Positions 1 to 64,000 of a stretch of 64,000 bases of DNA are shown piece after piece. The notes below the pieces were generated by a model. The model ran no database searches. It had not been told where the DNA came from and saw nothing but the letters and a program-made list of their open reading frames with translations. The first letter of the stretch is position 1. Each line of letters opens with the position of its first letter. A program made the position numbers and the translations under genes. Origin of the DNA: Raphanus sativus (lineage: Eukaryota; Streptophyta; Magnoliopsida; Brassicales; Brassicaceae); contig NC_079515.1 in the NCBI RefSeq assembly GCF_000801105.2, forward strand, positions 25,443,407 to 25,507,406, written 5' to 3'.

Positions 1-897
1 TGGTTAAAGTGGACAAACCAAATCTAGAAAATATGTTTCAAGTGCAAAGTGTCTCCCAGTATAATTGAAAAGTTGAAGTGTGTCTTCCAATATAAATATA
101 AATATAAATATATGTGTGTGTGTGTTTGTTTTCATTTTTGGTAATTATTTAGTATTAGGATCATGAGCTCTTTGAGAATGTTTTTGTATTAAGCATCAAG
201 TCAGGTTTCATTTTCATTGTAGTTAGTGTTAGGAATTTTAATATAGATTTTAAGTTTTTAACTAATTGTGTAAGCTACAATTCACATTTTAATCGTATCA
301 CAAAAAACATTCATGTTCTTTTTGTAGAAGAGCCTTTCACATGATATATAAATAGAACAATCATTCACCGACTTTCGTAAATGTAGCCATGTCCAAGAAC
401 TGACCTTACTCGGCATACTCTTTTTAAATCGTCTCAAGTTTAATCAAATTAAAATTATATTATACCACGATTTGTGGATCCAGTTAAGTTGAAATCTAAT
501 CTTGTATAAAGAAAAAAGTGTAAATAATTAGTTAGTGTTGGCAATTAGCAATAGCATAACCAAAATCTTGAAATGAATTTTTAAAAAGAAAGAAAAAAAG
601 GTTGTAAAAAAATCAACATTGTAAACTAAACCAAAGAGTCACTAGATCAGTGAGTATTAGCTTGATGATGTTTATTAGCTTGTTCCTAGGTTGTTTATTA
701 GCTTGATGATGTCTTCGAGTCATTGATTTTTATGTTATACTCCCTCCGTTTCATATTAAGTGTCGTTGTAGAAGAATTTTTTCGTTACAAAAAAGTGTCG
801 TTTTAGTATTTCGATGCAAAATCTATTAACTTTATTCTCCGTTTTATTTTTTTTATTGGTTGAGATGTATGGGTAAATGATGTTTTTATATAGAAAA
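1..897. other. AT-rich intergenic DNA
   Basis: I see no gene here. There is a short (TG)n run near 113-128. A CTCCCTCCGTTTC motif near 740, of the kind that ends many plant MITEs, has no partner that I could find. Confidence 0.6.
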
Positions 898-930
898 CTA
901 GGAAAAGCCCACCCTACGGGCGGGAAATGA
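898..930 (-). mobile_element. Helitron 3' terminus without an assigned 5' end
   Basis: On the minus strand a hairpin (CCCGCCC, loop GTA, GGGTGGG) is followed about ten bases later by CTAG and then a T outside. That is the classical plant Helitron 3' end inserted between A and T. The hairpin closely resembles that of the Helitron ending at 31096. It could be an older element or an alternative end for the element starting at 9012. No helicase or Rep coding is seen nearby. Confidence 0.65.
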
Positions 931-2979
931 TAATAAACATTTCTTAGATCTTAATCAGTAACAATCGCTTACTCGTGAAAAAATAATTAAATTACAAAAA
1001 ATTAATTAAACCGTAGAAAATTTTAAAATTTACGATATGATGAAATACATGTTACATTGATCAAAATATTTTATATAGTGTTTACTTTGTTATAAAAAAC
1101 AAATATAAGTAACTAAATTAATTATTACAAAATATGAAAATAACTAAAATTTTTAAAAATACTTAACTTCTTATTATAAATATTTAGATTATCTTTCTAT
1201 ACATTCTAATAATAGATTGTCATTTTATTTTATATAAAATAAATTTTAACATAAATTTATTAACAACATAACTATTTATCATTAAAAATTTATTAGTATT
1301 TATTTAAATTTTAAAATGGTATTACCATATAATTTAACAATATGAAAGTGTTAATTTTGTAAATATTATAGAACTCAATTTTCCACTTAATGAATTTTTT
1401 TAATAGAATTTTATCAGCAAAAATGTAAATCTGTGTTTTTACGATCTTTTTATTCTGCAACTTATTTTGTTTAATAAAATATTTGTGGAATCGCGTTTAA
1501 GACGCCATTCCGCTGTTCTGCAGGATATTAGCAAGCATAGACTTAATATGTTTAACTTTTTTAACTGAAATTAAAATTATTTTTTTACTAAAACAGTTTA
1601 TATATTTATCTGACAATTTATTTTCACAATCGTAAACTTTTTAATTATTAAAAAAATAATAGAAAATTATTATTTTACTCTTTTCATGTTTGTTTTAGTT
1701 TAACTATAATAAGAGTTAGAATTTGTTTTTTTTTAAATTGCTTGAAGAGTTCAGTGAAGTTATAAGTAATAAGTAGTTGATCCACATAAACCAAAAATAT
1801 ACTCAAGTCAAGTAGAGTACATAAAGATTTAATAGTGATCATTACTATTTACATTTATACATATTTGTTTGAAAATAAAATAAATCATTTAATCTAAGTA
1901 ACTCGTGATTATAATTTTAAAAATAAATGGTACTTGACAATTAGCATATTATAATTATTACACTTTACTATTTACATAATTAACTAAGAAATTTTTAACT
2001 ATATATTCTGATCATGGATGGGTGGAGAATTTTTTTTAAAAACATGATATACTGTTAGATAATTAAGATGATTAGTGGGAGAACAAACTTGCGTGTCACT
2101 ATTGATTTTTTTGTTTGAATGTCTCCATGGTGTAACGTTTGTAACGTTTTATATTGCCATCTCAATTTTAAGTTTTGGGTTGTACAATTTATCGGATAAG
2201 CTGCAATTTTTAAACCCTGTGATTTTGAGTTCATCCTCCGTTGCAAGAAAGAACTTATTAAATGGGACTAGAGTCTTTGTCCGCGCTACGCGCGGAAAAT
2301 AGGTTTAAATATATTGTGTTTATGAATGGAATATTTTAATAAATTTATTAATTTTTATTAATGTATTAGTTTTTTTTGTTTGAGTTTTATAATTTTTATT
2401 AAATAAATTTCTTTGTTTTGGTTTTATTTCTTTATGTTTAGAGTTAATAGATTTTAAATTCTCAAAGCAGAAATAAATGAGTAGCATGACTAACATTCCA
2501 AATGTGGAAACTACTCTGATGTGATTTTTTTTCATTTAAATCGTTAATTTTTATTGACTGCATATTATAACATTTTTGGTTTAGTCGTCTGATTTAGTAT
2601 GTGTTTACTTTTCTCTTCTCCCCAAAGATGCTGTAAAGATTTTTGCAATAGGATAAGCTGACGATATTTGATACATAGATAATACTTGGATATTGTAGAA
2701 TTGTTATATTTAATTTATGTTTTGGTGTAGTAATGGAAATTCTTGTGCCGGGCTTGTGAGTATTCTTGGTTTGGATGTTAGGTTAATATATTGTTGTCAA
2801 TTTGGATTAGATAGTAGATATCAGGAGTAACTGCAAAGGGAAATCATAGTTACTTTTGAAAGGATTGTAAACAATAATATTAAGTGATAGTGGCCGTAGG
2901 AGTTGTTTTTTTCTCTTTCACCTCCTTCAATCGAACGTTATTCTGTTTTATTAGTGGTGCTTTAAAAAGACATATGAAC

Positions 2980-3555
2980 TCATGTGTTTTGTGATTCAAT
3001 AAACTCAAGAAATTTGGCCATCCTCTTAAAGTAGTAACAATCTTCACATGCGGTGTCATCGTCATGATTGTCGCAATCTGTCTGGGGAACTATTATGGCT
3101 ATACTTGTTTTATATGCCGGTTTCATAATGGTTATGATTTGAGCAAGTGATCTTTTGATCATGTTCCAGCATTGGTCGGATCTGAATTGATTGTCTTTCC
3201 ATTGTAACTTATCAAGATATTTTTTTCCCTCTTCGAAATTGCCTATGCACAACATTAGTAGGCCAAAAAGATACGTACCATTGTCGTTGTGTCCTTTTGC
3301 CGACTGGCGAAGATGTTTAAGTCCTTTGATAGATTTATGGAGCTGGAAGTACTGCAGTATTCCTTTGACGTAGTGTACCTCTGGATTGCCAGCGGACAGC
3401 TTTAAAGTTATGAAATTATATAGCATTCTTAGCGGCTCTCCTACATAATATTGAAGATCTAAGTTTTTGAAATAGATGGTGGGGTCTGTGTTTCCTTCAC
3501 AGCTTCCAGTACTTTCGTCGGAATTGTAATCGGTTTCTGTATTATTCGACTCCAT
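2980..3555 (-). CDS. F-box protein At2g35280-like C-terminal domain protein (no F-box)
   Basis: This is a single-exon frame of 191 residues. It resembles the C-terminal TPR-like domain of the Brassicaceae At2g35280/At1g67623 F-box proteins. Typical stretches are GNPEVHYVKGILQYF (an approximate repeat), GTYLFGLLMLCIGNFEEGKKY and a Cys/His tail (QTDCDNHDDDTACEDCYYF). The N-terminus is acidic and Ser/Thr-rich, and the family's F-box of about 45 residues is absent, so it cannot be assumed to join an SCF complex. The ATG lies about 45 bases after a T-rich stretch. It sits inside the Helitron called at 2268-9012, so it may be a captured fragment. Expression is unknown. The domain family is fairly secure; function is not. 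Confidence 0.65.
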   Translation of the reverse strand: MESNNTETDYNSDESTGSCEGNTDPTIYFKNLDLQYYVGEPLRMLYNFITLKLSAGNPEVHYVKGILQYFQLHKSIKGLKHLRQSAKGHNDNGTYLFGLLMLCIGNFEEGKKYLDKLQWKDNQFRSDQCWNMIKRSLAQIITIMKPAYKTSIAIIVPQTDCDNHDDDTACEDCYYFKRMAKFLEFIESQNT

Positions 3556-5269
3556 TGTTTGTGAGGTTTTTTTTTGGTTTTATGATAGAGTGGAGGAACT
3601 GTTGTTTCTTGTATGTTCGAGATGGTTCATGAATTAATATAGCGTACCGGTCAAGGAGTTTTTTTTATGGAAGCCGTTTTTTAAAAAATACATTTAATCT
3701 CATGTTTATACCATGAAAATATTTTTTTCAGTTTTATAATGTTTATTATTTTTTGTTATATTTGGTTATACTCTTCAGCATTTATTTTGATTATATGTTG
3801 TTTTTCCCCAGTATATTATTAGTTTTCCTTAACTTGAGTTTCATGATTAAAAGAGAGTTAGATCCTTTTTGGATCTTACTTCAATAGCTTTTAGAACAAT
3901 AACATTTTTAGTCAGTACTTTTATCTTTTCAAGAAGTTGGAGGAAGCAAGAGCATGTAAATTTATACATCTATCGTCTTTCAAAACCAAAAAGTCCAACA
4001 CAATATCTTGTATGCGTTGTTTTGACGACAAAATATTGACTACTTGGGTTTGCTTTAAGTTTTTTTTTTTTTTTTTGAAAAGATGTTTGCTTTAAGTTTA
4101 TACTTTTTATTGGGCGTTGCATTGTTTGGTCCAGCTTGTCTTCATTTTTATGTATGTTCTGTGGCGTTGGTTTGTTTTGTTAATATGTGGTTTAGTGTCT
4201 ACATTTGCTACTCTCTCTTTCAGTTGTCTTGAATCAATGCACATGGTTTTAATGAGAGCTTCAATATCATCATTTGGTAGCCAAATATAGTTTACCATGG
4301 ATGGCGAAATAGTTATTCTAAGTACTAAAATTTCTGAACAGGGGAGTTATGTTGTTATATCAACAGCGTTTGTTAACTATTGATTGATAATTGAAATATA
4401 AGTTCATAACTAAATGACTTGTAAAAATATATAAAGGAAATGGAAATAATTAACCATAAATTCCATAATTACATCTATTCACAAGCATTTAGACTTGGAA
4501 ATTATTGGATAGACAATAGACAAATAAGCATTAGAGTTTATTTGGATATGTTTTGATGAGGTGCATATAAAAGAGCATATGCTCTATTAAAAAAATTAGG
4601 ACTAAGAGATTAAGAATTTGGATAAAAACAAATACTATCATACAAATTTATTATTCACACCGTTAAACTGTACGAAGAAATTTAGGAGCTGTTTTATTTA
4701 GATCGTGGGAGATGAATTGTTTGGCTACTTCAGCTTTGCCTCTTTGTAGTCACAAAAAAATCCAGAACTCTGATGCATCAAGTGTTTATCATTTACAGAA
4801 ATGAAACAGAGGTCTTTTTTTTTGGGGAACCTGTAACAGAGGTCTCCTTAGATATATAAGGACCTATTTTCATTATGATCCAAAAGAATATAAATCAAAT
4901 CCCCTACTTTAGCGATTTGATCTTGTAACAAAAGGAGTAAATAATGTTATATTCTCCTGAAATACAACATAACATGAAGATTAGAAACTCTGCACCTCCA
5001 ACATCAAACCCCAAATATAGATTTGTTTGGAATGTTATATTCACTATACTAATGAGTTTGTAGGTCCTATATTCCAATTATTGATAAAATATACCTCGAG
5101 TGCATAGCACATTCTCTTTTTTTAGAGTTCCAGTTGCTTGAAAACTTAAATTCGGATATACATCTTATCAAATATATGAACATTTTTTTTTGGTAGAAGT
5201 TGTACAAATACATTTGTTAGAAGACTGACCTCGGTGTTTACTATCTATATAATCTTGAATCTCCTTTGC

Positions 5270-6290
5270 TTTCAAGAGGAACTGAGTTCTAGCTTGTTTG
5301 AAAGAACTCTGAACTCCATTCAAGCAACCTGTATTTAAAATGAAACTTTTATCAGTTATGTTAATAATAAACTTCAGAAGCTTTATTGAATACCCATAGC
5401 ATATTTTGTTTTCTTGAGATTAACGAATTGAAGTGGAGGGCACCGTCTTTTGCTGAATTCAGGAAAAGGCAGCATTGGTAGTCAAGAATAGCACATTAAA
5501 AAAATTCTATTACGATCTGATCTCATATTCCAACTCTACGTTATAGAATCAAAGAATTAGCAGAGAAGGTGAAAATGTGATCACATATTCACATGGACTG
5601 TTAAAACTGAAAGTAAGGGGAAAACATTTAAGAAGTTGATTACCAGGAAAAATCTGAAGTTAAATATACTTCCTTCTTCCCCAACTGCAGATTCATTCCT
5701 TTTCTTTGTTCGTTTCTTCTTTGCAATCCCAAGAAATCAATGGTGGAAGACGCATCCGGAAAAAAAGCAACACTTATCCCATATAAGTAAAGTAATTTAT
5801 CCAAGACTGATATAATATACTAAAGAGAAAAAGTAAACTCCTAGATTACGTGGTAAGTAATTATGAGATAAAACTTTGACGTAGCACAGTTTCACTTTGG
5901 GAGATCATGAAGAGGTTTTCGTCGCATGAATTAAAAGAAACAGAAAATGAATCAAAATGACAAATCAGGAGAGATGACGTTAACAATATCGGATATGTTA
6001 GAGGCTGTTGATTGGATACCTTTTATTCAAGGAGGATGAGTCCCATGGATTCCCCCTTCTTTCTATGTTCTTGGACTCAGCGATCAACATGTTCTCAAGA
6101 CCTCCAAAGATTCAGTTTCTCAGAGGTCATATAGTGACCGCCCAGCGATAGCAGTAATAACAACGAAAAAGAAAATCAGCCATTGAAAGAGCCTTTAGGG
6201 AGAGAAAACGACAGAACGTGTTTGGAGAAGTCAAAGAGATCGAGTCGTGTAAGGAAGCTAAACCTAGGCCTATCATTATATAGATTTTCA
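5270..6290 (-). other. possible fragments of an unidentified minus-strand gene
   Basis: Short open stretches with protein-like composition lie on the minus strand: near 5330-5250 (VQSSFKQARTQFLLKAKEIQ, helical), near 5490-5410, near 5745-5655 (FLGLQRRNEQRKGMN) and near 6115-6010 (MLIAESKNIERRGNPWDSSS). Several are flanked by plausible GT and AG sites. A TATATAAT motif at about 6275-6283 could be its TATA box. I do not recognise the family and could not join a complete reading frame, so no CDS is claimed. Confidence 0.25.
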
Positions 6291-7149
6291 GAAGGAAAAA
6301 TATAGATCACGGCCCATACAATCTACATGGGCTTAGGGTTAGACGGGACTAATGACCCATAAATACGAAACACCAAATATGAGAAGAAACTGAACCAGTT
6401 TTGTAATGCTTACGTTGGAAGGAGGAAGCTGAAAGAACTAAGAACGTGAACTGATGAGATGATGTGGCTTGTGATTATAGTCATGGAGAGTTACATGGCA
6501 CAAACTCATATTCTAAGTGGCTGATTTAATTTGCTGATGTGGATAGCCTCAATGGAGCTCATATTCTCCTTTTAGTATTGTATTGATTCGATTTTATTTC
6601 AAACTCATTGAGTTATTAAATGATTAGTAAGTTTGAACAAAAAAAAAAAGATTAGTAAGTCAAGTTCTATCTGTATATCACACGCAGTTGCAGCAGTTCA
6701 AGTTCACAAATATAAGCAGGATGTTGTATAAGTGTATAAACCAGAACAAAAAAAAAGAACTTTTCAACATCACTGACCTTGACCATACCAATCTTTCCGC
6801 CATTTAAGAAAGATCAGAGTAATAAAATATGTTCAAAAGTCTAAGATTCTACTTGTATCTCTAATCTCACTCTAGCAAAGGCAGTCTTCTCGTATACTTA
6901 AATTTATCACACTTAAGATGAACAATCTTCTGGAGTAACAATTATTTTTTATGTGATGAACCCAACTATCTTTCTTGGATCAACAACGCCATGTTCAGAA
7001 AACCGAGTACTTCCTCATTGTCTATACCTAATGAATCGGCGCCACCTCACTTGTCCAGAGACGTCAGTTTTCCACAAAAGTCATTATTGAATCATGTTTA
7101 GATGACAAAAAGATTATAAACATTGATTATAACGATGATGGTATGGAGA

Positions 7150-7400
7150 GAGAGGAAAGCTCTATATACCAAATGACTTCTCACGGATTCCTAGAGCCTT
7201 TATTACTACTTCCTCATAACGGTTCAGTTGAGAAGGAGTAACTGCATTGGGAAGGTTATGACGGATCTTCTGAAGCAACTGACTTCTCCATGATGTTCTC
7301 AGAAATCGCTCTGCCTCCACATATTCCTTGCACTTGAATAAGATGTTGGAAGATGTAAAAGATGTGAAGCCATGCTTGATGATTTTCCCTCTGTATCTCT
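7150..7400 (-). other. unidentified open stretch next to the RPA-like fragment
   Basis: On the minus strand about 60 codons stay open. They read through FKCKEYVEAERFLRTSW and LNRYEEVVIKALGIREKSF. The composition is charged and probably helical. It lies just downstream of the RPA-like fragment and could be a further exon of the same captured gene or a different one. No family was recognised. Confidence 0.25.
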
Positions 7401-7559
7401 CATTTATTAGTAAGCATTTGTTTAATAGCTCTGTCGTTCGTTTCCGATGTGGACAAATCCAGAAATGAAAGCATAATATTAGGAGTGGGCGTCTTAATTA
7501 AATTCCTCAATGACAGGAAACATAGTACAGAAAAAACACTTTACCTTCACACAAAATGA

Positions 7560-7716
7560 GGCAGCTCAGCAAGATCTATCCTCAGGTCAACACTCATGAG
7601 CTCCCCTCCTTTTTCACATTAAGAATCTTCTAAAAATAAAGAAGATGCATCCCACCTGCCTCAATATAACAACCAGACTTCAACTCAGAACAGGATCTGG
7701 AGTTCGCCATTGCCAT
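7560..7716 (-). pseudogene. RPA-like (DUF223, OB-fold) fragment, broken
   Basis: Minus-strand reading gives MAMANSRSCSELKSGCYIEA, then, after a frame break, NVKKGGELMSVDL-like residues. Crucifer replication protein A-like DUF223 proteins begin with a similar LKPG(R/C) block, followed by a LLRFWEARN(V) and a GGELM block. A stop and at least one frame change interrupt it. RPA-like genes are known passengers of plant Helitrons, which fits its place inside the 2268-9012 element. A second copy of the same kind lies at 33720-33861. Confidence 0.45.
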
Positions 7717-7843
7717 AGCCTGTGTTTGAGAGGTTAAAAAGCAAAGAAGAGGAGCAGGCTATGATATTAGTTGTAGTTTGCATCTCTATTTATAGGATCA
7801 GAAAATTGAAGTATGAAGGAAGTGGAGGAGGATTATTAATTAC

Positions 7844-8567
7844 GAGAAATACTCGGGTTCACCCCTAGAGTGAACCTTTAGGTTCACCCAACCAATAGGA
7901 TTTCGTTATTTTAAATTCAGTATCTTTAAAAAAAGGAAACAATATATTGTCAAATTTTATTATGTTTTTAAAATAAAAATAAATAGAAAATAATAGTAGT
8001 CACAAAAAAAGATTTTATATTTAAAATACCGTCATCAAAACACTAAACCCTAAATTCTAAACCCTAAATCATAAACCTTAAATCCATGGTAAACCCTTGG
8101 ATAAATCTTAAATCTTTGGATTGTTTTTTAAAAATATTTTTAACCAAATCAGCAAAATACTAAACCCTAAACCCTAAATACTAAACCCTAAACCCTTGGG
8201 TAAATCATAAACCCTTGGGTAATCATAAACCCTTGGATAAATCCTAAACCATAGGATTTAGAATTTATCCAAGCATTTTGGATTTACCAAGGGTTTAGGG
8301 TTTATCCAGAGGTTTAGGGTTTAGGATTTAGGATTTATGGTTTAGGGTTTAGGGTTTAGTATTTAGCTGACGGTATTAAAATGTATTTTTCTAAAACTTA
8401 TCTTTGTTTGCAACTAATATTAATTTTTATTTTTTAGTCTAAAAATATTAATATAATTTGACAATATTTTGTTTCCTTTTTTAAAAGATACTGAATATGA
8501 AATAACAAAATCCTATTGGTTGGGTGAACCTAAAGGTTCACTCTAGGGGTGAACCCAAGAATTTCTC
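7844..8567. mobile_element. Mutator-type MITE, 724 bp
   Basis: Both ends carry a long inverted repeat of about 65 bp beginning GAGAAATNCTYGGGTTCACC. The element is flanked by perfect 9-bp direct repeats, ATTAATTAC at 7835-7843 and 8568-8576, the length made by Mutator-like transposases. The interior is non-coding and contains many telomere-like CCCTAAA/TTTAGGG variants in inverted arrangement, so the whole can fold back. It is nested in the Helitron. Confidence 0.85.
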
Positions 8568-9012
8568 ATTAATTACCATGTAGTTGGGCGGCATGATTGA
8601 AAAACATAAATGCGATGAATCTGTATCTTGGAGTGTTTCTGTTGATTTAGATACCAAACGACGTGACATAAGATCGACATAGAGATTCTTCGCGTCGATT
8701 CAAGTCACCCAAACTCTAGAGACTCCATTGTTGATGTTCAGAGAACGCAGAAGATCATTTTAGGTTTTCGGAGATGAAGTGAACCCTAATTTCGGCGCTG
8801 AAGCTAAGATAGGTAAATAACAGGGGCTCTGGCTATTGGGCTAGCGACATACATGGTGAAAAGTCAGGCCCACAAAATATTAAGTTTGGACAGAAAACTA
8901 AACGCACCGTATCATTTAATTGGACAGATGTCGCACTGAAAATCATCGAATTGTTGACGTGTCATCCGACGTAGCGACTCAGGAGAGATACACCATGTTT
9001 TATAGTAATAGA

Positions 9013-9785
9013 TATGCAAAATTTAATGATTTCTTAATCTATGTGCACAAGTCTAATGTGACAATGTTAGTGGGATATGAATTTGTAGTGATTGTTAAAA
9101 TTCTCAAATTCTATTGTTATCGGGTTGTGGATTCTAAGAATCTTAATAGATCTAGTGTTATTAGTTTGATGATTGTTTAACGACTTATAAAATCTCTTGT
9201 TATTCAAAAAGTTTGGTTTTTAATGATTTTAAGTTTCCATCAAATCTAGTGTTATTGGAAATCAAATTCTACATCAGTTTACTCATAAAACAAAAATTCA
9301 AAAATCTTGCATATTTCCCTTAGATTCTTAAAATCCTTGAACTATTTCATAAACTTTCAAAATATGAGAACTCTTTAAAAGTCTTTACAAATTTAAAAAA
9401 TCTCTTGATTTTTAGAATCACCCAAGTCTACAAAATACTACTCTCACTCTCAGAAATTAACAGTTGACTTCGTGATGCTTAAAACAGCCTAGTCAATATA
9501 AGTTTGAGATTATTTTGGACAATATTTGAAAGTTGGATACTTTTTTTTTGGCTTAGTTAAATGGAGTTTTTCCCCATTAAACATTGTCAACGTGTATAAG
9601 CCTAACCAAAAGCGGCCACAGGCGCGACGACGTCCATTATTCGAAACCTTCTGGATCCCACGACAAATCATAAAAGATAAGTATGTTGTGAAGGCCCAAC
9701 TGAAGCCCATAAGAGAGGTGATATAATAAGGCGTTGGTTGAATTATTAAACCTAAATCTAGCAAAAAAAGCACAGAGGCGTGAAG
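9013..9785. other. intergenic, upstream of the UPF0725 gene
   Basis: I see no gene. The sequence is AT-rich up to about 9570, then becomes GC-richer towards the start codon of the next gene, as expected for its promoter and 5' leader. Confidence 0.5.
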
Positions 9786-9974
9786 ATGAAGATGGAGCGG
9801 GGGCGGAAGGCGAAGATGGGGCGGCGACAGACGGTGAAGATAGAGCGTCGCCGGCGGCGGCGGGAGCGAAAGGAGAAGATGGCGCGGAAGTTTATGATCG
9901 GACCGGAAGAGATTAAGGAGAGGCATGCTCTTCTAAGGATCAAATACTATCAAGCACTGACCAAATCCGAGGTA

Positions 9975-10023
<49 letters not shown>

Positions 10024-11170
10024 TCATCGACCATCAACCACTACTTGCTTTGAAATTTTGTTTTTTTTTATATGGTTTTGAATTGCCACTGTACGTCCGC
10101 CCTCTTGTTGATTGCTCGTAGGGGTTCGATGTTACTGCAGCACCATTCTCGATTAACCCAGTGAGAGCACACTACTGTGATGATGGTTGTCCTGACTTAG
10201 TCTTCCTTTATTCCAGAATAGGCCTTCATCGTTACAACTTTCTCCAGGTTCTAAATAGTGTTTCTTTGCCCCCCCCCCCCCCTCTTTTTTAAATGTATAG
10301 ATCTATTTGCTTGCTCGTTCTCATTTCTTTTTATTTTTCAAATTTAGGGCAAAAAATTGCAGCTCAGTAGCGTAAAGAAATACACCAAACCCAGTTGTTC
10401 TCATGTTAACACTTACTGCATCACTTTGGAAGCCGAGGATCCAGACATCTGCGGTTCTCTCCAAACTTTTCAGACCAAAGTTAGTGAACAAAGATTCCGC
10501 AGATTTGATCTGAAGTGCAGTATTGCTAGACCTCTAGGTAAATATTTCATTATTAGTAAGTAGTTCACAACAAGTCATATCATGTCTCAGTTAATCTATC
10601 TTTGTATAGGTGAAACAAATAAGACCATCACAGGTGGCTATAGCTTTGATAAGAGTCCCAAAGTGCTCGAGTTTCCTCAAGAGAACCCTTTTGTTGAAGA
10701 TGGCGGCACAAACCGATTTTACTTGGTAAATTGTTTGTTTTGTTGTTAATTTTTTTTTTTTTTTTATGATTATAATCAACAGCTATTAATTAGTGATATA
10801 TACTATCTTCTTTTTTATTTTTCAGCTCAAGGATTCAGAGCTTCAAGACAATGATTGGATCCGTTTGTACTTGGAACTTGCAGTTGCTACATCCAATAAG
10901 AAAATTGGCCGTGATACGCACAGCCTGGACAGTTTGAAGATTCTGAAAGTGGCTATGGAAAGTACCCAGGGACTTTGCGACTTTGATGCAGTTTTCTACA
11001 TAAGGTACGAGGACTCTTGCGAGGCTCGAGTTGGTAAGGATGTCCATCGCGTTGCTATTGTCAGAAGAATCTTGGATAAGCAGTCGGAACTCTTGAGTCT
11101 CTATGGTTATAACCAGAGCATAAACAAAAGTGCTTCCGTTGAAGCTTGCTCGTCCTTTGCACAAGACTAG
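9786..11170 (+). CDS. UPF0725 (DUF626, EMB2204-type) protein, five exons
   Basis: The exons are 9786-9971, 10122-10247, 10348-10537, 10610-10725 and 10826-11170, all with GT-AG borders, and the frame is open through 320 codons. The product has a strongly basic start (RKAKMGRR, many Arg), then the family opening GPEEIKERHALLRIKYYQAL, INPVRAHYCDDGCPDLVFLY and GLHRYNFLQGKKLQL. It ends with YIRYEDSCEARVGKDVHRVA and RILDKQSELLSLYG. The family is expanded in Brassicaceae and has no known biochemical activity. The first ATG (9786) adds an Arg-rich leader; the in-frame ATG at 9879 (MARKFMIGPEE) fits the family start better, so the true start is uncertain. Intron 1 contains a (TAA)n run. Confidence 0.85.
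9977..10023. repeat. (TAA)n microsatellite
   Basis: About fifteen TAA units occur inside intron 1 of the UPF0725 gene, directly after its splice donor. Confidence 0.9.
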
Positions 11171-11558
11171 ATCCATTTGAGTATTTATCTGGATCAGAAT
11201 AATTAACTCCGTCGGTGGAATGCTTTTTATGCAATTTGTGTGTGTCTAAGTGTGTTGTTCTACATTAATGATATTTCCTTGGTCAAGACTAATTTATTTT
11301 TTACTGTTAAGTAATTTGCTTTTTTAATTTAGTATTATGCAACTTTGTGTGGTTTTAAGTGTGTTGTTTTTTCTGTGTATCTCATTTCATATTGAGCTAA
11401 ACTATTTCACTGACCATATCTAATCCACACTTCCCATCGATCTCTAACCACATAGGCATCGACCTCACAACTCATTGTATAAGTAAGGAAAAACAGAGAC
11501 AGTCCTCTGACTTTCACAATTGCCTTTTCACTAGTTAGGGAACAACTTAACGGCGATA
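11171..11558. other. intergenic
   Basis: This is the 3' flank of the UPF0725 gene and AT-rich spacer. I see no gene or clear repeat. Confidence 0.5.
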
Positions 11559-11841
11559 ATGAACTTACTAGTGTTGCTCTGTTCCATACCTATAATGGTG
11601 TCAGGAACACGGCTTGCCTCACAAAGCCAGATAACGAGGTGTGTCATTGGCCCGTCGCCGTCCTCGGTGTTCTCATCCTCGTCGTCTCTGCCTGCGGCTT
11701 CATCAATGCCTGCCAGTAAGTTTTATATAAAAGACAGAAGCCTGACAAAGATCTTAGCTCTGAGCTCACTTTGAATCATTCTCAGGTACAAGGAGACTCT
11801 ACTGGCTGTTTACCTGTATTGTATTGTGATGGTCAATGGAT
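11559..11841 (+). pseudogene. tetraspanin (TET8/9-like) N-terminal pseudogene
   Basis: The first frame reads NLLVLLCSIPIMVSGTRLAS, matching the first membrane segment of plant tetraspanins. After a small insertion (an extra CA near 11620) the match continues in another frame as KPDNEVCHWPVAVLGVLIL and VVSACGFINACQ, the second membrane segment. A normal intron (donor GTAAGT at about 11715, acceptor CAG before 11786) follows, then YKETLLAVYLYCIV and a stop. The large extracellular loop and the last membrane segments are missing. The retained intron shows a DNA-level fragment, not a retrocopy. Family call fairly secure; non-functional. Confidence 0.7.
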
Positions 11842-12764
11842 AACATTTAGAAGTATAATATTTTAAGAGACCAAAGATAATACATTAGTATCATACGAAA
11901 AACATTTTCAAAATCAATGGATAACATTTAAAGTATAATATTTTAATATTATATGAATCACGATGTGGAATCTCCCAAGTGCTCAGACATCCAAATTTAA
12001 CAATAAAATTGCAAGATACATACCGCACCGCAGAATGTAAAATGAAGGACGCAGAAGTGTAAAAGTCATGTTTCATAATGCAAAATGCAAATATAGGACG
12101 CCCATTGCAGACGTGAATTTGTAAGCTGTTGGTCATTATATCCATCCAACACAATGAAGGCCAACCCATAGTTGTTTACTTTTGAGCCTTATGATTATCG
12201 AACAGAACTAAAATATTGTTGTTTTTCCATCTAGCAAAAGTTTTATAACTGACCCAGTGTCTTTTGCTAAAGACAATCTTTACAACCAAAGACCTTTGAT
12301 CCCTCCTTTGTCAAAAGACTATTGTAAGCCGTGTGTAATAAAGTAATGATTGTATTTTCAATTTTTAATCAAAAGCAGATTTTAGAAAGCCGTGGGTACG
12401 AAACTTGTAATCTATTCTAGGTTTCTAAGTTTCGTTTCTTTTCTGAACATTCTAAGTTGCGTATAAATACTTCTTATGTCGCAGTTTTGTTCTAGGTTTT
12501 CCAAAATTGGTTTAAGTTGTAAGTGAAGCTTCACTGAAACCCAACGATGCATGTATGTCTCCCTCTGTCTATGTTAGGGTTTTGTGTAACACATGTCTTT
12601 TTTTTTTCATTTCTTCATTGACGGTGTACCAGTTTTAGGCAATTTTCTGGCGTTTATGTTGCCGTGATGAAAGGCTTAAGCCTTAATTATGGGCTGCTAC
12701 CCCTGGAAGCAGCCGTGATGAAACGAACAGGGCTTATAATTAAGCCGTGATGAAAGGCTTAATT
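11842..12764. other. intergenic
   Basis: I see no gene. A TATAAATA motif near 12462 is followed by a 5'-leader-like stretch but no convincing reading frame. Near 12660-12755 a short sequence (GCCGTGATGAAA, GGCTTAATTA) is repeated imperfectly. Confidence 0.4.
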
Positions 12765-12880
12765 ATATGCATGCATTTAAATTTAATACAAATCAATACC
12801 GTATTCGGTAGCATATTCCAACAAATCCGCAGCCGTGTGTCTATGACCATCCCGATCAAATATCTTACCGCCTACGTATC
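12765..12880 (-). pseudogene. fragment of a third GMC oxidoreductase copy (exon 2 end)
   Basis: The stretch matches the exon 2/intron 2 border region of the GMC gene at 25456-25640: the same GCATGCATTT intron start, then the codons around the CCATC-GATCAAATAT block that encode the FDPDG region. About 65 bases with the splice donor and exon end are missing, and several substitutions are present. It lies just downstream of the first GMC gene, so it is probably a leftover of a further tandem copy. Confidence 0.65.
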
Positions 12881-13016
12881 ACGTATGCATACAGTATATA
12901 GATGTAATGTTTTTCTTATATAACATTACATCACGTACAAGAGAAAATGCACTTGCAATATGTGATCTTGCAGAAGCAATCTCCGATAACAAATACTTCT
13001 GAGCAAATTTACATAA

Positions 13017-15672
13017 TCATGCTTCTTCTTTAGTTTCCAGAAAATCCGCTCTCTCTCGAAGAATCTTCTGCCCCATATACCTACCGAGCATCATGATCGT
13101 AGCTTGGGGATTAGTCCCTGGGGTCTTGAGAAACGTGGATGCATCAATGACCCTCAAAGCATCAATCCCTAATACTTTGTAATCATTGTCGACCACTTTT
13201 CCAACTTGACAACCTCCATGGTAATGATAAATAGTCATCACCGTATCTTTACAATATTGCTTCAAATCGAACAATGATTGTATGTGCCTTTGCCTCACAT
13301 TGATGGGCAGACCAAGAATGAAATCTAACAATCCCCGTCCGGTCACTCCAGGTAACATGTACTTGGAGTACTTCTTCGAATCTATCACTTTAATTATAGT
13401 ACTAAGTCCTTCAACACAGTTCTTCAAATCTTCTTGTTCTTGGTAGTAGTTAAATGTCACTGAAGGATTATCGTCTGGATTCGTGTTCCGCAGTTCTAAA
13501 TGGCCTCTCGAGATCGGCCAATCAACTTTCTGAACCATCCCTCCTGCTTGTGCTGTCACATTAACTCGAAGATCCAATAACTTGAAAAAGCGTGAGAGGG
13601 TTTTGGTGGGAAGTTTCATCTGCTTATATAAAACATCATCCAAAAATTTACATATAGTCTCTAAATAACTCTAGTAGTTAAATGATGGAGATAGTGACAA
13701 AAAAAAATGATGGAGGTATATTATAGAAATACCTCATTGAGAACATTTATAACAGCACTGAAGAAGCTATGCGTCAAACTAATAGAGAGACTTAACCCAC
13801 TCCCGCCTTCAATGTAACTACCAAAATGGGGGATTCCAGCGACTTGGACAAGGGACACTTCTACGGGTTCAGGAGATGGGATGAGGACAGCGTTCATCGG
13901 ATTATCACACATTCCTTGTCCCACCATGGGTTGATCTAGGATTACCGGTTCCACTCCATGGTCTGCTAGATGAGACGCAGGGCCAACACCACTCAACATA
14001 AGCAGCTGAGGGCTAGAGATGGCCCCGGCTGATACGATCACCTCATTAAGTGCGCTATGTGCCGCTAGTTTTGCCGTGTGGAACACTCCATTGGCATCCC
14101 GGAAGATCACCCCATTTGCCTTGGGCCTCATATTTCCTGTAAAAAATGTAAGAAAATCTTATCTGAACCGTGGGAAAATAATGTGTGTGTGGTAAAGGAC
14201 AAATGACTGTGACGGATGACAACGGCCAAAATGATAACAATAATTTCATTTTCCTTACAGACACCAAAGCGGACAATTGAAAGTCACCGTTTAAAATGAA
14301 GCTTTAGGACAACAAGAAGTTTATAATTTGAATCTTGAGTTTGTTTTAACCATGTATCACAAAACATGTTATTAGCATATACTCTTAAGACATCTAGTAA
14401 ACAAACATAAAAAAAAATCATAATAAGGAGTAGCAACAATTTAATTTTTTTTTTCTTGTTTATGTTGGTCAAGAAAAAAAAAGTATTAACTAAATAAGTT
14501 CTGACAATTTTCTTTGTTTTCTTCTAGACCAATAATTTAATTACATTTAAGATAAGTCTATCTATATCTTCCTCATCTTACAGTCTTGTCGTCTCCTTCT
14601 TCGATCATAGATATCTTTAAAGATTAATCGAGCATTTCTAGCTAGACCAAAATCCGAACGTTTTCACATTGAATTTAAAACATCAATATCTCTCCCAAAT
14701 GGGAAAACATTTGTTTCTCTTTCAAAGGCTCAACTAAAAGAACATTTGTAGTGTGTTGAAGTCAGGACTAGCTAGTCTAAGATCCGCTTGGTTCATCAAT
14801 CTTAAACTTCATATAATGGAAAACCTAAAAAGGGACCTTTATATAGTAACTATTAATCAAATTACCTGTGGTGGTGAAGAGAATCTTATGAACAGAAGCG
14901 CGCAAGTAAACAGTAATCTTTTGCGGATCAGCATACTCCAATAGATTCGCCGCCGTGTGTCTCCTACCATCCGGATCAAATATCGTACCACCAACTTTCG
15001 TCCCATGAACATGTTCGTACGTGAAGCCATTGTAAGGAGTCACTCCAGCCTCCAAAAGACCATCTATAAACGCCGTTTGCCATCCTTTAATCTGTGGTTC
15101 GAACACCAGTTTCTTCTCGACCCACTCGTAAGCAGCTTCTACCTCTTCTCTCACCCAACCAGCTTCCGCCACGTAATCATCTTCCGCACGTGAGTAGAAT
15201 CCAGCGTTTAGCACTGTTCCTCCTCCGAGCACGCGTGCGCGTGTGTTGAAAACGCCGTCTTCGGAGATGAATAGCTGAGACCACGAGTTTGGAGTTGTGT
15301 TCAAGTACGTGGTCAAGAAGTTTCCGATGTCTGTGGCCGTGGGGTTGTCGTAAGGGGACCCACCACGTTCGAGGAGCAAAACGGTGGCGTTTTGAGATAG
15401 CGTTGCGGCTAGTGCACATCCGGCGGTTCCTCCTCCGATGACTATGTAGTCGAAGTGAGATAAGGTTGGTGCTGATGTTGCATCTTTCAGAAAACTATAG
15501 TGACCAGCTTCACGACAGCAAATTTTTATTAAGTATACATAACCCAAAGAATCATAAAATGATTAGTGAAGGAGGTAAAATATATTGTACCTTTGTCGGA
15601 ATAACACGAGCCATGGAACATGAAAACTGCGACGCTAATCAAACGAAATAATCGGAATATATGAAAATCCAT
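13017..15672 (-). CDS. GMC (glucose-methanol-choline) oxidoreductase, HOTHEAD/mandelonitrile-lyase-like, copy 1
   Basis: There are four exons on the minus strand: 15672-15591, 15507-14866, 14136-13733 and 13619-13017. Together they give a 576-residue protein, the usual length. Exon 1 encodes a hydrophobic signal peptide (MDFHIFRLFRLISVAVFMF). Exon 2 opens with the FAD-binding motif [19 protein letters not shown]. The GMC signatures [15 protein letters not shown] and [16 protein letters not shown] follow. The C-terminal part holds the catalytic HYHGGCQVG and the TNPQATIMMLGRYMGQKI end. Family members are secreted or ER flavoenzymes; plant relatives include HOTHEAD and mandelonitrile lyases, but the substrate here is unknown. 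Intron 2 is 729 bp. All borders are GT-AG with matching phases, and it looks functional. Confidence 0.9.
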
Positions 15673-17875
15673 TATGAAAATCTATTTTTGGGCATAAGAA
15701 GACCAGAGTTTATCCGCTTTATATAATGGTGTATATCATCAAGGTTAACTAGAGCTTTTCCATCGATGAATAAATTATTAATATTTTATATTTTTAGGTT
15801 AAAAATAATATTGTAGTCATTTTTTTAATATGTGTCTAGAAGTATTTACAAACCTATAATTTTTCAGACGTTTTTTTACGTCAATTGTTCAGACGTTTTT
15901 AAATGAGAAAAAGTTCATTTCATTTTTTCCTTTTAGTTCTTTTTTTTTGAGTGAACTCTTTGAAAAATTAGCAATGGAAATGAACAGTCGTAGTGGTTTT
16001 GTCTTCTTCTAATGTTCAAACTTTTTTTTTTTATTTCTGACACGATTAATTTGGTCCATATACTCGACTCTGTTCCATTTTAATTTTAGATCTGTTTGGT
16101 AAGTGTTGAACAAAAAAAATTATGTTTGGTAAGTACATTTCCACGTTGGATTTCTTTTTATTTTTATGAATAGTAATTTATGGTCAATGTTACTCGGCCG
16201 TGGATAGATTTACTATGTGGTCGAGTCTCTCCGTCCCATTTGATTTCACAATGCTAAATCCTACATGTTTCACACATTTACGCGTTTTTTTTGGGTAAAC
16301 ACCTTTAAGATGTCATACGAGCCAATTTACGTCTAAGTAATCCAACCTATAGAGTATTTTGATATAATTTTTTATAGATATAATTTAATATATAATAATT
16401 GAATCAAATAATATAGAAGAAAAAAAATCAGAGGACAGCCAATCAGAAAATTATCATCACCGACACTTTTTCCTCGTCCAATGACATCAAGCCACATTAA
16501 GCCAAGTAGACAACTTCTCTTATATATCTCTACGGAAATTTAACTCGTTTAATTTTTTGAATATATTAAATGTCAACTTATTTTTCACAAACAATTAAAA
16601 TATCCATTATAAGTAATCAATTATTAAAATTATAAATTCAACGCTCCATTGCATGTTGTCTTATAGCGAATTCAATTTTTCCTTTGGATCACATAATGGA
16701 CCATTGATTACAATTTTTATATATATATATCTAAGTTGTCCTGCATGATTAGGCAGTTTTGCAGAGCAACAGATGCATCTTTATTAATATGTTTAAAATA
16801 TGCAATAGTTTCTAAAATACAAATGTAATTTTAAAATGAGTAAGATTTATAAAAAAATTATAGAAATTTTCTTTTACCAAATGATATGCATTAATTCGAA
16901 AACATTTGTTTCTTAAAAGAAAATGATAAAAGAATTGCAGAAAAAGGAAAAAGGAAAAAGTATAAACAAATATATTTTACAATATTTTTATCAATCGAAT
17001 TATTTACACATACTGCTTTTTGTTTTTAATTATCAGTCAACACTTGTGTCAATAAATTAACAAAGTGAAGATCAATATATAATAAATTGAGATACAAAGC
17101 CAAAGATCATCCACAAAAAGCAAGTGAAAATTAAAGTGTTGAGATAGTTGATTGGAAAACTCACTTCTTTTTGTTTGATGTAATAATTACATTTTAAAGG
17201 TGCAAAAAAAAAACCTAATTTATGTTTTGTGAATATGAAATACGTTTACTTTAGATATGTTGTTTTTTTCTCTTCATTTGTATTTTAAATCATTTAGTGT
17301 TTTTTTGGATGTAATAATAAAATATTTAGAAAAATATGTCTCAAATTATTCATAATCTTTATATTCCATCAAAAATGTTAGTTTTAAAAATGTTAAGCTA
17401 GCCAATCTTCTTTCTTTTTAACCAAATTCTATTTTTCTAGAGATGACATTCCATATACAACAATGACGAACTGACCAAAGCCAATCATAGGGATTGTGAT
17501 GATGTATGGCGGTCCAGTGTGTTTCAGTGGTCATTATACCAATTCTTCTCAACTCCCTAAAGTCATACATAATTAAATATCGATGCATATAAAAAATAAT
17601 CAGCAATCTCAGGACATTCATTTATTAGTCAAGATTACTAATGATTAACAACATCAATAATCACTTTGTTCATGAACAAAATACATTCACGTCTTTTCTG
17701 TTTAAAAACTTAAAAAAAAACATTTCATATCCTTCGTACAAGAGAAATATGTATATGTGATATACACTAGACTCATACTGCCTTCAGAATTCCCTTTCTT
17801 CGGACATTGAAGAGGATTGTTCTCATCTCCAGACTCTTGACAATCATTAAAATATCATGTTCTTCTTTGTTTTTC
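15673..17875. other. intergenic spacer between the two GMC genes
   Basis: The 2.2 kb are AT-rich. The right part is the 3' flank of copy 2 and the left part is the promoter side of copy 1. I see no gene or bounded repeat. Confidence 0.5.
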
Positions 17876-20151
17876 TTATCTTCGGAAAGCCTCCCTCTCT
17901 CGAAGAATCTTCTGCCCCATATACCTACACATTTTATAACTCTCCAACAGTCACATCTTATATTAAATGACACGTCTTGATTAGTTTGTTTCATTTAATT
18001 TAAGCATGTGTTTACCTTCCGAGCATCATGATCGTGACTTGAGGATTAGTCCCTGGAGACTTGAGAAACGTAGATGCATCGATGATCCTCAAAGCATCTA
18101 TACCTAATACTTTGTAATCATTGTCGACTACTTTTCCAACTTGACAACCTCCATGGTAATGATAAATAGTCATCACGGTATCTTTACAATATTGCTTTAA
18201 ATCGAACAATGAGTTTATGTGTCTTGGCCTCAGATTGATGGGAAGGGCAAGAATGAGATTTAATAGTCCACGCCCGTTTAGTCCAGGGTACTTGTAACTG
18301 GAGTATCCCTTCGAATCTATCACATTTATGATAGCACTAAGTCCTTTAACACAGTTATTCAAATCATCTGGGTCTTGGTAGTAATTGAATGTCACTGAAG
18401 GGTTATCATCTGGATTTGTGTTCCGCAGCTCTAAGTGACCTCTCCAGAGAGGTCCAGACACTTTCTGAACAATGATACCCGCTTGTGTAGTCACGTTCAA
18501 TCCAATATCCAAAGATTTCAAAAGGTTTGAGATGGATTGGCTAGGGAATTTTAGCTGCATAATAAAAAAATAGTACATAGCCTTGTGTTAAACCAAACTT
18601 ATAACATTTTAGTGTGTTATAATTGATCATATATAATCTCTGTCAACTAATTTAATTATATACCTTATTGAGAAGATCTAAAACGCCATCGAAGAAAGTA
18701 CGAGTCAAACTAATGGAGAGACTTAAGCCACTTCCACCTTCAACGTAACTAGCAAACTTGGGGATCCCAACGACTTGGACAAGGGACACCTCTACGGGTT
18801 CAGGAGAAGGGATGAAGACCGGGTGCATTGGGTTATCACCCATCCCTTGTCCAACCATTGGGTGGTCTAAGATGATCGGACTCACCCCATGGGCTGCAAG
18901 ATGAGCTGCAGGGCCTACACCACTCAGCATCAATAGTTGTGGACTTGCGATGGCACCTGCTGATAAGATCACCTCACTCCTTGAGTCTTGTACCGCTAGT
19001 TCAGCTGTGTGGAACACTCCATTTGCATCCCGATATATCACCCCATATGCCTTGGGACTTGAATTTCCTGTTAAAAACATATTTTCGTATCCAAATGATA
19101 GATAAAAATGTGTATACTCATGTTCAACTACGAATGGCTGCAATAATAAAATGATAAGTTATACTTAGAAACAACAAAGCTAATTTAAAAGTCACCATTT
19201 CGATCTGAATTGAGATTTAGATGTTATAAAAGGAATTTTCTATTGTAAATTTTAAGTTTGTTTAATTATTTTGTCATGTCTTCATGTCGGTTAGTATTAT
19301 GTACTTGTGTCATAACTATAGACTAGGTAGTAACCCGTGCCTTGCGCGGGATGAGATGGTTAGATCAGCAATTTTTCAAAAATATTAGAAAATATATATA
19401 TATAGTTTGGAATTTGGGTTTTGTGTGTTTTTTTGTGTTTAATCTCGGTGGTGCTGATTTTACGGTATAGACGTCACTGAGATAGAAACATATATAAATC
19501 CTTTACTTGAATGACATGTAAAAATTTACTGGAACCTAAGAGTAAACACAAAACATGTTACCTGGCAACTGCGAAAGCATGTAATCATTTATTTTATCCA
19601 CTTCATCATTTGTGGGAGTGAGAATGACTAGATGTCTATACAAATCTTTAACTGTTGAGGTTTGAAAAGCTTGTCCATAAACCTCTTTTTCCATAGTCTC
19701 AATAGTTTATACATATCACCGGTGTGATTTATCTTACTCTGATTCATTTGCAAGAACTTGCATATAAAGATATAATTATTATTATACAATTTGATTTTCA
19801 TATGCATGATTTTTGTATAATAACATACCTTCCTCGTAGGTCATTGACTTCAAACATGTAAGCATTCCACAGAACTGGCTGTATTCTTTGAACCATGTAA
19901 GAAGAACTGATTTTGTGTATAATATCTAATTCGAGTAAGATAAATATTATTAATATCTAATCAAATTATATGTACGTAAATATTTGTGTAATCACACTCT
20001 TTGCATAGGTTTTATGTATAAATATTATTAACATATAATCAAATTATTATGTATGTAAATTTTTGTGTAATCAAACTTGTTCTATATTTCTTTCTTTGCA
20101 TCTTACTCTCGAACTCATTTTGTTTATCTCTCTATGGCTCTCTCTCTATGG

Positions 20152-20201
<50 letters not shown>

Positions 20202-20549
20202 AGATTTTATCAGTATTGATGAGTATTTAAAAAATAAGATTAAGATTTTAACATATTTTTATTTTAAACATGCGAATCGTATTAATGCCCGCACACGGGC
20301 ATTAATACGATTCTTATGTTTTATGTATAAATATTATTAATGTCTAATCAAATGTTTGATATATTATTAAAACTAAATTTGTTCTTCAGATGTTTTATGT
20401 GTTATTAATATAAATATGTATTATTCAAATACGATTCATATGTTTTATGTATTACTAAAACTAAATTTGTTCTCCATCCGGTCTTTGTGGTTCAAAACTA
20501 TAAGCATTTTAGACATTACTTAATTCAATATACTTTGAGGTTTAAATTA

Positions 20550-20607
<58 letters not shown>

Positions 20608-21504
20608 ATCCCCCTCATCGTAAACCCTTTTTTTTAGAAATATAAAAATGTAAACATTCTTTTAATTCATCGATTATCTTTTAACTACCACAATTTTGTT
20701 TTATATGGGAATGTTTCCTAGTTTAATATTTTATCATGAATTTTTCTTGGGTGAATTACCAACTAATCATAGTTTGTCAATTAATGTACAGTTTTATAAA
20801 ATTTAAATAAATAAAATAATAATAATTTGTGTTAAGTTTTTAAAATAAAAGAAAAATATTATTAGCTGCAAAAAGATGAAATTTTTTTAACAATTTTAAA
20901 ACCGTCACAAAAAATTAAATCATAAACACTAAACACTATACCCTAAACCCATGGACAAAGCTTAAACCCATGGGTAAAAATCCAAACACTAAACCCTAAA
21001 TTCTTGGATATACCCTAAACACTAAATCTCTCTCTCTCTCTCTCTCTCATCGTAAATCTTTTTTTTTGAGAAAAATAAATATGTAAACATTCTTTTAATT
21101 CATCGATTATCTTTTAACTACCACAATTTTGTTTTATATGGGAATGTTTCATAGTTTAATATTTTATCATGAATTGTTTTGGGTGAATTACCAACTAATC
21201 ATAGTTTGCCAATTAATGTACAGTTTTTTAAAATATAATAAATAAAATAATAGTAATTTGTGTTAAGTTTTTAAAATAAATGAAAAATATTAGTAGCTGC
21301 CAAAAGATGAATTTTTTTTAACAATTTTAAAACCGTCACAAAAGAGTAAATTATAAACATTAAACACTATACCCTAAACCCTTGGACAAAACTTAAATCC
21401 TTGGGTAAAAATTCAATCCCTAAACCCTAAATTCTTGGATATACTCTAAACCCTTGGGTAAATCCTAAACACTAAATTGTAAACTCTTGAGTATACCCTA
21501 AACA

Positions 21505-21566
<62 letters not shown>

Positions 21567-22472
21567 ATCCCCTTCATCATCGTAAACCTTTTTTTTTTGA
21601 AAAATATAAAAATGTAAACATTCTTTTAATTCATCGATTATCTTTTAACTACCACAATTTTTATTTATATGGAAATGATTCCTAGTTTAATATTTATCAT
21701 GAATTTTTCTTGGGTGAATTACCAACTAATCATAGTTTGCCAATTAATGTACAATTTTTAAAATATAATAAATAAAATAATAATAATTTGTGTTAAGTTT
21801 TTAAAATAAAAGAAAAATATTATTAACTGCAAAAAGATGAAATTTTTTTAACAATTTTAAAACCATGACAAAAAATTAAATCATAAACACTAAACACTAT
21901 ACCCTAAACCCATGGACAAAGTTTAAACCCATGGGTAAAAATCCAAACACTAAACTTTAAATTCTTGGATATACCCTAAACACTAAATCTCTCTCTCTTT
22001 CTCTCTTTCTCTCTCTCATCGTAAACCTTTTTTTTGAGAAAAATAAAAATGTAAACATTCTTTTAAATTCATCGATTATCTTTTAACTACCACAATTTTG
22101 TTTTATATGGGAATGTTTCCTAGTTTAATATTTTATCATGAATTTTTTTGGGTGAATTACCAACTAATCATAGTTTGCCAATTAAAGTACAGTTTTTTAA
22201 AATATAATAAATAAAATAATAGTAATTTGTGTTAAGTTTTTAAAATAAATGAAAAATATTAGTAGCTGCCAAAAGATGATTTTTTTTTAACAATTTTAAA
22301 ACCGTCACAAAAGAGTAAATCATAAACATTAAACACTATACCCTAAACCCTTGGACAAAACTTAAACCCTTGGGTAAAAATCCAAACCCTAAACCCTAAA
22401 TTCTTGGATATACCCTAAACCCTTGGGTAAATCCTAAACACTAAATTGTAAACTCTTGGTATACCGTAAACA

Positions 22473-22509
<37 letters not shown>

Positions 22510-23084
22510 NNNNNNNNNNNNNNNNNNNNNNNNNNNNNNNNNNNNNNNNNNNNNNNNNNNNNNNNNNNNNNNNNNNNNNNNNNNNNNNNNNNNNNNNNNN
22601 NNNNNNNNNCTCTCTCTCTCTCTCTCTCTCATCGTAAACCTTTTTTTTTTTGAAAAATATAAAAATGTAAACATTCTTTTAATTCATCGATTATCTTTTA
22701 ACTAACACAATTTTGATCTATATAGGAATGTTTCCTAGTTTAATATTTTATCATGATTTTTTGGGTGAATTACCAACTAAATATAGTTTGCCAATTAATG
22801 TACAATTATTTAAAATATAATAAATAAAATAATAATAATTTATGTTAAGTTTTTAAAATAAATGAAAAATATTAGTAGCTGCCAAAAGATGAATTTTTTT
22901 AACAATTTAAAAACAGTCACAAAAGAGTAAATCATAAACACTAAACACTATACCCTAAACCCTTGGATAAAACTTAAACCCTTGGGTAAAAATCCAAACA
23001 CTAAACCCTAAATTCTTGGATATACCCTAAATCCTTGGGTAAATCTTACACACTAAACTGTAAACCCTTGGGTATACTCTAAAC

Positions 23085-23141
<57 letters not shown>

Positions 23142-26100
23142 ATGGATGGGAAGGTCACTTTTTTTTTGCAGGGTCTGGTCTGGTGGTGTAAGCCATGTTT
23201 TTATTGTTGAAGAAAGAAGAAAGGCTTGTTGCCTTGTTTGTGCGTTATCTCTTAGTTTAAAGGAAAGAGCTCACACCTGAAATTCTGAACTATTTATTTA
23301 TTTCCTGTTTCTTCTATATATATTTTTTATTTTTATAAAAATTCTTTCGAGAAAAAGAAATATATTCACAAACTCTCCCTATAAGGAAAAATATATACAA
23401 CTTGTTGCCAAGAATGGAATGAAACCCATTAATATTATTCATATATGTCTTTCTATATGTAGATTTCAAAATTATATTTACTTTTTGTTTAAGATAATTG
23501 ATGATGCATTATGTAGTTAGAGTTAGAGCTGTGCAAATCAAACCAATTATGTAAGCAATCGATGGTAACATTTTTTTAAGAAATGAGTGTCTAGTTTAAT
23601 GTGAACGTATAGTACGAAGAGAAGAGGTGGCGAAGTGGGATCTCACATCATTTTATCGTGGACTATTTCTAGAGAATAATTTTCAAGTTTAAATGATCAA
23701 AGATTCAAGATAAGATAACATCAATATATTAAAAAGAGTTGCTAATGCAAATTTAAGCAGAGTAAATATATAAGTGTTTTGACATGATAACCAAACCAAA
23801 CTCAAAAACAAATGTAAGTCAAAACACTTGCTTCGTTGACCTCTTCAACATTGTTGTCTTCAGTAGGTGTAGCCTTTGACGAACATACCCTCATTAGCCT
23901 CTTCAGACTCACCTTCTCCGGTGTATTTTCCGAGCTGAGCCAATGAATTGGCCTTGGCTCGAGCCAAGAGAGTGGTCTGAGCTGCGTTCACGTTCTCAGC
24001 TCTGCCTCCCCATGTTTTCAGACAAGTGTTCTGTAGAGCACATGCATAGGAGAAGGACACATGCCACGGGTTTGGTGCCTGGTTCATCACGTTCAGGTTC
24101 AATGTTGCCTCCAATTCAGACTGTCCTCCGGACAAGAACTGCAGAAAAAAACAACCAACTTAACTTTTACTTCAAGCAACCAAGATCTAGGTTTTCCTCA
24201 TTAAATTAAAAAAGAAAAGAAACTCATTTTGAAATCCAATAGAGCTTGCCATGATTCCAGGGACGGCTGGAGGGATTCTGTTGCGGAGGAGCTTAAGGGT
24301 GTAGGAGGCAACTTGTTCAGGTGTAGCTCTGTCCTTAGACTCGGCTCGGGAGTCACCATGCCAAGCTTATAAGAGTTTCTTCTTTGTTAATGTATCAAAT
24401 ATTTTCCTTCTCTCTTACAATCTTCCATAGTTACTACTATGTTTCTGCTCATCCCTTAGCTCTCCCTGTTTGCAAACGGCAACCTCATCCGAGTTTAGCC
24501 TTCGCAACTGGAGTTCCAGCCAGTTGTGTGTTCTCACTAACTTTTGTCCTCCTCGTCTACGCTAAGTACTGCCTCATCGATCTCGGGTGAAGAACCCGCG
24601 ACAGAACACGGCAAGACTCGAAGGGAGAGAACGATGACTCGGGTCCATCCATCGTCGACAGGAAATGCTTCTAAGTGTTTTTGGTTCCTGGTGGTGAGTT
24701 TGGTACGATCTTTATCCACATGCTGAGATGAGGATTCAAACTATAAGTTATAATTGTGGTTGTTTGTTCTCGTTTAACGTCAACGCTATGCAAAACGAAC
24801 GTAAACAGAAACAGTTCGAGCATGAAAAAAAAATGATTACGTTTCTTGTCATGGAAGCAAATAAGGAAAGAAAGCAAAGAATTAAATGATCCGTTTTTCT
24901 TAAAATCGCTCACAGAGTGACACGTGGAATGGAGCCTTCTCATACATTCTCACCAAAATCGTTTAAGGAAAGCCTTAAAAATGCTTCTCCTTTAATATAT
25001 AGGAGATTAAATTTGTAAATGTGCGTTTATGAAGTTGTAGCCGTCAGAGAAAATCAAGTACTATTCACATTATATTATTGATTATTAACTAAACATGATT
25101 CTTTAGTTATGGCTTAAAAATATAATATTGGCATTTTTCATCTTACAATATTTTCAACTATATATGCTCTCATTAAATATAATAACACATTCTTAACATA
25201 TCTAATTAATCAGTACAAAATTATAAATTTAAACAAATAAGCAAGTGTTCAAAAAAAAATTGCTTTATATCTTGTTCTTCCTTTCCGACTAGATATTTTT
25301 CTTTTAAAAGGAACATGTCAACTACAAACACAAGTTGTATAAAAAACAAAAGATTAGTTACGTGTATCCTACGCCATCTCTCTCCCCCTTCCTAACCCTC
25401 ACGAGTCATCCCGTCTCAATCTTCAGTCACGACATGCATTATTTTTAGTTTGACATACATGCATGCATTTAATACGAATCAATAATACCTTTAGTGGTGA
25501 AGAGGATCTTACGGACAGAAGCGCGCAAGTAGACAACAATCGTATTCGGATTAGCATATTCCAACAAATCAGCCGCCGAGTGTCTATGACCATCCGGATC
25601 AAATATCGTACCGCCTATTTTCGTCCCGTAGATATGTTCATACGTGAAACCATTGTACGGAACCACTCCGGCTTCCAAAAGCCCGTTTATAAACGCCTTT
25701 TGCCATCTCTCAACCGGCGGTTCAAACGCTAATTTCCTCTCCACCCACTCATAAGCTGCTTCGACCTCATCTCTCTTCCAACCAGCTTCCGCCACCAACT
25801 CATCTTCCGCACGTGAATAGAACCCCGCATTTAGCACTGTCCCTCCTCCTAGCACGCGTGCGCGTGTGTTGAAAACGCCGTCTTCGGAGATGAAAAGCTG
25901 CGACCATGAGTTCGGATCAGTTATGTTCAAGAGTGTGTTTGCGAAGTTCCCGATGTCTGTGGCTGTTGGGTTGTCGTAAGGGGACCCGCCGCGTTCGAGG
26001 ACTAAAACGGTTGCGTTTTCGGATAGCGTTGCGGCTAGTGCACATCCGGCGGTTCCTCCTCCGATGATTATGTAGTCAAAGTGAGATAGCTTTGGGGATA

Positions 26101-26313
26101 ACGTTGCATCTTTCATAAATCTATAGTTTCCAGCTTCATAACAACAACAATATTTCAAGAAAAATGGAATCAATTCACTATTAGTAAAATGCACTAATTG
26201 AATGGTTTGTTGGATGAAATAATAATTGTACCTTCATCAGAATAACACGAGCTGTGGAAGATGAAAATCGCTACGAGAATAAACCGACATGACGGGAAAA
26301 TATGAAAATCCAT
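17876..26313 (-). CDS. GMC oxidoreductase, HOTHEAD/mandelonitrile-lyase-like, copy 2, with a giant intron
   Basis: There are five exons on the minus strand: 26313-26232, 26133-25489, 19067-18664, 18554-18016 and 17924-17876. The joined frame is open and encodes 572 residues. Exon 1 (82 nt) and exon 3 (404 nt) are exactly as long as in copy 1, and exon 2 differs by one codon. Motifs are intact: [35 protein letters not shown] and HYHGGCQVG, with the ending [15 protein letters not shown]. Intron 2 is 6.4 kb because a Helitron lies in it; without that element it would be about 737 bp, close to 729 bp in copy 1. Copy 2 also has a 91-bp intron (17925-18015) that copy 1 lacks. Treating the two halves as separate truncated genes is the alternative; the matching phase and non-overlap favour one gene. 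Confidence 0.75.
20150..20604. repeat. two (CT)n microsatellites
   Basis: Runs of CT/TC cover about 20150-20199 and 20552-20604, with AT-rich sequence containing the palindrome between them. The second run directly precedes the first A unit of the tandem array. Confidence 0.85.
20274..20313. repeat. perfect 18-bp palindrome with CACA loop
   Basis: The arm GAATCGTATTAATGCCCG is followed by CACA and its exact reverse complement. It lies inside the Helitron between two CT runs. The central CCCG/CGGG resembles Helitron terminal hairpins, but no CTAG follows at the expected distance. Confidence 0.85.
20605..23139. repeat. A-B-A-B-(gap)-B tandem array punctuated by (CT)n
   Basis: Five related units of about 420-460 bp follow one another: A1 20605-21026, B1 21049-21506, A2 21564-21986, B2 22019-22473 and B3 22631-23091. 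Each starts with a TCGTAAA block and an A-rich leader, shares ATTCATCGATTATCTTTTAA, and ends in degenerate CCCTAAAC telomere-like motifs followed by a CT run. B units are about 35 bp longer in the CCCTAAAC tail (an extra CTTGGGTAAATCCTAAACAC segment). Part of the array is lost in the N gap. Confidence 0.85.
22510..22609. other. assembly gap, 100 N
   Basis: Exactly 100 N sit within a (CT)n run between B2 and B3. The round number suggests a placeholder of unknown true size. By the alternation seen, at least one A unit may be missing here. Confidence 0.95.
23860..24372 (-). pseudogene. cytosolic fructose-bisphosphate aldolase, 3' gene fragment
   Basis: The last exon (24138-23860) encodes [20 protein letters not shown] to the normal class I aldolase end [10 protein letters not shown] and stop. 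Upstream, 24372-24250 reads MVTP then, after a one-base deletion, [18 protein letters not shown] and [10 protein letters not shown]. The intron between them (24249-24139) keeps an AG acceptor but has a GC donor. The N-terminal two thirds with the Schiff-base lysine are absent. The retained intron and minus orientation, like the host Helitron's, suggest genomic capture. It is non-functional as an aldolase. Confidence 0.85.
24420..24590 (+). pseudogene. possible ATL-type (RING-H2) membrane-segment fragment
   Basis: The plus-strand frame contains [20 protein letters not shown] then VLLVYAKYC. This resembles the single membrane segment near the N-terminus of plant ATL RING-H2 ubiquitin ligases. 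A stop follows and no RING domain could be read. It may be a second captured fragment in the Helitron. The evidence is a short hydrophobic match only. Confidence 0.35.
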
Positions 26314-27084
26314 TATACTGTTAATATTCTATATTACCGCTCAAGAATTTATATTTGGTTTGCAAACCAAGACTAGGGTTCATGCGCTATGTATAAATAT
26401 GAAGAGAGGTGAAATACTGTATATATGAAGGGGAAATCGGAAACGTATAACTTGGTTATGGACTCACGGTCAAGTCTTATTCGATGGTGGCTTTGGACCT
26501 TTGGTTTTCAAACCTTTAATTTCTGGCCCCATTAATTGAGTCTATATCTTCGACTAGTATATAGCTTTTTTGTTTTCACTAATTAATTTAGTAATAAATA
26601 GTCGGTGTTACAACGCCGTTAATATACACACGTTTTCTTGTCTACACATTTTTTTTTGTATATCTATATAACTATATCGACATATTTCTAAAAACAGCAA
26701 TGATGTTAGGGGAGTCATGATTATGTTAACCATGTTATATTTTTTAATATATGGAAGTTTAATCTAAATTATGGTCAATGATTAATTATGTTATGGGATA
26801 AGATTTGGTTCCAGGACATTTATTTGATAAATTTTCCATTTATATATATTAAGAGAACACATTGCAGGAAAAGATCACATGTTCAAAAGTTGTTTGTTGT
26901 CACATTTATTGATATTCTTACTCGCGAGTTTAAATGTTATCATTATAAAAAAAAAATGTATCATTATATAATTTACTGCGTCGGGTCAGATTCAAAAGCA
27001 TCGTTTTGCATGAACAAGTGAAGACTTTAACAGAATATTTAAATTATATACGTAATTTATTTTATGAAAGAATTTTAAATTTAT
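26314..27084. other. intergenic, promoter side of GMC copy 2
   Basis: The sequence is AT-rich with a TATAAATA-like motif near 26392 (minus reading about 80 bp from the start codon). I see no gene. Confidence 0.4.
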
Positions 27085-27275
27085 TCAAATAAAAAAAAAC
27101 CTTCTTACAGAGTTTAATCTGCTTCCTTACACAAAAGAAAAAACTCCAGACAAATTTTTTAAAAAAACTCCAATAATCTTCAATTTCATGGTTTTCTCAT
27201 ACTTTCCTCCCGGTTTCTTCCTCAAAGTTGTAATCCTATTTCGAACCAACTTGTCAAGTCTTCTCATTATACAAC

Positions 27276-27749
27276 CAGTGGCAGATCCAGAAACTATTTT
27301 TACCAGGGTTATTATATATTATATAGTAATATTTTAGCAAAGAAATATAAACAAATATAAAAGTACTTTATATAATTTTTATTCTACAAAAGTGTAAGAA
27401 ACCTTTGAAAAGTTATATGTAATCTAAGTTTTCTTCTAAATATTATTACCGTGTTTAAAAAAAAAGAAAATGTATTGGTTTCGTTATATAGATGTAATAC
27501 ACATTTAAAATGTTGTGTGGACCTTAAAGGTATTCAAATATTGCTCTGTGGCCTGCAACTACTACAGAAATATGGAAAAAATAATTGATAAAGGGGTCAA
27601 CTAGAGAATTGAACCTGAAATTAGTGGGGTCAAAACTGCAACCAACACCACTAGAGCTGACGATTTCCTCTGGTAATGTATACAAAACAAGTTCTGTAAT
27701 TTTACTGGGGTCAGCTGACCCCCCTATGCCCTTGGTGGATCCGCCCCTG
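27276..27749. mobile_element. hAT-like non-autonomous element, 474 bp
   Basis: The ends are inverted repeats CAGTGGCAGATCCA and CAGGGGCGGATCCA (minus). They are flanked by near-perfect 8-bp duplications, TATACAAC (27268-27275) and CATACAAC (27750-27757). An 8-bp duplication and a CAGnGGC end fit the hAT superfamily. It is inserted in the tail of the LINE pseudogene, so it is younger than the LINE. No transposase is seen. Confidence 0.75.
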
Positions 27750-28484
27750 CATACAACTCATAGTTTGTGAAGCTTCTCCAACTCTCCTCACATTCCTTTC
27801 ATGTCAGATTGCATAAATAACCACTTGAAACCCATATCTGAATAAAAAGGTTGACACTCTTTCACGAAGACCATTTATCAGAACCTGAACAATCTGAGAC
27901 CATTGAAATAAATTCCTATGGCCTGCAAGTTTCTCCATAATGCTTCTCCAAACTTCTTTCGAATAGCCACACTAAAAAAACAGATGATCTCTGGTTTCTT
28001 CTGCTGAGTTACAGAGCCAGCAAGTGGTTATGGTTTGAGGATTCCATCTGATAATCATGTCACCTGTGGCTAGCATGTTTTGAATCACCAACCAAGTAAT
28101 GAAGGAGAATTTTGGAGTCGCTTCTCTGAACCAAATCCCTTTAAACCACGTCACTTTAGGCGATTAAACTCTTACAATGTTCCATGTCTTTGAAGTGGAA
28201 AAATCTGGCTTGAAATCTCCATTATCTCTTTTTCACAAACAAACATCTTCCTGTTGATTAAGCCCCTGCCTTCTAAGAGAAAGAATTTCTTTCTCAATCT
28301 GTTGATAGACATGAAACCTGTGCCGTCTGGCTCTATAAGTCTGCACAACTCTTTTCACTGTTGAGTTTATAGGAATACCCATGATCAAGCAACCTCTCAC
28401 TCCCAGTTGCGACCATCTTGCAAACCAAAAGGATGTATCAGAGCCACTATTAACCTCCACTTTAGCTAACTGCATTGCTAAAGG

Positions 28485-29270
28485 CCTTAGGCGAAGAATC
28501 TTCTTCCAAATCCAAGACCCCAAGTAGCTCTTTTCATTCACACTCCAAAAGGATCCCTTTCGTATGAGATATTTCTAGATCCATTTCACCCATAAAGAAG
28601 CTTTTGCAGAAATAATGCGCCATATAAGCTTTAAGTATGTGACTTTATTTACCTTAGACAAGTTTTTCAAACCTAGTCCCCCTTCTTCTTTTGGTTTACA
28701 CACATCAACCCAAGCTATCTTGGCTTTATGTGTCGACAGAATTGGTCCTGACCAAAAAAAAGCTGAGCAGATGCTGTTAATTTCATTGATACACATCTTC
28801 GGGAGACTAAACGCAAACATCCAAAAATTGGTAATGTTATATATAACAGAACCAATTAGTTGAAGATGACCAGTAAACCTTAGGCGAAGAATTTTCTTCC
28901 AAATCCAAGACCCCAAGTAGCTCTTTTCATTCACACTCCAAAAGGATCCCTTTCGTATGAGATATTTCCAGATCCATTTTACCCATAAAGAAGCTCTTGC
29001 AGAAATAATGCGCCACATAAGCCTTAAGTATGTGACTTTATTTATCTCAGACAAGTTTTTCAAACCTAGTCCCCCTTCTTTTTTTGGTTTACACACATCA
29101 ACCCAAGCTATCTTGGCTTTATGTGTCGACAGAATTGGTCCTGACCAAAGAAAAGCTGAGCAGATGCTGTTAATTTCATTGATACACATCTTCGGAAGAC
29201 TAAACGCAGACATCCAAAAATTGGTAATACTATATATAACAGAACCAATTAGTTGAAGATGACCAGCAAA
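28485..29270. repeat. 393-bp tandem duplication within the LINE
   Basis: Copies 28485-28877 and 28878-29270 align end to end with few differences and no gap. Both keep the same reading frame (KAKIAWVDVCKPK repeated), so the duplication is in frame. Confidence 0.85.
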
Positions 29271-29523
29271 CGTTAGATGTCTCGCAGTCCATATGTATAT
29301 CATATGTAACATATAATGCAAGTATTACATATGTAACATTACATTTGACCATAAAAGAAAAAAATTGTTCACTATTTCTATATTGTATATCATATTTTTT
29401 GAAAACTATATTTGTCCACAGTTATTTACAACAAGTTGTCCATAGTTATGAATTAGGATGAACGGTTGGAAATATTTTACTATATCCTGAAACGTGATTC
29501 GGTTTGAGAAAACATTTTAGTTA

Positions 29524-29834
29524 GAGCATCTCCAATGAGACACTATTTTCACTCTATAATTTACACTAAAATGGAGTGGTTCTATTATAGAGTAATTTTT
29601 GCTCCAATTGTACACTTTATAATAGTGTTACTCTATTATAGAGTGAAATATAGAGTAAAGTCACTTTTTAACTCCAAATATAGAATAAAAATGTGACATT
29701 CCTCTATATCTCACTTTATAATAGAGTAATTCTATTATAGAATGTACCATTGGAGCAAAAATTACTCTATAATAGAGTCATTCCATTTTAGTGTAAATTA
29801 TAGAGTAAAAAATAGTGTACCATTGGAAATGATC
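29524..29834. mobile_element. Tourist-like (PIF/Harbinger) MITE, 311 bp
   Basis: The termini are long inverted repeats (GAGCATCTCCAATG and GATCATTTCCAATG on the minus strand, pairing inward for about 50 bp). They are flanked by TTA on both sides (29521-29523 and 29835-29837), the PIF/Harbinger target duplication. The interior is built from TATAGAGTAA-type repeats and can fold into one long hairpin. Confidence 0.8.
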
Positions 29835-29837
29835 TTA

Positions 29838-31095
29838 CAACAACATTTGTCCACGGTTAGTTACAAATTAGAACCACAACAAGTTGTCCATAGTTTAACT
29901 AATTAAGAAGAATGATTGGAAATATTTTACTATATCCAGAAATTCGGTTTGAGATGGAGGACCGCGGTCCACTATGTTCAATCCGATTGTATTGGTCAAG
30001 ATGAACCCTATTTCATTTTAATCTTACTTTTAGGGTGATTGGTGAGCATACTTTGTAGTTCTGAGTTAATGTCAGAGTAGCTATGTGTTGTCACCTCCGG
30101 TAAACCCGTTTCCAAAGTATTTGGTGATAAACGTGAAGCTACTATACCAAAAAAAAAAATTGATGAAGCTATACTACAAAAAAGTTTGGTACATGCTTTT
30201 AATTGCAAGGGCAACTGGTAGTTGGAGGCTGCATAAGACAACTGTCTAAATGTTGGTGGGTATTTTGACGTATTCACGATGAAAATAAATATACATCGCA
30301 AACTACTCACATGATAAAAGAAAGAGCGAATGTTTATATACCCCCAGCGGAGGTCCAAATTAGAAAAATACCCATGATGTGACATAAAGGCAAAACATGA
30401 TGACTTTTGTAATTTGAATGAACAAAATTACTCTTATTTCATTATACAAAATTTGTTAGCGAGTTAACATATTTTTAACATGATATAAAAATTGTTAGCA
30501 AATTAACAAAATTTTAACATGCTACAAATTTTGTTATCGGATTACGTCTATTTATTAACGTGTTAAACAAATCGCTAACAAACAGGTTAGCATGTTAATA
30601 ATACTAGTATCATAAAAATGCATATATTAACCGTTAATCAATTATCTATCAAATAGCCGTAAACCTATTTGTAACAGCTAACACTCTATGTATCCGTTAC
30701 AAATTCATTAAAATATAATAATAACGGGTAAATAATGAAATAGCTGCTAACTTACATAAAATCTAAATAAAAGAATGTATATTTCAAGATATGAAATTAG
30801 AAATAATAGAATTAGTATGAGATAATAACATTAGCAATATGGATGTCAAAAGAATCAGAGTAAAAATTAGAGATTTATGGTGAAAAAATGAAAGCATAAA
30901 TATGATATGTGTGAAAGATAAAGAAATAAGAAGATAGAGAAGAGAAGAGAGAGAGAATGATATAAGGGTAAAATGGTCCGGTTTTTAGATCTTGAAAACT
31001 AGGATAAATCGCTAATTATAGCTCGGTTTAGGTACAATCCCACCGATTTCTGTAAAAGAAATAATGACTAATTGACTTATATGATATATATTATA
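29838..31095. other. intergenic, AT-rich
   Basis: I see no gene. Between about 30440 and 30640 a GTTAGC/TTAACA-type short motif recurs irregularly. A purine-rich GAGA tract lies near 30925-30960. Confidence 0.4.
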
Positions 31096-33719
31096 CTAGG
31101 GTTGGCCCGCCCTACGGGCGGGAAGTTATAACAAAAATATTTTATAATATACATTAATTTTTGAAATATTTAAAAAATCAGTGTAAATTGAAAACGATAT
31201 TATGATATCATAAAAGAACACATAATGTTTAGAATTCTGAAACCATATTGTTATTTTTAATAAAATGTTTGTTCTATACGTTAGTTATTTCGGTGATATT
31301 TGTTTTTAGTTTTAGTTATATTGTTTGATTATATGTGTGAATTATAAATTTTCATGGGATCTTTGCAGAATGTAAGGAAATTGAATCTTAGAATCGTTGC
31401 ATTTGGCTAAATTTATATATGGTACTTAAAATGGTTTGAAAGAAAGCAGTGTTCAGTTTTGATTTATGCTGGTAAGATAATTTTATTTGTTTCTTTTACT
31501 TTACGTTATAAATAATCATGTTTCATTTATGTATTTTTTGTCTTGTTGCTGTATTTTTTTTCTTTTTACCGAGTTCTTCCTAACTATGCAAATATTGATC
31601 TTTTTACTTCCATTTTTATAAAAGAATTATGGTAGAGTTCTTTTTCCCAATTATTATACTGTATAGATAAATGTCAACGTCATACAAAAATTATTGATGC
31701 TTGGCGAGATATTGTATCTACATGTCCGTGTTGTTATAATGTTTAGTTGCTCTTATTTTCTTGCTATAGGTTGTTTTTTTTGTTGCTTAATAGATTGTAG
31801 TAACTGAGCTAGTTATTGCTTAACCTACTATATATTTATTTTACAATTCATTCACTATGTTTGTGTACTTAACAGTGCTTTAGGGTGTGGGTTGTCAGTT
31901 GTTCTTTGATGGAGTGTTTTCAATGAGAAGTCTGTATTGGTGAATTACACGTCTATGGAATAAATTGTTTGATAATAAATTAATAACTTTTGCATATTTG
32001 AGTTTGATAATAAATTGTTTCAAAAATTTGCACCTAACGAAATCTATGGATATTTAATGAACATAGAACTGTAAAAGAAATTTGGAGAAAATGACGTGAA
32101 AAGTAATAGTTTGAGAACTCAGACATTGCTAGAATAACTATTTGCATTTAGGAATAGTTTGAAAATGACGTGAAAAATAATAGATCGATATTTACATTCT
32201 TAGCCAAAAATAATAATAGATTGAGAACTCAAACTTTCTTTTTGTTGCTTGAGTTGGGTTGTTTCTTTGTTTCTTTCAATTTCCAGTTGTAATAAGTTGC
32301 TTGCAACACTCAAAAGTTCAAAATGGTATAAATTTTAACATTTTACAAAAAAACACTCGAACATTGCTAGAAGGGAAAAAACTCTTGTTTAGCTACTTGG
32401 CTGTCTTTCTTTTGATGTTGGGCGAGAAGTTCTTTTATTTTTTTGGACTTTGTAGTTAACCAAGCAGCTAAGTCTGCAAACTTGTAACTCCCGTTATGAA
32501 ACTCGAATTTCAAAAAAAAATTAGTTGCATTTAACAAAGTAAAAGAGTTTGTCTAGCTACCCGGTTTTCAGAAGTTTGGACACTACAACTTTGGGAACTT
32601 TCAAATTTCTCATTTCTCTGTGGAACTACAGCATGTGTCCAAACACGTTACTTAAAGGCTTTCTATCATGGAAACTTTATATACGAAGTGTACTTGAATC
32701 CAGAGATTAGGAACATGATTCCAAACCTGCAACTTGTCCATTTTTTAGTGTTGTGGTAAATGGGTTGTAATATATTTATCTTTTAACCATCGCCTTTTGC
32801 TCCATAGCCTTTGAAACAATAAAACATGGAGAACACAGAGAATCTTAGCTAAAGTGTTTGTGTATGTGTTTACTGAAGAAGTGGTTCAATAGCTCCCTCT
32901 ATCTTCGCAAACCGTGAAGGTCCCGCTGACACATTCATGGATTGTTGCTCGTGTCGTGTAATTACTCTTTGTGGAAGGGTTGTCCGCTGTTAATTCTCTT
33001 CTCTTTTCTTTTTGTTCATCATCTCAAACAAAAGGCTGCACTGTGTTTGAGGCCAGACGTTGTTTGAGTTGTTCTCAGCTCTAGTCTGGGTGATGACTCT
33101 TGATATTAGCAACTGTTCTAATTTTTTATGAAGGTGATCTGCAGCATAATCAAATTCACTCTCACATCAACCGTATCCATGCAGAGTTGTAACAGTTTAT
33201 AATTAGCTAAACTCCATTGACTAACCCAGAAATACAAACTTAAAACTTTGAAACCAAAGAATTTGGCTACCGTACCCGTGAAGTTGGATTGCAACTATTA
33301 CACGCCTGATACTCATCTGCATGATTAATTTTAAACAAATGGTGACTCGGGAGGCGATAATTTCCATCCCAAAAAGTTAAAGATTAATAAAAACATGAGA
33401 AGTATGACAAATCCAGCAAGTCAACGTTTGTATTAGCTAAATCCATTAGCTGAACCTAAACTGCTAAGTCGGGATAAAGGCTGTTGTATCAGTAAGCTGG
33501 ACAAACTTGATCTGTTCGTCAAAGCGAATAGAACCTGGTGATGCCAAAAGTTTGACGTGGCTATTGCTTCTTACGACATCAAATACGCTCAGTTCATTGA
33601 CCCTCTGAACCAACGTCGACTGATAACTAAAAACCGATTCTCAGGTGGCTACTTTCGGAAAATGAATCACTAATAGACTTAAATTAACGAATGAATTTAC
33701 AGAATAGTTACCTTTTCAT

Positions 33720-33861
33720 CGAGGAAACCCGATCTACACCCATGAGCTCTCCACCCTTTTCACATTTGTAGCTTCCCAAAACCTAAGAATACGTGTTACG
33801 ACGGTCTCTTATTGCAATGACCAACCTTCAGACCTGATAATTGGATCTTAGTGATCGCCAT
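33720..33861 (-). pseudogene. RPA-like (DUF223) fragment, second copy
   Basis: Minus reading gives MAITKIQLSGLKVGHCNKRP, then RILRFWEATNVKR, and after a one-base shift GELMGVD. These match the LKPG, LLRFWEARN and GGELM blocks of crucifer RPA-like DUF223 proteins better than the 7560-7716 copy does. Frameshifts and the missing OB-fold remainder make it non-coding. Confidence 0.55.
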
Positions 33862-34073
33862 TCCTGGATATTTTCTGCTTGATATTTTGCACAACTATGA
33901 TTTCACGAAGATTGTGAATTTGCTCTAGGATCTAGACATCTTATTATATAGTCAAATCACTTGATAGTGGATGTGAAAAATACGCATTGAAGAACATGTA
34001 GTGGAGTGAATTGATTGCCACCATGCATTAGGGAAAACTATGTGTATTTTTCACATCATCAATAAACCATCCA

Positions 34074-34977
34074 TTAAGGAGACTGAAACTTATACTCAGC
34101 AAAAAGTGTAGATAATTTGCTTTCTTTCTTTCTTACCGGTGCATGAGGATGGTTGAATCGGCACTTAGGTCCATAGCTACACCGCCGAGTTTGTAGATAT
34201 TGTCTACAATCTCTTGCACCTGGATAGGGACTCGGTTGCACCATTTCATGTCTCATCTGACTACTCTCAGGAAGATGTGGAGAAACTGGATAGGGACTCG
34301 GTTGCACCATGCCATATCTCATCTGATTTCGATGTACTAAAGAAAATAGACAACAGAGGATATCTTGAAACTAATAAGACACAGTAAAGTAATCTTTCTT
34401 TGTGTTTCCACTCACCGGTGGATGGTTGAATCTGCAACTTAGTCTAAAGCCACAACGACCGTTTTTTAGGTAATAGTAACTATCTCCTACACCGGTGCGA
34501 GCTGGATATTCACTCGTCTGAGTTGCATTCTCCTGAGAAAACCGTGTCGACACTTTTTTATCATAATGATAAAGAACAGAGCAGTGAGTTCTTGATCAGT
34601 ACCTTTACCATCTTTTCTCCCGAGGATCTTGGATCTCTTTCTCGTCTCCGATCAGTCCTTCCATAAGATTCCCTCGTCCTCAAATCCGTAGCGTGTCCCT
34701 GAGAATCGAAATTAATAACAAATCATCAACCTTCGCAAGATGTAGATAGTTCAACTTTGTTTCCTTGGTGACTTTTACTTCTTCTATCATCGAATCTTTC
34801 TCTATATTACTATTATGAGGACTAACACCGAGTTCATTCATCGTATCAAAGAAGAGAGCAGATTATCGTTTAGATTCTTTATCTTACCTCTGTTTCTTCT
34901 ATGGATGTCGACTCTGTTCTTGTATCAGTTTTTTTAGCCTCTTCGATTTCCATCACCGAGTTCTCTCCATCGCTCAT
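34074..34977 (-). CDS. short CCCH zinc-finger protein, probably a Helitron-captured fragment
   Basis: The exons on the minus strand are 34977-34888, 34698-34603, 34532-34416 and 34322-34074, giving about 183 residues. The first 30 are acidic (MSDGENSVMEIEEAKKTDT). The second finger, DCRQYLQTRRCSYGPKCRFNH, fits C-x8-C-x5-C-x3-H. The first reads DSYYYLKNGRCGFRLSCRFNH, so its first cysteine is serine and it should bind zinc poorly. A SSQMRHEMVQPSPYP-type block occurs twice. Crucifer relatives have about five fingers and 400 or more residues, so this is a shortened form. The exon 4 acceptor is inferred. Such proteins bind RNA or DNA; a function here is not assured. Confidence 0.55.
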
Positions 34978-35374
34978 TTCTGTTCTTTTCTATTGTCTCT
35001 GGAAATCAAATCGAAGAATGGGGGTGGGGGGGGGGGTTTGATTCTTTAAATCCAAGATTGTTTCCTTATTAACTTCATTTGTTTTTTTTTGTTTGACATC
35101 ACTATGCGTTACTCTGCCAAACTAATTGCAGAGAAACAGATCCGTCGAGGGTGACGCCTGGTTTCACAAAAGAAAAAGTAACGCAGATTGTTGGTGGGCC
35201 CAGGGAAAACCCAGCATAAACAAAACTTACAATCTATTTCTCAAAGACACATATAGCTCAAGATACAGAGTTTCATTTAATCCTATGTGTCACGTTTGTA
35301 GAGCTTCAGTTTATGACCTGGCATCCCATGTGGACATCCCAGGAGAGATTAAAACTCTCTTTTATATATAAAGA

Positions 35375-36169
35375 TAATCCCCACGTGATCAGAAATGTCT
35401 GTCTAGTTTTGCATAAAATCTGCCTATTTCGAAAAGTCAGCCTTGTTCAGTTTTGCATGTATACAAGTTCACAAGTGAATCCGAAGAGAGTCTGGTTTAG
35501 GCCAAAGCATGAAAACACAGAAAACGTCCAAGATGTTGCGTCGGCTCTCCAACACATGATAGAATCTGTCAAGATCAACTTTACGCGTCTAAAACTTATG
35601 AACTTTGTTTCCTGACCTCACAACAACAATCGTCATCCACAACTGATGATTCATGGATCATTATTTCGGAACATATCCGCTGTTCTCGCAGTTACATTTT
35701 CAAATAGCTCCATTTCTGTACAGTAGATCGTTCTTAACTCTAAACTTGCTCCTTTCAAATTGACCAAAAAAAATCTTACTCCTTCCAAATTGACACTATA
35801 CATAATGTTTATCACGATCCACATTTGGTTCTACATCATTTGGAGTACAACATTCTGCAAAACATTGATAAACTGAAAAAGTAACAGCCTGCGGGTCCTC
35901 ACATTATTTACCATCATAGTCCGGTGAAGTTGAAAGAGGTCATGAAACCTAAAACAAGAAACAAAACCTATCACCTAAAATCAAAACCAAATGTCAAACA
36001 AAGGAGTGTGCTTCCATTTTATTATCCACCCTACTCTTTTACATGGATTTTTTGAAAAATGAAATAAAATCAAACTCATAAGGTTCAATCACTTCATAAG
36101 GTATTGTCAAACCCCAACTAGTGTTTCGATCTCAAAACATACACTTCACAACATATTTAATGTTGTGAT
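35375..36169. other. intergenic, 3' side of the cyclophilin gene
   Basis: I see no gene. The right part is the likely 3' UTR of the minus-strand cyclophilin. Confidence 0.4.
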
Positions 36170-36700
36170 TTATGAACTTTCGTTCTTGAGCTCACCACAA
36201 TCTTCAATCACAACTGGCTCAGAGGTATTCCCCCTCTCAGACCCGACCTTCTCCATTTCCTCCACCATATTGTACCCATCAACAACCTTCCCAAACACCA
36301 CGTGTTTCCCATCAAGCCACGGCGTCTTCGCGGTGCAGATAAAGAACTGAGAACCATTCGTGTTGGGACCCGAATTAGCCATGGACAAAATCCCCGGACC
36401 AGTGTGCTTCAGCTTGAAGTTCTCGTCCTGAAACTTAGACCCGTAAATCGATTCCCCTCCGGTTCCATTGCCACGGGTGAAATCTCCGCCTTGGCACATG
36501 AACCCTGGGATGATACGGTGAAAGGCCGAGCCTTTGTAGTGCAAAGCCTTCCCTGCTGCCCCAAGACCCTTCTCTCCTGTGCAGAGAGCACGAAAGTTTT
36601 CAGCGGTTTTCGGCGTCACGTCAGCGAAGAGCTCCATCACAACACGACCCGCTTTGCTCTTTCCTACCAAGATGTCAAAGAAGACCTTCGGGTTTGGCAT
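36170..36700 (-). CDS. CYP19-3: cyclophilin-type peptidyl-prolyl isomerase (CYP19-3/ROC2-like)
   Basis: This single-exon coding sequence of 176 residues encodes a single-domain cytosolic cyclophilin. It shows [20 protein letters not shown], the plant-specific insertion [18 protein letters not shown], the catalytic block [15 protein letters not shown], and [20 protein letters not shown] with the active-site Trp and His. The start [10 protein letters not shown] is the family start; the in-frame ATG 12 bases upstream (MTGKMPNP) is less likely. A 5'-leader intron is likely: acceptor TTGGGCAG near 36731 and donor AAAAAG/GTACAT near 37169. Next to ferritin, as At3g56070 is in Arabidopsis, hence the symbol, although the closely related CYP19-2 cannot be excluded by sequence memory alone. 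Confidence 0.9.
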
Positions 36701-36739
36701 TTTTCCTGTCATCTCTTCACTCCAAATCCTGCCCAATAA

Positions 36740-38410
36740 GTATGATTAAGCAAACTCAAGATATGAAACTAAAACAATACATCCAAGACATATCTTTAAT
36801 CCTAACATAATGTACCAAACTGTTCAGACAAAACTTGTGGAACTATATATAACTAAGCATGTGTGATCACTACGGATTCAATCATTCAGAAAAGATCCAT
36901 TAAGATTCTAATCAGTTTGCTGAAATGTCCCAAGCATCAGAATTGTCGATAAGAAAAGAAGGATTCTTATAACACAGAGATCTTTTGAATCTCAAATGCA
37001 TGGTTTTAGGGTTTCGCACAAATATTGAGCTCGCAGGCGATTTAAATTAAACGTTTATCTGCAAGCCTTCGATATGTGCTTTTTTTTTTTTACGAAACAA
37101 ACACTGAAATCGAATTGAAATAAAAGAAAAATCGAGACTTTGAAAATGGGTTCATCGAAAGTATGTACCTTTTTGCAGATTGAAAGTCTTGTCTTCTCGA
37201 ACGAGAGTCTGTAGATTTTTTGTGGCTTCGATCATGTGAGTGTACAGCTTTTATACGGCTCGATGTGGGTTTAAGGGTTTTGGGAGCTAGGGTTTTAGTA
37301 AGGAAGGCTTTTGGCAGATTTAGACGGGATATTGATTTTCAGTTTTTCACATCCGTTATTAGGCTTTTCGAAAAGGCCCATAATTTGATTCAAACCCACT
37401 ATCAAAACTACTGTTTTCTTCCACCATCTTCTACCGCTTTGACAATTTTGCATTAAATGCTGATAATCATGTAAATATTTTGTTCATATATGATTCAGGC
37501 CAATCTTAACCCAAATTAGGTACCAAAACTAATAAGATCCAAACCGAAATAACTGAATTAACCGAGACTGACCGGAATTTTCGAATTTTATTTAGTTTAA
37601 ACCAAAAATTTAGCCGAATTAACCGGAAATCAAAAATTTTGATTTTTTTTTTTGAAATCGAATCAATCGAAAACCGGATTGAATCTTTTTCGATTCACTT
37701 TAGTGAAATTTCAATTGATCAAAACTAACTGAATTCTAAACCCGAATTAACCAAACCGCAAGACTAATCAAAACTACTGTCTGAGAGAACTCTAGTTTAG
37801 CACTAGTTTTTTTATATATCCAGATTTCCTATCTCAAAAACTAATAAAACTAGTGAAGGCTATTTTGGAAAGGAAGAACAAATTATTTTTAATTTTCAAA
37901 AAAATATTCTTTTAGCTCTGTAAAATATCAAATAAATTATTATGATATAATATCTAAATAGTTTTCTGAATCGATTACTTTCTTACTGTAAACCCGCACC
38001 AAAAAATAAATTAAAGAAAAAAGAAAACCATTCACTAATTCAACATCTCTAACATAGTTCCTTGAATTCCCTTGTTATAGAGACGAATAATGTTTTTGTT
38101 TACGGTCGCCACGACGACTTCAAGCCAACAAGGAATTTGCCTTTGCACACATTCGTTGACCACGGGAGAGATAAAGCAATAGCCTATTAGGGTTCAGATT
38201 CTTTAACATTTCAGTCTTGCTCTTGCACCATACATATGAACAATCAACCGTTGATAGTAAGATGTTGTTGACTCAAAGGTTTGTGAACAAGAGGTGTAAA
38301 CAAAACTAACTGCTTAATAGTCCAGAACCAAAAATAGATCAATGAACAAGAGTTCATAAGAGAGATTACAACCAAAACAGGTTTAAGCAGCATCAGTTTA
38401 TAAGAAGAGA
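36740..38410. other. cyclophilin 5' leader/promoter and intergenic
   Basis: The first 450 bp hold the inferred leader intron and promoter of the cyclophilin. From about 37500 to 37775 there is a degenerate repeat of AACCGAATTAACC-type motifs, common low-complexity sequence in crucifers. The rest is AT-rich, and the right end is the ferritin 3' flank. Confidence 0.45.
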
Positions 38411-40039
38411 TTAAGCAGCAGCAGCTTCCAGAAGCTCTTGATCGAAATGCCATGTTCCTGAGAGCACATAAAACGAAGTGTGAGACATGAAAGTGGACGA
38501 AACGTGGAACGTGTTTTTAATTATTTTAAAATTGTACAAAAAAAAAATGGTTACCATGCCCTTTGCCGAGTCTTCTGAGCTGAGCCACATATTCAGAGAT
38601 TTTCTTAATCGCTTCAACCTGCCAGAAAGTGATGTTATTTTAAACTTCATTAGATTCTTAATTAGTTCACATGTCTTTGCCACTAACATAGAACGTGTGT
38701 TGGTTTTTACCTGTTCGTTCAAAAACTCGCTCTCAATGAAATCTGCCAGCTGCACATCATCGTTCTTCGAAGCCACCTATACAATCAAATGCAACTTGTA
38801 TTAAAAGAATACTTCTTGAAACATTAAGCTAAAAAGAAAAGACATGAATGCCTTTAACAAGAATTGAATTCAAGGAGAGTAATGGTCTTACACTGTGCAC
38901 GTTGAGGAGCTTCTCATTGACCAACTTCTCCAATGACAGAGCCAGCTCCATGGCTGCAACAAACCAAAAAAAAAAATCAAATTTATGCATATATTCACAA
39001 AAATAGCTGATTAAAACACACAACCTAACCAAAGCTAATATTGATAAATAAATTCTAACAAAAGTTTCTGCAAATTAAGAGACACAATCTTTAGACTGTG
39101 TCCTCATCCACAATCACATAAACGGGAAAATGAAGCTTACCATAGAGAGCATCTCCCTTCTCAGCGTGATCAAACTCAGACTGAGGCATCACCATAGGCT
39201 GTAACTTAACTCTCCCACCACGTTTGTTCTGCAAGAACACGGAAACAACAACAAAACAGTGTCAGAAACTAAACTCAAATGAAACAGGGCATACAAAACT
39301 GAAACCCATTGGGCAAGAAGAAGAACCTGATACTCCATCAACATCTCAGCGTGGTCACGTTCTTCCACACTCGAGTCCTTGAAAAACCTAATAAGCAAGA
39401 GACATCAAACAAACAAACTCATTAATCAAAAACAAAGACACCAACTTTAGTAAAGACAATACATCAAAAAATCATTAACTAAAACAAAGTCACCAACTTT
39501 AGTAAGAACCGAACTTTCTCAATAAAATCAAATAAAAATCTCAACTTTTTTTACACTTACTTGGCAAGACCTTTGAGAGCAACGTTATCACGATCAAAGT
39601 AAGCGTACAAGGCGTGATACACGTAAGACACGTTGTACTCCACACTGCGACCAAAAGAACCAATCTCATCATCAATCAAACAGATTTACAAACGCTAAAC
39701 GTTACAATCCAACGCGAAAAGAAAATATTACTTGATCTGTTCGTTCACGGCGGCTTCGCACTCGGGAGAGTACAGATGGCGAGCAAGAGAGAGCTGTGGG
39801 CTCGAAGGGACGAGATCGAGCTCCTTCTTCACCTCCTCAAACGGCTCGAAAACGACGCCGCTTAGGGTCTGCGTCGTGGTGGTGGTAGCCTTTGAGGCAG
39901 ACACAGAGAAGGAGAGGTTTCGTGGTTTTCCCGAAGAAACGGGAAGACTCGAGGACGAGGAGGAGGAGAGAGGAGAGATGTCCTTCTCGACTCCATGGAT
40001 GTTCACGAGGGAGAAAGCAGAAGCTGATTTGAGAAGCAT
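38411..40039 (-). CDS. FER3: plastid ferritin (FER3-like), eight exons
   Basis: The exons on the minus strand are 40039-39732, 39644-39561, 39387-39327, 39228-39141, 38953-38892, 38776-38711, 38618-38555 and 38457-38411. All borders are GT-AG and the frame encodes 259 residues. It begins with a Ser-rich transit peptide ([16 protein letters not shown]), then the plant extension peptide ([18 protein letters not shown]) and the four-helix ferritin fold. Ferroxidase residues are in [20 protein letters not shown] and [15 protein letters not shown], and the protein ends [15 protein letters not shown]. It oxidises Fe(II) and stores it as ferric core in 24-mers in plastids. Neighbour order matches At3g56090. 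Iron-responsive expression is expected; see the IDRS-like site at 40217. Confidence 0.95.
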
Positions 40040-40216
40040 TTTTTGTGTCTGAATCTCTCTCTCTCTGTCTCTGCAATGAAATGGGAGGAGGAAAGGGTTT
40101 GTCTGTGAGGCTGTATGGTGGCGGAAGATGGAGAATATAAAGCGAGGTTATGTGGATGATGAGGCTCTCGATGATAGACACGTGGATGGACACGATTGTG
40201 AGATGGTTGAAGGCGC

Positions 40217-40230
40217 GTGGCAGGCTTGTG
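40217..40230 (-). promoter_or_regulatory. IDRS-like iron-response element upstream of ferritin
   Basis: CACAAGCCTGCCAC on the minus strand, about 180 bp upstream of the ATG, differs at two positions from the iron-dependent regulatory sequence consensus CACGAGNCCNCCAC known from Arabidopsis and maize ferritin promoters. Position and orientation fit; function is inferred. Confidence 0.45.
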
Positions 40231-41458
40231 GCGTTGTTGCTTTGCTGGAAGATACATTCTTTTGTTTGCGTTGATTTCGGCCCATTTACATTTTTGGCTG
40301 GCTTTTCCTGATAGACTCACGTAAGCGTGGATTTAGAAAATAAATTATACTGCTAAAATAGTAAAATATCTTTTTTTTTTCTTGTGTCGCAAGTAGTAAA
40401 TTCCTTTTAGAAATAGTAAATATCATATATAAATCTATTGGATTTGATTAAATAAACTGTAATGATTTCGTTTCTATGATTACATTTTCACTTACCATAT
40501 TTGGGGCCAGTTAGATTTGTTTCTATGATTACATTTCCACCTATATAACTAGCTCACAGTATTTACAGACACAAACTGATGATGAAACGGTAAAACACAT
40601 AAGTGAAAGAAAACCAGAGAAACTACTTGAAGAATCAAAGAACTATAAAAAAAATCTACTACTCTACAAACATTCCACAACTACCAAACTTCTCCACTCG
40701 TTTCTATCGACTGGTGGAGGCAAAAGCGTCAGGTGAGTCTGGTAATTCGAAAATAGTGACATGTAATTGTTTAGGGCTTCTTATTAATAGGTGTTATTAG
40801 AACACAACTATTGGAGATGTCAAGAGATGAGTATTTTGACAAATTATTTGTTTTTTTTTTTTTGTTAAACACATTGACAAATGGGAGGTGATGCATCATG
40901 CATGGAAGCATTATTAGCTAATGTCGTCTTGAGATAAAAGCAAGAGTATCGAAACCTGTATTAACTATGTCGGTATATAGAGACACGTTCTCAGATTGTG
41001 AAACGGGACTTGATCGCTTGGTCGACTAGTCGGATGAACATCTTCACCCGACTCTATCTTACTTACATTAGAGAACAAAACACAACATATACAAACCTCT
41101 TTAGTATTGTTACAAGATCTAGAGATATGAACCAAGCTTAGACTTCACAAACAAAACAGGTAAACACTAAGGATCATTAATTCAGAAGAAAATGCCGGCC
41201 ACTACAACAGGTTTTATCAATTCGAATCATATAGCTATCTGATCAACTTGAGAAAAGACAAAAACAGCTGTTCCAACCCAAAAAAAAAAACATGAAAGAC
41301 TCTTAACACCAAAATCATACAAAACCAAATGAGCAAAAACATAATCAACCCAAAAAAATGATGGATTCAATGTGCTTCAACATTAGATGTCACAATGAAT
41401 GAAACGATCAAGCAAATGGATCACGTGCCGAATCGAACCCACCTCTTCGAAACAAAAA
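40231..41458. other. intergenic
   Basis: Ferritin promoter on the left, PRA1 3' flank on the right. I see no gene. An MRLK-type kinase and a methyltransferase that I expect around here from Arabidopsis order are absent. Confidence 0.45.
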
Positions 41459-42070
41459 TTAAACTCTCCCCGAGGCAGCAGAACCACCAAGGAACGAGAG
41501 CAACCCAGCGTTAGCAGGCTCCTGATCATCCATAAACAGATCATCCGGAACCACAAACGCACCGTGCAAACAAACAATCGCGACGCCGATCATCAACGCC
41601 GACGTCAAAAGCGACCCGACGCTCGTCATAAACACCACAACGACCGTAACCAACGCGAGGCCGAGCAGCGTCTCCCGATCGGAGAAAGCGCGCCCGAACA
41701 CGACGAGCGGCTGATCCGCCGGGCGGAAAACGTAGAGGAACATCCACCCGGCGAGGAGGCCGACGAGGACGAGGAGGGAGAGGGGATGCGAGAAGAGGGA
41801 GAAGGCGAGGACGAGGGAGACGACGGCGGCGTAGTTCACCTTGAAGTAGGCGAGATTCTTCCTGATCCGGGATAGAGCGTCGGTGAGGGACTCGGGCCGC
41901 GCCATGGAGCTCCGATCCACGAGCTCCGTCCAGGGGCGGCGCTGCGATAGGCCGTCGCGGATCGAGGAGGAGAGGCGGGAGAAGAAGGTGCGGAAGGCGG
42001 GCGTGTTGATCGGCGGCTGGGATTGAGCGGCTTGCTGATTGGTGACGGGGATCGTCGGTGGACTGGCCAT
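41459..42070 (-). CDS. PRA1.B1: PRA1 family protein B (prenylated Rab acceptor)
   Basis: This is a single exon of 203 residues, the usual form in plants. The N-terminus is Pro/Gln-rich, followed by the PRA1 domain (RPWTELVDRSSMARPESLTD, IRKNLAYFKVNYAAVVSLVL). Two double-spanning hydrophobic blocks lie at about residues 79-112 and 133-170, and the acidic tail contains DDLFMDD. PRA1 proteins sit in ER/Golgi/endosomal membranes and help release prenylated Rab GTPases from GDI. The tandem hydrophobic hairpins and SMARPESL motif make the family clear. Subtype B1 rests on gene order (At3g56110). Coding DNA is GC-rich against AT-rich flanks. Confidence 0.92.
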   Translation of the reverse strand: MASPPTIPVTNQQAAQSQPPINTPAFRTFFSRLSSSIRDGLSQRRPWTELVDRSSMARPESLTDALSRIRKNLAYFKVNYAAVVSLVLAFSLFSHPLSLLVLVGLLAGWMFLYVFRPADQPLVVFGRAFSDRETLLGLALVTVVVVFMTSVGSLLTSALMIGVAIVCLHGAFVVPDDLFMDDQEPANAGLLSFLGGSAASGRV

Positions 42071-42388
42071 GGCGGTGGCGGGTGATTTTGACTGAGAGGA
42101 TTCTCGATCTTAAAGATTGAATAAGAAACGAGATTGGACCGGTTCGGCTGATCCATAAAGGTTGCGCTGGCCCAGAACCGTCGGGTCACGGGTTCGAAAA
42201 CCTTTTTGCTTTACTAAACAAGTTCGTAGCTAAAAATTGCAATTGAATTAATGTATAAGAACTGATCTCAAATATTAAATCAAAACTACATTTGTTATTT
42301 ATCCTCTAATTATGTAAAAAGCATCGTCCGAGTATAACCAGATAAAATGAAAAAATTATGAGATAGACCTGGACTTTTTAAAAATAAA

Positions 42389-43186
42389 CTAGATTTAAGG
42401 ACGGGTATATTTTTTGTTAGAAAATTATTTTACGTAATAAAAATTATATGACTTATTTTACTTAATTTTTTGTTGATAAATTATATACTTTAACCTTTTA
42501 TGAAATTTATCTTAAATTTATTTGTATGATTTATTTTTGTTATTTTCAATATGACTAAATTTTAGAAGACTCTAAATAACTCTAATCCATAATATGATTT
42601 TATTTATTTAGTTTATGTGATACTAACCCGTAATAAAATTACAAAATATTTTTTGTAATTTTATTAAATTTAGTTTATGTGATTTAGTTTTTATTTTAAA
42701 TGAAACTGTTTTTTAAGGAGTTGAGATAATTCAGAGGTATATTATGATTTTGTTGATCTAATCATTTGTTATTAATAATAATCAATAAAAATATTAAGAA
42801 TAAATGAATTTTATTTATAAATTTGAATTTATTTTTAATTATAACAAAATCTATTGAGAAAAATCTAACAAAATCTTACTCAATGTTTTAAATATTTTTA
42901 TTAAATAATATATTAATTATTTCGTAATTAATAATATAAATTAATATTAGTATTAAGTTTTTGAATTAAAGAAACATTATCTATTAAAAATCGCAGCATA
43001 TCTTTTTAGAAATGATACTTGCCACAGTAATAGATATTATTAGTTTGAATATAAATTATTTAGTTGATTAATTAAAGGAAAATAATTAAAAGCATATATT
43101 AAAAATATACAATGGCAAAAAAATTCTAAATATTTCAACTTTTTAAGGTGTCATCAAAAAAGCCCCTTGTGTTTTAATAGTATAGA
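42389..43186 (-). mobile_element. small Helitron, 798 bp
   Basis: The 5' end at 43186 reads TCTATACTATTAAAACACAA on the minus strand, preceded by A, the standard crucifer Helitron start. The 3' end at 42389 reads ACCCGTCCTTAAATCTAG followed by T. The usual terminal hairpin is weak here. The interior is AT-rich and non-coding. Confidence 0.75.
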
Positions 43187-44039
43187 TTTAAAAACTTATT
43201 CGTAGTTATACAAATTAAGAAATTATATATATGAATTCATCTCAAATATTTTATGATTTCTGATTTATATCAATTATTCTTAATATATAACTATATACAC
43301 TGCTACAAGTAAAGAAGATTAAAGAAGAAAAATGGTTGATGTGTCCTATTGCATAAATAATGTGTCCTATTGCATAAATGAGTTATTCATGCAGAGAGAT
43401 AGAGATTTAAAATGATTTATTTTTAAATGAAAATTTTGAATTTTTAAACCTTATTTAAAATTTATTATTATTGAACTTTATATTTTATATAATACTCCAA
43501 AATCTACTATTATCAAAAATATTTTAAGTTGCAGAATTTTAAAATAATTTCAAAGTGTTAATCATTTATTCATGATGATGAGAAACTAACACAGCGATCG
43601 AAAATCAGTTTTAAGCTATATAATATTTTGAAAATCTTATTTTATAAGTTAAAATGTAATATTCATAATCTATGCAACATATAACTCCGCATATGAATAT
43701 ATGATGCATAACAAACGTTGTCGTTTTATTTGTGTAATCAGGTTAAAAAAGAAAAATTCATAGAGTAGAATGTAAATTTTAATAAATTAATTTTCCTTTT
43801 ATAGATCAATTTTGTTTGAACTATTTACCTATAAGACTCAATAATACAATCCAGTGTAAAAAAAAAATCAATTTTATCGCTGACAAAAAGCAAAAAAAAT
43901 CAAATTTATATTTTTTTAAGTCTAAACCCTAAATAACAACATAGACAGTTCAGTCCGGTCGGGTCGTTATTTTCTTCAGCCGATTTCCTCTTCTTCTCTT
44001 CTCTTCCTTAGTCTTGTGAAACGGTACATAGCAGAAAGA
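43187..44039. other. intergenic, promoter side of the TRM5-like gene
   Basis: AT-rich; I see no gene. A CTAAACCCTAAA motif (telo-box-like) at about 43922-43932 lies about 110 bp upstream of the start codon, as is common for plant translation-related genes. Confidence 0.45.
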
Positions 44040-46445
44040 ATGTTGGATGAAAGCAACTTTGATGTCAATCTGAAGCTGTGGGCTATTCGGATTCCCCGTG
44101 AACTCTGTAAAAGCGCAACTAAGATACTCAATGGGTACTGTTTTCTTCACCTTCACCTGTACAATGCTCCTAATTGATTCGATCTTTATTTATGCTCCTT
44201 TGATTGAATTGCCTTTTTGAAGTGATTTCCGTTCTAATTGATTGAAAAAGGAAGTCTTTATTGGTTGTGATAAAACTTGTAGATACATGCTCAACATGCC
44301 TCGGATTAAACCCATCACTGAAGAATCCGGTTTTGAAAAGACTCGTTTGGTGTTACTGTCGGAAACTGTTAAAAGTGCCGGTAAGGGTTTTTTTTGTTTG
44401 TTCTGAACGTGTTTTAGTTAGATGGTGGAAAGTGGTGTGATATAACCAAAAGCTCTTTTTGCTATAAAGCACAGATTTGTCGGAGATACCAGATGAAAAA
44501 CTAAACCAGCTTAAGAAACTAAGTGAAGTTGAAGTAGTTCCTCACTCGGTCACCCTTGGCTATTCCTATTGGAGTGCAGATCACATATTGAAGCAGATTC
44601 TGCCAGAGGGAGTGGATATACCTTCATCTTTTGAAACCATAGTTAAGTATATTAACTAACCCTCTATTTGCTTATAAGAACTCTGTTTTGCATGAGCTAG
44701 CAGTTTTCTTTTTGTTATCTCTGTTTAGTCTCCAAATCATGAAGATTGCCTCTCTCATAACTTTTTTTATGTGCAGGTCATATAGCCCACTTAAATCTAC
44801 ACGACGAGCTCCTTCCCTTCAAAGACGTGATAGCTAAGGTTATCTATGATGTAAGTATTCGACCCTCCTCTCATGACATCTCTGTGCCCATGACAGCAAA
44901 GAAGTCTGATTTGAATCTTTTTTTTTCCACATTTTTGTAGAAAAACTATCCAAGGATCAAGACAATTGTGAACAAAGTCGGAACCATCTCCAACGAGTTT
45001 CGAGTGCCAAAGTTCGAAGTGTTAGCCGGAGAAACTGGGATGGAAACAGAAGTAAAGCAATACGGAGCAAGGTTTAAGCTGGACTACAGCCTTGTTTACT
45101 GGAACTCGAGACTGGAGCATGAGCACATGCGTCTTACGTCTCTGTTTAAACCTGGAGAAACCGTGTGTGATATGTTTGCTGGTATTGGTCCTTTTGCTAT
45201 TCCAGCTGCGCAAAAGGGATGCTTCGTTTATGCGAATGATTTGAATCCGGACAGTGTTCGGTACTTGAAGATTAATGCAGAGTTCAACAAGGTTGATGAG
45301 TTGATCTGTGTGCACAATATGGATGCTAGAAAATTTATTTCTCAGTTGATGAAGGTCTCAGATGGTGAGGGTAATCTGCAATCGGTTGCTGATGACAAAA
45401 CTAAGGAAGCAGTGGCAAGTCAAGAAGGTAGTGCAATTAAGAAGCCATCTGGTGTTTCAGAGACAGGTAAGGAATGTCTAAGAAGGTTTCTACAATATAA
45501 TTCTAACAGCTAATAGTGCCTTGGTAATCATCATTGACCTGTTAATTGAATGCAGAAAATGGGGTAGGGAAAGACTGCAAGACTATAGAAGGAAACGCAA
45601 AGAAGAGGTTGAAACAAACGGTGCTTCCAATCGCAAAGCCGTGGGAACATGTCGACCATGTTATTATGAACCTTCCAGCTTCTGCCTTGCAGTTTCTCGG
45701 TATGCTACCAATGCTTCTAGCTTATTCTTCTCTTTTTTTTTTTTCTAATTTTGGGAGTATAGTCTTTTTGTTCTTTCAAGGCATTCACGTAAGTATGCAG
45801 TCCATCGAAGAAAGTTTATCAATTCCATTTGTGACATCAGCAAAATTAGGAGATGCATCATGATGCATTAAGGCTTGTTTGACTGTTAGTTGTTTTTATT
45901 TTGTTTTGTTTTGTTTTGTGAGATCTTAACTTATTATCTAATGCGTAAATTGGCTCTGTAATTTTTTGTTGGTTGCAGATTCTTTCAGCAAAGTGATTGA
46001 AAAGAAGTATTGGAAAGGACCTCTTCCTTTAATCCATTGCTACTGTTTCATTCGTGCAAGCGAAACCACAGAGTCTATTATTGCTGTAAGAATCAAAAAC
46101 CATGGACTCTATAATTGCATCTCTGGTATTATTTTTCTGCACGCCTCTTGGAATCTAAAGTACAGCTTTTGTAATGATATGATACAGGAAGCTGAAAGTG
46201 CTTTGAAGTTCCATATAGAAGATCCGGTCTTCCACAAGGTCAGAGATGTTGCTCCAAACAAGGTATATGATCCCCCATTTTCTCATGTTCTGTTTTTTTT
46301 TTTTCTTTGCGAATGACTGTTGTAGAATACTCAAGTATATCATTTGTAGCTCTACTGAGATGGAACTTTTTTTTGGTTTGGTTGCCAGGCGATGTTTTGC
46401 CTAAGCTTTAGACTGCCTGAAGCATGCTTGATGGAGGAACACTGA
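44040..46445 (+). CDS. TRM5A: tRNA (guanine37-N1)-methyltransferase, TRM5-like, with a suspicious splice donor
   Basis: Nine exons are inferred: 44040-44134, 44283-44380, 44475-44642, 44777-44850, 44941-45466, 45556-45699, 45979-46085, 46188-46262 and 46389-46445, giving 447 residues. The protein carries the Met-10/TRM5 domain. [20 protein letters not shown] lies in the N-terminal part, then [15 protein letters not shown] residues, the SAM-binding motif [31 protein letters not shown] and the [11 protein letters not shown] active-site motif. It methylates N1 of G37 in tRNA, in nucleus/cytosol. The donor after exon 3 reads ATAG/TTAAGT instead of GTAAGT; shifting one base to the GT gives a premature stop, so this junction is either mutated or a sequence error. 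Gene order matches At3g56120. Confidence 0.82.
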
Positions 46446-47068
46446 AACAGACATTTCAGCGAAGCTGCAAGAACAACCCGTTGGAATTTTTGTTTCATTT
46501 TGATGAGTCTTTGCGTTAAAGGAGTCTTTATTATCTTACAAAGATGTTTAGTAGTTTTGAATCCATTGTCTGCAAATGATGAAATGTTTAGTATTTGATG
46601 TGTTTTGCCTGCCTGAAGCATGCTTGATGGATGAATACTCAAGTATATCATTTGCTACCTTAATTGCTTGTATTTTCTGTTTTCTGAAGTGAAAATGGAT
46701 TCAGAGTTTAATATTTTGAGGTTTAGTTTTTGTACCTTTCACATTATTGGTTGTTTGATTCTAGGCAGATGAGCTACTTGATATATATAATTTCACAGAA
46801 CTACAATGGTGCTTAAAATATTACTAATGAAAAAACAAATCAATATGTGAAATGTGAACACTAGAGTACGCTTATAATTGAGGCGCACGTTAGCTAGAAT
46901 AGTAACCGAGTGAGTGACTGTAGCTTCGTAGGAAGGGCGGAGTTACCAAAGAAAGCCGCTTAAGAATTAAAAGTGACAAAACCAACCAACCAACCGTCAT
47001 CTTAGCTTTTTAACTAACCACCCCCGCTTCTGTGGAGACTCTAGCTAGCTCGCTACCTTGTTCTTCCA
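46446..47068. other. intergenic
   Basis: The 3' flank of TRM5 holds a short direct repeat: the piece around the stop codon (CTGCCTGAAGCATGCTTGATGG) recurs near 46612-46632. The right part is the BADC1 promoter. I see no gene. Confidence 0.5.
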
Positions 47069-49051
47069 ATGGAGTCTTCTGCAGCTCTCGGATCTCTCCG
47101 TCGTAAGTCTCTCTCTCTCTCTCTCTCTTTCACTTTCTCTGCGCCGATTTGTTTTTCTTTTGTTCATTTGAAAAAAAACTAGAAATGGAGGGAATTTACG
47201 GTTAGCAAATATTAATCCGACCTGTTCGTTACCAGTCTGGTTCTTACGGGTTACTATCTTAGTGTTGTCTTGTTTGATAGATCTGATCTCTCTGGTTCGG
47301 ATCTGTTCTGTCTGATTCTTTCCAATTGACGTAGACTCTTGACTATATGGTTTTATTCTCCCTCCGTTATTACAGAGACTTTGGGTTCCTCAATAAATGT
47401 TCACTCGCTTTCTGGTAACTGGTCTGCCTCTGCCAATTCTTGTGCGCCACGGTGGAGTTTGTGCAACAGGAACCCCAAGCACACGCTTGTCGTGTTGCGT
47501 GCAGAGTCCTCTAAATCTTCCACAACAACTACCAAAACTGACGGTGAGTTTATTATCATCATTCACCTTTCATCTTCGAATGGTACATGTTGTTTTCTTT
47601 CTAATAGCGTTTGTTTATTATTATTATTATTTTTTTTTTGCAGAATCATGTGATGCTTCAACGGGGAAGAGTTCCGTTCGACGCACAACGTTCCCGAAAG
47701 AAGTGGAGGTTTTATTCTTTACTTTTCTTGTAGATGTTTTGGTTTATTTTTAGCCATATATATATATATATATGTTGCTAGGAGCTGATTTGACATAGTG
47801 TATGTATCTTTTATATGCATAACTTCAGGCAATCCTACTCTTTGTTTTTTCTTTTTCAATACATGTTGTGTATGGACTCTTCTTTATATGTTGTTAGATG
47901 AATGTTTTATGGTGTTACAGGCACTGGTTCACGAAATGTGTGATGAGACTGAGGTTGCTGTGCTCAAACTTAAGGCAAGTCTCCTCCTTTCACGGCACTA
48001 GTGTTAGAAAAATCTTTCATTAACGTTACCAAGACAACAAATGCATGTTATATTACAACCAACATATATTGGATCTGTTCATTGCTTGTTTGACTTGTGG
48101 CTTATGCTGTAATCGTAGTAGGTTGTTAACATTTTTATAATTCCTTTGATGCCTTTCTTTCACTTATAGGTTGGAGATTTCGAGATGAACTTGAAGCGGA
48201 AGATTGGACAGACCGCAACTCCCACTCCCATGCCTGATATTTCTCCATCAGTAGCTCCTCCCATTCCTTCTGAGCCCATGAACAAATCAGTTTCTGCTGC
48301 TGCTGCTGCTGCTAGCCCATCCAAAGCAAAACCCGCCTCTGAAAAAGTGTCTCCATTTATTAATGCTGCATACCGAAAATCATCAAAGTTGGCTGCTTTG
48401 GATGCATCTGGATCTAACAACTATGTCCTAGTCACCTCTCCCTCAGTATGAGAAACCCCACCTCCTGCAATTCATATAAATTTTATCTGCATTTTTGTCC
48501 TGTTTGATCTTTTGATCTTTTATTTCTTCTCTTGGTAAAAGGTGGGCAAGTTTCAGAGAAGCAGAACTGTAAAGGGAAAGAAACAAGGTCCTAGCTGCAA
48601 AGAGGTAAACGAATCTATATTCATAATTCAACTCAGTAAACAGAAAAATGCAAATAAGATAGCAAATTGGTTTTTCTTGGCAGGGTGATGCAATAAAGGA
48701 AGGGCAAGTGATTGGATACGTACATCAGCTGGGAAAAGAACTTCCAGTAACGGTATTATTTATAGATTAAAACCATCCATCTCTTCTTTGAAACTATCAC
48801 ATTTGACTCTCATTTACCTTTGCTATTTATGGAAACAGTCTGATGTAGCTGGTGAAGTTCTCAAGCTTCTTTCAGATGATGGAGGTAAAAATAATTAAAA
48901 AAAAAAACACTATGTGTATTCGTAACCTTCTCATTTTTTGAGAAATGATTCCATTAACTTCTCATGGTTCATGTGCAAAACAGACTCTATAGGGTATGGG
49001 GAGCCTCTGGTTGCGGTCTTGCCATCGTTCCATGATATCAACATCCAGTGA
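47069..49051 (+). CDS. BADC1: BADC1: biotin/lipoyl attachment domain protein without the biotin site
   Basis: Nine exons (47069-47102, 47376-47543, 47644-47708, 47921-47974, 48170-48445, 48542-48604, 48684-48752, 48839-48884, 48984-49051) encode 280 residues. A plastid transit peptide (MESSAALGSLRQ, Ser-rich) is followed by a BCCP-like region, a Pro/Ala linker (TPTPMPDISPSVAPPIP, AAAAAASPSKAKPA) and a C-terminal biotinyl-like domain. Where BCCP has the biotinylated EAMKM motif, this reads YVHQLGKELPV, so it cannot be biotinylated there. BADC proteins bind BCCP and act as negative regulators of plastid acetyl-CoA carboxylase. Intron 4 starts with GCAAGT, a GC-AG intron. Gene order matches At3g56130. 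Confidence 0.9.
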
Positions 49052-50443
49052 TGATGTCAGGGCCCAGTTCCACAATAAATTAATAGCATCTTCATATGGA
49101 GACTGTACTCTTCTTCATCTTTCCTTTTATGGAGTTTGAGAATCTATTTTGATCTTCATCTTTGATCACATGATTTGTGTGGAGATTTAATTCCTGAACA
49201 TGTGACACGCAGCTATATTGTTTTGGTCACTCTTTTGGATTTTTGGTTCGTCTTAATATGGGATCATCTATTTTTTCTGCACCAGAGAAGAAAACTATAG
49301 ATTGTTGAAATGAGCATATAACTTGACACTTTTGTTAAGTTGTTTGTTTGTTTGTATATAGGATGATGAGAAGCTATAACACTCTTTAGTTGAAAAAAAT
49401 ACTTTTGAGCAGAGTAGGAGCTGGCCATAAGTAGTGGAAGATCCACAAAAGTTTTGGCGAATCTGTGAATATGCTTTATTAGCAACTTGTAAGCTGCTTT
49501 CTTTTTGGAGTTAAAGGCTTTATCAACGAGGCTTATTGATACAGAGAGAGAGTGAGAGAGCAAAAGTTGTCTGTGCAGTACATATATGTTGATCGTAGGT
49601 AGTACATTGAGTTTCTTTGAAGAATACTTTGAAGGCCCTTAATGTGATTCAACATTAATTTCTGGTTAGGTAGTTAATTGAGTTTCCTAACGTTTATATG
49701 CCTGAATATGCTATCTAACCTACAAAATGTTGTGAGCCAGATGTGGAATCTTGGTAGCTACTCTTGTCATGTTTGACATATTATTGTACAAATACACTGC
49801 ACTGAATCCACTGTGCAGCAATGGATTGTGGGCTCAGCTTTTTATAAAGGTCTTTAAACGTTCATTTGTCCCAGGTTCATTTTACAAAACTTACTATGTT
49901 ATTCACCTGTGATGATAACATAGAGAAGCATCAAATTGATTGATTGCATGACACAAATTCTTTTATTCTTTTAATCCTTGTACTTGGAGCAGAAGAAGTC
50001 TTTTTTTTTTTATTATTCACAGGATACTCATCTAATCAAAGGACATTAAAAGTGGAGATCAAAGACTTAGTGAAGCCATGTCACATTGACTACTACTATA
50101 GTACACTACAAAATCTAAACACATGCTTTGTCTTTTGTTTGTTTTCATGTGGTGCCAAGTTAAATTACATCTTCCAACGTATACATTTAAGTAATAAACA
50201 TTTTACCTTTTGACCAAATGATTTGAAAAAAACAAGAAATAAACAAACATTTAACCTTTTGACTAATCAATGAGGCCAAGCTTTTCACTAAAGAGCAACA
50301 CACTTCCCCACACACACACAGCTTTCTTTCTTTTCGTCTCTCTTCTTCCACTGTCAGATTCTTCTTTTTCATTTCTCTGATCTTCTTTGTTTCTCATTCA
50401 CTTTTCTTTCCTCACAGATCTCTCTCTCTCTCTTCCAACTCTA
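49052..50443. other. intergenic
   Basis: The 3' flank of BADC1 and the promoter of MOL1. A CT-rich leader (50330-50440) precedes the MOL1 ATG. I see no gene, so the DUF399 gene that I recall at this position in Arabidopsis is missing. Confidence 0.45.
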
Positions 50444-53299
50444 ATGGAGTCTAACTGTAAACTCCTCTATGCTTACTTCCATCTCTTCCTCCTCTTCTTC
50501 ACTTCACTAGCACAAGCAGCTGACCCTCAAACAGACTCCCTCCTCACCTTAAAATCACAACTCACCGACAACTCCAACACCTTACAAGACTGGTCCATCA
50601 ACAACAACACCAAACCAGTTCCCTCCTGTTCCTGGTCCGGTATCCGATGCAACCAAAACTCCACCTCAGTCATCTCTATCAACCTCTCCTCCAAAACCCT
50701 CTCCGGAAACCTCCCAGGCACTCTCTTCCTCGTCTTCACCGACCTCGTGGAGCTCAACATCAGCGACAACTCCTTCTCCGGCGAGTTTCCACAAGAGATC
50801 TTCAACATCACAACCCTCAGAAGCCTTGACATAAGCCTAAACAACTTCTCCGGCCCTTTCCCAAACGGTGGTGTCTCTTCCTTAAAGAACCTCATCCTCT
50901 TAGACGCCCTGAGCAACAGCTTCTCAGGCTCGTTACCGACCGATCTCCCTCTCCTGGAGAACCTCAAGGTACTGAATCTCGCTGGAAGCTACTTCACCGG
51001 TTCGATCCCTAGCGAATACGGTTCTTTCAAGAACCTAGAGTTTCTTCATTTAGGAGGGAACTTACTTAGTGGGAACATACCTAAAGAGCTAGGGAATCTG
51101 AAAACTGTGATTCACATGGAGATTGGTTACAACTCTTACCAAGGAGTGATCCCTTGGCAGATAGGTTACATGAGTGAGCTCAAGTACCTAGACATAGCTG
51201 GAGCCAACCTCTCTGGCTTCTTACCAAAGCATTTCAGCAACTTAACAAAACTTGAGTCACTGTTCCTCTTCAGGAACCATCTCTCTGGTGAAATCCCATG
51301 GGAGCTTGGAAGCATCACTTCTCTTGTTAACTTGGACCTTTCAGACAACCATCTCTCCGGGACCATACCTGAGAGCTTTGCAGGTTTGAAGAATCTTAAA
51401 CTGTTGAGTCTTATGTACAATGAGATGAGTGGGACACTCCCTGAAGGAATAGCTCAGCTTCCTTCTTTGGATACTCTCTTCATATGGAACAACTACTTCT
51501 CTGGTTCGCTTCCAAAGAGTTTAGGGATGAACTCTAAGCTTAGATGGGTTGATGTTTCAACCAACAGTTTCCAAGGTGAGATCCCTCAAGGTATTTGCTC
51601 AAGAGGTTTTCTTTACAAGCTCATGCTCTTCTCCAATAACTTCACTGGATCTCTGTCTCCATCTCTCACCAATTGTTCAGCTCTTGTTCGTATCCGCCTT
51701 GAAGATAATGCCTTCTCTGGTGTGATCCCTTTTAGCTTTAGCCAGCTTCCTGATATCTCTTACATAGACCTCTCTAGAAACAAACTCACCGGAGGCATTC
51801 CCCAAGATATCTCCAAAGCTACAAAGCTTGACTACTTCAATATCTCACATAACCCTGAGTTAGGAGGCAGACTTCAACCGGAGATTTGGTCTCTGCCGCG
51901 TCTTCGCAACTTCTCTGCCTCCTCCTGCGGTATCTCTGGCCCTCTCCCTGAGTTTGAGTCATGCAAGTCCATCACTGTTATTGAGCTGAGTAACAACAAC
52001 ATATCAGGGTTCTTAACACCATCTGTCTCCTCTTGCCGGTCTCTTTACAAGATGGATTTAGCTGGGAACATCATTGCAGGTGAGGTTCCTGAGTCATTGG
52101 CTAAGCTTCCACATCTGAAAGTCTTGGATTTATCAGACAATAGCTTGGCTGGTTCCATCCCATCTGACAAAGTGTTTAGATCAATGGGGAAAGAAGCATA
52201 TGAAGGGAATGCAAACTTGTGTGGGCTTCCTTTGAAACCGTGTGCAGCAGCTTACAGCTCCAGGAAGCTTGCGTCTGTTCTAATAGCTTGTCTAGTTTCC
52301 TTTGTAATAATCGTAGCTGGAATCTTGGGGTTGTACTATGTTCTTCATAGAAGTCAAGGACGTTGGAAGATGGTGTCTTTCTCTGGACTCCCTCATTTCA
52401 CAGCAGATGATGTTTTGAGGAGCTTTGAACCACCCGGCGAGGAGCCTCCGCAAGTATCATCCTCGGTGTGCAAAGCAGTTTTGCCTACAGGAATCACGGT
52501 CGCAGTGAGGAAAATAGAATTGCAAGGGAAGAAGAGAGGTGTTGTGTTGAAGGTTTTAACGCAGATGGGGAATGCAAGACATGTGAACCTGGTTAGGCTG
52601 CTTGGTTTTTGTTACAACAGTCATCTTGTGTATGTGTTGTATGATAGTAATAATAACCTGCATACTGGGACTCTGGCTGAGAAGATGAGGACAAAGAAGA
52701 GAGATTGGGTGACTAAGAAGAGGATCATCAGTGGAGTTGCAAAGGGACTTTGCTTCCTTCACCATGAATGTTACCCTGCAATTCCACATGGGGATGTGAA
52801 GTCTAGTAACGTTTTGTTCAATGATGGTGATAATAACAACATGGAGCCTTGCTTGGGTGAGTTTGGGTTCAAGTACATGCTACATTTGAACAAAGGCTTG
52901 GTCTCTTCAGGTAAAACTAACCATGACTGACACATAACGGAAAAATTCTTAGCGTAACTATATACTACTTTCTAACTTTAAACTCTCTAAAATGCAGATC
53001 GTATGGACGATGTAATAAGAGCAGAGCAGCAAAAGGACATTTATAGCTTTGGGGAGCTTGTTTTGGAGATCTTAACAAATGGTAAACTGAGGGATGCCGG
53101 GAGACTGGTACATAACAACAAGCCAAAGGATGTTCTTCTACGAGAAGTATACGCAGAAAACGAAAATGGTTTCGAACAAGAAGTTAAAAGAGTCGTTGAG
53201 GTCGCACTTCTATGCATATCAAGTAACCAGTCTGACCGTCCTTCCATGGAAGATGCACTCAGGTTTTTATCTGAATCACATAGTACTAGGTTGAAATAG
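50444..53299 (+). CDS. MOL1: LRR receptor-like pseudokinase MOL1
   Basis: Two exons (50444-52910 and 52998-53299) encode 922 residues. A signal peptide (MESNCKLLYAYFHLFLLFF) is followed by the LRR N-cap (QTDSLLTLKSQL, SCSWSGIRCN), about 21 plant-type LRRs, and a capping Cys pair (NLCGLPLKPC). One membrane helix lies at about 609-631 (SVLIACLVSFVIIVAGILGL). The kinase domain is degenerate: no Gly-rich loop, HGDVKSSN in place of HRDLK, and GEFG in place of DFG. It closely follows the Arabidopsis MOL1 (MORE LATERAL GROWTH1) I remember, a PXY/TDR-related regulator that restrains cambium activity. The start codon follows a CT-rich leader; an upstream in-frame ATG at 50387 would mask the signal peptide. 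Confidence 0.9.
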
Positions 53300-53652
53300 G
53301 TACTGCAGACAAATTTGAACTGCACATAGTTTCCCTCATATAAAGTATTGTATTGTTTGTTCAAAAAAAAAAGTAATGTACTAAAACATTAGTTGCGTGA
53401 CTTTTATTCGAACCATATGTTATGCTGATGTTGTTCTTGTATTAATTAATGCCTTGGTGCTACTCTTAAAAGTTAAAACTGAGTTTGAATAGAAACACTA
53501 ATGTTCAACAACTCTGAAACAAAGTAATTTAAAGTTCTGAAGCAAAACTTATTAAAGACAAGATCCAAACTTAAACCGACGACAAAAGAAAAAGATAAAA
53601 ACATAACAAAAGGTCTTAAAAGAGACCAAGATCAACACTGTCCGCAGCTTGG
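53300..53652. other. convergent 3' ends of MOL1 and eIF3c
   Basis: Only about 350 bp separate the two stop codons, so both 3' UTRs must share this stretch or nearly touch. No other feature is seen. Confidence 0.6.
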
Positions 53653-56600
53653 TTAAGCTCGAACACCACGGTTAAGACTCACCATACGGGTTGAGCCATC
53701 CATTTGCATACCACCACCTCTGTTTCCCGACCCAGCTCTTGCTGCATATCCTCCTCCTCGGTTCTGGCCCGACCAGTCTCTAGGCTGTCCTGGTCTTCCT
53801 CCATATCCAGATCTGTTGTTACCTTGTCTTCCTTGTCCATAACTCATGTTGTTGTCCTGCCATCTCCCACCACCTGATGCTGCTGCATAGTCCTGATTGT
53901 TGTCCCTTCTCCTCGAACTCAGATCAAGACCACCTCCACCGGTCCTTGCTTCCATTGCCCTTTCATTACTCTCTGCCAAAACCGATAGTTTCTCGGTTAG
54001 CTGGAAAGCCAATGACTGTAATCTGCTGTGTTGCACTTCATGGAAGACGATGCATCGTGTTGGCTGGTCCCAGCTTGCGTGAAGCTCTTCATTGATCATC
54101 ATCTTACTCACAATGCTGTGAACATGTGCTTCGGTGACGTCAAACATCTTAGCCAGCTGTTCAAGGCTCAGGGACTCATAGGAGCTCGAGTATGTGAACA
54201 GGTAAGTCCTTAGAGCCTCTTCCTTGATCCTAGCTTTCACCATGTCGAGGATACTGTCCCGGTTCTTGAGCATTCTCCAGACATCAAGAGAGTTCAAAAC
54301 ATCGAACGCGGTCTGGAAATCTCCTTTGGTCAGGGCTCTGGTGGCTGCCATGACGTGATCACGTACATTTTCGGGTGGTGCATTGAACGCTTGCCTCTCG
54401 CTGATCTCAAGCAGGCGACGGAAATTCTTGCTGATCACTCTGCGTCTGGCTTCAAACGAGTTTGCCGCCATGTTTGGGACTTCAAGTAGCATGGCACCGA
54501 TGAGGTGAACAGCCTCCAGGAGCTCGAGGTTTATGTGCATGTGGTATGGCATTTGCCTTCTCCTCTCCATCCTTTCCTGTTAAATCACCAGATGTTTAGA
54601 TCACATATAAGTATACTGAATGAAACAACATGACCATAAGCATCCATGTTGAAATAGAGAAACAGATTTGTACGTAAAGGAAACAAAAACCCATGCACCA
54701 GAAATATAATACTAGAAACTATTCATACTCAATATGATTAGTCAGACTCATAGTGTCCGTAGTAGTGCTTCAGTCAAAACCATATACTAAACAATTCATT
54801 TTTTTTTCACATTCTATTTGTATCAGAAGATAACAGAAAAGAGTAATACTGAATGAAACAACATGACCATAAGCATCCATATTGAAATAGAGAAACAGAT
54901 TTGTACGAAAAGGAAACAAAAACCCATGCAGCTGAAATATAATACTAGAAACTATTCATACTCAATATGATTAGTCAGACTTATAGTGTTCGTAGTAATG
55001 CTTCAGTCAGAACCATATATTAAACAATTCATTTTTTTTTCACCTGCTATTTGTAATCAGAAGATAACAGAAAAGAGTAATTACCTGTTCGGGTGTCTTC
55101 TCATGGTATCGACTTTGAGAAACGCCTTGGGCAAGTAACTCCCTCACTCTCTGACCAGAGTAGAGTTCGGAGAGGCAGCTATGGGATTCAGTGATCATAC
55201 CAACACGGAAGGCACAAAGGCCAAGCTGCGCCATGGTCCTGTTGAAGAGAATCTGTGTTGAGATATCCATGTGCTGAATGTTGTCTTGGAGATGACTCAT
55301 TAGCAACAAGTCTCTAGCAGTCCCAAAGTTGTCCATTAAGGCATGGTGATAAATATCACATAGCATTGCACGTGCCTTGGTCCGCTCATCTCCATTTCGG
55401 TAGATAAGAGACACAAGAGTATCCATCATTGCTCGGCCACTCTCCGGGAACGTAGGCTTACGGGGAACAACCTCAGGAACAACAATGAATGAAGAAATAG
55501 GTCCACTTTCCTCTTCGGCATCCTCAGCTTCTTCATTTTCTTCAACCAACTCAGCCAGCTTCCTCATAGCTTCATAAACTTCCTGGGGCTTGTAATATAC
55601 TGACTCAACTCGTCTCAAGGCTACCTTAGCAGCAGCTTTGTAATCACCCATCCGCTCAAAGTAGTCCTGGATGTTCTGAGCAAGGGCCAACAACATGGGC
55701 TCATCTCTCAGTCTCTCAACATACTCACGGGTGTGAGGGTCAATGGACTGCAAACTCTTGAAAAACTCAGTATCGATCCTCTCAATGAACGCAACCAAAT
55801 TCCCCCAGACACGGATAGTTCCATCATAATCAGCTGGCTTCGAAGTTTCATTCTCATCAGGTTCGATTGTGTCGTCCACAACGATGTTAGTGTACTTCAC
55901 GAGAATGTCCAGTATGGTGAGCATGTTGAGCACGCATTTCTTCCAGACCTTGATAGGCATATGTCCGGTGAGACCTGGATTCACATCGAACTGAGCTGAG
56001 ATAACGCTGAACAAGATCTCGAGCTTCTGAGCAGGAGTCTTGGCAATCTTGGTCAAGTGTGTAAGCTGATCAACCAAGTCAAAACGAGCAGTCCCCTTCC
56101 TCCCACGAGCAGCCATAATCTCCTTAAACTTCTGGTTGACCCAGTCCCAGGTGATCTCCTTAGGATCTTTACTAAGCAGCTTCTCCATCTGCTTATCTTT
56201 CTTGTTAAGCATAGTCTCCCATCGGTTATCAACAGGCTCATCAACCTCCTCGTCAGTCACATCCCCTTTGCTAACATCATCGTCCTCAAAATCACTCTCG
56301 CCTTCCTCATCGTCATCATCCTCATCCTCTGGCTCATTCTCCTCCTCAACTTCCGGAGCCTCCCTGTACTTGTTGATATCATCTTCGTACAGCTTATTGT
56401 TCTTCTTCAGCTTCTGCCTCATCGCGTTCAACGCCTTGGAGTTGCTAGGACTCATCTTCTTCTTCGCTTCCTTATTAGCCAGAGCCTCGTTCAAGAAATC
56501 CTCAAGCATAACGAGCGTCTTGATGTACAAGGTAGGAGGCTTGACAGCCTCCGTGATCCTCATGACCTTCTCGAGCTGCTTGTTGACCTTGTCGAAATTC

Positions 56601-56932
56601 TCCTGGAGGCTGACCCAATCGTTGATCTTCATAGCGTTCTTCATCTGCTCGACGGTGTGCGTCATCTCCTCGAAACGCTTGTCCTTGGTCGGCTTGATGA
56701 CACGCTTGGTGTCCGTGTCGTCATCGTCGTCGCTGCCGCCCTGGAGGTAACGGTTGTTGATGTCCGTGTTCTGAACCTCCTGGATCTCTTGCTCGATATC
56801 GCTCTCATCCTCGCTGTCACTACCACCCTGTGAACACCAACATAAATCAATTGAGAAACTGAATCTAACAAGAGAGAGTTTTCATGTGTAGCGAAACGAG
56901 AAGCGAACCTGGGCGAAAAAACGTGAAGACAT
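53653..56932 (-). CDS. TIF3C1: translation initiation factor eIF3 subunit c
   Basis: Three exons on the minus strand (56932-56909, 56827-55085 and 54576-53653) encode 896 residues, the usual length. The 8-codon first exon is MSSRFFAQ. The N-terminal part has acidic runs ([36 protein letters not shown]) and the eIF3c N-domain. The C-terminal part has the PCI domain ([36 protein letters not shown]). It ends in an RGG-like Gly/Arg/Asn-rich tail. The protein is a core scaffold of eIF3 that contacts eIF1 and eIF5 on the 40S subunit. Intron 2 carries a 233-bp tandem duplication. Gene order matches At3g56150. Confidence 0.95.
54613..55078. repeat. 233-bp tandem duplication in eIF3c intron 2
   Basis: Copies 54613-54845 and 54846-55078 abut and differ at a handful of positions (for example CATGCACC versus CATGCAGC). 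The second copy ends six bases before the exon 2 donor. Confidence 0.85.
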
Positions 56933-57611
56933 CTTCTTCTTCTTCTTATTTAGCAAGTGAGAGATTAAACCTGAGACACCATAACAAGAGGAGCGATACA
57001 ACCAGTTAGATACGAATCGATCATATAATTTCAGATTCGAACGACTCAATACAGTTTTCAACACAAAATGCTCGAATCGAATCGATCCACACCAAACTTG
57101 AAGCAAAGATGAAGAAGAAGGGAGTTACCTTAGTGGAGATGATGAAGGAAGGTAGATAGATGCCTGATGAGAATCTCTGTGAAGGAGATAAGTGTAGCCG
57201 TCGAGAGCTTTCGATTTCGAGAAATATATATATTATCAAAGGGAATTAGGGTTTTCTAGTAACGAACTAAACCGACGTAGTTCTTAGATGGACTGAACCG
57301 GTCGGTTTGGCATTTATTCGAAATAAATTTACCGTAATTCTAATTGATATCTCAAACCGGTCGGTTTGGTATTTAATTTTGTACGTTACTGCTTGTTAGA
57401 TTATCTATGTAAATTGTGGATTGCTTTGTACAATTAACATTTTTAATCACAGACGGTTTAATTAGTCAGATACAATATTTATACAACGTTTCAGAAAATT
57501 TATACAAATGAATCTCTGCAAACAATAGGACTCGGTCTGAAACAAAACTCCATCAATGATCAACTAGCACAAAACCTTCTCCACAGACATGGGTTTCATG
57601 GCTTCTCTCTC
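56933..57611. other. eIF3c 5' leader and promoter; BASS4 3' flank
   Basis: A leader intron may run from 57128 (donor GTAACT) back into the eIF3c leader. A TAGGGTTT-type telo-box at about 57246-57256 is typical of plant translation-factor promoters. No gene is seen. Confidence 0.45.
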
Positions 57612-60600
57612 TTAAGCTGTCTTTACATCAGTGGAAGATGCATTACTCTTCCGGAGCCATACGTTGACAAGAATTGAATCAATCATGATCTACACATTGC
57701 AGAAATGCATGTTAAACAGCAAGAGTAATATGCACATAGAAGTTTATCATAAATGGACAGGGACAAATACAACTTTTATAACCTGGTTTAAGTGTGCAGC
57801 TACGCAAGGAAGAACCAAAAGCCCTGGTTCACCAAACGCACCACGCAACTGCTCCACCACCGCCACCATTACCGGTAACGTTTTCTATAGGCACGGAAAC
57901 AGAAAAAAACACCGAGCCATGACTTTCAAATTAGATCGGTGCTAAAAGGCAAAAACTTTTATCAGTACCTGGCTTGCGACGAGCAAAACAGCTGTGCCAT
58001 TTCCTTTGGAGTTTTTACTGTTATAATCACCTGAAAGGCCTGAGAGGATGCGGATTGAAAGAGCATTGAATGCTAGTAGAGAAAGATGCAGCAATCTGTA
58101 GAAAAGACATAAAGGTTCTTCTGTCAATTTCTAGCAAACCAGCCACATGTTTTTTAACAACCACACAACTAGAGAACACTCCCCATCTTTTTTTACATGT
58201 TACTATTAAAACCATTCATGCTAGAGAAGAAAGCATACATTCCAATGCCAATGGCGGCAAGAAAAACTTTAGGCTCAACGGATAGTAACAGTGATCTTGA
58301 TCTGCTAACTTGGATCCATGGCACCTAGAACGGTTTCATGAGAATAAGCATAAGATAATGCAATAACAAAGTCAGACAATTTGAAGTAGCCTGAGAGGAA
58401 GTGGTCCATATACTAATGTTTAATCATAACCATATGACTTTCTACTATTTGATTCAAGCTTTGGAATGGCATTAGGCATTATAAATTTCATGGAATTGTT
58501 TACTCTCAAGCTATAGTAAATATCGTAGAGGTAAGGAGAAAGTTTTAACTTTAAGCGAATAAAGACTCAACAATAAGATTCCTGCTACAAAGGATTTTAG
58601 AAATCTTACCAAACTAAGGCAGATTGCGTTCATTCTCGAAAATAGTGTGCGGTTATTGTCAACAAAGTTGGCGAAACCTGTAATCAACAAGAGTTTCATT
58701 GTCACGCTAAGGTGGCTGGCTCCTCAAGTACTGTTTCCAATGGAGTTATGTCATCATTATCATCACTTGTGTTGTGTACCATTATTTAAAAATATTCGAG
58801 ATGACTAACCATAGAGTTTAAATATTCAATTAGTTTCACCAGAAAGGGAAAAGATAACAAATGCGGCTCACCTTTGAATGATTCCCGAATAACCTATAAT
58901 AACACAGATAAACACACAAATACATGTCAAAGCCCCACTCTTAAGTGATAAAATAGCTTTTGGCAACAACCGCCACTGAATATTAAGCTTTCACAATTGC
59001 ACCATATAGTAACAAAGAACAAAAAAGGTAGGACTCACCTTGCCAATGATCAAAGGGACTAAGAGAGTAACTATAAGACTTTTGAATAGTTGGTCAGTGG
59101 GAAACGAAACCCCTACTCCTCCGGCTATATATCTTGATACCCAAAACGGAATCTGATAAAATGGATCAAGCCAACCATGTTAGCACCAGTGACTGAAATC
59201 GTAGTACTCGGTTCTTAAATACAAGACCTTGTGCTATTTTGAAACAAGTGCTTAACAATCCTTAAATAGAACAGGAAGCAATCTGACTAGAACTATCCTT
59301 GATTCATCATGATCAACTCCTAGTTTCAAAGGGGGAACAGACAATATGTACTTACAGTTAAAATGCCTAACAAGTTGGATGCCACAGTCACAGCCAGAGC
59401 AAGAGCAGAATTTCCCCCAGCAAGCTGAATTGGAAACGTGGTAAGTCAGTGGAGCAAGAAAACAATTATGCACAAAATATTGATTTGGTAAATATATATC
59501 AAACTGAGTACGTGTGTGAGGGCAACACCACTTGATAAGGTGGTTGGCATACAGCAAAATATACCTAGCCCTGTAAATAGGTATGATGACATTGTTAAGC
59601 TTTAGAGTCCTCAAATCTCTATTGAGCGTCAATTAAGTGATTAACAGAAGAATAAAGTTATCAAGAGAAAAGACTATAGGGCACTATTATATTTTTCCTG
59701 CCTGTCACTCTTAAATAGAAATTGAATTTATATTCAAGGAACTCAACAAGACATCAATGTGGATGCTGTTGGATACAAAATCGCAAAGGAAATGAGATTT
59801 AGCTCTTTAGTTTGGTCAACCCTGGGTTTTAAATAGCGTGTTGCGAACAATGGCGATGAGGTGCTCGACTCTCGCCAAGCGCCATGGCGAGGCAAGTCGA
59901 TCGCCATGTGTAACACACATGCACAACCGTAATTATATATATTTCTAACTTTGAAGCTATGTTAACCAATTTATGAACACAGTAGAGAGAAACCAAAACA
60001 TCAATTCCATTGATACCTTAAAAGCTTAAAGCTAAAACACCAATCCAAAAGTACTAAAATCTAAAATAACAGAACTAGAAAACCTAAAACTCTAAAATTT
60101 TCGATCCAGAGTTTTGATTCATAAGAAGATATAGTATACGAGAACAGAGATTTAACAGTAAAAGGAAAAAGCTGATGAAGAACTTAGGAGTTGTATAACT
60201 ATAATACAGAAGACTGGATTAGGTTTGTTTATAGATTATATTAGACAGCAGAGCTTACGTAGTAAACTAAGTTGGGTTAGTATCAAAATATGTACAAACC
60301 AAGTTGGTTTGAGAAGAATCAGTGATGCGTCGCTTCTAACGACTTATAAATAATAGTAAAGCGCTTAATAGCGAGCGCCATGTGTGCCTCGCCTGGCCTT
60401 TAGGTGTTAATGCAGTTTACACACCGCTACACTTCGCCACGCGCCATGGCGAGGGAGGCGTTCGCTTTTTAAAACCAAGGGTCAACCAGTATCACTCTGG
60501 TATTTCTCAGAAATTAAAATAGTTATACATGTAAAACTGGTGGCTAGTTATCAAACCAGATACAATGCAAGTCAATCTAAAGCAGTATAAAACCAGGAAA

Positions 60601-61736
60601 GAGCATGATCTTTCGAATATTTTACTTCATTCTATGTTGAAGAGAGAGACAGGGTAACCTGTAACAAGTTCCTGGGGCTGGAGTTGGACTAGCATAACTA
60701 GCCTTGAGAAGGATGGAGTGAGCAACAAAATAGAGGCCTGAAAAGAAAAGCAAGAGATTGTTTGGGCTTACTTATGCAGTAGGACAAACATAAGCTGAAA
60801 AGTAAAACCACTACCAAAAAGATCAAACATTCTGCAAGTCATAAACACAAAGACTGAAGGAAACTAAAGTACATTGGGGGGAAATAACGGGTTTCTACTC
60901 AATCACATTGTCTTATTAGCAGAGGAGATCTAAACTAGAGAAAAGAAGAACCATTAAGAGAAAGTATGAAATCTAAACAGGAATCAAAGCTCATACCAGC
61001 CCGAAGATACCAAGAGGCCATCCTTTCACAGCAGCACCAATCGCTTCAGTACGTAAAGTCAATCCTGTTCCACAACACAGAGCTACATCAACAGGGGAAA
61101 ACAAAGAACTTTGTACATAACAGAATTGATAGAGAATCACACCTGATATAATAAAGATCCCGCATGTGCTGAACTTTGAAAGAGAATATTTGTCAGCAAG
61201 ACATCCAAGAGTTGGGTTTGCAAACCCCAATCCCACACCAGTAACAAGAGCTGCAAACAGTTAACCAACATTGCACAATACATCTAAATGAAACATCAAC
61301 AAGTAAGGCAAAAAAAAAAAACAATAAATCTTGTAAAGAATGGTTAAGCAGAGAGAGTGCATCATTTACCTAGAGGCAAGAAATTATCTGAAGCAAAACT
61401 CAGCAACTCTTTCCCAAAATGATATCTTTTAGCAGAAGCTGAAATGCCCCCTCCTCCTCCATCACCACCACCTACCTATAGAACAAAAAAACAATTTGGT
61501 CTCTAAACAAGTTCATTTCCACATTTTTTAACTAAAGTATAGATCTTGTCAAAAGGGGGCAGTGATAGAGAGACCTTGTCGGAAGGTTGGCACGATCGAA
61601 TGAATCTGGGAACGGTAGGTGTTCGTCTGGCGTAGGGCTCTAGGTAGCGGCGGAATACGAGGGTGCGGCTTCCTGGATACGGTGGTTCGCGGAACCAGGA
61701 AAATGGGTTTCGTGTTGAAGCCAGCATACTGGCCAT
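57612..61736 (-). CDS. BASS4: plastid sodium/metabolite cotransporter, BASS4-type, 14 exons
   Basis: Fourteen GT-AG exons on the minus strand (61736-61575, 61475-61370, 61250-61143, 61064-60997, 60737-60659, 59570-59512, 59424-59356, 59152-59039, 58893-58872, 58677-58610, 58324-58239, 58095-57969, 57884-57783, 57689-57612) join to an open frame of 415 residues. The transit peptide is Arg/Ser/Pro-rich (MASMLASTRNPFSWFREP). The bile-acid:sodium symporter core of about nine to ten membrane helices includes GIFCCMPTTLSSGVALTHL, AGGNSALALAVTVASN and a C-terminal LPVMVAVVEQL with LPCVAAHLNQIM. Exon 9 is only 22 nt. The substrate is not known to me. Intron 5 contains a hAT element. Gene order matches At3g56160. 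Confidence 0.92.
59822..60479. mobile_element. hAT-like element in BASS4 intron 5, 658 bp
   Basis: The ends CTGGGTTTTAAA and (minus) CTTGGTTTTAAA are flanked by perfect 8-bp duplications GGTCAACC at 59814-59821 and 60480-60487. Subterminal CGCCATGGCGAGG-type motifs occur at both ends. An 8-bp duplication indicates hAT. There is no transposase, so it is non-autonomous. It lengthens intron 5 to about 1.1 kb without touching splice sites. Confidence 0.85.
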
Positions 61737-62121
61737 GGGAAGAGTGGGAGTTGTTGAGTTAGAATCAAAACTGAGCCCAAAAAAAAAAAGATAAGATTTT
61801 TATTTTCCAAAGTGTGGCTGCTTTGTTCTGCATTCTAAATACAGAGTTATCAAACCATAAAATAATGTCACCGCCGTAATATAAATTGTGTTAGCATGAG
61901 CTAAGAGATTATAAATAACTTATACTCGTATTAATCGAGAAATAACAGCACCCGACCGAGTTCTGTACTCCAACAGTGTATCCTGGTAATGTGTTTGTTT
62001 GATATATGAGTTTTTTTTCAGGGGTTCAAGCTCGAAACGCTTTATAGTTATTTTGCCAACAAACATGAATGTATTAAGCTAGCATTTTGCTTTTTATGAT
62101 TACATTGTTGTTCTTCTGCAA
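61737..62121. other. intergenic, BASS4 promoter side
   Basis: I see no gene. It is AT-rich with poly(A)/poly(T) runs. Confidence 0.45.
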
Positions 62122-62191
62122 TCGAAGAGCAAACATGATGCTGCTAACACCTATGCCGAAGCTGCTAAGTGCTTAACGAAAGTTAACCTTG
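62122..62191 (+). pseudogene. alpha-SNAP exon fragment
   Basis: The frame reads SKSKHDAANTYAEAAKCLTK VNLGK. This resembles the alpha-SNAP TPR exon (SKHDAASAYAEAAKCYKKVN). A pyrimidine-rich, AG-less stretch precedes it and stops follow. Gene order in Arabidopsis puts alpha-SNAP2 (At3g56190) just beyond BASS4, so this may be the eroded remnant of that locus. The stretch is short. Confidence 0.5.
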
Positions 62192-62272
62192 GGAAAATTG
62201 AGAGGTTGTCTGCGTCGTACATAATCAAAAGCTAACCTTTTGGAATTGACAGTCTCAAATATTAATATAGAG

Positions 62273-63708
62273 AAATTTTACGTCCACATTCTCTCTCTTC
62301 TATCTTCTCCTGAACGCGAAATTGAATCCGTGTGGCTCCGGTTCGTCGGCGGCGCGTGAGAGGCCGTGACCGACACCGGGAGCCGTCTCCTTCTCCCTTT
62401 TCTCTCTTTTTCCTTTGCTACTCAGCCATGGCTTCTACTCTCTCCGCCTTGCCCGTCGTTTTGTGGCTAGGGCTTCGCCAGTTTCGTCTTCGCACGTGAG
62501 AAGCTCTGGTTCGAATGCGGTTGCTGGTTTATGGAGCGGTGGCGCGGAGTTGGTGCTGCCATGGTTCGATTAGTCGGATTTTATTGTGAAGGGTACCTTT
62601 AACCCTTTGGAGAGACAGCAGCGCGTGGAAGCAGAACGGAAGGGCTTGCCGGTGGTTTCCTGCTGGTAACGGGAGTGTGGAGGCGGATCTGTGCTCTCTC
62701 CTAGGCGTCTAGATTTGAGTCGGTTCTGACCTCTTCCTCCTTGAGAGCTTTGGAGACCTATTTCTCGAAGGCGTTTGTAGCCTTTTGTTGCCGGCGTGTG
62801 TCGGGACTCGGGTGTTCTTTCGTGAGGTGCTGTTCCGGAGCAGTGTTGGAGACATCGTCTATGGCGTCTTCAAGGTGATGTTGTGGCCTTCCTCTCAATC
62901 TCCGTTCTTCTTCCCGTCCTTGTGTTGCCGACAATCGGCGAGTTGTGTCGACTTGCTCCCGATTGTTTCACTCTTGCGTGTTTCGTTCATAGCTTGCTCT
63001 TTGCCACATGATCAGTTATTGACAGCTTAAGCTTATCTCTGTCCGGTTCTCGGATGAGACGATCAACGAGTGGTTTGTGTGTCTTTGTTTTGTCAGCAGA
63101 GTTTCTCCTCCCTTGGTGGTTTGATCGGTGGTTGCGGCATTTCTCGACACTGTGGGCATAGTTGTGTTCGTGGTGATGTCGTTCTCTTAGCTTTGCAGGT
63201 CTTGGAGTGTTTTCAGCTTCACTTGGTTGAGGCTGTCTCGAGCCCGTTTTGTAGTTTCTACTTGGTCTTGTGGGCCCTTCCGGCTCCTTGTTCCAGGTGG
63301 CTTAGCGTCTTAGAAAGTTGCACATGGATTGGAGCGGTTTTCACTTGGTATGACTCTTATTCCTTCTTCTATTGCGCCTGTGTTAAATGGTAGTGAAAAT
63401 TATGAGTTCCAAGGAGATCCCCGAGAGCTAGCTACGCTAAAGACGGTATGGGAGTTCCTGGCATCCGAAGCAATGAGGAGAACCTCACAGTCCCATAAGC
63501 AACGTCAATGGTCGAGAACGGCAAACGGGTCTTGAGAATTTTAAAAGCGAGCTATCGGAATGTGCTAGGTTTAGTGGGTGGACGAAGATAGCTTGTAATA
63601 CATTGACTTAAGAGCTTTTGTTCGAATTGGGCTTGTAACCGGATCCTAAATTCCCGTTTCATCGGGTTGAAATCAATATATATATATATATATTTATTCA
63701 ATAAAAAA
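62273..63708 (+). mobile_element. poly(A) retroposon (LINE-derived, non-autonomous)
   Basis: The element is bounded by a 16-bp direct repeat AAATATTAATATAGAG (62257-62272 and 63709-63724). It ends in (TA)n and AATAAAAAAAA, so the insertion was made by target-primed reverse transcription. The 5' part is a C/T-rich leader, then GC-richer sequence without a long frame. At 1.4 kb with no reverse transcriptase it is either an internally deleted LINE or a transcript copied in trans. The repeat and the tail are seen directly; the family is inferred. Confidence 0.8.
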
Positions 63709-63724
63709 AAATATTAATATAGAG

Positions 63725-64000
63725 TGATTTATCAGCTCTCTTTTTGTGTCCACGTGACCAATGATCTTGTATGCGGAGGCTACTTCTTGTCTGAACACTA
63801 AAACGAGCAGTGAACATATTCTGAGAGATAGAAGGGTCAACATGGCTGCCAGATAGCACAAGGGTTATGCATGTTGTGGAGGATATGTTGGTATATGTAT
63901 AGATTGATAAAGCATGGTGTACCTCGGACAAAGTCAAATCCACTAGGCAGTAACTTGATTAAGTAATAACTCATCAACTGTTTATAAAAAAATACTTGTC
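63725..64000. other. window end, unassigned
   Basis: A minus-strand open stretch (about 63720-63940, 81 codons) looks protein-like (ITLVLSGSHVDPSISQNMFT) but I cannot assign it; it has no confirmed start, and it may be part of a gene beyond the window. Confidence 0.3.

Follow-up and report, generated by a model that had tools for sequence, protein, structure and literature searches.

The locus analysed here raises the question of whether two pieces of a GMC oxidoreductase gene, lying on either side of several kilobases of partly repeat-rich DNA in the radish genome, are two genes or one, and what the DNA between them would do to the message. The window, that is, the whole stretch of DNA that was analysed, comprises 64,000 nt of Raphanus sativus (NC_079515.1, positions 25,443,407 to 25,507,406), and unprefixed positions below are counted from its first letter. 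The two pieces can be joined into a single gene model, GMC-B, which has five exons on the reverse strand:

26232..26313, reverse strand: GMC-B exon 1, 82 nt, with the start codon at 26313
25489..26133, reverse strand: GMC-B exon 2, 645 nt, ending in phase 1, with the donor GT from 25488
19068..25488, reverse strand: GMC-B intron 2, 6421 nt as assembled, housing a Helitron
18664..19067, reverse strand: GMC-B exon 3, 404 nt
18016..18554, reverse strand: GMC-B exon 4, 539 nt
17876..17924, reverse strand: GMC-B exon 5, 49 nt including the stop codon

When the exons were joined, all four introns proved to have GT-AG borders, and the resulting frame of 1719 nt comprised 572 codons plus a stop. No internal stop, frameshift or splice-site loss was found across the five exons. 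The original prediction had proposed one gene with exactly these five exon lengths and 572 codons, and our check of exons, phases and GT-AG borders bears it out. The predicted product matches PF00732 (78.6 bits, cut-off 23) and PF05199 (87.3 bits, cut-off 24.6), so that both the GMC_oxred_N and the GMC_oxred_C domain lie above the curated cut-offs, as expected of a HOTHEAD/mandelonitrile-lyase-like protein. Its closest solved structures are PDB 8s2y and plant hydroxynitrile lyases. By its sequence, GMC-B is a predicted GMC oxidoreductase of the HOTHEAD/mandelonitrile-lyase-like kind.

The raw window looks as if it contained two separate, truncated genes whose sequences had never been joined. 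We dropped this reading, to which we give practically no chance, because the exons complement each other exactly in length and phase and because full-length predicted orthologues exist in other crucifers, namely in Eruca (572 aa, 90%), Brassica (570 aa, 88%), Sinapis alba (561 aa, 90%) and B. carinata (552 aa, 91%). Together with the Helitron ends described below, the same two observations strongly support the conclusion that the halves were formerly one contiguous gene, which is now interrupted by a Helitron. In a genome-wide search with exon 2 of GMC-B, Raphanus sativus returned a single 100% match. A search of a protein collection with the first half of GMC-B gave 56 proteins, none of them radish-named among the 90% cluster representatives shown; the second half gave 658, and among the 120 listed there was one partial protein from radish (P0183, 318 aa, 65%), a more distant paralogue. 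Since this search displays 90% cluster representatives, it says nothing on the radish annotators' model of GMC-B.

The element inside intron 2 has the following ends:

19323..25006, reverse strand: non-autonomous Helitron, 5684 nt as assembled, from 5' TC to 3' CTAG, flanked by a host A and a host T
24983..25006, reverse strand: Helitron 5' terminus TCTCCTATATATTAAAGGAGAAGC, with the TC at 25006
19323..19350, reverse strand: Helitron 3' terminus, a hairpin at 19334-19350 and then CTAG at 19323-19326

Read on the reverse strand, the insertion runs from the host A through TCTCCTATATATTAAAGGAG...CCCGCGCAAGGCACGGGTTACTACCTAG to the host T, and the Helitron has the same orientation as GMC-B. For comparison with its family, we sampled 20 stretches of 10 kb, the best-scored candidates among those listed of 191 satellite matches; all 20 loci also contain non-satellite pieces of the same Helitron family. 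The 5' TC and the 3' CTAG, which fits the CTRR terminus of plant-type Helitrons, are common to the other copies with readable ends. The base before the 5' TC is A in 12 of 13 such ends (G in the exception, L037), and the base after the 3' CTAG is T in 17 of 18 (A in the exception, L020). The insertion between A and T lacks a target-site duplication, and the flanks of the copies look unrelated. A short hairpin lies about 10 bp ahead of the 3' end, as in plant-type Helitrons. This hairpin, CCCGCGCAAGGCACGGG, has one mismatch, where the window copy carries A and the 18 other readable copies carry G, and it folds only moderately well (z -1.58, with 16 of 200 shuffles doing as well). The ends of the other copies fix those of the window copy to the base, in agreement with the predicted termini at 25006 and 19323, TC and CTAG in their A and T context. 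The 11 family copies with both ends range from 3260 to 6878 nt; that at L038 contains a gap.

The Helitron contains a single complete stop-to-stop ORF of at least 100 aa. It has 103 aa and runs antisense to the aldolase piece described below. Judged by its ORF lengths, the element lacks the Rep/Helicase protein that is expected of autonomous members only, and is non-autonomous, as is allowed in the family. Rfam gave no match at gathering thresholds. Part of the element is repetitive and incompletely assembled:

20127..23139, reverse strand: CT microsatellites and a satellite-like repeat with a period of ~430-440 bp, inside the Helitron
22510..22609, no strand: assembly gap of 100 N within the Helitron repeats, inside GMC-B intron 2

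Because of this gap the length of the Helitron is provisional. The predicted position of the element, in intron 2 of an intact GMC gene, stands, and the accompanying figure of 5.7 kb is to be read as the assembled size only. The description of the intron as 6.4 kb of satellite-like DNA did not hold, since the repeat-rich part spans only ~3.0 kb (about 20127-23139). Elsewhere in the window, at 8043-8366, there are telomere-like CTAAACCC/TTTAGGG repeats with AAACCCTTGGGTAAATC motifs, which show short matches of ~63-83% to the Helitron repeats and are perhaps, judging from these matches, a relic of a related element.

The gap falls between exon 2 and exon 3, as it would if a wrong scaffold join had brought the two halves together. 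We regard such an assembly artefact as highly improbable. What lies on the two sides of the gap adds up to one gene and one Helitron, the latter with a matching A and T site, and exon 2 has its single perfect match in the genome here. Of the 20 other loci, two, L031 and L038, likewise have gaps inside the Helitron repeats, while the gap at L022 falls outside the element.

Another argument for an empty site had been the length of intron 2. Without the Helitron it would measure 482+255=737 nt, close to that of a tandem paralogue:

13017..15672, reverse strand: GMC-A, tandem paralogue with an intact frame, an intron 2 of 729 nt, and no intron 4

As lengths, the predicted values of 737 and about 729 bp are right; as a sign of homology, they fail. 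The best match between the flanks of GMC-B intron 2 and intron 2 of GMC-A or of a third tandem gene, GMC-C, covers 44 bp (E 0.002), whereas intron 2 of GMC-A matches that of GMC-C over 628 bp, and intron 2 of GMC-C is 1700 nt long. We therefore no longer take the agreement as proof of the empty site; on this comparison it is probably a coincidence.

GMC-C lies ~10 kb before the window (L039 and L002, C5:25426300-25435885); its frame is intact and it has kept intron 4. The last exon of GMC-A (13017-13619) lacks this intron, which is present in GMC-B, in GMC-C and, judging from exon spacing, in a paralogue on C3 (L008), so that GMC-A has apparently undergone a precise loss of intron 4. Downstream of GMC-A, at 12810-12872, there is a fragment of GMC exon 2 of 63-75 bp. 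The neighbouring genes in the window encode a cyclophilin, PRA1, TRM5 and eIF3c, a neighbourhood that we take to recall the Arabidopsis block AT3G56060-AT3G56150. A 233-bp tandem duplication (94%) at 54613-55081 lies largely between two ORFs of the eIF3c gene. A second one, of 393 bp (95%), is found at 28485-29276; nearby ORFs resemble by eye the remains of a non-LTR retrotransposon, and the one ORF of this region that was searched had no match in Pfam. An MS5-domain ORF (PF04776), of a family termed Brassicaceae-specific in the title of a paper, occupies 10790-11170.

A tree built from 16 proteins placed GMC-B and its Eruca, Brassica, Sinapis and B. carinata relatives in one clade of six with support of 100/99. 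In the same tree, radish GMC-A paired with a B. rapa protein and GMC-C with a B. carinata protein, indicating that the GMC duplications predate the radish-Brassica split. The branch of GMC-B (0.059) was the longest in the six-row clade, where the others ranged from 0.019 to 0.050. At 292 otherwise invariant columns GMC-B shows 6 private changes, among them S to W at residue 414, and the other 15 rows show 3 to 9. Private changes at invariant columns are thus not in excess in GMC-B.

How much an intact frame says about function depends on how long the Helitron has been in place. Over the 759 bp of its 3' end, the window copy differs by 13 changes from the nearest sampled relative (98% identical), and its tip branch is 0.012, estimated from 18 of the 20 loci (L024 was dropped for its short match, and L030 had no match). 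The insertion is therefore fairly young. Substitution rates of 0.7 to 1.5e-8 per site per year place it no further back than about 0.8 to 1.7 million years, a bound that closer unsampled copies, which may exist, would lower. For a neutral gene, with the indel rate set at 0.05 to 0.15 per substitution, the probability of having acquired no stop or frameshift is 0.05 to 0.25 if the age equals the tip branch of 0.012, the upper value; at half that age it rises to 0.22 to 0.50. A gene without function could thus also have kept an open frame by chance, so the intact frame of GMC-B is weak evidence of function.

The Helitron carries a piece of another gene, in the sense orientation of GMC-B, which the original prediction did not mention:

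23160..24361, reverse strand: captured tail of a class-I fructose-bisphosphate aldolase gene, in the same orientation as GMC-B, with an approximate boundary near 23160
23860..24138, reverse strand: aldolase last exon with the stop codon, an AG acceptor just before it

The tail begins within the penultimate exon and runs through a GC-AG intron and the last exon with its stop into the 3' UTR and the flank downstream of the gene. The last exon matches PF00274 (E 2.7e-34), with chloroplastic aldolase 7b2n as its best PDB match. The tail is collinear with the aldolase gene at C4:302328, at 91% over 703 alignment columns for the gene part, and the collinearity runs on into the downstream flank at about 80-82%. 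That the aldolase intron is retained in the Helitron suggests that the capture took place from DNA. The genomic aldolase gene has a longer pyrimidine tract before this acceptor than the captured copy does.

We considered a capture private to the window copy and ruled it out. A genome search with the tail returned 13 rows: the window copy, C4:302328, five rows at three other places, and six further rows at 75-94%. At the three places the tail is nearly whole at C2:7514953 (97%), present in part at C4:41838540 (97%), and split into three pieces at C9:18232556-18236657 (95-98%). At the C2 place and at C4:41838540 there are matches to the Helitron 5' end and repeats as well, and the aldolase downstream flank occurs in 10 of the 20 sampled Helitron loci.

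IBM1-like silencing or intronic polyadenylation, as raised in the original prediction, may occur here, and the captured tail in sense gives the idea of polyadenylation a concrete basis. The last exon with its 3' UTR is a candidate for early termination of the GMC-B transcript, as judged from the reading frame: if exon 2 were spliced to it, the hypothetical product would consist of 242 GMC residues followed by VLVRRTV and a stop, and the C-terminal GMC domain would be lost.

Our preferred explanation of the locus, which we hold with somewhat better than even confidence, is that of a formerly contiguous GMC gene with a Helitron insertion, in which transcription would still start from the gene's own promoter and would have two outcomes. 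In one, exon 2 would be spliced to exon 3 across at least 6.4 kb, giving the normal 572-aa enzyme. In the other, the transcript would end early, the likeliest decoy being the captured aldolase last exon with its acceptor, stop and 3' UTR. The net expectation would be less full-length GMC-B mRNA than before the insertion. This degree of confidence covers the explanation as a whole, which at its extreme overlaps with the loss of the gene's expression.

That extreme, a null allele in the making in which the insertion has turned the gene off, is possible but rather unlikely. A close precedent is BrTT8 of Brassica rapa yellow sarson, where a 4320-bp Helitron is reported in intron 2 and no mRNA was detected (PMC3439492). 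This element resembles that of GMC-B in its length of several kilobases, its 5' TC and 3' CTAG, the hairpin near its 3' end and, again in a crucifer, its place in the second intron, the features by which we liken the two. It differs in that an effect on mRNA is reported for it (PMC3439492); the sense aldolase tail is a feature of the GMC-B element, known here from genome sequence. The tandem paralogues GMC-A and GMC-C, whose frames are intact, could cover a loss, and the long branch of GMC-B fits one as well; the lack of any stop, frameshift or splice-site loss in GMC-B speaks against it.

The Helitron might on the other hand be a harmless passenger, its intron spliced efficiently and the enzyme gene unaffected, a reading we likewise hold to be rather unlikely. 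No splice site is damaged and the frame is open, and the number of private changes at invariant columns falls inside the span seen among the relatives. Intronic transposons are also common: in B. rapa, 9586 gene models are reported to have insertions in introns (PMC9241368), and in rice more than 10% of genes are reported to have intronic heterochromatin, which is described as common in actively transcribed genes (PMC7145194). Given BrTT8 (PMC3439492) and the B. rapa count, the earlier judgement that such an intron is unusual for a small crucifer gene finds no support. The same B. rapa study, by contrast, describes genes with intronic transposons as expressed less on average (PMC9241368). The Helitron of GMC-B is, moreover, long and repeat-rich and contains a sense gene tail.

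Two known systems bear on the early end that forms part of our preferred explanation. In maize RabGDI-alpha-hel, a Helitron-derived exon is used in the host mRNA (PMC6981192). As predicted for GMC-B, an intronic Helitron there bears an exon able to enter the host message; the maize exon replaces exon 10 and is documented in RNA, while the GMC-B candidate is a predicted terminal exon (PMC6981192). In Arabidopsis, premature polyadenylation within intronic transposons is reported in epigenetic mutants including ibm2 and edm2, that is, when heterochromatin marks, IBM2 or EDM2 fail (PMC10241880). PPD7 and RPP7, under IBM2/EDM2 control, resemble GMC-B, as far as its sequence tells, in having a transposon-bearing intron that is transcribed across at a risk of proximal polyadenylation (PMC10241880).

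A more speculative possibility, which we think distinctly unlikely as a whole, is that the Helitron family carries a gene tail from site to site. It would have distributed the 3' end of a photosynthetic-type aldolase gene over several sites of the radish genome, and the sense intronic copy would yield a chimeric GMC-aldolase transcript that truncates an enzyme gene, in a balance with full splicing set by the chromatin of the intron, with CMT3/IBM1 activity reportedly weakened in the genus. In heterochromatic introns of the IBM1 type, which carry H3K9me2 and DNA methylation, full-length mRNA depends on IBM2/EDM2. Among the literature matches listed, none described a Helitron-borne gene tail ending a host transcript, which does not prove that no such case exists.

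Overall, the locus is a clear and fairly ordinary case of a known kind, a Helitron in the intron of a crucifer gene, which may shorten or silence the message. For annotators, the two seemingly truncated GMC genes here are a single gene. In R. raphanistrum, CMT3 expression is reported to be absent and IBM1 expression to be reduced (PMC11265718), a reported weakening, in that species of the genus, of the silencing pathway thought to mask such gene ends. In this context GMC-B offers a clean natural test of a plant gene's ability to cope with an intron that is long, rich in repeats and already furnished with a gene end.
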